Source of the DNA: Rickettsiales bacterium (ex Bugula neritina AB1)
Lineage (GTDB): Bacteria; Pseudomonadota; Alphaproteobacteria; CAJXXZ01; UBA1459
Assembly: GCA_001730065.1 (NCBI GenBank)
Contig: MDLE01000006.1
Coordinates: forward strand, 138,938-177,484
Direction: 5' to 3'
Length of the DNA stretch: 38,547 nt
Shown: positions 1 through 38,547 of the stretch, piece after piece
Layout of the letters: each line of letters opens with the position of its first letter
Numbering within the stretch: position 1 is the first letter of the stretch
Notes under the pieces: generated by a model
What the model was told of the DNA's origin: nothing
Seen by the model: the letters and a program-made list of their open reading frames with translations, nothing else
Database searches by the model: none
Position numbers and translations under genes: made by a program

Positions 1-139
1 CACGTATTTGTTTATTTGTTTTACTATAATTACGTAAAAAATCACCGGCCGCAAAATGATTAATTTTTATATTTTTTTGAATATTTCTAGACTGAGTACC
101 CTTACCAGCACCAGGAAGACCAAGAAGTACTAAAAACAT
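1..139 (-). CDS. adk: Adenylate kinase, N-terminal part (cut by window edge)
   Basis: Reading the minus strand from the ATG at 139 gives an adenylate kinase N-terminus: a hydrophobic first strand, the P-loop GLPGAGKGTQ, then HFAAGDFLRN, which matches the family's AMP-binding segment (usually STGDMLR). The enzyme interconverts AMP, ATP and ADP in the cytoplasm. About 46 codons are visible and the rest lies left of the window. Its ATG shares one base with the TGA of the upstream small gene (TGATG), so the two are translationally coupled. Identity is clear from the P-loop and the AMP-site motif. Whether the enzyme is full length cannot be judged. Confidence 0.93.
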   Translation of the reverse strand, partial: MFLVLLGLPGAGKGTQSRNIQKNIKINHFAAGDFLRNYSKTNKQIR

Positions 140-342
140 CAATGCATTTTCCAACTATTTATCAGCAGTTTAACTCCAATATGTAGAGATAATATGACTA
201 TATAAGTTGCAAAAATTCTTAAGAAATTAGAATTTTTCTTTTTACTATTTAACAAAGGTACATTTTTACGTTCTTTATTTAGAAATTCTGTAAAGTCTCC
301 ATATAACGCAAATATTTTATTAATTTTTTTTTTCATATTCAT
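139..342 (-). CDS. Small hypothetical protein with one membrane segment, coupled to adk
   Basis: I do not recognise this 67-residue protein. It has a lysine-rich N-terminus, a charged middle (FLNKERKNVPLLNSKKK) and one hydrophobic stretch at about residues 41-59, so it is probably a small single-pass inner-membrane protein with a cytoplasmic basic N-terminus. It lies between rsmI and adk, ending in a TGATG overlap with adk. An extended -10 (TGATATAAT) sits 3 bases before the first ATG, so translation may start at the second Met (base 336). Conserved synteny with a named family is not evident to me, and it could be lineage-specific. Confidence 0.6.
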   Translation of the reverse strand: MNMKKKINKIFALYGDFTEFLNKERKNVPLLNSKKKNSNFLRIFATYIVILSLHIGVKLLINSWKMH

Positions 343-345
343 GAT

Positions 346-354
346 ATTATATCA
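346..354 (-). promoter_or_regulatory. Extended -10 promoter element for the small gene and adk
   Basis: On the minus strand the sequence TGATATAAT (TGn plus consensus TATAAT) lies 3 bases before the ATG at 342 and 9 bases before the Met-3 codon. No good -35 is visible at 17 bp. It overlaps the stop region of rsmI, so it would give adk an internal promoter. The transcript would be leaderless or nearly so. Confidence 0.45.
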
Positions 355-1158
355 CATTTTAAATTGAATTAATTTATTATATATATCATTTATAGAGTAG
401 TTTGTAATAGTAGAAATGATTTTCGCTAAATCTTTTTTATTAATATGAGAAAATTTTTTTTGTAAATTAATTATAGTATCATTAGAAATTTCAATATTAT
501 TTTTAGGAATTTCATGATTTTTTTCCATTACAACTACAAACTCTCCCTTTAAATTTATTTCTGGTATTTCAGAAATAGGAAAATAATAATAAGTTTCAAA
601 CTTTTTTGTTAATTCTCTTCCTATAAAAAAATAACTATTAGGAAAATATATTTTAAGAAAATTTAAAGTTTTTAGAATTCTTTTAGGGCTATCAAAAAAA
701 ACAATTGTATTTATAGAGTTATATATATCTTTTAATTTATAGTTGTAAAAAAAACCTAAAAAAGTAAAACTACTTCCATTCATAGGTGCAATAGATAAAC
801 AACTTGTAATCGCTGATACACCAGGAATAACTATAACTTTAATATTATTTTCATGTGCAAGTTTTATAATACGAAAACCAGGATCTGAAATTAAAGGCGT
901 ACCTGCTTCAGAAACAATTCCTATATTTTTATTAGAATTATTTTTAATTTTACTAATAATTTCAATACTTCTTTGTTTTTCATTATTATCTTCATAGGAA
1001 TAAATATTTTTGATTTTGATATTATGGTATTTTGCAAATTCCCTAAAACTTCTTGTGTCTTCCGCGTAAATATCTGTGATAATTGAAAAAGTTTCTAAAG
1101 CTCTAATTGTAATATCTTTTTTATTACCAATAGGCATACCAATTATATATATACTCAT
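352..1158 (-). CDS. rsmI: 16S rRNA (cytidine1402-2'-O)-methyltransferase RsmI
   Basis: 268-residue tetrapyrrole-methylase-fold enzyme that 2'-O-methylates C1402 in the 16S rRNA decoding centre using SAM. Diagnostic segments are the N-terminal IYIIGMPIGN (family: LYIVATPIGN), AEDTRSFREF near residue 33 (family: AEDTRxxxxLL), VSEAGTPLISDPGF near residues 82-95, and VIPGVSAITSCLSIAPM near 109. The length is slightly below the usual 280-290, with the C-terminal tail reduced. It is followed by dnaN upstream on the same strand with a 5-bp gap, forming a run dnaN-rsmI-small gene-adk. Methylation at this site is one of several retained 16S modifications in the window (rsmA, rsmD, rsmH). Confidence 0.95.
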   Translation of the reverse strand: MSIYIIGMPIGNKKDITIRALETFSIITDIYAEDTRSFREFAKYHNIKIKNIYSYEDNNEKQRSIEIISKIKNNSNKNIGIVSEAGTPLISDPGFRIIKLAHENNIKVIVIPGVSAITSCLSIAPMNGSSFTFLGFFYNYKLKDIYNSINTIVFFDSPKRILKTLNFLKIYFPNSYFFIGRELTKKFETYYYFPISEIPEINLKGEFVVVMEKNHEIPKNNIEISNDTIINLQKKFSHINKKDLAKIISTITNYSINDIYNKLIQFKM

Positions 1159-1163
1159 AAATT

Positions 1164-2237
1164 TTACATAATTCTTATAGGCATGATAACATGTATGATG
1201 TCATTATTTCTAAGAAAAAAATGAGATAAATTTCCCGTATAAATTAATTCAAGTTCTTTATTTTTTAAGGTTTTTATACTACTTATTAAGAAGTTACAAT
1301 TAATAAAAATTTTTCCTTCACAAACACCAGAAATAACTTGAATACTTTCCTCACCTTTACCTTTGGAAATATCACTACTTTGAAGTAGAAGTGTATTACC
1401 TTGAAAAGTTATTTTAACAACTTGACTAATAACAGATGCTAAAATAATAATACGATTTAAAATACGTAAAAAGTCATTTGTGTTAATTAAAATTTTTGTG
1501 CCTTCATCTATTTTTCCTAGAATTCTTTGATAATCCATAACAAGATGATTTTTTAAAAGTTTTACAAATAAATATACATGTCCAAGTTTAAAAAGTATTT
1601 GATGGTTTTTTTCATACATTTCTATTGTATCACAAGCACTTTTTAAAATAATATTAATACTTTTATGGGATAAAAAATAATTATAATTGTTTTCCTCGTT
1701 TATAGGTAGTTTTGTATATATTAAACGTTTTTTATCACTAGCAATTATTTCTAATAAATTATTAGATAATTTAAGATTAAATGTCCATTCTTCCTGAGTA
1801 ATACTCATAAAACTAAATAATTCTAAAAATTGTTTTTGAGATATAGAAAATATTTTTTTAAAATTTGTGATATCTAGACTTGGAAAATCCTCTTTTAATA
1901 TAAAAAAATTAAAATTACTTTTACTTTCCTTCTCAAATGCATCTTTGATTTCTAAAGTGTTATTAATAACAGATAATTTTATAGTGTGGTAGTTAATTTT
2001 TTTTAAAAGTTCTAAAAAATCTTTAATTTTTACAATGACACTTCCCTCCAACGACTCTTGTACATCAATTTTACTCATGATATGATGATCCATGTCTGTT
2101 GCCTGTAATATAAGATTATTATTTTCTACTTTCATATTAATACTAGCATGTATTAATATAGGTGATTTAGAATTTGTTACTTTACTTATATAAGAAACTT
2201 CTTGAAGTAGTAGCTTTGTAATTACTTGAAATTGCAT
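1164..2237 (-). CDS. dnaN: DNA polymerase III beta sliding clamp
   Basis: 357 residues, close to the usual 366-375. The clamp forms a dimeric ring on DNA and tethers polymerase III and repair enzymes. Recognisable features are the N-terminal domain start (QFQVITKLLLQEVSYISKV), the DNA-facing segment ATDMDHHIMSKI near residue 46, FPSLDI near 118, ASDKKRLIYTKLPI near 168, and the C-terminal VIMPIRIM, which matches the family ending (usually MPMRL/V). An extended -10 promoter (TGATATAAT, 2251-2259) lies 13 bases upstream. The gene is divergent from the triple-Hfq gene across a 73-bp AT-rich gap. No dnaA lies next to it in the visible sequence. Confidence 0.93.
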   Translation of the reverse strand: MQFQVITKLLLQEVSYISKVTNSKSPILIHASINMKVENNNLILQATDMDHHIMSKIDVQESLEGSVIVKIKDFLELLKKINYHTIKLSVINNTLEIKDAFEKESKSNFNFFILKEDFPSLDITNFKKIFSISQKQFLELFSFMSITQEEWTFNLKLSNNLLEIIASDKKRLIYTKLPINEENNYNYFLSHKSINIILKSACDTIEMYEKNHQILFKLGHVYLFVKLLKNHLVMDYQRILGKIDEGTKILINTNDFLRILNRIIILASVISQVVKITFQGNTLLLQSSDISKGKGEESIQVISGVCEGKIFINCNFLISSIKTLKNKELELIYTGNLSHFFLRNNDIIHVIMPIRIM

Positions 2238-2250
2238 ATTAATTCCATAA

Positions 2251-2259
2251 ATTATATCA
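2251..2259 (-). promoter_or_regulatory. Extended -10 promoter element for dnaN
   Basis: TGATATAAT on the minus strand, a perfect TGnTATAAT extended -10, 13 bases before the dnaN ATG. No convincing -35 is visible, consistent with an extended -10 class. The divergent triple-Hfq gene has its own TATAAT at 2290-2295. Confidence 0.55.
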
Positions 2260-2289
2260 TATATATAATATTAATAGATAAAAATAATA

Positions 2290-2306
2290 TATAATTTATC
2301 AGGAGG
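2290..2306 (+). promoter_or_regulatory. -10 hexamer and perfect Shine-Dalgarno for the triple-Hfq gene
   Basis: TATAAT at 2290-2295, then AGGAGG at 2301-2306, four bases before the ATG at 2311. A full AGGAGG is rare in this window, where most starts have AAGGA, GGAG or nothing, so this gene may be translated strongly. The -35 region is not recognisable. A transcript starting about seven bases after the -10 would begin almost at the Shine-Dalgarno. Confidence 0.5.
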
Positions 2307-2310
2307 TATA

Positions 2311-2928
2311 ATGTATAAAAAAAATAATAATAACTTTGATGGTTTTTTAATAAGAAGTCTTCAAAGTATTTTAAACAAAGAAGTATCTATATTTTTAACA
2401 AATGGTGTGAAATTAGAAGGGATATTAACATTTTTTTTAGAAGGTGAGTATGTAGTTATTTCAAAAAATCAACAGCAACAACAAGTTATTTGGCAGGCAA
2501 TTGCAACGATTAATGGAGATATTTCTTCAGAATCTATGTCAATTGATAAACCATTAGAGTTTAATTCTATGGTGGAGTTTTTAAATACAAAAATAAAAAA
2601 AAATATATATGTATTTCTAGAAAATGGTATTAAATTATCAGGTCAATTATTGCAATATCAAATTTATGAATATTTATTTATTTCTAATCAAAATAATGTA
2701 CAAATTATTTTATGGAATTCTATTTCTAGCATTCTTGAAGAAAGTGATAATAATATAAATGATAATTTAAATGAAAACTATAGTAATATTTTTTTAAAAA
2801 CAGGTATAAAATTAATAGGAAATATTACCGATTATAAATTTAATGACTATTTAATAATATCTAATAAGAATTCACATCAAATTGTTTTTTTTAGATTTAT
2901 CGCAACTATCTCTAGAGTATTAAAATAA
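2311..2928 (+). CDS. Triple Hfq/Sm-like domain protein (three Hfq folds in one chain)
   Basis: 205 residues holding three tandem copies of an Hfq-type Sm fold. Copy 1 covers about 10-67, copy 2 about 86-142, copy 3 about 153-203. Each has the Sm1 signature: SIFLTNGVKLEG, YVFLENGIKLSG and NIFLKTGIKLIG (Hfq: SIYLVNGIKLQG), then a YVVIS/YLFIS/YLIIS strand. Each ends in an Sm2-like strand. The Hfq YKHA motif is replaced by IWQA (60-63), LWNS (134-137) and FFRF (193-196), so the conserved Lys and His of the proximal RNA site are absent. Copies 1 and 2 keep an N-terminal helix (FLIRSLQSIL; MVEFLNTKI) but copy 3 seems to lack one. Hfq normally works as a homohexamer, so two such chains could build a six-domain pseudo-hexamer. 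RNA binding is inferred from the fold. Confidence 0.8.
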   Translation: MYKKNNNNFDGFLIRSLQSILNKEVSIFLTNGVKLEGILTFFLEGEYVVISKNQQQQQVIWQAIATINGDISSESMSIDKPLEFNSMVEFLNTKIKKNIYVFLENGIKLSGQLLQYQIYEYLFISNQNNVQIILWNSISSILEESDNNINDNLNENYSNIFLKTGIKLIGNITDYKFNDYLIISNKNSHQIVFFRFIATISRVLK

Positions 2929-2952
2929 TAAAATAATAAAATAATAAAATAA
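2921..2952 (+). repeat. 8-bp tandem repeat, four copies of TAAAATAA
   Basis: Four perfect tandem copies of TAAAATAA begin in the last codon of the triple-Hfq gene and continue past its stop at 2926-2928. Each copy carries TAA, so the stop is backed up. A slippage-prone tract of this kind could be length-variable between cells. No hairpin is seen. Confidence 0.75.
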
Positions 2953-3000
2953 TAAAAATAATAAATTTTAATAAAAAAATACAGTATTTATTCTAATAAA

Positions 3001-4281
3001 TTATTGATTTAAATTAGAAAAACTCATATCAAATACTTTTATAGAAGGTGTTCTTATATTTTTTTTTTCTAAATCACCATCATTAGCAATTAAAACATTT
3101 TTTAAAAGTTCCTTAGCATTACCACTAATAGTTCCGTTAACTGGGTGTTTTATAGCACCATCTTCCACAAAAAATCCTTTTATACCTACACTTATAATGC
3201 CATTTTGAAAATTAAATCCACTACCTAAAATTGTGTCTACTAATAAACCATTTTGAGTATTTTCTATTAATTCTTCAAAAGTATAATTACCATTTTCCAT
3301 ATATACATTTGTAATACTAACATCATAACCAAAACAATTACCAGTAGATTGTTCCTTCAGACGATAAGCATACTCACTATCATATATAAAAGTTTTTAAT
3401 ACACCATTTTCCACTAAATATTTCTTTTTTGTGGTAATAAAATCATCATCCATATAACTATCACTAAAGGTATTCATATGGGGATTTTCTATAATATTAA
3501 TATTTTCAGAAAATACTTTTTTTCCTACACAATCTAAAAGAAAAGTATTTTTATTATATACATTTTTACTATCAATAGCTTCTAATATCATATCTAAAAA
3601 ATTATTTACATATTTATGAAAAATCACATCATATTTATTATTTTTGATAGATATTACATTTAGTTTTTTTTTAAGCACGTCACTAATTTCTTTTATCTCT
3701 TTTTCTAAATTTAAAGAATCATTAATAGGGAAAAAATTAGTACCATAATTTTCCTGTTGATTATTATCATCTTCAATATTTAAATCTATATATAGATATG
3801 ATATACTTTTTTTTTCATGGTTATAGTTGTTTCTATTATCAAAAGTATACTTTTGATAATTACGATTACATATATATGTAGAGGATTCTAATACCTGGTT
3901 TTTTTTTATTTCTTTATGAATATTATCCATTAATGAAAACATTTGTGATTCATCCATATTAGTACCTTGATAATTTAAAAAAAAGTTTTTATTTTCAGAA
4001 TTAGGTACAAAATAATAATCACTATTCTGTAAATAAATCAAAGAATTTTCTAAATTGATAATAAAATTTTCTAAATCTTCTATACCTATTTTTGTAGATA
4101 TATATTTTTTACCATCATGGAAAATCCTAAAAATAACCTTATATATTTCTGTGTTTTCACAAGATTCAGTTTTAAAATTTGAAGAACTAATAATTTTATT
4201 ATTTTCTTTAATTAATATACATGTATAATAATCTATCTTATTCATTAAATTTTTTATTTTTTCGATAATTTCCATTAACAT
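3001..4281 (-). CDS. pmbA: TldE/PmbA-family metalloprotease subunit
   Basis: PmbA (TldE) family, the partner of TldD in a heteromeric zinc protease that clips unfolded peptides. TldE itself lacks the metal-binding HExxH motif, and none is seen here. Family-like segments are KYDVIFHKYVNNFLDMIL, the FLLDCVGKKVFSENINIIENPHM region, DDDFITTKKKYLVENGVLKTFIYDSEYA, and the C-terminal GSGFNFQNGIISVGIKGFFVEDGAI with HPVNGTISGNAKELL. The N-terminal third is poorly conserved. The reading frame is open upstream to 4317, but a promoter (TTGTCA, 17 bp, TATAAT) occupies 4289-4317, so the start is placed at 4281 (Met 13 of the longer frame) or 4275. No tldD is visible in the window. Confidence 0.88.
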   Translation of the reverse strand: MLMEIIEKIKNLMNKIDYYTCILIKENNKIISSSNFKTESCENTEIYKVIFRIFHDGKKYISTKIGIEDLENFIINLENSLIYLQNSDYYFVPNSENKNFFLNYQGTNMDESQMFSLMDNIHKEIKKNQVLESSTYICNRNYQKYTFDNRNNYNHEKKSISYLYIDLNIEDDNNQQENYGTNFFPINDSLNLEKEIKEISDVLKKKLNVISIKNNKYDVIFHKYVNNFLDMILEAIDSKNVYNKNTFLLDCVGKKVFSENINIIENPHMNTFSDSYMDDDFITTKKKYLVENGVLKTFIYDSEYAYRLKEQSTGNCFGYDVSITNVYMENGNYTFEELIENTQNGLLVDTILGSGFNFQNGIISVGIKGFFVEDGAIKHPVNGTISGNAKELLKNVLIANDGDLEKKNIRTPSIKVFDMSFSNLNQ

Positions 4282-4288
4282 TAGGTAA

Positions 4289-4317
4289 ATTATACAATTC
4301 TTTTGATAAAATGACAA
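4289..4317 (-). promoter_or_regulatory. Sigma70-type promoter of pmbA, predicts a leaderless mRNA
   Basis: On the minus strand TTGTCA (4312-4317), a 17-bp spacer and TATAAT (4289-4294). Transcription would begin near 4282, at or next to the ATG at 4281. This rules out the upstream in-frame ATG at 4317 and suggests a leaderless message. Confidence 0.7.
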
Positions 4318-4320
4318 TAA

Positions 4321-6078
4321 ATGGAATGTATAGATGAAAGTTATTTTAATAACTTAAATGAATATCAAAAAAAAGCTGTATTTACAAAAAATAAATATGT
4401 ATTAGTAATTGCTTCTGCAGGTACTGGTAAAACACGTGTATTAGTAGGAAGGTATTTATATTTACTTAAAGAAGTTAATTATAATCAAATAATAGCTTTA
4501 ACATTTACAAATAAAGCTGCAAAAGAAATGATAAATCGTATAGATATAAAAGGATCACTTTTTGTGGGTACTTTTCATAGTATTTGTCTAAGATTATTAA
4601 GAGAATATGCAAATATATCTCCTACTATTATTGATGATGATGACATGAAAAAAATTCTTGAAAAACTTGAATATAGTGAAAATTTAGTGACTTCTATTAA
4701 ACACATACAAGATAACTATATATCAATAGATGATATTAATGATAAAAATCATATATCAATTAAAGAAGCGTATATTAAATATAATAAAGAATTGGAAAAA
4801 AATAATTTAATGGATTTTAATACAATTATTTTAAAAACTATAGATATTTTAAAAAATCCTTCTATAGGTGATAAAATTCGTGAAAGATTTAAATACGTTT
4901 TAGTGGATGAATATCAAGATACAAGTACCTCTCAAGAAAATTTACTTATAGAACTTACAAAAGAAAAAACATCATTATTTGCAGTCGGAGATGATGATCA
5001 ATCTATATATCATTGGAGAGGTGCTAATATTCAAAATATCTTGACATTTCAAGATAGATATCCTAACAGTGAAATTATAGAACTACAAAATAACTATCGT
5101 TCCACCAATGAAATATTAGACTTTGCAAAGGCTGTTATAAATTCTAATGATGATAGATATAAAAAACAAATATCTGGAATTAAAAATGGTAATAAAGTAC
5201 AAATTTATTCTGTTCCTACAAATAGACAAGAACCCGCAATAATTGCTAGTCAAATTCAAGAGATTATATTAAAAGGTAATTATAGCTATAAGGATATTGG
5301 TATTTTAGCAAGATCAAATCAAACTTTAAGATTTATTGAACAAGAATTAAATATAAATAGCATTCCTTATCGTCTTTTTAGTGGTATAAAATTTTTTGAT
5401 CGCCAAGAAATTAAAACAATTATAAGTTATTTTCGTTTGATTTTAAATAATAATGATTGGTTAGCATTTGAAAAGGTTATTTCAAGTCCTCGTCGTGGTA
5501 TAGGTCTTAAAACTTTAGAAATTTTAAAAAAAAAAGAATATTTATTTGAAAATTTAGAAGGTATTTTATCAAAAAAACAACAGGAAGAAATGGAAAAATT
5601 AGAAAATTTACTATTCAAATGGAAAAAAGACCTAAAAATCATGGATTTATCAAGTTTTTTGTTTCGTGTTTTAGAAGAATCAGGTTTAAAAGATTTCTTC
5701 AAAGAAAAACATCAAATAAATAACTTAAAAGAACTTTCAGTGGTATTAAGTACTTTTAAAAATTTACAGGAATTTATAGATACTTTTTATTTTATTATAG
5801 ATGAAAAAGAAAATAATAGTAATTATGTATCTCTAATGACATTACATATGGCAAAAGGTTTAGAATTTCCAATAGTTATTTTACCTGCTTGGTCAGAGGG
5901 TTATCTTCCTCATCCTAAGTCCGTAGAAGAAGGAAATATATCTGAAGAAACAAGATTAGCTTATGTGGGTGTTACTCGTGCCAAAGATCATTTGTATATA
6001 TATTTTTACAATAATAATCCCTCAAGATTTTTACGTAAATGTGCACCATATGCAGATATATTTATGTATAATAATTAA
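4321..6078 (+). CDS. uvrD: UvrD/PcrA-type superfamily 1 DNA helicase
   Basis: 585-residue SF1A 3'-5' helicase used in nucleotide-excision and mismatch repair and in clearing replication obstacles. Motifs in order are the Q motif (LNEYQKKAV, residue 12), Walker A ASAGTGKT (31-38), motif Ia ALTFTNKAAKEM, GTFHSICLRLLREY, Walker B VLVDEYQDTSTSQ near 197, DDDQSIYHWRGA, NYRSTNEIL, TLHMAKGLEF and the C-terminal EETRLAYVGVTRAKDHLYIYF. UvrD is usually about 720 residues. Here the C-terminal tail, and probably part of the 2B domain, are reduced. UvrD, PcrA and Rep cannot be separated by eye. The stop codon directly abuts that of the convergent ftsZ. Confidence 0.93.
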   Translation: MECIDESYFNNLNEYQKKAVFTKNKYVLVIASAGTGKTRVLVGRYLYLLKEVNYNQIIALTFTNKAAKEMINRIDIKGSLFVGTFHSICLRLLREYANISPTIIDDDDMKKILEKLEYSENLVTSIKHIQDNYISIDDINDKNHISIKEAYIKYNKELEKNNLMDFNTIILKTIDILKNPSIGDKIRERFKYVLVDEYQDTSTSQENLLIELTKEKTSLFAVGDDDQSIYHWRGANIQNILTFQDRYPNSEIIELQNNYRSTNEILDFAKAVINSNDDRYKKQISGIKNGNKVQIYSVPTNRQEPAIIASQIQEIILKGNYSYKDIGILARSNQTLRFIEQELNINSIPYRLFSGIKFFDRQEIKTIISYFRLILNNNDWLAFEKVISSPRRGIGLKTLEILKKKEYLFENLEGILSKKQQEEMEKLENLLFKWKKDLKIMDLSSFLFRVLEESGLKDFFKEKHQINNLKELSVVLSTFKNLQEFIDTFYFIIDEKENNSNYVSLMTLHMAKGLEFPIVILPAWSEGYLPHPKSVEEGNISEETRLAYVGVTRAKDHLYIYFYNNNPSRFLRKCAPYADIFMYNN

Positions 6079-6083
6079 TTATT
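6070..6083. other. Palindrome spanning two abutting convergent stop codons
   Basis: AATAATTAATTATT is a perfect 14-bp palindrome containing the uvrD stop (6076-6078) and the ftsZ stop (6079-6081, opposite strand), with no base between the genes. It may arise simply from two facing TAA stops in AT-rich sequence. It is too AT-rich and short to call a terminator. Confidence 0.6.
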
Positions 6084-7356
6084 CTTGTTCTAAATCTTCA
6101 TTTTTATTTGTGTTAAAAAACCAAGACCAACCGGTTTTTGTTTTTTTTTCTTCTTGAACTTCTTGATTTTCTTCTATATTATTGTCAATAGAATCATTTT
6201 CTATATTAATAATTTTTTCTTTTTCTTGAGGTGTATCTTTAGGAAAACCTGTGGCAATAAAAAGAACTTGAATAAATTTTTTTTTTTCTTCTGAAGAACT
6301 GGAGTTACTAGTTATATCTATAAAACCTGTATTTTCAGAATAATTATTATCATCAGGATTACTATTCTCTACAATAGTTGTGCCTATTTTTATACAACAA
6401 TTAGACTTATCCGTATATTGACAAATATAATTTACAATTTCATCAATTTCTACTAAAGTTAATCTTTTATCACCAGTAATATGTATTAAAACATTTTGAG
6501 CACCCATTAAACGATGATTATTTATAGGCTCTAATAAAGGATTAGAAAGAGCTTTTTCTGCGGCTTTTATACCACAACCATCTCCCTCTGCTTCTCCAAA
6601 ACCAAAAACCGCTAAACCCATATTTTCTGTCGCTTTTTTAAAGTCTGCAAAATCTACATTCATTAGATCAGGAAATTTTAAAATTCTAATAAAACTTTTT
6701 ATAAATTCTGTAATTATACTATCAGCAATATTATAGGCTTCAATAATAGGAGTATTAGAATTTATAACATTAAATAATAATTGATTAGAAAAAACTACAA
6801 TTGTATCTGCTACATCTTTAATATTTTTTATACCTTCTTCCGCTAATTCCATCTTACGATCTCCTTCGCATTTAAAAGGTTTAATAATAAAACATATTAC
6901 TAATTTTCCCATTTCTTTAGCAACATTTGCAATATAGGGAGAAGAACCTGTACCTGTACCACCTCCAAAACAAGATACTATGATTACAATATCACTATCT
7001 TCAATAGCCTTTTGTATTTCAGAAACACTAAATTCAGCTGCAGCTTTTCCCTTTTCAGGGTCGGAACCAGCTCCAAGACCATCATTACCTAATTGTATAC
7101 AAGTTTCTACTAAATTACAGGAATACAAAGATTGATGATCTGTATTAGTAGCTATAAATTTAATACCACCAACATTGATAATATCTTCCCAACTAGATTG
7201 ATTATAGAAAGAAGATATTATTCTGTGAAGACTACTACAGCCACCTCCACCTACACCTAATATAGAAAAAATAGGTCTTGTTTTTTTTACATATTTTATT
7301 GGTTCTTTTTGTGCATTTTGATTATGCATAGCTATATCTATATTTTCATTGTTCAT
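6079..7356 (-). CDS. ftsZ: Cell division protein FtsZ
   Basis: 425-residue tubulin-like GTPase that forms the division ring. The GTP site is visible as LGVGGGGC (33-40), the tubulin signature GGGTGTG (131-137) and the T7 synergy loop NVDFAD (233-238) with catalytic Asp 235 and 238. The second domain continues through GTTIVENSNPD and FIATGF near 371. After this comes an acidic, asparagine-rich linker and a C-terminus with TGWSWFFN. The usual C-terminal peptide (DIPAFLRR-like), which binds FtsA, ZipA, SepF or FzlC, is absent. A short N-terminal extension of about 27 residues precedes the fold. Shine-Dalgarno-like AAGGA lies upstream. Gene order is rsmA, ppiD-like, ftsZ rather than the classical dcw position after ftsA. 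Confidence 0.95.
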   Translation of the reverse strand: MNNENIDIAMHNQNAQKEPIKYVKKTRPIFSILGVGGGGCSSLHRIISSFYNQSSWEDIINVGGIKFIATNTDHQSLYSCNLVETCIQLGNDGLGAGSDPEKGKAAAEFSVSEIQKAIEDSDIVIIVSCFGGGTGTGSSPYIANVAKEMGKLVICFIIKPFKCEGDRKMELAEEGIKNIKDVADTIVVFSNQLLFNVINSNTPIIEAYNIADSIITEFIKSFIRILKFPDLMNVDFADFKKATENMGLAVFGFGEAEGDGCGIKAAEKALSNPLLEPINNHRLMGAQNVLIHITGDKRLTLVEIDEIVNYICQYTDKSNCCIKIGTTIVENSNPDDNNYSENTGFIDITSNSSSSEEKKKFIQVLFIATGFPKDTPQEKEKIINIENDSIDNNIEENQEVQEEKKTKTGWSWFFNTNKNEDLEQE

Positions 7357-7357
7357 T

Positions 7358-8797
7358 TTATATTCCTTTACTTTTTATTTTTTGTGCGAATAGATTAAAA
7401 ATATGTAAAAAAAAATTTTTTTTTATATAATTTGTAATTTCCATATAAGATATTTTTGGTATTGATTCATTTAAAAGTATTTTTTTTTTAAGAATAATAA
7501 TACAAGGTTCACCACTATTATCTATTGTTTCAATTCCATAATTCAAATCTGCAAATAATAATCTATTATAATTATTATTTGTATTTTTATATATGATATC
7601 TTCATGTGTATATTTATTTGAGTCTAATAAATTTATTTTGTTGTGATTATGATCTGCTATATCTTCTGATATTATTTTTTTTTTTTCTAGTAATTTTTTT
7701 TCAAGTTTTAAAGATGGTATTACTATTTTATCTATATCTTCTTGAGAAAGCTTTTTGTTTTTTTTATCTATAATCTTTGTAACAATAGTTCTAACGTATT
7801 CACCATTATATATATCAAAATTTTTTCCTAAATTATCATTAAAAATACATTCAGAATTCATGGATATTTCTTGAGGTTCTAAATATTCTATCTTTAAAAA
7901 TTTTTTGTTATTATTTTTTATAGCAGAAGAAAAATTAGTTCTTTTATAAATATCTTGTAAATTGACACTTTTATTAAAATTATTACTTTCATCAATTACT
8001 TTTTCCATAAATATTTTTAAATGATTTTCATTAAAACTTGATCTTTTTTTATTTATGTATAAATTAACAACTTCTGATATTTTTTGAGAATTTTTATTTA
8101 TTGGAATACGAATAACAAAACCTGCCCTTTTTTCTTCTGTTACATATATATGTCCATTTTCTTTTTGTTTTTCTTTTATAAATTCATTAATTTCTTTTTT
8201 AGAGGGTTGGTAATCTTCATTATTTTCTTCTTTTAAAGAAAGTTTTAAGGCATGAATTTCCATTTCTTTTATCCTTAAACTTTTTATAATATCGTCACTA
8301 ATATTTTGTACGTTTTCATCAATAATATTCTCTAGTGTTTCAATAGCTATTTTTTCTTTAATATACTCTAGATAATCAAAATAACTAATTTTTTGACCTG
8401 TAATTTTACTTAATTTTTCTATATATTCAAATAAAATTTTATCATCAAATTTATTATTAGATGTATTTTTAAATTCTTTTTTATTTTTAATATATTTTTC
8501 CGCTTCTTGAGTGCTTACTAGAAGTGTATTATTTGTTTGTGTTTGTAAATAAGTATATATAATATTTATTTCCATTTGTAAATTTTCTAATTCTTGTTTG
8601 TTTTTTGGTTCATAATTATAATATTTACGAAATAAGTCATATTTTCTCAAAGATACATTTTTTGTTTTCGCAAATATATTAGATTGTTTATATTGTCCAA
8701 GATAAAAAAGTTGAATAACACCTGTATAAGAAATTATTATTATAAGTACAATAATAGCAAATAAACTGTTACTATTTTTCTTTGGTTTCTTTAACAT
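7358..8797 (-). CDS. PpiD/SurA-like membrane-anchored periplasmic foldase, divergent
   Basis: 479 residues with one N-terminal transmembrane helix (about 12-33, rich in Ile and Leu), then a large periplasmic domain. The pattern is that of PpiD-type SurA_N domains: an early NVSLRKYDLFRKYYN helix, ISTQEAEKYIKN-like helix near 95, EFKNTSNNKFDDKILFEYIEKL (family: F...GKFDxxxYxxxL), and ISYFDYLEYIKEKIAIETL. PpiD assists folding of proteins leaving the Sec translocon. A canonical parvulin catalytic domain is not obvious in the C-terminal half, so it may be a chaperone without isomerase activity. It lies between rsmA and ftsZ, one base from the ftsZ start. Alternative: another SurA-like chaperone. 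Confidence 0.6.
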   Translation of the reverse strand: MLKKPKKNSNSLFAIIVLIIIISYTGVIQLFYLGQYKQSNIFAKTKNVSLRKYDLFRKYYNYEPKNKQELENLQMEINIIYTYLQTQTNNTLLVSTQEAEKYIKNKKEFKNTSNNKFDDKILFEYIEKLSKITGQKISYFDYLEYIKEKIAIETLENIIDENVQNISDDIIKSLRIKEMEIHALKLSLKEENNEDYQPSKKEINEFIKEKQKENGHIYVTEEKRAGFVIRIPINKNSQKISEVVNLYINKKRSSFNENHLKIFMEKVIDESNNFNKSVNLQDIYKRTNFSSAIKNNNKKFLKIEYLEPQEISMNSECIFNDNLGKNFDIYNGEYVRTIVTKIIDKKNKKLSQEDIDKIVIPSLKLEKKLLEKKKIISEDIADHNHNKINLLDSNKYTHEDIIYKNTNNNYNRLLFADLNYGIETIDNSGEPCIIILKKKILLNESIPKISYMEITNYIKKNFFLHIFNLFAQKIKSKGI

Positions 8798-8848
8798 ATT
8801 GTTTAAATTCTATCATATAAATTAATCCATAAATAGTATATAGATAAT

Positions 8849-9658
8849 TTATTCTTGATTTTTACAAGAAAATTTATATACAATTTTTGCTAAACTTAGG
8901 AATTCTTCTGGAGTTATATCTTCACAACGTTTATTTTTTACATATGGTAACAAAAAAGAATATTTGATAGATTTATACATATATTTTCTACGGTAATTAA
9001 AAACCTCTAGTAATTCTTTTAAAATAGGTAGTAGATGAATATAATGAATATTTTTCCGCTCCATTCTTAATAAACTTGAAGTAACTTGAGGTGATGGGGT
9101 AAAAACACTTGGTGGTAAATTATAAACACATTTACAATTAAAAAAAATTTGAAATAATACACTAATTTTTCCATATTTTTTTTTAGAAGAAACACTAATA
9201 ATCCTATCTACTACTTCTTTTTGTAAAAGAACATTAATATTCTGTATATGTAATTTATCTATCATATTAACAAGTAATGGAACAGAAATATTATAAGGTA
9301 AATTTGCAACTATAGTATTTATATCTTCAGGAATTGGTGTTTTTAAAATATCCGCATATATAATTTTTAATCTTTTATCTATATTTGAAATTTTATCTAA
9401 TACTATTGAAAATTTTTTATCTATTTCCACTAAATATAATTTTTCTATTTTTGTTGTTAACAGTGATATCGTTAAAGTTCCTACTCCACCACCAATTTCT
9501 AATACTATATCTTTATGAGATAGTTTAGAAAATTTAACAATTTTATTTGTAATATTAATATCTAGTAAAAAGTTTTGTCCTAATTTTTTATTTAGATGTA
9601 TATTATTATTTGTTAACCATTTTTTTAGAGGGAAAATTCCCTGCCATTTATTTTTCAT
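8849..9658 (-). CDS. rsmA: 16S rRNA dimethyladenosine transferase RsmA (KsgA)
   Basis: 269 residues, normal length. It dimethylates A1518 and A1519 of 16S rRNA during small-subunit maturation. Motifs are KKLGQNFLLD (25-34), the SAM site VLEIGGGVGTLT near 52, the acidic YLVEID near 75, the catalytic NLPYNIS (family NLPYNIS/T) near 118, and FTPSPQVTSSLLRM near 186, which matches the family VxPxPxVDSxVxxL. The gene overlaps the upstream SurA-like gene by 11 bp. A GGAG lies about 5 bases before the start. In many proteobacteria surA, pdxA and rsmA are adjacent. Here pdxA is missing. Confidence 0.96.
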   Translation of the reverse strand: MKNKWQGIFPLKKWLTNNNIHLNKKLGQNFLLDINITNKIVKFSKLSHKDIVLEIGGGVGTLTISLLTTKIEKLYLVEIDKKFSIVLDKISNIDKRLKIIYADILKTPIPEDINTIVANLPYNISVPLLVNMIDKLHIQNINVLLQKEVVDRIISVSSKKKYGKISVLFQIFFNCKCVYNLPPSVFTPSPQVTSSLLRMERKNIHYIHLLPILKELLEVFNYRRKYMYKSIKYSFLLPYVKNKRCEDITPEEFLSLAKIVYKFSCKNQE

Positions 9659-10604
9659 GTTTCTCCAGTAAATAACATAATTTTTTAAAATCGTATTTTT
9701 TTTTCATTGCTGATAGTAATATATTCATAATTTGATCATTTAAATCTTTAGATATATTTTTATTCATATATTTATAGAATATTTTTTTTTTTATAGTTAT
9801 AATATTGTTTTCAACAATAAATGGTTCATGAATATTTTTTTGAGTTAATATTTCTTGCAAATGTATATCCAATTTACTAAATTCTAAACATTGATGAAAA
9901 ACTTGATGTTTAATATTACGATTTATTAAAATATTTATAATAATATCTTTATTAATATGGATGGAATTTTTTATAAATTCTATTATTTTATAGGCATCCA
10001 TTTCTTTTTCAAATTTTATAATTTCTACTTCATATAAAATTTGAAAATCCTTCATTTGGTTGTTTGTAATTAGTAATGAAAATTCTTGATCAATTTCATT
10101 AATTACAACTGGTGGTATATGTGGGTGTGAAGATATTTTTATTTCATAATTACAATTTATAAAATTCTTATTAGCAGGTAATATATTACTCTTTTTGCAT
10201 TCTTCTTTAATTTTATACCACCATTTTAATGGTTTATGTTTTTTATATTTACCTTTTATATAACAATATTCGTATATATTTAAATTATTTACGGGAATAT
10301 ATATTTTATTTTTTAGAAAAAATGCACTTATAAGATATGATAATTTTTCACTAACGAATAAAATATGTTTTAATATTTCTTCTTCTTTATAATTAGGATT
10401 TTCTTCTTTTAAACTATTATCATTGATATTAAGAAAGTATTTTAAAAAAAGATATATAAATATAGCATTTATTATTTTACTTTTTTTAATAGAATATTGA
10501 TGACATAATTCATTTATTTTTTCTTCTGTTATTAATATTTTTTCTAAATTAAATGTTTTACTATTAGTATTTATAGCTCCAAAAAGTAAAAATAAATAAA
10601 ACAT
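9648..10604 (-). CDS. Divergent secreted protein, possibly a decayed SurA
   Basis: 318 residues, N-terminal hydrophobic segment MFYLFLLFGAI consistent with a signal peptide. I do not recognise the body with confidence. Two hints point to SurA, the periplasmic outer-membrane-protein chaperone. It overlaps rsmA, the position held by surA in the common surA-(pdxA)-rsmA order. Its C-terminal part (DIHLQEILTQKNIHEPFIVENNIITIKK) resembles the end of a parvulin domain, where SurA has a helix, then PGEISxPVxTxxGxHIIxV. The N-terminal LEKILITEEKINELCHQY could match the SurA start (IN-xxI-xxDV). All this is weak and rests on pattern and context. Confidence 0.4.
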   Translation of the reverse strand: MFYLFLLFGAINTNSKTFNLEKILITEEKINELCHQYSIKKSKIINAIFIYLFLKYFLNINDNSLKEENPNYKEEEILKHILFVSEKLSYLISAFFLKNKIYIPVNNLNIYEYCYIKGKYKKHKPLKWWYKIKEECKKSNILPANKNFINCNYEIKISSHPHIPPVVINEIDQEFSLLITNNQMKDFQILYEVEIIKFEKEMDAYKIIEFIKNSIHINKDIIINILINRNIKHQVFHQCLEFSKLDIHLQEILTQKNIHEPFIVENNIITIKKKIFYKYMNKNISKDLNDQIMNILLSAMKKKYDFKKLCYLLEKHEK

Positions 10605-10626
10605 TATTGAAAATTATATCAAATAT

Positions 10627-11109
10627 TTATAAAGAATTTTTTATAATTTTTATTAAATTAATAGACATAGGGATATTTTTTGTGATAAAGAACAAATTAA
10701 AGACTTTTTTCATTAGTAGTTTTTTTTCACTTTTTTTTGATAAATTTATGAGCATTTTAATAATTAAGCCTCTTATACTTTTCAGTAATAAAGGAGCTGG
10801 AATATCTTTAATATTATTTTTTTCTATATTTTCAATGTATTTATCATAATTATAATTATTATTTTTATTAACATATCCTTTTAAAAACCAAGTATTTTTA
10901 CATAGAATAAAAAATTTGTGATGACTATAAATATTCTTTGATACAAAATAAATGATTTGTTTTTTTGGATATACTAAATAAAAAATCAAAGGATCATTTT
11001 CTTTTAATAAATTTTCTAGAGAAGAAAATTCTTCTAAATAAATATTTGATTCCTTTTTATATTTTTGGAAATTATCGTAGTCTTTTGATAAGAATATATT
11101 ATTGTACAT
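10627..11109 (-). CDS. Hypothetical cytoplasmic protein
   Basis: About 160 residues from the start chosen here (MYNNIFLSKDY). The frame is open upstream to 11145, but that ATG would overlap the divergent cysS start. No domain is recognised. It is rich in Lys, Ile and Asn, without a convincing transmembrane helix, and ends in a basic region (KSIRGLIIKMLINLSKKSEKK). The position at the head of a minus-strand run (this gene, SurA-like, rsmA, ppiD-like, ftsZ) suggests co-transcription. A frame on the opposite strand at 10607-10849 is hydrophobic low complexity and looks like a shadow. Confidence 0.5.
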   Translation of the reverse strand: MYNNIFLSKDYDNFQKYKKESNIYLEEFSSLENLLKENDPLIFYLVYPKKQIIYFVSKNIYSHHKFFILCKNTWFLKGYVNKNNNYNYDKYIENIEKNNIKDIPAPLLLKSIRGLIIKMLINLSKKSEKKLLMKKVFNLFFITKNIPMSINLIKIIKNSL

Positions 11110-11134
11110 TATATATATGTTAAAATAAAATATA

Positions 11135-12466
11135 ATGAAACTCAAAATATATAGTAGTTTATCAAAAAAAAATGAAGAAATTTCTTTTGTAGATGAGAAT
11201 ATTTCTATGTATGTTTGTGGCCCTACTTTGTATAATGCTCTTCATATTGGTAATGGAAGAACTCTTATAGTATTTGATACTTTATACAGATTCTTTTTAA
11301 AGTTTTGTAAAAAAAAAATAACTTATGTAAGAAATATTACTGATATTGATGAAAAAATTATTCAAAAATCTCAACAATCTTATAAAACACCTGAAGAAGT
11401 GGTGGAAGAAAATTATAAATTGTATAATAAAGATAAAGAAAATTTAAATTTATTAACTCCTAACTATGAACCATTTTTTACGGAATATTTACCTAAAATG
11501 TTTGATTATATATATGATTTAATAGAAAAAAATTATGCATATATTACCCATAAAAATAATATATATTTTTCTATAGATAAATTAGAAAAATATGATTTTT
11601 TACAAAATATAGAAGATTTAAATACTTCTGTACGAATTAATAATGAAGATGATAAAAACAACTCAAAAGACTTTGCAATTTGGAAAACTACTGATGGTTT
11701 TGGTTATAATAGTCCTTGGGGAAAAGGAATACCTGGTTGGCATATGGAATGTGTAGTAATGCATCAAGAATTACTAGGAAATTCCTTTACACTTCATGGT
11801 GGTGGTATTGATTTATGTTTCCCTCATCATAATAATGAAATTGCTTTGTGTTATGGACGTAACAATACTTTGTGTACAAATATATGGGTTCATAATGGAT
11901 TATTAAATATTAAAGAAGAAAAAATGTCTAAGTCTATTAATAATATTATTTTAATGAAAGATATTATAAAAAATAAATTTGATGGTGATGTTTTTAGATA
12001 TTTATATTTATCTACTCATTACAGAAGTCCTTTAAATTATTCAGAAGATAAATTAGAAAATTCTCTTAAGAATATAAAAAAAATCCGAGAATTTAAATTC
12101 AAATATAATAATTTTTTAAATAAATTTTGTGAATCCGTTTATAGTGATCATTTATTAGAGGATTTTAACACACCTAGTTTATTGAATTATTTACATAATA
12201 AAATAGATGATTTTATTCAATCTATAGATTTAAAAGAAAAACAAATTATTTATACAACTATTTTAAATACTTTATATATGTTAGGTTTTAATTTATCAAT
12301 ACGTACAAAGTTATCGGAAAAAGAAATTAATAAATTAACGGAACAAAGATGGAATCTCAAAAAAAATAAAGAATTCGCAGAAAGTGATAAAATTCGTACT
12401 TTATTACATAATAATTTTATTGAAATAGAAGATACAAGTTACGGATATATATGGTTTTATGTGTAA
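11135..12466 (+). CDS. cysS: Cysteinyl-tRNA synthetase
   Basis: 443-residue class I synthetase that charges tRNA-Cys. Visible features are the zinc Cys and start of the fold at MYVCGPTLYN (Cys 28), the HIGH motif as HIGN (37-40), WHMECVVM and GGGIDLCFPHHNNE carrying the other zinc ligands, and KMSKS in the catalytic loop. The last segment (LTEQRWNLKKNKEFAESDKIRTLL) is the anticodon-binding end. It is about 20 residues shorter than the E. coli enzyme. The final codons overlap trmD by 8 bp. The change of the last His of HIGH to Asn is frequent in CysRS relatives (HIGN/HIGH). Confidence 0.96.
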   Translation: MKLKIYSSLSKKNEEISFVDENISMYVCGPTLYNALHIGNGRTLIVFDTLYRFFLKFCKKKITYVRNITDIDEKIIQKSQQSYKTPEEVVEENYKLYNKDKENLNLLTPNYEPFFTEYLPKMFDYIYDLIEKNYAYITHKNNIYFSIDKLEKYDFLQNIEDLNTSVRINNEDDKNNSKDFAIWKTTDGFGYNSPWGKGIPGWHMECVVMHQELLGNSFTLHGGGIDLCFPHHNNEIALCYGRNNTLCTNIWVHNGLLNIKEEKMSKSINNIILMKDIIKNKFDGDVFRYLYLSTHYRSPLNYSEDKLENSLKNIKKIREFKFKYNNFLNKFCESVYSDHLLEDFNTPSLLNYLHNKIDDFIQSIDLKEKQIIYTTILNTLYMLGFNLSIRTKLSEKEINKLTEQRWNLKKNKEFAESDKIRTLLHNNFIEIEDTSYGYIWFYV

Positions 12467-13124
12467 ATTATCTATAAGTATTGCGACAATTTTTCCAGAA
12501 GCTTTTGGTATTTTAAAAATTGGTATTGTTGGAGGTGCTTTAAAAAAAAATTTTTTTAATCTTAATATTATAGATTTAAAAGATTTTGATGATAAAAAAC
12601 GTGTAGATGATAAACCATTTGGGGGTATACCTGGCATGGTAATAAAAGCATCTGTAATAGAAAAATGTGTGGAATTACAAAATTGGACAAAAATTTTTTA
12701 TACAAGTACTAGAGGTATAACTTTAAATCAAAGATATTTTTATACTTTAAAAAGTAATCTTAATGAGAATGAAAATATTTTAATAATTTGTGGAAGGTAT
12801 GAGGGGATAGATGAGAGAACTATTTATCATTATAAAATGATAGAAATATCTATAGGGGATTTTATTTTAGCGGGAGGGGAAATTGTAGCTGCTGCTTTTG
12901 TGGAGGCACTTATCCGTTTATTGCCAAAAGTTATAGGAAATCAAAATTCTTTAGAAGAAGAATCTTTTATAAATAATGATTTACAATATTGTAAATATAC
13001 ACGTCCTCGTGTTTGGAAAAACTATAAAGTTCCTGAGGTGTTATTAGAAGGTAATCATAAAAAAATAGAAGAGTGGAAAAAAAAAAATCGTATATATAAA
13101 AATGATGAAAATAAAATTTCTTAA
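12459..13124 (+). CDS. trmD: tRNA (guanine37-N1)-methyltransferase TrmD
   Basis: 221-residue SPOUT methyltransferase that makes m1G37 in tRNAs reading CNN and GGG-type codons, preventing frameshifting. Family segments are ATIFPEAFG, PFGGIPGMVIK (family: PYGGGxGMV), the knot motifs CGRYEGIDER and ISIGDFILAGGE, LLPKVIGN, YTRPRVWKNYKVPEVLLEGNH and the catalytic-region IEEWKKK. The usual GGGPGMV is changed to GGIPGMV. It overlaps cysS by 8 bp, so translation is coupled. It is separate from the rpsP-rimM-trmD-rplS operon found in most bacteria. Confidence 0.95.
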   Translation: MCKLSISIATIFPEAFGILKIGIVGGALKKNFFNLNIIDLKDFDDKKRVDDKPFGGIPGMVIKASVIEKCVELQNWTKIFYTSTRGITLNQRYFYTLKSNLNENENILIICGRYEGIDERTIYHYKMIEISIGDFILAGGEIVAAAFVEALIRLLPKVIGNQNSLEEESFINNDLQYCKYTRPRVWKNYKVPEVLLEGNHKKIEEWKKKNRIYKNDENKIS

Positions 13125-13159
13125 TATTTTTGTAAATTTATTATGATTAAATTTTATAT

Positions 13160-13405
13160 ATGAAAAATACATTTAAAACATATTTATTTTTATTTTGTAT
13201 ATATTTTAGTAATAATGTTATTTCCGTAGGTCTAACGAAAGAAATCAAAGAAAATGCATTAATGATAAGTAAACGTGCACTTTCTAAAACCGTTAATGAT
13301 ACTTTTATATCACCCGTTAATAACTTACTCTATTACTTGATAAGAAAAATAACATGGTTTTTTAATGATTTTATTAATATAATATGGAATACTCTATTTA
13401 AATAA
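13160..13405 (+). CDS. Small secreted or membrane hypothetical protein
   Basis: 81 residues. The first about 22 (MKNTFKTYLFLFCIYFSNNVIS) form a signal peptide with a basic n-region and hydrophobic core. The mature part is a short charged helix, then an aromatic hydrophobic end (YYLIRKITWFFNDFINIIWNTLF) that could be a membrane helix. I do not recognise it. Its 3' end overlaps the convergent MORN-like gene by 12 bp. Small size and a signal peptide make it a candidate exported peptide, without further support. Confidence 0.55.
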   Translation: MKNTFKTYLFLFCIYFSNNVISVGLTKEIKENALMISKRALSKTVNDTFISPVNNLLYYLIRKITWFFNDFINIIWNTLFK

Positions 13406-13798
13406 TTTTTTTTTAAAATTAATGTATTTAAGTTTAAAATATAGATAAATACGATTGTATATTCCATTATTTGTTACTCCATCTTTTACATCAAATAAAT
13501 ACTCCTGTTGTCTGAATTTAGAATAGAATTCTCCAGATGGTATGTTGTTTTCAAAAAAAACTATATCATCTTCAAAATTAAAAGCTCCTTCTTTTTTTCC
13601 ATCTATAAAATTTCCAGATATTATTTTTTTTGTTTGTGGGTTATATTGAGTAAAATGACCATGTAATATTCCTTCTTTCATATGAAACTCAGATATTTTA
13701 ATATTATTTTCAAATATTTGTACAAGGCCATTCATCTTTCCATTGATAATACTTTCAATTATATAGTCTTTACCATTATTATTAAATTTAATCATCAA
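13394..13798 (-). CDS. MORN/YwqK-like repeat protein
   Basis: 134 residues built of short beta-hairpin repeats resembling MORN or YwqK-type antitoxin-like repeats. Repeat-like segments are INGKMNGLVQIFENN, KEGILHGHFTQYN, FIDGKKEGAFNFED and NNIPSGEFYSKF, each with a G-(x)2-3-G core followed by an aromatic-hydrophobic strand. Such proteins often mediate protein or lipid contacts, and function here is unknown. There is no signal peptide. It is isolated on the minus strand among plus-strand genes and overlaps the convergent small secreted gene. A paired toxin is not visible next to it, so a toxin-antitoxin role is not supported. Confidence 0.55.
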   Translation of the reverse strand: MMIKFNNNGKDYIIESIINGKMNGLVQIFENNIKISEFHMKEGILHGHFTQYNPQTKKIISGNFIDGKKEGAFNFEDDIVFFENNIPSGEFYSKFRQQEYLFDVKDGVTNNGIYNRIYLYFKLKYINFKKKLFK

Positions 13799-13874
13799 CT
13801 AAATTTTAAAAAAAAATTCTTAAGAAAAAAATAATATTTTATATTAATTATTATTAAAAAAAATATATATTTAT

Positions 13875-13902
13875 TTGAATAAAAAAAATTTTTTTGTATA
13901 AT
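13875..13902 (+). promoter_or_regulatory. Promoter of rpsO-pnp
   Basis: TTGAAT (13875-13880), a 16-bp spacer and TATAAT (13897-13902), with the rpsO ATG at 13915. This places transcription start near 13909 and excludes an upstream in-frame TTG at 13894 as start codon, giving a leader of only about six bases. Confidence 0.6.
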
Positions 13903-13914
13903 TATATTAAAATT

Positions 13915-14193
13915 ATGAAATTTAAAAATTTAAGAAAACAAAATGAATTAAAGGTTTTTTCAAAAGCTTTTCAAAAACATGATAAAGATGTAGGGTCAGT
14001 AGATTTTCAAGTAGCAGTTTTAACTCATAAAATTCAAGAGTTATCTGTACATTGTAGTAAAAATAAAAAAGATCATAGTGCTTCTTATGGATTAAGACGT
14101 ATTGTAGCACAAAGAAAAAATTTATTAGGATATTATAAAAAAAAAAATTTAGAAGCTTATATTGAACTTAAAAAAAGTTTAAATTTAAGATAG
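13915..14193 (+). CDS. rpsO: 30S ribosomal protein uS15
   Basis: 92 residues from the chosen ATG at 13915, after the promoter. S15 binds 16S rRNA helices 20-22 early in assembly and forms bridge B4. Family segments are DVGSVDFQVAVLTHKIQELSVH (usual: DTGSPEVQVALLTxRIxxLTxH), DHSASYGLRRIVAQRKNLLGYYKK and the C-terminal LKKSLNLR. The family's DTGSPE becomes DVGSVD. It is followed 13 bp later by pnp, the classical rpsO-pnp operon of bacteria. Confidence 0.95.
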   Translation: MKFKNLRKQNELKVFSKAFQKHDKDVGSVDFQVAVLTHKIQELSVHCSKNKKDHSASYGLRRIVAQRKNLLGYYKKKNLEAYIELKKSLNLR

Positions 14194-14206
14194 TATTTCA
14201 TTTTTC

Positions 14207-15913
14207 ATGACAGAAATTAAAATTAACAATAATATATTTTCTTTTGATTATAGTATTTATGATAACTCTGTACAATTACGGGCTTATTGGGGATCAATTG
14301 TAGTAGGTGCTTATATTGTTGTAGATACACTAAAAGAAAACAAAAATTCAAAATTTACAGTATTTTATAAAGATACACCTTATGCAAATACAAAAAAAAA
14401 AGATTTTAGGTATGGAGACAGAGATATTATTACAGGAAGATCTATTGATAGATCTCTCAGGCCTTTTTTAAAAAACATTAATCAAGATGTAACTTTAAAT
14501 GTAATTTTATTTCAAAATACAAAAAATGAAAGTATTTTTTTTCCTACAATAATGGCTTCTATTCTTGTAGTTTATTTATCTGGTGGTAATGTAAAAAATA
14601 TGTATGCTATTCAAAAAATATCAGAAACTATTAAGTTATTGGCAACTTTAAAAAAAACAGATGTTGTTATGATGGAGGGTTTTTTTAATTGTGTAGATCA
14701 TATGGAAATTATGAATATATTAGAGGATAATAGTTATATAGATTTTTGGCATCAAGTAAATGAAAAAATATCTATTAAAAATCCACCTTTAATTACCTAT
14801 AAAACTCTTGTAAAAGAAGAAAATACAATAGTAAAAAATATCTTAAAAAATAAAAGGCGTTTAGATAATAGAAAATTTTCAGAAATTCGTTCTATAAAAG
14901 TAAAATTATTACCTTTAAAAAATACTTTAAGTGTTATATTTTCTAGAGGAATTACAGAAGTCATGACAGTATTAAATTACTTGGGAAGTGAAAAAAATGA
15001 AATTTTTTTTCATTATAACTTTCATCCTTTTTCCGTAGAAGAATTAGGAGATACTATAGGTACATCTAGAAGAGAAAAAGGACATAGTTATATTATTACA
15101 AATACCTTGAATTCTTTAATAAAAAATATCCCTTTGTTATTTAAGTTATATGGAGAGGTTATTAGATGTAATGGTTCTTCTTCTATGGCTTCTATTAATG
15201 GTGGTAGTATATGTTTAAATCAATTGTTAGGTATACCTTTAATTAGTGGTGTAGCATTGGGTTTAATAGATAATAATAATAAAAAACAAGTTATTATTGT
15301 TGATTTAACTAGTGACGAGGATGCATTTTCAAAATGTGATTTTAAGGTTACTAATAACAAAGAAGGTAAAATATTTAATATATTTATGGATTCAAGTTTA
15401 GGAGTTATTTCTTTAGAGAATATCAAAAAACTTTTTGAAAAAGGTATAAAATCAAATATTTCTATTATAAAGAAGATGGAAAAATCTTTAGTTTCTGATG
15501 AGGTTAATAAAAAATTTTCTAGTTTTTTATTTATAAAAAAAGAAAAAATACCTTATTTAATTGGTAGTGGTGGTAATAATATTAAAGAAATTATGGATCT
15601 TACTTCTTCTTGGATTAGGGTGTTTGATAATGGATTAGTAATTATAAATTGTAAAAATAAAAACAATGTTAATATTGTTAAAAGTATTGTTAATTCCTAT
15701 AACACTTTAGTAGATAAACAAGAAGTAACCTGTATAGTGAAAAATAAAAATTTTAATAAAAATATATTTTATATTAACTTAGGTATTTTTACATTTTCTA
15801 CAAATAAATTTAAGTTTGATAAACAAACTATTATTCGAGGTCATGTGGTAATTAAAAATAAAAGTATTTCCTTAGAAAATATTAAAAAAATTAAAATTAA
15901 AACAAACATTTAA
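14207..15913 (+). CDS. pnp: Polyribonucleotide nucleotidyltransferase (PNPase), shortened
   Basis: 568 residues, against about 700 normally. PNPase degrades RNA phosphorolytically as a trimer. The first RNase-PH-like domain is present (GRSIDRSLRPF near 77), but the helical linker is about 100 residues short, so the second PH domain already begins near 215 (RRLDNRKFSEIRSI). Its active site is intact: FHYNFHPFSVEELG (268-281), RREKGH, GSSSMASINGG and the catalytic Asp pair D372 and D378 in SDEDAFSKCDF. A KH domain follows with LIGSGGNNIKEI near 451. The S1 domain is only a degenerate remnant at 505-568. Operon with rpsO. Probably active but with altered RNA binding. Confidence 0.93.
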   Translation: MTEIKINNNIFSFDYSIYDNSVQLRAYWGSIVVGAYIVVDTLKENKNSKFTVFYKDTPYANTKKKDFRYGDRDIITGRSIDRSLRPFLKNINQDVTLNVILFQNTKNESIFFPTIMASILVVYLSGGNVKNMYAIQKISETIKLLATLKKTDVVMMEGFFNCVDHMEIMNILEDNSYIDFWHQVNEKISIKNPPLITYKTLVKEENTIVKNILKNKRRLDNRKFSEIRSIKVKLLPLKNTLSVIFSRGITEVMTVLNYLGSEKNEIFFHYNFHPFSVEELGDTIGTSRREKGHSYIITNTLNSLIKNIPLLFKLYGEVIRCNGSSSMASINGGSICLNQLLGIPLISGVALGLIDNNNKKQVIIVDLTSDEDAFSKCDFKVTNNKEGKIFNIFMDSSLGVISLENIKKLFEKGIKSNISIIKKMEKSLVSDEVNKKFSSFLFIKKEKIPYLIGSGGNNIKEIMDLTSSWIRVFDNGLVIINCKNKNNVNIVKSIVNSYNTLVDKQEVTCIVKNKNFNKNIFYINLGIFTFSTNKFKFDKQTIIRGHVVIKNKSISLENIKKIKIKTNI

Positions 15914-15959
15914 TAATGATTATAATGTTGATAAAATTTACTATAAAAAACCCTAAACA

Positions 15960-15968
15960 TGTTATAAT
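15960..15968 (+). promoter_or_regulatory. Extended -10 promoter element for mipZ-sfsA
   Basis: TGTTATAAT, a TGnTATAAT extended -10, ends 8 bases before the ATG at 15977. No good -35 is seen. Transcription would start within about two bases of the ATG, so the message would be leaderless. Confidence 0.5.
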
Positions 15969-15976
15969 TAATATAA

Positions 15977-16780
15977 ATGAATTTATATCATGATAGTATC
16001 TTAAAACTTCATAAAATGTCAAAAGGAAAAATAATTGTTTTTAGTAATATTAAAGGTGGTGCAGGTAAATCTACACTTTCTATTCATGTTGCTATTGATC
16101 TTATGTTTCGTGGATACAAAGTTGCAGTTATTGATTTAGATGCTAAACAAGGTACTACTAAAAATTTTTATAGGGATAGATTAAAAAATTTAAGCTCTCA
16201 CAAACCAACACCTTATTGTACTTTTTTGCATCTTAGTGATATTGATAGTCGAAAATTTGCTTATGAAGAAGATGATGATAATTTAAAAAAAACTTTTCAA
16301 AAACTATCTAATTATGATGTAATTATTTGTGATACTTCTGGAAATAATGATAATAATTTTTCGCAATTATCCTTAAAATATGCAGATGTTGTTGTTTCAC
16401 CTCTTAATCCTAGTTATGTGGATCTTAGTTTGTTTGTATATATAAACAAAGAAAAACAAAAAATTATTCCTGGAGAATATGTAGAATTTATTAAAAAATA
16501 TACAAAAGAAGATTTAAAATGGTATGTAATACCTAATCGTTCTAGTTTTAATAATACAAATTACGAGAAATCTATTGAAATTCTTAATATGATAAAAAAT
16601 GATTTTAATTTTAAAATACTTTCTTCTATATATGATCGTTTTATTTATCAGCAATGGTTTAAAATTGGTCTTAGTTGTTTTGATATAAATATTAAAAATT
16701 ATAAAGATCCTAATAGTATTTTAAATGCACGTAGAGAAATAAATGTAATAGTGGATGAAATATTAGATGAACTCCATTAA
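15977..16780 (+). CDS. mipZ: MipZ-type division-plane positioning ATPase (ParA/MinD superfamily)
   Basis: 267-residue deviant-Walker ATPase. Visible are KGGAGKST (26-33) with signature Lys 26, VIDLD (51-55) and the switch IICDTSG (116-122, usual DTPG). It matches MipZ rather than ParA or MinD in the C-terminal half: WYVIPNRSSFNN (family: WVVLRNRL), LSSIYDRFIYQQWFKIGLSCFDI (family: SERVIYRELFPQGLTLLDL). In Caulobacter MipZ forms a bipolar gradient from ParB at the origin and inhibits FtsZ away from midcell. FtsZ and FzlA are both encoded in this window. An alternative start is Met 14. It overlaps sfsA by 14 bp. Confidence 0.88.
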   Translation: MNLYHDSILKLHKMSKGKIIVFSNIKGGAGKSTLSIHVAIDLMFRGYKVAVIDLDAKQGTTKNFYRDRLKNLSSHKPTPYCTFLHLSDIDSRKFAYEEDDDNLKKTFQKLSNYDVIICDTSGNNDNNFSQLSLKYADVVVSPLNPSYVDLSLFVYINKEKQKIIPGEYVEFIKKYTKEDLKWYVIPNRSSFNNTNYEKSIEILNMIKNDFNFKILSSIYDRFIYQQWFKIGLSCFDINIKNYKDPNSILNARREINVIVDEILDELH

Positions 16781-17453
16781 TATCAAATTTACTTCACCTC
16801 TTTGTGTATTATTTAAGAAAAGAGAAAAAAGATTTTTTAGTTATTTTCAAGATATAAATGATAATATTTACAAAGCTCATTGTATTAATACGGGGAAAAT
16901 GGCGGATATATTAGTTGAAGATTCTAATTCTATTATTACACCTAAAACAACTGGAACACTTTCCTATCAATGGGAGGCTATAAAAATAAATAATACATGG
17001 ATTGGTGTAAATACATGGACACCTAATAATATTGTAGAATTAATGATTAATAAAAATATGTTAAAAAAATACGGTATAAGTGGAAATTTTAAAAGAGATA
17101 GAAAAATTGGTGATTATAAACCAGATTTTATTAATGAAAATACAATTATAGAAGTAAAGAATGTTCATTGGAAAATAAATGATACATTTTTTTTCCCTGA
17201 TTGTCCTACGGAAAGAGGTCTTAGACAGCTAAAAAATATGATTCATTTAAAGCAAAAATATAATAAAAATATTATAATAATTTATATTATACAAAGACAC
17301 GATGGAGAAAAAATGACTATATCAAAAATCCATCAAGAGTATTATAATAATATTATTATAGGAAAAAATTTAGGTATAAAAATATTAGCTTTTACTTGTA
17401 AAATTGAATTAGAAGGTATTTATTTCCATAAGGAAATTGATTTTTTTATATAA
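16767..17453 (+). CDS. sfsA: SfsA-family protein (nuclease-fold DNA-binding)
   Basis: 228 residues matching the SfsA family at HCINTGKMADILVEDS (usual CxNTGxMxGLLxPG), then LSYQWEAIKIN with WIGVNTWTPN (usual: xxGVNTxxPN), and the nuclease-like core DYKPDFI...IIEVKNVH (usual DFxL...YVEVKNVTL), FFPDCPTERGLRQLKNM (family: FPDAVTERGxKHL), IIYIIQR. The Asp and Glu-x-Lys residues are those of a PD-(D/E)XK nuclease fold, to which SfsA is related. The physiological role is poorly known. Earlier work linked it to sugar-fermentation gene activation in E. coli. The gene overlaps mipZ, so coupling is likely. Confidence 0.9.
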   Translation: MNSINIKFTSPLCVLFKKREKRFFSYFQDINDNIYKAHCINTGKMADILVEDSNSIITPKTTGTLSYQWEAIKINNTWIGVNTWTPNNIVELMINKNMLKKYGISGNFKRDRKIGDYKPDFINENTIIEVKNVHWKINDTFFFPDCPTERGLRQLKNMIHLKQKYNKNIIIIYIIQRHDGEKMTISKIHQEYYNNIIIGKNLGIKILAFTCKIELEGIYFHKEIDFFI

Positions 17454-17462
17454 TATAAAAAA

Positions 17463-18032
17463 TTATATTTTTTCTAAAAAAATAAATTTACTATTAGCAA
17501 TAATTTTTTCTCTCAAAAGTTTTAAAGATAAATTTTCAAGTTTACATAAAGGAAATTTATATTCCTTATGTGTTTCAAGTATTATAATAGTTTCAAAAGA
17601 AATCCATTGATTTTTTATAAGATTTCTGATTATTTTATGCCATAAAAAACTACTATCATATGGTAAATCAATAAAAACAACATTAACGGGTTCACCTTTA
17701 GGTGGTGTTAATGCATTTTTATTATAAATAATAGCTTGATTATGAATATTAAATTTATTTAAATGATTTTTTATGGATAAATATAATTCTTTTTGAATTT
17801 CTAAAAAAAATGCTTTTGTAGCACCTCTAGAAATAGCCTCAATACCAAAAGCTCCTGAACCTGCACAAACATCTAAAACTTTTACTTCATTATTGTTAAA
17901 TATAGTATTAATTAATACATCAAATAAATATTGTCTACATCTATTCAGTGTAGGGCGTACATTAAATTTAGTATTTAAGAGAATATTACGATTACGTAAA
18001 AAACCACCAGTAATTCTAATTTTTATTTGCAT
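17463..18032 (-). CDS. rsmD: 16S rRNA (guanine966-N2)-methyltransferase RsmD
   Basis: 189-residue Rossmann methyltransferase that modifies G966 of 16S rRNA. Diagnostic parts are the N-terminal RITGGFLRNRNI (usual IIGGxxRGRKL), VRPTLNRCRQYLFDVL (usual RPTxxRVREALFN), LDVCAGSGAFGIEAISRGA (SAM motif I), and the catalytic loop FIDLPYDS, where RsmD usually has DPPY. The Pro-to-Leu change in motif IV is unusual. It ends with the typical short C-terminus. It is the last gene of the minus-strand run that starts at rpmI, 1 bp from the AAA+ gene. Confidence 0.88.
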   Translation of the reverse strand: MQIKIRITGGFLRNRNILLNTKFNVRPTLNRCRQYLFDVLINTIFNNNEVKVLDVCAGSGAFGIEAISRGATKAFFLEIQKELYLSIKNHLNKFNIHNQAIIYNKNALTPPKGEPVNVVFIDLPYDSSFLWHKIIRNLIKNQWISFETIIILETHKEYKFPLCKLENLSLKLLREKIIANSKFIFLEKI

Positions 18033-18033
18033 A

Positions 18034-19866
18034 TTATATTTTTACGAGATTTAAAGATGTTTTTTTATTATTTAAAAATTTCAAAAATCTATCTTTTTTA
18101 TTTGTTTTTTTTGAATCTTTATTTTTTAAACTATCATTTTTTAAACTGTTTTGGGGTATTAAAATTTTTTCATATAGTAATTTTTTTATTACCATACTTT
18201 TTTCATTATTATTATAGTTATAGACAGTTGCCCATAAATTCTTAATATATGTTTCCATATCACTTATAAGTGTTGAAAGTTTTTGATTATCAATATCTTT
18301 ATCTTTTTTATGTTCTACTAATACTTGACGTTTTATATATTCCATACGGATTGTGTATAAAGTATCTAAAATAGTAATAGGCGTGTTATAGGTTACTGCA
18401 TGCACAAATAACAAAAATACAATATTTTCTACATCGCTATGGGAAAAGTTATCCGTAAATTGAATAATATAATCTAAGTAATTTTTTAAATATTCAGAAA
18501 TATATACATTTTTATATATATCCTTACGACTATATTCTCTTATATAACTTATAAAAACCATAACCCTAGTACTAATACTTGGGACTGCAAAATTAATAGA
18601 AATACATCTACGAGATATATTACCATCTACATTATCACCATTTCCATGGTTTGTAGAAAATATTATCAATCCCATACCATGCTTTCCTTTTCCTAGAAGA
18701 CTATTTTCATTATTTAATTTATCTAAGTTAGTAAAGAATGCTTTGATTATTGTAGAGTATTTATGATGTAAATATATCTCTCCTTCATCACAAACCATTA
18801 CAAATAAATTATAAGGATGATTACGTATATATTCTAATAAATTATTCAACATTTTTTCTAGAACTACTTGTGCTTCTTCTTCTTTATATTCATTTAACAT
18901 AGAACCAGAAGTATATATGATCCTTATATGTTCATATTTATGTATAAAAAACAAACTACGTATGATTCTTGGTATAAATCTACGTATAGTGTTTTTCCAA
19001 TTTTTAAATTTTTTAGAAGATTTATAAGTTGTTAATATTTTGTCTAAAATCGCTAAACCTATAGAAGTTTTTCCTGTACCTGAAACACCTTCTAAAATTA
19101 AATTAGTAACATGAATTTTATGATTTTTAGAAATAAATTCTACAAGTTGTTGAGAAAAAGCTGCTACTTCTGTGTATTTTTCCGTATCTAAATTTAAATT
19201 TTCTATAGAACGAATAGAAATACCCGATAAAAAGTTATAGGTATTTTCTTCAATATTATTTAAAAAAAAATGAATACGAAACTTTTTTATTAAGTAATTA
19301 TAGGCATCACTAATTGGGGCTTCAATTAACCCAACAATAATAGATCGTAAAATGAAATCTATAAGAATACGATTTTTAGTAGAATGCATATTATAGAAAT
19401 CTTTTTCCGATTTTTCTTTTTCCATTTTATTTTGTGCAAATGTAACAAAAATATCTAATAATTTTTTCCCATATTTTTCACGTTCTACAGTTGTTATTTG
19501 AGGGCAAAAAACTTCTATAAATTCTCGAATTATCATTTGGTGTGTACTACTTGCTAAATCCATAACATCTTGTGATATATTATCTTTTTTAAACCAGGAG
19601 CTTGGTAGTTTATCTGTGAATTTATCTATTAAAGATTTTACAGTTTTGGCATCTGGTGAATTATTATGTGCTTCCATAGCCTTTATTTGATGTCTAACAT
19701 TAGGATTATTACTTAATTCCTTTTGTTGTTTTTCTGTAAACATTTTATTTGGAATATGAGAAAAATTTTGAGAATTCACATTTAAAGTATAAAAATTCAA
19801 AAAAAGTATAAAATTAATAAACAGTAATAAATTAAATTTTTTTAATTGATAAGTCATTTTCTTCAT
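18034..19866 (-). CDS. Membrane-anchored or secreted AAA+ ATPase, unknown role
   Basis: 610 residues. A basic N-terminus and hydrophobic stretch (about 10-31) form a signal anchor or peptide. A long helical region follows (33-250), then one AAA+ module: Walker A GVSGTGKT (260-267), Walker B LFVMVCDEGE (354-363), sensor-1 FSTNHG (403-408, Asn 406), and a likely arginine finger in NISRRC (416-421). A basic Lys-rich C-terminus follows. The layout recalls ATAD3-like or other organelle-type AAA ATPases, but sequence similarity is not enough to name it. It lies just downstream of tssA-like. It could serve secretion, membrane protein quality control or host contact, and each is only inference. Confidence 0.7.
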   Translation of the reverse strand: MKKMTYQLKKFNLLLFINFILFLNFYTLNVNSQNFSHIPNKMFTEKQQKELSNNPNVRHQIKAMEAHNNSPDAKTVKSLIDKFTDKLPSSWFKKDNISQDVMDLASSTHQMIIREFIEVFCPQITTVEREKYGKKLLDIFVTFAQNKMEKEKSEKDFYNMHSTKNRILIDFILRSIIVGLIEAPISDAYNYLIKKFRIHFFLNNIEENTYNFLSGISIRSIENLNLDTEKYTEVAAFSQQLVEFISKNHKIHVTNLILEGVSGTGKTSIGLAILDKILTTYKSSKKFKNWKNTIRRFIPRIIRSLFFIHKYEHIRIIYTSGSMLNEYKEEEAQVVLEKMLNNLLEYIRNHPYNLFVMVCDEGEIYLHHKYSTIIKAFFTNLDKLNNENSLLGKGKHGMGLIIFSTNHGNGDNVDGNISRRCISINFAVPSISTRVMVFISYIREYSRKDIYKNVYISEYLKNYLDYIIQFTDNFSHSDVENIVFLLFVHAVTYNTPITILDTLYTIRMEYIKRQVLVEHKKDKDIDNQKLSTLISDMETYIKNLWATVYNYNNNEKSMVIKKLLYEKILIPQNSLKNDSLKNKDSKKTNKKDRFLKFLNNKKTSLNLVKI

Positions 19867-19920
19867 TCATTTTATCATATCTTATAAAAAAAACAATTAA
19901 TAATTGAATTGAAAATAATA

Positions 19921-20796
19921 TTATTCTTCATATAATTTACATAAACTATTGTTTTTTATTAAATTTAACATTTCTGTATTTTTTTTTTTAGATAAATTTA
20001 AAACTTTTTTCAATAAAAATAAAATAATATCATTTTTATCTATATCATAATATTGATTAACTAGTTCTAAGATATTATTATACATTTGTTCTTTATATAG
20101 GGGTTTTGTTTCTTCTGTTACAATTATATTTGTATCATTCTTTTCAGTATTTGTATCATTCTTTTCAGAAATATTATTTTCTAATTTTTTATTGTAAATT
20201 TCTTTTAAATGATTAAAATAAAATTTAAAATAATTTATATTTTCTCTCACACTTATTAGTGAATAATGATCATTAATATTTTTTATATACATTAGTATTT
20301 CATTTAAAAGATCCAAATTATAATTAATATTATTAATATCAATATTTTCTGAATGTGTAATAGATTTAGAATATTTTTGTGTATATATTTCCTGATAATA
20401 ATCCTTAAATATTTTATTTTTTAATAATTCAAAATTATCAAACCAAGTAGAAAAATTTTTATTTATCCAATCAAAAATTAATAATTTATCTTTTGAATAA
20501 GCATTAGGAAAGTTTTCTATAATTATAAATATTATTTCTAAACCATTTAATGCTCCTTCTAAATGATAAGTTTTACATAAAGCTTCTAATAAATATGCAG
20601 ATAATGTAAGATCTTTTGTAGTGTTATATAAGTTTTCTAAAATAATATCAATAATTTTTTTCCATTTTTCTATATCTTCAGATTTTTTTATTTCTTTTAT
20701 TTTTTCATGAGTATCATAAACAGTATTTATACCAATATCATTAGGAGGGATTTTTTTTAACAATAATTCTTTATTGTATAAATTATTATTCAACAT
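19921..20796 (-). CDS. tssA: TssA-like type VI secretion protein (ImpA-N domain)
   Basis: 291 residues. The N-terminal about 110 residues match the ImpA_N domain of TssA-type proteins: a start IPPNDIGINTVYDTHEKIKEI, then EKWKKIIDIILENLYNTTKDLTLSAYLLEALCKTYHLEGALNGLEIIFIIIENF (split in the family as W-L-x-V, SKDLRVA-LL-AL, G--GL--GL-LL--L). TssA caps and primes the sheath and baseplate in type VI secretion. The C-terminal part is divergent and carries a duplicated TEKNDTN (residues near 210-225). It is shorter than classical TssA. It sits 40 bp after rpsL, in the same direction as tssK four genes away. Confidence rests on the N-terminal domain. Confidence 0.68.
   Translation of the reverse strand: MLNNNLYNKELLLKKIPPNDIGINTVYDTHEKIKEIKKSEDIEKWKKIIDIILENLYNTTKDLTLSAYLLEALCKTYHLEGALNGLEIIFIIIENFPNAYSKDKLLIFDWINKNFSTWFDNFELLKNKIFKDYYQEIYTQKYSKSITHSENIDINNINYNLDLLNEILMYIKNINDHYSLISVRENINYFKFYFNHLKEIYNKKLENNISEKNDTNTEKNDTNIIVTEETKPLYKEQMYNNILELVNQYYDIDKNDIILFLLKKVLNLSKKKNTEMLNLIKNNSLCKLYEE
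20129..20168 (-). repeat. In-frame 21-bp tandem duplication inside the TssA-like gene
   Basis: The 19-bp TTTGTATCATTCTTTTCAG occurs twice with a period of 21 bp, encoding the adjacent TEKNDTN copies. It keeps the frame, so it is a small in-frame expansion. Confidence 0.7.
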
Positions 20797-20836
20797 ATAT
20801 CAATTATACTAAAATATAGTAAAATAAATATTAATT

Positions 20837-21259
20837 TTATCTACTCATTTGTTTTTTTGTACCTTTTGGTTTTTTTACACCAACATGAGATCTACCTTGA
20901 TTTCTTACAACTGTTGGAGGTAGAGCATCTCTTGGTCCTCGAATTATTTGTCCTCCTGAAACACCTGGTACATCTTGTGGGCCACCATTTTTTATAAGTA
21001 CTTTTGCGTTTGGTTTAATACTATGACCTTCTCCATTAATATATGCTGTTTTTTCTACAGTTTTAATTACGCCATATTTATTTTTTACACGTACTTTACC
21101 TTTTGCTGCTTTTCTATTAGCAGAATTAGGTTTTTTAGGAGAAAGAACTAAAATTTTTGTTACAATCATTGCTTTTTGTGGATGACCTTTAAATATTGTA
21201 TTATTTTTATAAACTTTTTTTTTCCTAGGATATTTTACTAATTGATTAATTCTTGGCAT
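20837..21259 (-). CDS. rpsL: Ribosomal protein uS12, aberrant decoding-centre loop
   Basis: 140 residues, longer than the bacterial 123-126. Recognisable are INQLVKYPRKKK, GHPQKAM, LSPKKPNSANRKAAKG, YINGEGHSI and QGRSHVGVKKPK. PKKPNSA (41-47) is kept. The second decoding loop, normally GGRVKDLPGVRYHIVRG, here reads GGPQDVPGVSGGQIIRG (92-108), with K87 replaced by Gln, PGVRYH changed to PGVSGGQ and the modified Asp (D96) kept. About 8 residues are inserted before YINGEGH, and the C-terminus (RDALPPTVV) is unlike others. K87 changes in E. coli S12 are known to give streptomycin resistance. Here rpsL stands apart from rpsG, fusA and tuf, between ftsK and the TssA-like gene. Confidence 0.9.
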   Translation of the reverse strand: MPRINQLVKYPRKKKVYKNNTIFKGHPQKAMIVTKILVLSPKKPNSANRKAAKGKVRVKNKYGVIKTVEKTAYINGEGHSIKPNAKVLIKNGGPQDVPGVSGGQIIRGPRDALPPTVVRNQGRSHVGVKKPKGTKKQMSR

Positions 21260-21270
21260 ATATGTTTATA

Positions 21271-22857
21271 TTATATAATATTTTTCCAAAATTCAATAAT
21301 ATTTTTTATTTCATTATTAATTATATTTGGGATATGTATACGAGATATATTGTAATTTTTCTGTAAAATTAACAAATCATTGTATTCTAATAAGTTTTCT
21401 GCCATTGTAGATCTAATAATATATTTACTTTTTAGTTTATTAGAGCTTTTTAGGGAGCTTTTTAATATATTTTTATTTTTTAATATATTATTAATTTGTT
21501 CATTAGATGGATCTTTTATTGTAAATATTGTAAAAACACCTACTTCTTTTGAATATTTTATAATATCATAAAATATTTTTGTGACATCAATATTTATATT
21601 AATAAAATCATCAAAATTATTTATTATTAATACAATATATGGTAATGATTTGTTTTTTTTATATTCATAAAAAGATAAATTTTGTTCCTTTAAAATTTTA
21701 TGTCTTTTTTCTATTTCTTGCTTTAATTGACTTAATACATTTATTACATCTTTATAAGATTTGAAAATTTTATGAACAATATGATTAGAAAAAGAAAAAA
21801 CATCTAAATCATCTCTAAGATTAATAATAATTAATTCTACTTCTTTAGGAGTTTTTGTCATTAAAAAACCACAAATTATTACTTTTAATAAATTTGTTTT
21901 AGAGTAGTCACTCTCACCACTAATACAAAAATTTTTTATATATAATAAATCATATACAACAGAATTTCCAAATGTATCTAATCCTAAAAACACCTGTAAT
22001 TTATAAATTTTATTCTTTTTATTTTTTAAAATATCTACAAAATTAATAGTACTTTTTTTAATGTTAGGTATTTGGAGTAATAATTTTTTATCTTCTTCTT
22101 GAGGAAAAAATAAAATTTTTTTTTTCAAATATTCACTTAGATCTTCTAGGATTATTTCTAAATGATTAATAGTTAAATCATTTTTATAAGTAATATAATA
22201 GTTAATAACAATAGGTCCTTGTATTTTTTTATTAATTTTACAATCAAGAGGAAAATTTTTTAAAGATATATTATTTAAAAAATCAGGATTATTAATAATT
22301 TTGTATTTGGAATTATTTAAAATATTTAAAGAAGGAAAAATTCTATTATTTTCTAATTTGTATTTTCTTAAATAAAAATTAATTAATAGATAAATTATAA
22401 TATTAAGACTTAAAAGTATTATTTTTTTTTTTTCTTCATAAAAAATATAAAATATAAATTTCTGAAAAATATTAAATTCTATTAAAAATGATATAAAGAA
22501 TAATAAAACTCCACTTACAATAGCCATATAAATATTTTTTATAAAAAATAAAGAAATGAATATTAACCATAAAATGATTATATCTCCACCCGTATAAAAA
22601 TAATTACTATAGATTATATTCTTCTTTATTTTATAAATTACAATATAAAATATTATTGATATAAAATAAGAAATTTTATTTTTTTTTATTTTTAAAAGAT
22701 ATATTTTTAATAATATTAAAAATACAAATGACACTAATAATATATATAAAAAATAATTTTTGTTTTTAAAAACAAAATCAATTTGAATTGTTAGAGAATA
22801 TAAATATATTAATAGACAACAAAATAATATAGTGATTAATGATCTTTTATTACACAT
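21271..22857 (-). CDS. ftsK: FtsK-family DNA translocase with degenerate ATPase motifs
   Basis: 528 residues, much shorter than FtsK. Several transmembrane helices fill about residues 1-165, and a motor-like region runs 200-528, ending without the gamma domain. Family matches are GPIVINYY (usual GPVVTLYEV), TPKEVELIIINL, LPYIVLIINNFDDF, the KYIIRSTMAENLLE segment and LLEYNDLLIL (usual LLGxGDML). The Walker A is GESDYSKT (314-321), missing the Gly before Lys of GATGSGKS, and Walker B Asp-Glu is Asn-Asn (413-414). ATP hydrolysis is therefore doubtful. It may keep only a structural divisome role. It overlaps tssK by 22 bp. Confidence 0.82.
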   Translation of the reverse strand: MCNKRSLITILFCCLLIYLYSLTIQIDFVFKNKNYFLYILLVSFVFLILLKIYLLKIKKNKISYFISIIFYIVIYKIKKNIIYSNYFYTGGDIIILWLIFISLFFIKNIYMAIVSGVLLFFISFLIEFNIFQKFIFYIFYEEKKKIILLSLNIIIYLLINFYLRKYKLENNRIFPSLNILNNSKYKIINNPDFLNNISLKNFPLDCKINKKIQGPIVINYYITYKNDLTINHLEIILEDLSEYLKKKILFFPQEEDKKLLLQIPNIKKSTINFVDILKNKKNKIYKLQVFLGLDTFGNSVVYDLLYIKNFCISGESDYSKTNLLKVIICGFLMTKTPKEVELIIINLRDDLDVFSFSNHIVHKIFKSYKDVINVLSQLKQEIEKRHKILKEQNLSFYEYKKNKSLPYIVLIINNFDDFININIDVTKIFYDIIKYSKEVGVFTIFTIKDPSNEQINNILKNKNILKSSLKSSNKLKSKYIIRSTMAENLLEYNDLLILQKNYNISRIHIPNIINNEIKNIIEFWKNII

Positions 22858-24158
22858 AAACTAAGAGTTTTTGGTAGAAAAGTTGATATTGTATTAAAGA
22901 CATATAGTTCTTTTTCGTTAATAGATAGCAATTCTTTAAAGGATGACATGATTATTTCCACAATAACTATATTTTTTCCAAAATTTGTATTTTCTGTGAT
23001 TTGTTTTTGTATACCTCTACTACGACGATATATTATTTCTTTTACCTTGTCTTTTCCAATAATTTTACAGTTTTCTATCCATTTAATAATATCTTGTTGG
23101 TTATTATTTATATCCATTTCTACTAATAAAAATAAACTAGTACTATTAAAAATACTCTCATCTAATGTAATATGAAAAAATGACTGACTAAATTTATTAT
23201 TGCCGACAATATATTCATTATCATCTGATAATTGAAAAAATATACGTTCACCAAGTAATTCAAACTCCTGTAATATATTATTTATGTCATTTATTAAATT
23301 TTTTATATCTTCTAAAATATTATAATGATTATATTTTTTAATCATAGGTAAATTTGTAAGTTTTAAAATTGACAAGGATCCAAAAATTTTATGTAGTGTC
23401 ATAAAAACTTCAATAGGTAATAATACTTTTGATAGTAATTTAGATTCTAAAACTAATACATCTGGAAAAAAGCTTTGATATTTTTCTACTACTAAATCTT
23501 TTTTTGTTTTATCTCTCAAATATTGGGATGTAATATTAGCAGCACTAACACGCATATTATTAATAAAATCTACTATGTATTTATATATAACATGTTCATT
23601 ATTTATAACTACAATAGGGTATTGATAATCTTCGTCTATTACAAAAATATTATTTTTCCATAAAACCTTTCCTATTGGAATACCTATATGATTTCCCGTT
23701 AAAAGGTAATCTGGTACAATTACTAAATTTTCTACATCTTTTAGTAGATTTAAAGATTGTGTGTTGTCATATTTATCTACAATATTTTCTTCTACTGTTG
23801 TTAATTTATCCGTCAAGCATATATATAATATTATTTGGTTGTTAATATGGAATGCACTACTATGTTCTTGTAAATCAATAGATAAATCGTAATTATCATT
23901 TTGATTAGGTAACATACAATTATAATTTACATATTTTCTATTTTTTAAAATTCCTATAAATTTTTGTATTTTAAATATACCCTTACTTATAGCTAAATTA
24001 TCTATTTTTAATTCTAATACCGCTTCGTAATACTCACGAATATGAGTTGTATTTATTATTGTATCATCTACATAGTCTTGTAATTGTTGTAAGTGTTGTG
24101 GTGTTAAATAAATACCTTCACTCCAATGAATTTTTTTTCCTTTAAAAAAGTCTCCCAT
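22836..24158 (-). CDS. tssK: Type VI secretion baseplate protein TssK
   Basis: 440 residues, family length about 445. The N-terminus KIHWSEGIYLTPQHLQQLQDYVDD matches the TssK start (usual VxWxEGLFLxPQHFQQQDR). It continues through YYEAVLELKIDNLAISKGIFKIQ (family: PxGWGLxxLxID...LxxG), and the end (FNTISTFLPKTLSLCVI) corresponds to the C-terminal head. TssK links the type VI baseplate (TssF, TssG, TssE) with the membrane complex (TssJ, TssL, TssM). With the TssA-like gene it shows that a contractile injection system is encoded, the remaining genes lying elsewhere. It is located between rplT and ftsK. A GGA lies before the start. Confidence 0.88.
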   Translation of the reverse strand: MGDFFKGKKIHWSEGIYLTPQHLQQLQDYVDDTIINTTHIREYYEAVLELKIDNLAISKGIFKIQKFIGILKNRKYVNYNCMLPNQNDNYDLSIDLQEHSSAFHINNQIILYICLTDKLTTVEENIVDKYDNTQSLNLLKDVENLVIVPDYLLTGNHIGIPIGKVLWKNNIFVIDEDYQYPIVVINNEHVIYKYIVDFINNMRVSAANITSQYLRDKTKKDLVVEKYQSFFPDVLVLESKLLSKVLLPIEVFMTLHKIFGSLSILKLTNLPMIKKYNHYNILEDIKNLINDINNILQEFELLGERIFFQLSDDNEYIVGNNKFSQSFFHITLDESIFNSTSLFLLVEMDINNNQQDIIKWIENCKIIGKDKVKEIIYRRSRGIQKQITENTNFGKNIVIVEIIMSSFKELLSINEKELYVFNTISTFLPKTLSLCVIKDH

Positions 24159-24191
24159 ATTTTTTTCCTATTATAAAACATATATTATGAA

Positions 24192-24536
24192 TTAATATGC
24201 ATTTATTAATGACATAAAACACTCATGATCAGAAATTGCCATTTCGCTAAGTGTTTTACGACTAATATTAATATTTTTTTGTTTTAGTCCACCTATAAAT
24301 TTAGAGTAGTTAGTATTTAACTCACGACAAGCAGCATTGATGCGAATTATTGCTAAAGATTTCATGTTTCTTTTACGTTCTTTACGACCAATATAAGCAT
24401 CTCTTAAACTATTTTCCATTGCCTGCATTGCAATTCTTTTACAATTTTTTCTTCTATTTCTAAAACCTTTTACATATTTCAATATTTTTTTTCTATAATT
24501 AGTTCTTTGACTACTATTAGCGGATTTTATACGCAT
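24192..24536 (-). CDS. rplT: 50S ribosomal protein bL20
   Basis: 114 residues, normal length. bL20 binds 23S rRNA and is needed early in 50S assembly. The family pattern is clear: KKILKYVKGFRNRRKNCKRIAMQAMENSLRDAYIGRKERKRNMKSL (in the family KGF-G-RKN-FR-A-EAV-KALQYAYRDRR-KKR-FR-LWI), then RINAACRELNTNYSKFIGGLKQ. The N-terminus lacks the usual MARVKRG. A good Shine-Dalgarno (AAGGAG) stands six bases before the ATG. It follows rpmI in the usual infC-rpmI-rplT order, without infC visible. Confidence 0.94.
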   Translation of the reverse strand: MRIKSANSSQRTNYRKKILKYVKGFRNRRKNCKRIAMQAMENSLRDAYIGRKERKRNMKSLAIIRINAACRELNTNYSKFIGGLKQKNINISRKTLSEMAISDHECFMSLINAY

Positions 24537-24546
24537 TTATATCTCC

Positions 24547-24747
24547 TTAAAACACTATTCTTTTGAGTAAATTCATTCTGGATTTACTAATTTTTTCACG
24601 TCCCCTTTTTTGTAATCTTCTTTTACTTTTACGACTAGCTAAGTGACGTTTAAATGGTACTCCACTTGTGGCAACACCATTTTTTGTAATCTTAATTCTT
24701 TTTGCACAACTTTTTTTTGTTTTTTCTTTAATTTTTACTTTACTCAT
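24547..24747 (-). CDS. rpmI: 50S ribosomal protein bL35
   Basis: 66 residues from the start chosen at 24747 (MSKVKIKEKT), the standard length. The frame is open to 24798 but the extra residues are not L35-like. The pattern is that of L35: KIKEKTKKSCAKRIKITKNG (family: MKTHKGAAKRFKxTxxGK), VPFKRHLASRKSKRRLQKRG (family: HxxxKKSxKRKRxLR), then MNLLKRIVF. It is a 23S-binding small basic protein of the large subunit. Spacing to rplT is 10 bp. Confidence 0.9.
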   Translation of the reverse strand: MSKVKIKEKTKKSCAKRIKITKNGVATSGVPFKRHLASRKSKRRLQKRGREKISKSRMNLLKRIVF

Positions 24748-24818
24748 ACAGTTTACTATAAATAGTAACAGATTTTTTGAAATATTCATACATATCATAA
24801 AAATTTTTATTTTTTTTA

Positions 24819-24827
24819 TGATATTAT
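24819..24827 (+). promoter_or_regulatory. Extended -10 promoter of tRNA-Leu
   Basis: TGATATTAT (TGn plus a near-consensus hexamer), ending 9 bases before the tRNA 5' end at 24837. No clear -35 is visible. Confidence 0.45.
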
Positions 24828-24836
24828 AAAAATAAA

Positions 24837-24917
24837 ACAGTATTGGCGGAATGGTAGACGCGCTACCTTGAGGTGGTAGTAGGTAAAACTGTGGGGGTTC
24901 AAGTCCCCTGTACTGTA
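24837..24917 (+). tRNA. tRNA-Leu(GAG)
   Basis: 81-nt tRNA with a 7-bp acceptor (ACAGTAT with GTACTGT, last pair T-G), an anticodon arm CTACC-TTGAGGT-GGTAG giving anticodon GAG, a variable arm as expected for a class II tRNA, and a T arm GGGGGTTCAAGTCCCC. Discriminator A, no encoded CCA. It reads CUC/CUU leucine codons. Structure found by eye. Confidence 0.92.
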
Positions 24918-24939
24918 TTAATACTATTTTTACTATTTT

Positions 24940-25389
24940 TTATTTTAAATTATTTACATAAAATATTTCTTTAAAAAAAATTTTTAAATCTTTTTCTAAA
25001 TTATTTTTTTCTCTTTCCTTTAAAAAAATACTTATTAGATCTTGAAAGTATTTTTCTTTATATAATAATTGTATTTTTTTATCAATTTTTTTTTTCTTTA
25101 ATATATACTCTTTTTCTAAAGATAAAGATTGTACTTCTTCAATATTTATTAATTGATTTTTTTCTATAATAAGTTGATTTTTTTGTTTTTCTTTTATATC
25201 TACAATATTATTATATTCTTGTAATAGTAAATTTAATTCTTCTTTTTTAGTTACTAATTGATCACTAATATTGTTATATTTATTTTCTAAATCACTTATA
25301 GATTTTTTTTTTAATCCTTTCATTGTATCTATAAAATTATATATTATTACTATAATACTTAAAAAAAAAGCCATTAATTCTATTTTCAT
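24940..25389 (-). CDS. atpF: ATP synthase F0 stator subunit b
   Basis: 149 residues: one N-terminal transmembrane segment (about 5-20), then a long charged, Lys/Glu-rich coiled coil. Such b subunits form the peripheral stalk joining F0 to F1. Its start overlaps the stop of the upstream b'-like gene (ATGA-type, 4 bp), as expected for the b'-b pair found in alphaproteobacteria. The assignment rests on architecture and neighbour, since b subunits are poorly conserved. atpB and atpE are not next to it. Confidence 0.7.
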   Translation of the reverse strand: MKIELMAFFLSIIVIIYNFIDTMKGLKKKSISDLENKYNNISDQLVTKKEELNLLLQEYNNIVDIKEKQKNQLIIEKNQLINIEEVQSLSLEKEYILKKKKIDKKIQLLYKEKYFQDLISIFLKEREKNNLEKDLKIFFKEIFYVNNLK

Positions 25390-25793
25390 TTTATATCCTT
25401 CATAACTTCTAATATTTCTTTAGAAATAACAATTTTTTTATTTTTTAGTTCATCAATAGATTTTTTTAAATATATATCTATATTTTTTTTTAAATTATTT
25501 TCCATATTTTCCATATTTTTATGATGAGAAATATAAATATTTTTTTTTGTATTAGAAATTTCCTCATTTGCTTGATTTAAAAAAACTTCTAATTGATGAT
25601 TGGTGTATATAATTTTATTTTCTATTATTAATAATTCTTCTTTTTTATAGTTTATTTGAGTATTTATCGAAATATTTTTATTTAAAATTTTCTTGGTTAT
25701 AAAATTAATTGTAAAAATGATAAATAAAAATTGAATAAAATAAATTTCTCCAAAAATTTTTAAAACATTATTAAAATAAACTTGAGGTATCAT
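25386..25793 (-). CDS. atpG: ATP synthase F0 stator subunit b' (second b subunit)
   Basis: 135 residues. The N-terminal IPQVYFNNVLKIFGEIYFIQFLFIIFTINFITKKIL matches the b' start, in which an IPQ-type segment precedes one membrane helix ending in a basic kink. A coiled-coil tail with Gln/Asn/Lys/Glu follows. In alphaproteobacteria b' and b lie in tandem downstream of atpB and atpE. Here they are separated from both and lie between the Lys-rich secreted gene and tRNA-Leu. The symbol for b' varies (atpG or atpF'). A Shine-Dalgarno AAGGA precedes the downstream b start. Confidence 0.72.
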   Translation of the reverse strand: MIPQVYFNNVLKIFGEIYFIQFLFIIFTINFITKKILNKNISINTQINYKKEELLIIENKIIYTNHQLEVFLNQANEEISNTKKNIYISHHKNMENMENNLKKNIDIYLKKSIDELKNKKIVISKEILEVMKDIK

Positions 25794-25833
25794 TTTTAAT
25801 ATTTTATCATATTTTTATAGAATTAAATTAGTG

Positions 25834-26442
25834 TTAGTGTTTTTTTATAGGATTATTTTTTATTGATTTTTTTTGAGGAGGTTTTGATTTTACTGATGTT
25901 TTTTTTTTAGGAGAAGAATTTGTTTTGTTTTTTTGTATACTTGGTTTTTTTTTGGAGGAATAGATTTTTGGTTCATATTTTATAGGGGCATTTTCAAATT
26001 TTTTCTGATTATTTATAATATTAATTAAGGGATCTTTCATAAATTCTAATAATACTTTTTGTTCATTATTTTTTGTAGTTAAATAAATTATTTCTAATAA
26101 AAAATTTACTCTTTGTTCTGTTAAAGGAACATCATAACTAATATTACTATGAATATAAACTAATGATGTATTGTTAATTATCAATTTTGAATCATCTATA
26201 AAACCTACAATTACTATTGATAGATCCGAATTTTCTTCTACATATTTTACATGTTTAGTAAGTTTATATACTATTAAAAAAAAAGCATTATTAGATTCTA
26301 ATAGTTCTTCTATAATTTTTTGATCTTGAGTGTTTTTAAAAGATTCCAATATAAAGTTCATGAATACTTCTTCTTCGTGTTTATTAATATCTGTACTATA
26401 TAAATTTATCAATAAAAATAAATAAAAATAAAAGAACCTCAT
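25834..26442 (-). CDS. Secreted protein with Lys-rich C-terminal tail, unknown
   Basis: 202 residues. An N-terminal signal peptide (RFFYFYLFLLINLYS, cut near 16-20) precedes an acidic middle domain with helical segments (YKLTKHVKYVEE; EQRVNFLLEIIYL). The last about 45 residues (from about 158) are low complexity: Lys, Ser, Pro, Asn and Gln with repeats such as PKKKTSVKSKPPQKKS. Such tails may bind nucleic acid, membrane phospholipid or cell wall. I recognise no family. It sits between gmk and the b' subunit gene, co-directional with both. An exported basic-tailed protein in a symbiont could be structural or an effector. There is no further evidence. Confidence 0.55.
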   Translation of the reverse strand: MRFFYFYLFLLINLYSTDINKHEEEVFMNFILESFKNTQDQKIIEELLESNNAFFLIVYKLTKHVKYVEENSDLSIVIVGFIDDSKLIINNTSLVYIHSNISYDVPLTEQRVNFLLEIIYLTTKNNEQKVLLEFMKDPLINIINNQKKFENAPIKYEPKIYSSKKKPSIQKNKTNSSPKKKTSVKSKPPQKKSIKNNPIKKH

Positions 26443-26444
26443 AT

Positions 26445-26960
26445 TTAACTTTTCATAATTCTTTCTATTTTTTCTACAGTACTATCAATATCATTATTCT
26501 CTATAGTATATTGAAATTTATCCTTATAGGATAACTGATGTTTAATTTCTTTTAATTTACTATTTATATCCTTATCTTCACGATTATTTAAACGACGTAT
26601 AATTTCTTGCAAACTAGCAGTTAAAAAAATAGTAATAAAATTTTTTCCATTAAGTATTTTTAAAAATGTTTCAATAGAAGAGGCGGTAACATTTAAAATT
26701 GTATTTTCTTTTATATTTTTTCTAGGTGTTGCATATTTATTGCCATTAAATTCTATTACTTCTATAAAAAAATCTAAAGATTCCAGTTCATTAAATTGTT
26801 TTAGAGATAAAAAATCATATTCTACACCATTTTTTTCTTTTGACCTTATAGGTCTTGTAGTGGAAGATTTAGATAAAGAAAAATTACTATTACGTTTTAA
26901 AATTTTATCAATAACTGTTGTTTTACCAACACCTTGAGGACCAGAAATTACAACTATCAT
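26445..26960 (-). CDS. gmk: Guanylate kinase
   Basis: 171 residues, slightly short of the usual 200. It phosphorylates GMP and dGMP to the diphosphates. The start MIVVISGPQGVGKTTVIDKIL gives the P-loop (8-16), then the GMP-binding SKSSTTRPIRSKEKNGVEYDFLS (family: SVSxTTRxxRxGExxGxxYxFLS), FIEVIEFNGNKYATPR (usual FLEWAxVxGNxYGTP), and FLTASLQEIIRRLNNREDKD. A 4-bp overlap joins it to the upstream hypothetical gene, and the Lys-rich secreted gene follows at 2 bp. Confidence 0.94.
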   Translation of the reverse strand: MIVVISGPQGVGKTTVIDKILKRNSNFSLSKSSTTRPIRSKEKNGVEYDFLSLKQFNELESLDFFIEVIEFNGNKYATPRKNIKENTILNVTASSIETFLKILNGKNFITIFLTASLQEIIRRLNNREDKDINSKLKEIKHQLSYKDKFQYTIENNDIDSTVEKIERIMKS

Positions 26961-27346
26961 TTATCTATATTATTAATTTTCACTTCTTCTTTAGAAGGTT
27001 CTGTAAGAATATCATTATTACTAAATGTAGGTAAGAATTCTTTAACATTTTCATTATTATTGACTTTATTATTATTAAAATACATATTTGATTCATATTC
27101 ATACAATATGTTATTGATAATATTTACAAAATTTTTTAAAGATAAATTTTCCTGTTCAAGTTCTTTATCAATATACTTTCTCCAGTTTGGATAGTTATTT
27201 AACAAATAATTATCCGTATAAAATATTTCTATTAACATAGATTTGATAATAATTTTTTCATACGGATTTAAGATATAATCTTCTATTTGAAATGTTTCTA
27301 GTTGTTTTTGTAAGTTTTCTATTTGTTCTTCTGGTATTTTTGTCAT
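26957..27346 (-). CDS. Hypothetical acidic protein upstream of gmk
   Basis: 129 residues, no signal peptide or membrane helix. The N-terminal half has amphipathic helices (PEEQIENLQKQLETF; YEKIIIKSMLIEIFY), and the C-terminal third is Asn-rich and probably disordered. No family is recognised. It overlaps gmk by 4 bp, so it is translationally coupled. It heads the run gmk, secreted Lys-rich gene, b', b. Confidence 0.5.
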   Translation of the reverse strand: MTKIPEEQIENLQKQLETFQIEDYILNPYEKIIIKSMLIEIFYTDNYLLNNYPNWRKYIDKELEQENLSLKNFVNIINNILYEYESNMYFNNNKVNNNENVKEFLPTFSNNDILTEPSKEEVKINNIDK

Positions 27347-27388
27347 ATATTATATAAAAATTATAACATGTTTTAAAAAAATATGATA

Positions 27389-27417
27389 TTGACAAAATTA
27401 AAAAACTTGATTATAAT
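27389..27417 (+). promoter_or_regulatory. Perfect-consensus sigma70 promoter of tRNA-Gly
   Basis: TTGACA (27389-27394), a 17-bp spacer and TATAAT (27412-27417), matching the full consensus at every position, 16 bases before the tRNA 5' end. It is the strongest promoter seen in the window. Confidence 0.85.
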
Positions 27418-27433
27418 TATAAATATTTAATAT

Positions 27434-27504
27434 GCAGGTGTGGTTTAGTGGTAGAACATGACCTTGCCAAGGTTATAGCGGGGGTTCGATTCCCCTCATC
27501 TGCT
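27434..27504 (+). tRNA. tRNA-Gly(GCC)
   Basis: 71-nt tRNA. Acceptor GCAGGTG pairs with CATCTGC (one G-T). Anticodon arm TGACC-TTGCCAA-GGTTA gives anticodon GCC, and the T arm is GGGGGTTCGATTCCCC. Discriminator T, no encoded CCA. Reads GGC/GGU glycine codons. Confidence 0.95.
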
Positions 27505-27637
27505 CATTTAATTTTAATGAATTATTCTATAATATTTTATATTGCTTCTATATTTTTTAAAATCTTAATTTAAGGATTTAATAATATAAATAAATTATAA
27601 AATAATAAAAGTAAAAAAATTTTGTTTTTTATTTGCG

Positions 27638-27711
27638 TGGCGACAATGGGAATCGAACCCATAACCATCCGGTTAAAAGCCGGGAGCTCTACCTGGTTGA
27701 GCTATGTAGCC
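27638..27711 (-). tRNA. tRNA-Lys(UUU), with an acceptor-stem mismatch
   Basis: 74-nt minus-strand tRNA. Acceptor GGCTACA against TGTCGCC has six pairs and one T-C mismatch at the fourth position. D arm GCTC-AACCAGGTA-GAGC, anticodon loop CTTTTAA with anticodon TTT, T arm ATGGGTTCGATTCCCAT. Discriminator A, CCA not encoded. The mismatch may be tolerated or corrected in the RNA. Confidence 0.93.
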
Positions 27712-27723
27712 AATACATTTTAG

Positions 27724-27752
27724 ATTTTATATTATTTATGAAAAAAAAACAA
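27724..27752 (-). promoter_or_regulatory. Probable promoter of tRNA-Lys
   Basis: TTGTTT (27747-27752), 17 bp, TAAAAT (27724-27729) on the minus strand, 12 bases before the tRNA 5' end. Moderate match because of the T-run spacer. Confidence 0.45.
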
Positions 27753-27771
27753 TAGAAATATTATAATTAAT

Positions 27772-28197
27772 TTATAAATATTTATTATTTATTTTGATAT
27801 TTTCATTAAATTTATGATAAGAACACCATTGATTTGTAATATCTTTTAAATGTATATTAAAACTTAAAACTTTAATTAATAAAGTTCCATTAGTAAATTT
27901 TATACGAATTTGATTGTTTTTTTCACAATGAATAGATTGTATTGTAAAAAATTCTATTTTACTAGACATTCTAGTAATTTTAGCATTTTTAACATTATCT
28001 ATAGTAATAATACTTAATAAACGATTATGTTCAGATTTATGATTTTTTTCTTCCCAACAGACTCGATTAATTAATAATTTAATTTGTTGTTTATTATAAA
28101 TAATCCATAGCTTACAAGTAATACTATCCTGTAATAAACTTGAAATAAAATGTATACTTTCTTTGTCATTTGCGGAAATTTTTGTATAATGTTTCAT
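27772..28197 (-). CDS. DUF2948-family protein (alphaproteobacterial)
   Basis: 141 residues resembling the DUF2948 family, small cytoplasmic proteins largely restricted to alphaproteobacteria and of unknown function. Matching features are the early SANDKESIHFISSLLQDSITCKLW (family: LxAxDxEDLxxxSAxLQDAVxxV), a basic strand IKLLINRVCWEE (family: FxLxxNRFxWE), LLSIITIDNVKNAKIT (family: RxxSxLxFxxVxxVxxxG), and the end FTNGTLLIKVLSFNIHLKDITNQW (family: FxGxxxIRLxVEcIExxLxDLGxxW). Located between tRNA-Lys and ruvC. It supports an alphaproteobacterial origin. Confidence 0.68.
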   Translation of the reverse strand: MKHYTKISANDKESIHFISSLLQDSITCKLWIIYNKQQIKLLINRVCWEEKNHKSEHNRLLSIITIDNVKNAKITRMSSKIEFFTIQSIHCEKNNQIRIKFTNGTLLIKVLSFNIHLKDITNQWCSYHKFNENIKINNKYL

Positions 28198-28261
28198 TAC
28201 AAATATAATACATTATATATATTATTAATAAATTAATTTTGTTTTATAAATATATTAATTT

Positions 28262-28714
28262 TTATTTTCCTAAAATACTTAAAGCAATTGCATCATTAAT
28301 ATGACTACTATTTGTTTTATAATTAGTAAGACTTTGAATAAATAATTTTATTTTTTCTTTAGAAGCAAAACCACTACCTGTAATAAATTTTTTTATTTGA
28401 TTAGGAGAAAATATCTTAACTTCTATATTTTTTTTTGCTCCTAATAATAATATATTACCTACTACCATATTTAATTTTAAACTTGTAGAAGGATTGATAT
28501 TTACAAAACTTTGTTCTACACATAAAATTTTAGGTTGATATTTATCTATTATGATTTCAATTGAGTTATATATATATAATAATCTATCAGATATTTCTTT
28601 TTTTTTTTTACTATTAATTTCTTCTGTAAATACAATTTTATATTCATTATTTTCTAAAAAACTTACGGCAACTCCCGTAAATAATAAACCTGGGTCTATT
28701 CCTACAATATACAT
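28262..28714 (-). CDS. ruvC: Holliday junction endonuclease RuvC
   Basis: 150 residues, close to the usual 160-175. RuvC resolves Holliday junctions as a dimer bound to RuvAB. Catalytic acidic residues are in place: Asp 7 (GIDPGLLFTG), Glu 67 (CVEQSFVNINPSTSLKL), His 138 and Asp 141 (SHINDAIAL). The middle helices are also typical. The C-terminal tail is shortened. RuvA and RuvB are not in the window. Confidence 0.94.
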   Translation of the reverse strand: MYIVGIDPGLLFTGVAVSFLENNEYKIVFTEEINSKKKKEISDRLLYIYNSIEIIIDKYQPKILCVEQSFVNINPSTSLKLNMVVGNILLLGAKKNIEVKIFSPNQIKKFITGSGFASKEKIKLFIQSLTNYKTNSSHINDAIALSILGK

Positions 28715-28730
28715 TACATTTATTATTGAA

Positions 28731-29558
28731 TTAAAATACTAGTTCTTGAGAAGCTTTCTCTTCTTCTAATAGAATATTATTATATTCTTTTAATTTTTCA
28801 TTTAGTTTTTTGTTTTCAAAAATTCCACTCATATGAACTTTTGGTTTTGAATTGTTATTTTTACTAATTCCAATGAAATTTAATATTATCATATCAAAAA
28901 CATATAAAACAGAGTAAGGAATATATTGAAAAAAGTTTTGATCATTTAATCCATTTCTTAATCTAGTATTATTAATACTCATTAAAGCTATTGAAAACAA
29001 TATCAATACTAATATTGAAGATAACAATGTACTTAATAATGATACACTATTACTAATCCAACAGAATATTATAACGATTATAACAAAACTATTCAAAATA
29101 TATAAAGGTATTTTTAAATTATTTTTTATTGGAGCATTAGTGAGTAAAGAAGATTTCATATATGATTCTAAAAAACTATTATTTATAATATTTTTATTAT
29201 TATGAGAAATAACTGAATAAATCAATAGACCATATTTTATTAAATATATTAAAAAAATAGAATTTATATATTTATTACTAAAGGAATTAATACGTGGAAG
29301 CTTAGTTTGCATTAAACTTATAACACTCATATGTTTTTTAACACTATCATTTATTTTATTTTTATTTTTTTTTTCTTTTTCTTGTGATTTAGTGTTCTTA
29401 AATTTAGTATTCTTAGCTATGGTATTATTTTTATTCATAACTACTTGAGGATTTAGATTATTTTCTATTTTTTTCTTACCTATCTTACCTATAGTAAACG
29501 GTGTTGTAATAACAATAAATAATAATTTATTATCAATAAATCTTAAAGTTTTTTTCAT
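28731..29558 (-). CDS. Polytopic membrane protein, unknown
   Basis: 275 residues. A hydrophobic N-terminal stretch (about 10-24), a Lys/Asn-rich loop (30-80), then at least three membrane helices (about 100-120, 150-172, 174-195). The C-terminal end is a charged helix (NKKLNEKLKEYNNILLEEEKASQELVF). I recognise no family. The membrane topology would put the Lys-rich loop and acidic C-terminal helix in different compartments, depending on the first helix. It lies between ruvC and a zinc-ribbon gene. Confidence 0.5.
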   Translation of the reverse strand: MKKTLRFIDNKLLFIVITTPFTIGKIGKKKIENNLNPQVVMNKNNTIAKNTKFKNTKSQEKEKKNKNKINDSVKKHMSVISLMQTKLPRINSFSNKYINSIFLIYLIKYGLLIYSVISHNNKNIINNSFLESYMKSSLLTNAPIKNNLKIPLYILNSFVIIVIIFCWISNSVSLLSTLLSSILVLILFSIALMSINNTRLRNGLNDQNFFQYIPYSVLYVFDMIILNFIGISKNNNSKPKVHMSGIFENKKLNEKLKEYNNILLEEEKASQELVF

Positions 29559-29602
29559 ATTCTAAAAATTATTATACATTAAAAAATATCTTTTGTAAAT
29601 AT

Positions 29603-29815
29603 TCATATATGATCTTTAAACATATCTAAAAAATTTTCTTTAGGTATTACTTGTGAATTAGTTAATATTTTATGACTATTATTATTTTTGTTGTTATTAT
29701 TATTTATAATTTTAATATTTTTTTTACATTTTATACAATTTATTGTCATTTCTAATTTATTTACAATAAAACGGGTATTACAACTTTTACAATGTATTTT
29801 TTCTTTTCTTTCCAT
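29603..29815 (-). CDS. Zinc-ribbon (MJ0042-type) small protein
   Basis: 70 residues from the start chosen at 29815 (MERKEKIHC). The frame is open to 29860 but the first residues are hydrophobic and not conserved. Two Cys pairs (CKSC and CIKC) with RFIVNKLEMTIN between them form a small zinc ribbon like those heading FtsE/FtsX-linked or DUF3426 proteins in alphaproteobacteria. The rest is Asn-rich and probably disordered, ending in MFKDHI. No membrane segment is seen in the chosen form, so it may be a remnant of a longer zinc-ribbon protein. Confidence 0.55.
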   Translation of the reverse strand: MERKEKIHCKSCNTRFIVNKLEMTINCIKCKKNIKIINNNNNKNNNSHKILTNSQVIPKENFLDMFKDHI

Positions 29816-29914
29816 ATATGGGTATATAATACTACAAAAATCTATAAAAAATATAAACATTTTTATTAATCTATTTTTTTTTATTTTAAAGATTTTGTTA
29901 TAATAATTATTAAT

Positions 29915-30955
29915 ATGAAATGTCGTAAAATATTTTCTTCTTTTTTATTTTGGAATGTACTTAGTTTATTTATAGGTTTTGTGTCTTATATAGGTGGTGT
30001 ATGGGGACGTTATAATGATAGTTTTGATTGTTTTTTTTTATTATCAATGTATTTTGTTCCTTTTTCTTTAATTACTTATGTGTCGGGAATATTATTTTCC
30101 TATTATCTAAGTAATCAATATAAGAGTTTTTTTATCACACATTTATTAAACAAAAATTTTTTTACACTTAGTATCACAGTAGATAATATTCTTACACAAA
30201 CATTAATGTTTTTTATTTTTAAAACAATTATGATTATTATATATTCTTTATTTTTCAAGAAAATTTATGATTATTTTTCTAGTAATAAATTTATTATTAT
30301 AGTTGTTTTATTGATAATTTTTGGATCTTTATTAATGTTATCAATAAATATTTATGTAGACTTACAAAAATTGTTTAGTATGTTTGTTATGAAAAAAAAT
30401 ACTTTATTTTATAATATTTTCTATAAAATTAAAATTATAAATAATTATAGTGGAATAATTTTAAAACAATTTCATAAAATGTATTTCTCTAGTTTTTTAA
30501 ATATTATTTTACAAAGTTGGAATTTAGGTATGATATTATTTTCTTTAGGAATAATTTTATTTCATTTAACGGTATTAGCAGGTATTTTTATTTCTTATAT
30601 TGATAAAAGTAAAATAAAAATAATGTTTTTAAGTATTGATAATCATCGATATTATTTGTATTGGTTATTATTTTTATTCAGTTTAGTATTGATATTTTTT
30701 TATATATTTAAAATACATTTTATATCATACATATTACTATCAATTATAATTGGATGTGGTTTTGTATTTTTTTTAGTAGGTAGAGATATTTTATACTTTC
30801 TTATAATTAGTGTTGTAGGTGTTGAAAATTTTATTGTTGTACATTTATTATTTCGTTTAATTATTTTAGCAGTTCCTTCATTAGTTTTAATTTTAACTAT
30901 TTTAGGTTTTCTTGATGCATTTTTTAATATAAAAAAAAATGTTTTATTTATTTAG
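29915..30955 (+). CDS. DUF2232-like polytopic membrane protein
   Basis: 346 residues with about eight hydrophobic segments over most of the length (for example 9-33, 41-65, 91-115, 125-145, 200-228, 248-270, 271-297, 309-335). The end ILGFLDAFFNIKKN resembles the C-terminal signature of DUF2232-type membrane proteins (L-GL-DxWxNxRRR). These proteins are of unknown function and occur near ribosomal or replication genes in alphaproteobacteria. The assignment is tentative. Its 3' end overlaps the convergent membrane-protein gene by 12 bp. Confidence 0.5.
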   Translation: MKCRKIFSSFLFWNVLSLFIGFVSYIGGVWGRYNDSFDCFFLLSMYFVPFSLITYVSGILFSYYLSNQYKSFFITHLLNKNFFTLSITVDNILTQTLMFFIFKTIMIIIYSLFFKKIYDYFSSNKFIIIVVLLIIFGSLLMLSINIYVDLQKLFSMFVMKKNTLFYNIFYKIKIINNYSGIILKQFHKMYFSSFLNIILQSWNLGMILFSLGIILFHLTVLAGIFISYIDKSKIKIMFLSIDNHRYYLYWLLFLFSLVLIFFYIFKIHFISYILLSIIIGCGFVFFLVGRDILYFLIISVVGVENFIVVHLLFRLIILAVPSLVLILTILGFLDAFFNIKKNVLFI

Positions 30956-31468
30956 TTTTAATATAAAATTTACAATGTACATTTGCCACCAAAATATTAA
31001 ATGTAAAATTCTTAAATTATTTATATCATTTATAAAAGTTATAGATAAATTTTTATACATAAGTAATTCTAAAGTGAAATGTGTAATTATATATATAATA
31101 TAGATTATATATGCATATTTCTTATTTAATAATCCTATACATAATATAAAAATACATGAATAAATAAATAAAGATTTATTTTGATAAAAAAGATAAAGAA
31201 GTATTAAAACAGATAGAAATAAAAAACGTTCTTCTTTTATCCACATATATAAATTAGAAATTTGAATTTGATTATTATTTAGATATTTTAACATCATTTG
31301 TGTGTATATTATATCTAGTAATATAAATATCATTATCGTTGTTAAGCATTTTATAATATTACAATTTATAGAGAGATTATATATATGTTTTAAAAAAATC
31401 AACTTAAATGATAGTTGTATCAACCATATTAATAAAAGATATATATATTTTTTAATTTTATTGTCCAT
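30944..31468 (-). CDS. Small polytopic membrane protein, unknown
   Basis: 174 residues, mostly hydrophobic with five or so candidate helices, few charges apart from a short loop (IKEERF). No family is recognised. It stands alone on the minus strand between two plus-strand membrane genes and overlaps its convergent neighbour by 12 bp, which suggests it is a real gene kept compact. An MreD-like identity would fit size and topology but nothing specific supports it. Confidence 0.45.
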   Translation of the reverse strand: MDNKIKKYIYLLLIWLIQLSFKLIFLKHIYNLSINCNIIKCLTTIMIFILLDIIYTQMMLKYLNNNQIQISNLYMWIKEERFLFLSVLILLYLFYQNKSLFIYSCIFILCIGLLNKKYAYIIYIIYIITHFTLELLMYKNLSITFINDINNLRILHLIFWWQMYIVNFILKLNK

Positions 31469-31500
31469 TTAATGATGATTATACATAAATAAAAATAAGT

Positions 31501-32043
31501 ATGCTAATATTCTTATTAATGCAACATTTTATATATTTAATATTATTTATTATTATATTTTTTTTTGTTTGGAATATTTTTGTTATTTTTTTAAAAGTCT
31601 TATTTACGGGATTAGTTTTATTTACATTTTTAAGTTATTTAATTCCTACTAATAAAAAACATACAAATAACTTGGTTTATTTTAATAGTTTTAACAAAAA
31701 AAATTATTTAAAATACTCACCTCAAAAAATTTTAATCTTACAAGATAATCAATTATTAAATGAGGATAATATTTCTTTTCCTATTGTAAATATTTGTAAT
31801 TATAGTGATGAAGAAATTAAAAATATTATCTTTGAATGGCAAAAAAAACAAAAAATAAAAACATTTTCTATATTAATACCAAGATTTTCTGCATTTCGAA
31901 TAATGATAAATATGAATTTTAAGGATAATAATATTTTTTACATTACTTATTCAGATACAAATAACCCCTTATTAATATTTGATGAGTTTTGTAATTTTTT
32001 ATGGGTATTAATTCTTAAGTCCCAAAAAGTGTTTCTAAAATGA
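31501..32043 (+). CDS. Divergent YdcF/ElyC-like (DUF218) membrane protein
   Basis: 180 residues. An N-terminal membrane segment or pair (about 8-47) precedes a soluble domain. The C-terminal half has the DUF218 layout: an helix NYSDEEIKNIIFEWQKKQKIK, a strand FSILIPRFSAFRIM (family: SxLLVTSxYHMPRA), then IFYITYSD and LLIFDEFCNFLWVLI (family: LLLxEYxKYLxALL). The expected GGG motif of the first half is missing. DUF218 proteins act in envelope biogenesis. A 4-bp ATGA overlap couples it to rsmH. It may be a partly decayed member. Confidence 0.42.
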   Translation: MLIFLLMQHFIYLILFIIIFFFVWNIFVIFLKVLFTGLVLFTFLSYLIPTNKKHTNNLVYFNSFNKKNYLKYSPQKILILQDNQLLNEDNISFPIVNICNYSDEEIKNIIFEWQKKQKIKTFSILIPRFSAFRIMINMNFKDNNIFYITYSDTNNPLLIFDEFCNFLWVLILKSQKVFLK

Positions 32044-32873
32044 GTCATATTTGTGTTTTAAAATCAGAAATCACAGAAATAATAAAGGAAATATCTCCAA
32101 AGTTTTCTTTAGATTTTACTTTTGGTGCAGGTGGGCATACAAAAATTATTTTAAATAATTCTAGTAGTATTGTTTATGGATTTGATAGAGATATAACCAC
32201 TAAAAAATTTGCTAATCATCTCCAGCAAGAATATCAAAATCGTTTTTTTTATATTAATGATATTTCTTCAAATGTAAATGAATATAATTATATTAAAAAT
32301 ATAGATTTTATTTTAAGTGATTTAGGATTGTCTCAAATGCAATTAAAATCTAATCGAGGTTTTTCCTATTTAAGAAATGAAGAACTTGATATGCAAATGG
32401 GTATCAAATCATTAGGTAAAATTAGTCATATTATTAATAATATTAATGAATATAAATTACAGGAAATTCTTCGTTTATATAGTGAAGACAAACACTGGAA
32501 AAAAATTACTAAAAGTATTATAGAAGAAAGGCAAAAATATTATATAAGTACCACGTTTCAATTAAAAGATATTATTAATAAAGTGGTAGGAAATAAAAAC
32601 TTATATAAAAGTTTATCTAGATGTTTTCAGGCACTACGTATTTATACAAATAATGAAATATTTATTCTTCAAGAAACACTAGAAAAGTCTTTTAATATTT
32701 TAAATAAAGGAGGTTGTATGGCTTTTATTGGATTTCATTCTATAGAAAATAAAATAATCAAAAATTTTTTTAAAATATATTTAAAAAATATCAAAACATT
32801 TTCTCCTACATCTGAAGAAATTGATAGTAATTCTCAAAGTAGATCTGCTTTTATGCGTATAGGTGTTAAATAA
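32040..32873 (+). CDS. rsmH: 16S rRNA (cytosine1402-N4)-methyltransferase RsmH
   Basis: 277 residues. Methylates N4 of C1402, the same nucleotide 2'-O-methylated by RsmI. Diagnostic segments are DFTFGAGGHTKIIL (SAM motif; family DxTxGxGGHS), YGFDRD, DFILSDLGLSQMQL (family DGILxDLGVSSxQ), RGFSYLRNEELDMQMG (family RGFSFxxDxPLDMRM), FQALRIYTNNE and FIGFHSIENKIIKNFF (family SFHSLEDRxVKxxF). It is slightly shorter than the usual 310. It overlaps the YdcF-like gene. The dcw neighbours mraZ, ftsL, ftsI are not seen. Confidence 0.95.
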   Translation: MSHICVLKSEITEIIKEISPKFSLDFTFGAGGHTKIILNNSSSIVYGFDRDITTKKFANHLQQEYQNRFFYINDISSNVNEYNYIKNIDFILSDLGLSQMQLKSNRGFSYLRNEELDMQMGIKSLGKISHIINNINEYKLQEILRLYSEDKHWKKITKSIIEERQKYYISTTFQLKDIINKVVGNKNLYKSLSRCFQALRIYTNNEIFILQETLEKSFNILNKGGCMAFIGFHSIENKIIKNFFKIYLKNIKTFSPTSEEIDSNSQSRSAFMRIGVK

Positions 32874-33477
32874 ATTATAAAATTCTATATTAATTTATAC
32901 TATATATTTTTACTAAAATAAAATCCTTCATTTCTGGTTTTTCCTTTTATGGTTTATTAATTTAAATACCAAAAATTATTTCCAACTTTAATGATTTTAT
33001 AGAAATATTGAAGATAAGCTTTCTATTTTTAATATAATGAATAAAAAAAAGCTAAATAATAATTATAGTAATAACATTTATTTATAATACATCATTTAAA
33101 TATATTTATATTCAAATGTATCCTGTTGTGTTTCAAATTGATGATACTTTTGTTGTGTGTTTTTGGTTTTTTTTACTTTTTCTTTCTATTAGATTTTGTT
33201 ATTTTCCTTTTAGTTATTTTTATTTTTTTATATTTTTGGTATTTATTTTATATCAATAGGGTTCTAAATATATTTCTATTTGTTGTTCTATTCTATAATA
33301 AATTTTTTTTAGTGTTATTGTGTATTTTTATAATGATTTAGTTTTTAACTCTATCAAAACAATATAAAAACAACAAACTTAAAAAAATATTTTTAATATC
33401 TATATAATTTTATATATATCATAAATTTGATTTTAATTCATAAATTAAATATTTAAACTTTAATAAATTTTTATAAT
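32874..33477. other. 604-bp stretch without a convincing gene, T-rich on the plus strand
   Basis: Between rsmH and fzlA no tRNA, known RNA, repeat or protein-coding gene is recognised. From about 33120 to 33350 the plus strand is very T-rich with G, with little A or C, and a 71-codon frame (33126-33341) of Phe, Leu, Ile and Val looks like a product of composition rather than a gene. It could be a decayed gene (the minus strand is A-rich, typical of coding strands here) or a transcribed noncoding element. Stops are frequent in both directions. Confidence 0.5.
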
Positions 33478-34110
33478 TTAAAAATTTATCATTTCATAAT
33501 ATACGGGAGGAGATAAATTATTAATACGTTCTTTAAGAATTTCTCTTATAAAAGTATTGTATTTCATTCTAATATAAAATTTTTTTATTTCTTCATATTG
33601 ATTCCAATTAATATCACCACAATAATCTAAACACATTAAATGAAAAAATAAAGATATTTTAAAGTAAAAAAAATTATTTATTTTATTTTTTTGTAAGTAT
33701 TCTTCAAAAAAGATTAAATATTTTTTTAAATATTTCATACCTTGATGAATATTCATAGTATTTGGTGTTATATTACTGGATTCTAAATATTTAAAAGTTT
33801 TTTCATAAACAATATTTTTATATACTTCATAATAAAAACCACCGTCTAATAAATTTTCTAAAAATCTTTCTTCCATTGTTTTTTGATAATCTTTATATTT
33901 CATATTAATGTAATCACTAATTAATGGACCTTTTAAATAAATATTATCTTCTACAAGAACTGGTAAAGGTGATATACCAATTATTTCTTTAATATTTTTA
34001 AAATCGTTATTATTATTTATATATATAACTTGTGTAGAAATATTAAAATGATTTAATAAAAAAAATACTTTTTGAGAAATAGGACAAAGTATATACTTAT
34101 ATAATATCAT
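33478..34110 (-). CDS. fzlA: FzlA-like glutathione-S-transferase-fold division protein
   Basis: 210 residues of GST fold. The N-terminal thioredoxin-like domain shows LCPISQKVFFLLNHFNI, GISPLPVLVED (cis-Pro site) and LKGPLISDYI. The helical domain includes LLDGGFYYEVYKNIVYEK, HQGMKYLKKYLIFFEEYL and LMCLDYCGDINWNQYEEIKKFY. The ending PPVYYEMINF matches FzlA of alphaproteobacteria (family: PPPHYxDLDF). FzlA binds FtsZ filaments, curves them and is required for constriction in Caulobacter. It abuts prfA without a gap. GST enzymatic activity is not expected. Confidence 0.8.
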   Translation of the reverse strand: MILYKYILCPISQKVFFLLNHFNISTQVIYINNNNDFKNIKEIIGISPLPVLVEDNIYLKGPLISDYINMKYKDYQKTMEERFLENLLDGGFYYEVYKNIVYEKTFKYLESSNITPNTMNIHQGMKYLKKYLIFFEEYLQKNKINNFFYFKISLFFHLMCLDYCGDINWNQYEEIKKFYIRMKYNTFIREILKERINNLSPPVYYEMINF

Positions 34111-35118
34111 TTATATTTTTTGGGACTCCAATAATATACGATTAATAAAATCTCTTAAATCTCCATTTAGGATTTTTGGTAAGTTATGAAAAGTAATATT
34201 ATATCTATGATCTGTAATACGATCCTGTAAAAAATTATAGGTACGTATTTTTTCACTACGTTCTCCTGTTCCCATTTGAGATGTTTTTTTTTGAAAACGT
34301 TCATTGTTTTGTTTATCTTGTTCAATTTGTAATAATCTCATTTTTAAAATTTTAATGGCTTTTTCTTTATTCTTATGTTGAGATTTTTCATCCTGTTGTT
34401 GAACTATAATACCCGTAGGAATATGGGTAACACGTACAGCACTATCTGTAGTATTAACGGATTGTCCACCTGGACCACGAGCTCTAAATACATCTATTTT
34501 TAAATCATTATCTTGTACATTAATATCTATCATTTCTTCTTCCGGTAAAATAGATATAGCAATTGTTGATGTTTGAATACGTCCATTCTTTTCTGTTTCT
34601 GGTACCCTTTGAACACGATGAACACCCGCTTCAAATTGAAAATACTTTAATACATCTTTGCCTTTTATACTAAAAATACTTTCTTTTAAACCTCCAAATT
34701 CATTAGTAGAAAAATTTAAATCTTCCGTTTCGAATTTCATTATTTCCGCATATTTTTTATACATACGTACTACATCTGCCACAAACAAAGTGGCTTCATC
34801 ACCACCTGCACATGCACGTACTTCCATAACAATATTTTTATTAAAACTTTCAGCTTTTTTAGAAATAATTAAATTCTCTATATCTATAGAAATATTTTTA
34901 ATACATTTCTCTAATTCATAATAATAGTCATTTTTCTTTTGGGTAATTTCCATTAATGATAATATTTCCATGTATTCATTTACTTTTTCATATAAACTTT
35001 CATTATCCGACAAATCTTTTTGAATTACTCCAATTTTTTTATAATCATTACAATTTTGTAGTTCTTCTTGTAATTTTTTATATTTATTAAAAATTATAAA
35101 TACTGTATCTTTTGACAT
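34111..35118 (-). CDS. prfA: Peptide chain release factor 1
   Basis: 335 residues. RF1 ends translation at UAA and UAG. The catalytic GGQ is at 217-219 (RARGPGGQSVN), and the codon-recognition tripeptide PxT is PET at 173-175 (VPETEKNGRIQTST), which marks RF1 rather than RF2 (SPF). ACAGGDEATLFVADVVRMY near 103 is typical. About 20 residues short of normal, mainly in the N-terminal domain. fzlA follows with no spacing. TGA is used as stop elsewhere in this window, so an RF2 must exist elsewhere in the genome. Confidence 0.96.
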   Translation of the reverse strand: MSKDTVFIIFNKYKKLQEELQNCNDYKKIGVIQKDLSDNESLYEKVNEYMEILSLMEITQKKNDYYYELEKCIKNISIDIENLIISKKAESFNKNIVMEVRACAGGDEATLFVADVVRMYKKYAEIMKFETEDLNFSTNEFGGLKESIFSIKGKDVLKYFQFEAGVHRVQRVPETEKNGRIQTSTIAISILPEEEMIDINVQDNDLKIDVFRARGPGGQSVNTTDSAVRVTHIPTGIIVQQQDEKSQHKNKEKAIKILKMRLLQIEQDKQNNERFQKKTSQMGTGERSEKIRTYNFLQDRITDHRYNITFHNLPKILNGDLRDFINRILLESQKI

Positions 35119-35125
35119 ATATTCG

Positions 35126-35359
35126 TTATATAGAATAAAAATGAAGATTTGAATAAGGATATAACCCTATAAATCTCAAAAATTTTATAGTTTTTTCAAG
35201 CTGTTTTCTTGAAGATTTATCAAATGATGTGTTTCTACACATTTGACCATATCCATTATCCACTAAAATTTGTTGAATTTCCTTAGGAATAACATAAGGT
35301 ACAACTTTTATTTTAGTTTTTTTTTTATTGTTATCTTTGTTCTTTGATGTATATTTCAT
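35126..35359 (-). CDS. Small basic hypothetical protein
   Basis: 77 residues, a Lys-rich N-terminus (TSKNKDNNKKKTKIK) followed by a compact Ile/Pro domain (VVPYVIPKEIQQILVDNGYG) and FDKSSRKQLEKTIKFLRFIGLYPYSNLHF. No family recognised. It is 7 bp from prfA, in the same direction. It could be nucleic-acid binding because of its basic start. Confidence 0.5.
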   Translation of the reverse strand: MKYTSKNKDNNKKKTKIKVVPYVIPKEIQQILVDNGYGQMCRNTSFDKSSRKQLEKTIKFLRFIGLYPYSNLHFYSI

Positions 35360-35446
35360 ATTTAATCTAAATTATATGATAAATTTCCTTTAATTTCAAA
35401 ACAATATTTAAAATTATTAAGAAAAATTTATTAATATATAGATTTT

Positions 35447-35998
35447 TTAAATGTGTAAAAAAATTAAATATTTTACAAAATTTTCTAAAAAACTTCTACG
35501 ATTATTAAAATAATCAGGATAATAAACATGTTCCCATAAATCACATACGGTAATAAATTTATGATTACCAAATAATAAACCTAAAGGAATATCACTATTA
35601 TTAGTGGTGGTAATATATGCATTATTATCATCGTCTTCTAATAACCATATCCATCCACTAGCAAAATGTTTAATACCTTTATTTATAAACTCTTCCATAA
35701 ATAGTTCATATTTTTTGAAATGTTTTATAATATACATTTCATGTTTTTCTTCAATTTTTTTAGAAGGATTAAGACTTTTAAAAAACATTTCATGGTTAAA
35801 TACTTGACTACTATTATTAAATAAATCATTATTTTTTTCTATATAACTAATACGTACAATATCTAAAATATTGTCATTGGATTTATATTTAGAATACAAT
35901 TCTTGAGTTTTTTTTTTATACCCTTTATAGTGATAATTATAATGTAAATCCATTGCTTTTTCCGAAATATAAGGTGTAAACGCTTTTAAATCTATCAT
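35447..35998 (-). CDS. sodB: Superoxide dismutase (Fe/Mn)
   Basis: 183 residues from Met 3 of the open frame. Superoxide dismutase converts superoxide to oxygen and peroxide. Metal ligands are visible: His in MDLHYNYH (family: FHYGKHH), His in FNHEMFF, Asp and His in CDLWEHVYY (family: DVWEHAYY). FASGWIWL and PDYFNNRRSFLENF are typical. An extended -10 (TGTTAGAAT, 36008-36016) lies just upstream, placing transcription start near 36001, so Met 3 (ATG at 35998) is the likelier start than 36004. Slightly shorter than the usual 193. Fe or Mn preference cannot be decided. Confidence 0.93.
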   Translation of the reverse strand: MIDLKAFTPYISEKAMDLHYNYHYKGYKKKTQELYSKYKSNDNILDIVRISYIEKNNDLFNNSSQVFNHEMFFKSLNPSKKIEEKHEMYIIKHFKKYELFMEEFINKGIKHFASGWIWLLEDDDNNAYITTTNNSDIPLGLLFGNHKFITVCDLWEHVYYPDYFNNRRSFLENFVKYLIFLHI

Positions 35999-36007
35999 AT
36001 ACATTAA

Positions 36008-36016
36008 ATTCTAACA
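36008..36016 (-). promoter_or_regulatory. Extended -10 promoter of sodB
   Basis: TGTTAGAAT on the minus strand, a TGn plus near-consensus hexamer, 3 bases before the first ATG. It implies a leaderless or near-leaderless sodB message. Confidence 0.4.
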
Positions 36017-36052
36017 TGGTTTTTGTAGGATTAAAATGTATAATTATATATA

Positions 36053-36472
36053 ATGTATGGACAATGGTATTATAAATTTGTTTTAAGAAAAGCAGTAAGG
36101 GATTTAACACCTCAACTAATGGAAAAAGATTCCATGAAGTATTATCTTTTTGCACAAGATAATAATCAATTTTTTGAATCCTTAAAGAAAAAATTATTAG
36201 AAGAAGCCCAAGAAGTAAATGATGCAAAAAATTATGAAGAATTAAAGGAAGAATTGGCGGATCTTTATATTGTTATATTAGAAATTCTAAAACGTAGTAA
36301 TATTAATTTAAAAGATATAGAAGAAACAATGAATAAAAAAAACCAACTAAGAGGTGGTTTTAAAGAAAACTTATTTTTAGATTATGTTTTAATTCCTGAG
36401 TATAAAACAAATTTAGTCAAAGCACATCAAAATTCTTCTAATGTATTATCTTCAGGTATTATATATTTTTAA
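36053..36472 (+). CDS. MazG-like / COG4997-type nucleotide pyrophosphohydrolase
   Basis: 139 residues. It resembles all-alpha nucleotide pyrophosphohydrolases of the phosphoribosyl-ATP pyrophosphohydrolase-like/COG4997 group. KFVLRKAVRDLTPQL corresponds to the family start (KLVRDKIPEIL), then the metal-binding helices LKKKLLEEAQEVNDAKN (LEE-xE pattern) and EELKEELADLYIVILEIL (EELAD), and the end KNQLRGGF (family: RGGF). Such house-cleaning enzymes hydrolyse noncanonical NTPs. Substrate unknown. It lies upstream of tRNA-Ser. TATAAT is at 36039-36044, 8 bases before the ATG. Confidence 0.72.
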   Translation: MYGQWYYKFVLRKAVRDLTPQLMEKDSMKYYLFAQDNNQFFESLKKKLLEEAQEVNDAKNYEELKEELADLYIVILEILKRSNINLKDIEETMNKKNQLRGGFKENLFLDYVLIPEYKTNLVKAHQNSSNVLSSGIIYF

Positions 36473-36478
36473 TTATTA

Positions 36479-36487
36479 TGCTAAAAT
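36479..36487 (+). promoter_or_regulatory. Extended -10 promoter of tRNA-Ser
   Basis: TGCTAAAAT, a TGn extended -10 with a near-consensus hexamer, 10 bases before the tRNA 5' end. Confidence 0.4.
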
Positions 36488-36497
36488 AAAATATATA

Positions 36498-36582
36498 GGA
36501 CGGGTGGCTGAGTGGCCGAAAGCGCATGATTGGAAATCATGTATACAGAAATGTATCGGAGGTTCGAATCCTTCTCCGTCCG
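36498..36582 (+). tRNA. tRNA-Ser(GGA)
   Basis: 85-nt class II tRNA. Acceptor GGACGGG with TCCGTCC (last pair G-T), anticodon arm CATGA-TTGGAAA-TCATG with anticodon GGA, a variable arm of about 14 nt, T arm GGAGGTTCGAATCCTTC-type. Discriminator G, no encoded CCA. The loop has A36-A37-A38, the sequence MiaA recognises, and miaA lies directly downstream. Confidence 0.94.
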
Positions 36583-36605
36583 GGTATGATATATGATAAT
36601 TTTTT

Positions 36606-37451
36606 ATGAAAAAATTTATAAGTATTTATGGACCTACCGCTAGTGGAAAAACAGATTTAGGAATAGAAATAGCCAATAAAACCAACGGTATTATTGTTAA
36701 TTTTGATAGTTGTCAGTTTCGTAATCATCTTCATAGTTTTACTATGTGCCCTATAGATTTAGTAGAAAATAGAGATTTTTTATTTAATTTTTTAGAACCA
36801 GAAGAAAATTTTAGTTGTGGTGATTTTTTAGAAAGATTAAAATCTATTATAGATACTTATAAAAATAGAACTATAATTTTAGTAGGAGGGACAGGTTTTT
36901 ATTTGTTTTGTGCATTACAGGGAATTAGTAAAGATAAATCTCATAATTGTTCACAAATTATTGATCCTAACAAAACATATGAGGAAAAATTTCAACTTCT
37001 TCAGTCTTTAGAGGGTAATGTCAAAATTCATAAAAATGATCATTATCGTATTGATAGACATTTAAATTTTTTCTTAAAATATGGATATAGTATAAATAAT
37101 AGAACATCTGCACCTTTAATTTTGAAAAAAGATATGATTAATATTTATCTAAAACCTAACAAAGAAACTTTAATTACTTATATTACAGAACGTTTAAAAA
37201 AAAATTTTTTTTTAATGATAAAAGAAGCAAAGATTGTAAAATATCATAAAAAATTTTCTAGAATTATAGGTTACGATGATATTATTAAATATATAAATTT
37301 TGAAATATCTTTTGAAGATGCTTTTAATAAAATAATCCAGAAAACTTTAAAGTATTCTAAACAACAAAAAACATTTTTTAATAAAAAGATACAACATGAT
37401 TATATATTTGAAGAAAAATGTGAATATATGAAATATATATTGTATAATTAA
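36606..37451 (+). CDS. miaA: tRNA dimethylallyltransferase MiaA
   Basis: 281 residues, shorter than the usual 300-320. Adds dimethylallyl to A37 of tRNAs reading UNN codons. Visible are the P-loop IYGPTASGKTDLGIEIA (7-23), FDSCQFRNHLH (family: ADSxQVYRGMDIGTAK), FLEPEENFSCGDFLERL (family: PxExYSVxDF), LVGGTGFYLFCALQGIS (family: LVGGTGLYxxALLxGL), and the tRNA-binding end (KIVKYHKKFSRIIGYDDIIKYI; KYSKQQKTFF, family: ryAKRQxTW). Strong family match despite shortening. Confidence 0.94.
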   Translation: MKKFISIYGPTASGKTDLGIEIANKTNGIIVNFDSCQFRNHLHSFTMCPIDLVENRDFLFNFLEPEENFSCGDFLERLKSIIDTYKNRTIILVGGTGFYLFCALQGISKDKSHNCSQIIDPNKTYEEKFQLLQSLEGNVKIHKNDHYRIDRHLNFFLKYGYSINNRTSAPLILKKDMINIYLKPNKETLITYITERLKKNFFLMIKEAKIVKYHKKFSRIIGYDDIIKYINFEISFEDAFNKIIQKTLKYSKQQKTFFNKKIQHDYIFEEKCEYMKYILYN

Positions 37452-37483
37452 TATTATATGAAGTACTAAATACATAAAATATT

Positions 37484-37512
37484 TTGTTATCATAATAAAT
37501 TTGTGCTATAAT
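37484..37512 (+). promoter_or_regulatory. Strong promoter of the repeat-protein gene
   Basis: TTGTTA (37484-37489), 17-bp spacer, TATAAT (37507-37512), with TGC before the -10 so that it is also an extended -10 (37504-37512). The ATG lies 12 bases after the -10. Good evidence that the frame starting at 37524 is transcribed. Confidence 0.7.
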
Positions 37513-37523
37513 TAAGTTCAATT

Positions 37524-38547
37524 ATGAATGTTAAAAACATTTTTTTATTTAATACTATTATTTTTTTTTCTGTGAAAACAGAAGTAGAAATTTATCCAAT
37601 AGCAGTACTATCTAATGAAACAAAAAGGGAAAATCATCTAATAGAAGTACCATTCCAAGAAAGTAATTATTACTGCACCATCAATTACTTCCCATTTCCT
37701 CTACAAATAAAAGTACTATCTAATAAAACAGAAGGAAAAATTTATCTAATAGCATTACTATCTAATGAAACAAAAAGGGAAAATCATCTAATAGAAGTAC
37801 CATTCCAAGAAAGTAATTATTACTGCACCATCAATTACTTCCCATTTCCTCTACAAATAAAATTACTATCTAATAAAACAGAAGGAGAAATTTATCTAAT
37901 AGCATTACTATCTAATGAAACAAAAAGGGAAAATCATCTAATAGAAGTACCATTCCAAGAAAGTAATTATTACTGCACCATCAATTACTTCCCATCTCCT
38001 CGACAAATAGAATTACTATCTAATAAAACAGAAGGAGAAATTTATCTAATAGCATTACTATCTAATGAAACAAAAAGGGAAAATCATCTAATAGAAGTAC
38101 CATTCCAAGAAAGTAATTATTACTGCACCATCAATTACTTCCTACTTCCTCTACAAAAAATATCAGTAATATATAATAAAAAAACAGAAGTAGAAATTTA
38201 TCCAATAGCAGTACTATCTAATGAAACAAAAAGGGAAAATCATCTAATAGAAGTACCATTCCAAGAAAGTAATTATTACTGCACCATCAATTACTTCCTA
38301 CTTCCTCTACAAAAAATATCAGTAATATATAATAAAAAAACAGAAGTAGAAATTTATCCAATAGCAGTACTATCTAATGAAACAAAAAGGGAAAATCATC
38401 TAATAGAAGTACCATTCCAAGAAAGTAATTATTACTGCACCATCAATTACTTCCTACTTCCTCTACAAAAAATATCAGTAATATATAATAAAAAAACAGA
38501 AGTAGAAATTTATCCAATAGCAGTACTATCTAATGAAACAAAAAGGG
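37524..38547 (+). CDS. Tandem-repeat protein with candidate signal peptide, partial (runs off window)
   Basis: From ATG 37524 the frame stays open to the edge, 341 codons. The N-terminus (MNVKNIFLFNTIIFFSV) is a basic, then hydrophobic segment that may be a short signal peptide. After it comes a near-identical repeat of 50 codons three times, then 52 codons three times, the last unit cut. Each unit includes SNETKRENHLIEVPFQ and ESNYYCTINYF, with one Cys per unit, alternating polar/hydrophobic strands. Start copies have KTEVEIYPIAV, inner copies KTEGEIYLIAL. No family recognised. Codons in the repeats use C-ended triplets (TAC, TGC, ACC, ATC, TTC) more than other genes here. It may be a surface or secreted repetitive protein. 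Other frames contain stops in each unit. Confidence 0.8.
   Translation, partial: MNVKNIFLFNTIIFFSVKTEVEIYPIAVLSNETKRENHLIEVPFQESNYYCTINYFPFPLQIKVLSNKTEGKIYLIALLSNETKRENHLIEVPFQESNYYCTINYFPFPLQIKLLSNKTEGEIYLIALLSNETKRENHLIEVPFQESNYYCTINYFPSPRQIELLSNKTEGEIYLIALLSNETKRENHLIEVPFQESNYYCTINYFLLPLQKISVIYNKKTEVEIYPIAVLSNETKRENHLIEVPFQESNYYCTINYFLLPLQKISVIYNKKTEVEIYPIAVLSNETKRENHLIEVPFQESNYYCTINYFLLPLQKISVIYNKKTEVEIYPIAVLSNETKR
37575..38547 (+). repeat. Tandem 150-156-bp repeat array
   Basis: Unit starts marked by GAAACAAAAAGGG at 37617, 37767, 37917, 38067, 38223, 38379 and 38535: three periods of 150 bp, then three of 156 bp. The core from that marker over about 75 bp is identical in every complete copy. 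Length changes keep the reading frame. Each unit also contains an internal copy of about 45 bp (GTACTATCTAATGAAACA... and GTACTATCTAATAAAACA...), so the repeat grew from a smaller duplication. Confidence 0.95.

Follow-up and report, generated by a model that had tools for sequence, protein, structure and literature searches.

Rickettsia palindromic elements are dispersed, palindromic sequences of 100-150 bp that are read in frame within genes. Repeats of another kind, termed PARCEL, are built of tandem amphipathic 25-residue units with dyad symmetry in the DNA, lie in membrane-targeted ORFs and have possibly been moved horizontally (PMC2996958). The tandem repeat proteins (TRPs) of Ehrlichia carry near-identical in-frame tandem units; they are described as substrates of type 1 secretion whose signal is C-terminal (PMC4885862).

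Here we analyse a candidate gene (hereafter the repeat gene) at the right end of a 38,547-nucleotide stretch of a symbiont genome (C6:138938-177484; this whole stretch is called the window). Like the Ehrlichia TRPs, it consists of near-identical tandem units read in frame, belongs to a reduced, AT-rich intracellular alphaproteobacterium and probably acts on the host. Unlike them, it begins with an N-terminal leader, and no match to OEP/TolC was found in the examined part of the genome (435.5 kb, 71% complete, with C6:1-72000 read as N; all genome-wide searches reported here have this scope). Pfam and NCBIfam searches with the repeat protein returned no TRP-type family. With PARCEL it shares tandem units in a putative membrane-targeted or exported ORF, but its units are 50-52 residues long and their fold z-scores are near zero, no better than those of shuffled sequences. 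The in-frame repeats recall Rickettsia palindromic elements as well, yet they form a single tandem array, and nowhere else in the genome did we find a copy.

In the reading that we prefer, and to which we give about an even chance, the locus holds the 5' portion of a real gene that is specific to this lineage and encodes a tandem-repeat protein which the reduced symbiont exports through Sec. Lineage-specific exported repeat proteins are a known kind, to which the repeat gene would add a case without homologues in the collections searched.

Structure and coding content of the array

The ATG at 37524 opens a frame of 341 codons on the forward strand, stop-free through 38546 to the window edge, while the other five frames contain 20-36 stops each; a gene on the minus strand is ruled out by stops in all three minus frames. 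TRF places the array at period 150 with 6.4 copies and 96% matches, and alignment in register resolves it into six complete copies, the first three 150 bp and the next three 156 bp long, and a final 55 bp, 6.35 copies altogether (Table 1). The preliminary description, which spoke of an uninterrupted frame through at least six and a half repeats, is thus confirmed. It had also let the gene run off the right edge. The frame is indeed open there, but the edge is no arbitrary boundary: it is the end of the 177,484-base assembled contig C6 and falls inside a repeat. As the repeat unit was found at this one locus only, and on no other contig examined, the 3' end of the gene is irrecoverable from this assembly.

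The units, of 50 or 52 residues, are near-identical. A core of 84 nt (28 codons, encoding LSNETKRENHLIEVPFQESNYYCTINYF) has the same sequence in all six complete copies, and a 40-mer taken from it gave 6 matches against 0.00 expected from shuffles. In the strip of 22-24 codons outside the core, 11 codons are substituted between copies and there are two indels of codon size. Two versions of the copy can be told apart, A ending in PFPLQIKLLSNKTEGEIYLIAL and B ending in LLPLQKISVIYNKKTEVEIYPIAV. Both ends of the array carry B-type sequence, a pattern that duplication plus conversion would give. Recent amplification of the array is supported.

Table 1. Features of the repeat gene, its upstream neighbour and other leader-bearing repeat ORFs of the genome. 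Positions without a contig prefix are those of the window.
Feature	Position	Strand	Remarks
miaA, upstream neighbour, outside repeat gene	36606..37451	+	TIGR00174, 7.4e-37, below curated cut-off
Promoter	37484..37512	+	-35-like TTGTTA (37484-37489), 17-nt spacer, extended -10 TGcTATAAT (TG 37504, TATAAT 37507-37512)
Start codon ATG	37524..37526	+	11 nt past -10 box; predicted mRNA with little or no 5' untranslated leader
Leader, 17 codons, MNVKNIFLFNTIIFFSV	37524..37574	+	signal-peptide-like: Lys, then hydrophobic core
Array, in frame, 6.35 copies	37575..38547	+	cut by contig end; TRF and register alignment
Copy 1, 150 bp	37575..37724	+	begins type B (KTEVEIYPIAV), finishes type A
Constant 84-nt core, position in copy 1	37608..37691	+	
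Copy 2, 150 bp	37725..37874	+	type A
Copy 3, 150 bp	37875..38024	+	type A
Copy 4, 156 bp	38025..38180	+	type A first, then type B; longer by two codons
Copy 5, 156 bp	38181..38336	+	type B; identical to copy 6
Copy 6, 156 bp	38337..38492	+	type B
Copy 7, first 55 nt only	38493..38547	+	up to contig end
Repeat ORF, 240-residue tandem units	C2:214-5259	+	leader
Repeat ORF, LNQSLSLLNQS runs	C2:35152-37365		leader; runs off contig end
Repeat ORF, Lys/Glu/Gln-rich, coiled-coil-like	C7:82801-83847		leader; runs off contig end
Repeat ORF, 28-residue units	C6:102767-104395		leader
Repeat ORF, 25-residue units	C7:69288-70373		leader

How much weight does the open frame deserve? Because the copies are not independent, openness through six of them is effectively one observation of 50 codons, and when a single unit, taken as a circle of 150 or 156 bp, is shuffled with its dinucleotides kept, 2-5% of the shuffles have an open frame by chance. 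The frame that was originally put forward as evidence of a gene therefore exists, but is a weaker argument than claimed. The unit lengths of 150 and 156 and their 6-nt difference are all multiples of 3, which keeps the frame. When 171 ORFs of the genome are used to train an order-2 codon-position model, frame 0 ranks first of the six, slightly above background. A codon test on stop-free sequence was marginal, being equalled by 1-12% of open shuffles, with one stop-containing reverse frame scoring higher. Between copies, 11 of 11 substituted codons are nonsynonymous and none is synonymous, where 330 nonsynonymous and 95 synonymous single changes are possible per unit. Purifying selection is thus not apparent, and diversification is no more than slightly hinted at; the description of the protein as rapidly evolving is compatible with these substitutions but not proven by them. 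The repeats gave no Rfam match and fold no better than shuffles, and an RNA element was accordingly rejected.

These figures bear on an unlikely alternative, that the array is untranslated or neutral satellite-like DNA, one frame of which is open by chance, the promoter and a short frame in front of it being real. The chance openness of circular units would fit such DNA, as would the marginal codon content, the atypical codon usage described below and copy differences that are without exception nonsynonymous. It would leave unexplained why both unit lengths and the step between them are divisible by three, why the genome's own coding model puts frame 0 at the top, and why the array is joined in frame to a leader which, together with the promoter, matches export genes of the genome.

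Its peculiar composition speaks against the preferred reading of an exported-protein gene. Synonymous codon usage of the repeat ORF is the most atypical among 254 ORFs (score 0.144; next lowest 0.295, median 0.433), and the anomaly resides in the array: the leader scores 0.38, a native value, and the units 0.09-0.12, as low as only 0.3-0.4% of native 50-codon segments. The repeat uses CTA, TTC, TAC, TGC, ACC and AGG where the genome prefers other codons, its GC content is 27.5% against 21% in the window, and its GC skew is the reverse of that of nearly all native genes there.

Two further explanations draw on this contrast. According to the first, which we hold to be decidedly unlikely, the gene is real and its product exported, while the repeat body came from the host or a neighbouring microbe, was fused to a native leader and then amplified. 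The step in codon usage between leader and units, the shift in GC content and skew, and a unit that could be traced nowhere else in the examined genome speak for such an origin; against it, none of the genome, phage, plasmid or viral collections searched contains a donor, and a 50-codon unit is a small sample for a compositional argument. The second, very improbable in our view, is an assembly artefact, with symbiont DNA joined at a chimeric contig end to a repeat of the host or of another organism. The array does lie at a contig end and is unlike the rest of the genome in composition and codon usage. Yet the frame continues unbroken across the junction from a leader similar to others in this very genome, the units score highest in frame 0 under a model trained on its genes, and native repeat ORFs stand at other contig ends, which makes repeats rather than chimeras the usual cause of breaks.

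Promoter, start codon and leader

Scanned for generic sigma-70 promoters, the region yields no more than chance would give, 17 sites where 16.9 are expected. The context of the start codon is much more specific. The promoter scores 10/12 with TG present, and its extended -10 sits in the motif TTTGTGCTATAAT (37500-37512). Throughout the genome, 18 of 321 ORF starts have TGnTATAAT 5-14 nt upstream, against 11 of the 10,993 other ATGs, which makes it 56-fold enriched before ORF starts; for plain TATAAT upstream of ORF starts the enrichment is 9.5-fold. With at most one mismatch, the TTTGTGCTATAAT motif itself occurs at three sites within 60 nt of ORF starts, against 0.0 for shuffled-motif controls. 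The three ORFs are the repeat gene, the candidate exported-protein gene C3:18350 and the ORF C7:61600, whose N-terminus reads like that of ribosomal protein S4 (rpsD). This promoter context is the strongest evidence for transcription and for a translation start at 37524, and the promoter and start codon named in the preliminary description are upheld by it.

Leaderless genes are marked by a -10 box about 10-12 bp ahead of the start codon (PMC3160421), and the TATAAT of the repeat gene ends 11 nt upstream of its ATG. Such a strong leaderless-gene signature helps in calling gene starts in this genome. SD-like motifs are enriched in it as well, and the two modes of initiation seem to coexist. Apart from the repeat gene, we observed the promoter-plus-leader-start sequence TTTGTGCTATAAAGAAAATATGTTTATGAAAATAAAAT twice on the minus strand of C3, some 330 bp apart (18986-18998 and 19315-19327); only one of these copies precedes an ORF of at least 80 aa, suggesting a duplicated or decayed leader cassette.

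The leader is unremarkable in hydrophobicity, since 15% of non-start ATG frames are equally hydrophobic, and it contains neither an AXA-type nor any other clear cleavage site. More telling is its similarity to other leaders. Among 320 ORFs it is closest, by protein and by DNA, to the leader that C2:214-5259 carries (MKKNKYILFNYIIFTSVISEEN), a match equalled by 1 of 3000 shuffles, and its second match by DNA is C1:299-1147. Both ORFs belong to one four-gene family together with C3:27315-29771 and C7:3-1673; by a post hoc estimate, roughly one in a thousand random draws among 113 hydrophobic N-termini would fill the first two places from a family of four. The resemblance is confined to the leader, the body of the repeat protein matching neither this family nor anything else in the genome. 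Another leader match, at C1:54493, was dismissed as low-complexity and due to chance. The signal-like N-terminus reported initially thus stands by its resemblance to leaders of other candidate exported proteins and not by its hydrophobicity, which is ordinary. SecA and signal peptidase I are encoded in the genome.

Homologues, fold and genomic neighbourhood

No homologue of the repeat unit was detected in GTDB genome contigs, six peptide patterns included, and neither viral contigs nor, by tblastn, phages and plasmids gave anything credible for the repeat protein. The same holds for 60 relatives, 385 genomes of the class and 399 of the phylum; two weak matches (G061 and G634) were discarded because both run across stops. 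Neither sequence nor profile searches of the PDB yielded a significant match. Where the full array did exceed curated Pfam cut-offs, the scores were sums over repeats, falling below cut-off at two units and vanishing at one: NUP210_Ig (PF22957) reached 40.7 bits on the full array, 16.3 on two units and none on one, and Peptidase_M99_m (PF17130) 28.7 bits, 21 and none. Matches of the full array in NCBIfam and PHROGs were likewise put down to repeat inflation, the check by unit number having been made with Pfam. The database search of the unit is thus in accord with the original statement that it matches no known family, for no collection searched held a homologue.

Two AlphaFold models of the protein are both of low confidence (pLDDT 48.7 and 40). 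In the first, short strands follow one another about 11 residues apart, some four per unit; the second disagrees. Foldseek with these models found no match below E=0.6, a result that is not meaningful at that confidence. The likeness to beta-propellers and other beta-repeat proteins consists of the roughly four strands per unit of the low-confidence model and a profile match to YjiK at E=0.2, and is not significant. A beta-rich repeat fold is our guess.

Downstream of miaA, seven relatives show no conserved synteny and have other genes in this place. TRF and ORF scans of the examined stretches uncovered further leader-bearing repeat ORFs (Table 1), many of them at contig ends, so that the break after the repeat gene is ordinary for this assembly. 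Two things set the repeat gene apart from them: its codon usage, and the absence of related sequences at other places in the genome.

Several other loci came to our attention during these scans. The four leader-bearing paralogues, C1:299-1147(-), C2:214-5259(+), C3:27315-29771(-) and C7:3-1673(-), each lie at a different contig end; the two members scanned have no Pfam match, and C2:214 has no relatives outside this genome. Contig C5 starts (1-627) in a tandem copy of a C-terminal segment of Hsp70/DnaK, followed by hydrophobic segments, and terminates (4757-5614) within a dnaK gene, in its 5' portion, which points either to an Hsp70-derived repeat gene or to an assembly loop. On the minus strand of C6 (122524-124947) a row of small ORFs carries near-identical leaders (MKFCFKIIKIFFFYFFCFSQ, MKIYFNTIRFLFIFICCFTQ and similar) in front of apparently different bodies.

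The window also contains a TssK/VasE-like type VI secretion gene at 22836-24158(-), with FtsK-like and uncharacterised neighbours; the segment 17463-26960 is perhaps a reduced type VI locus of this symbiont group. Type VI systems are conserved in Holosporaceae-like protist symbionts, where they are non-standard and without known secreted molecules (PMC11909080), and the TssK-like gene agrees with this.

A putative exported repeat protein

Taken as a gene for an exported repeat protein, the locus could work as follows. RNA polymerase would read from the extended -10 close to the ATG, producing a leaderless or nearly leaderless mRNA, and the hydrophobic N-terminal leader would direct the product to SecA/SecYEG. 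Units of 50-52 residues, possibly beta-rich, would thus be presented outside the cytoplasm as a repeated domain. The array would have grown recently by tandem duplication and conversion that left the 28-residue core constant and a strip of about 22 residues variable, and recombination could shift both repeat number and the variable strip. The repeated surface would then most likely bind something at the host interface, in an adhesin-like or effector-like manner. Translation, export and fold are here inferred from sequence, and a role at the host interface is probable from the lifestyle of relatives and by analogy with Ehrlichia TRPs (PMC4885862).

It is also conceivable, if highly improbable, that the symbiont keeps several loci built alike, each with the common leaderless promoter and short export leader in front of a different repeat body that was amplified independently, the repeat gene being the youngest and its body of foreign or non-genic origin. 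If this were true, a tiny genome could make new host-facing repeat proteins.

Repeat-rich candidate exported genes stand at several contig breaks, and assemblies of this sort may systematically miss them. For a lineage in which most secreted molecules have yet to be characterised, the product of the repeat gene, if expressed and exported, would be a candidate host-interface protein.
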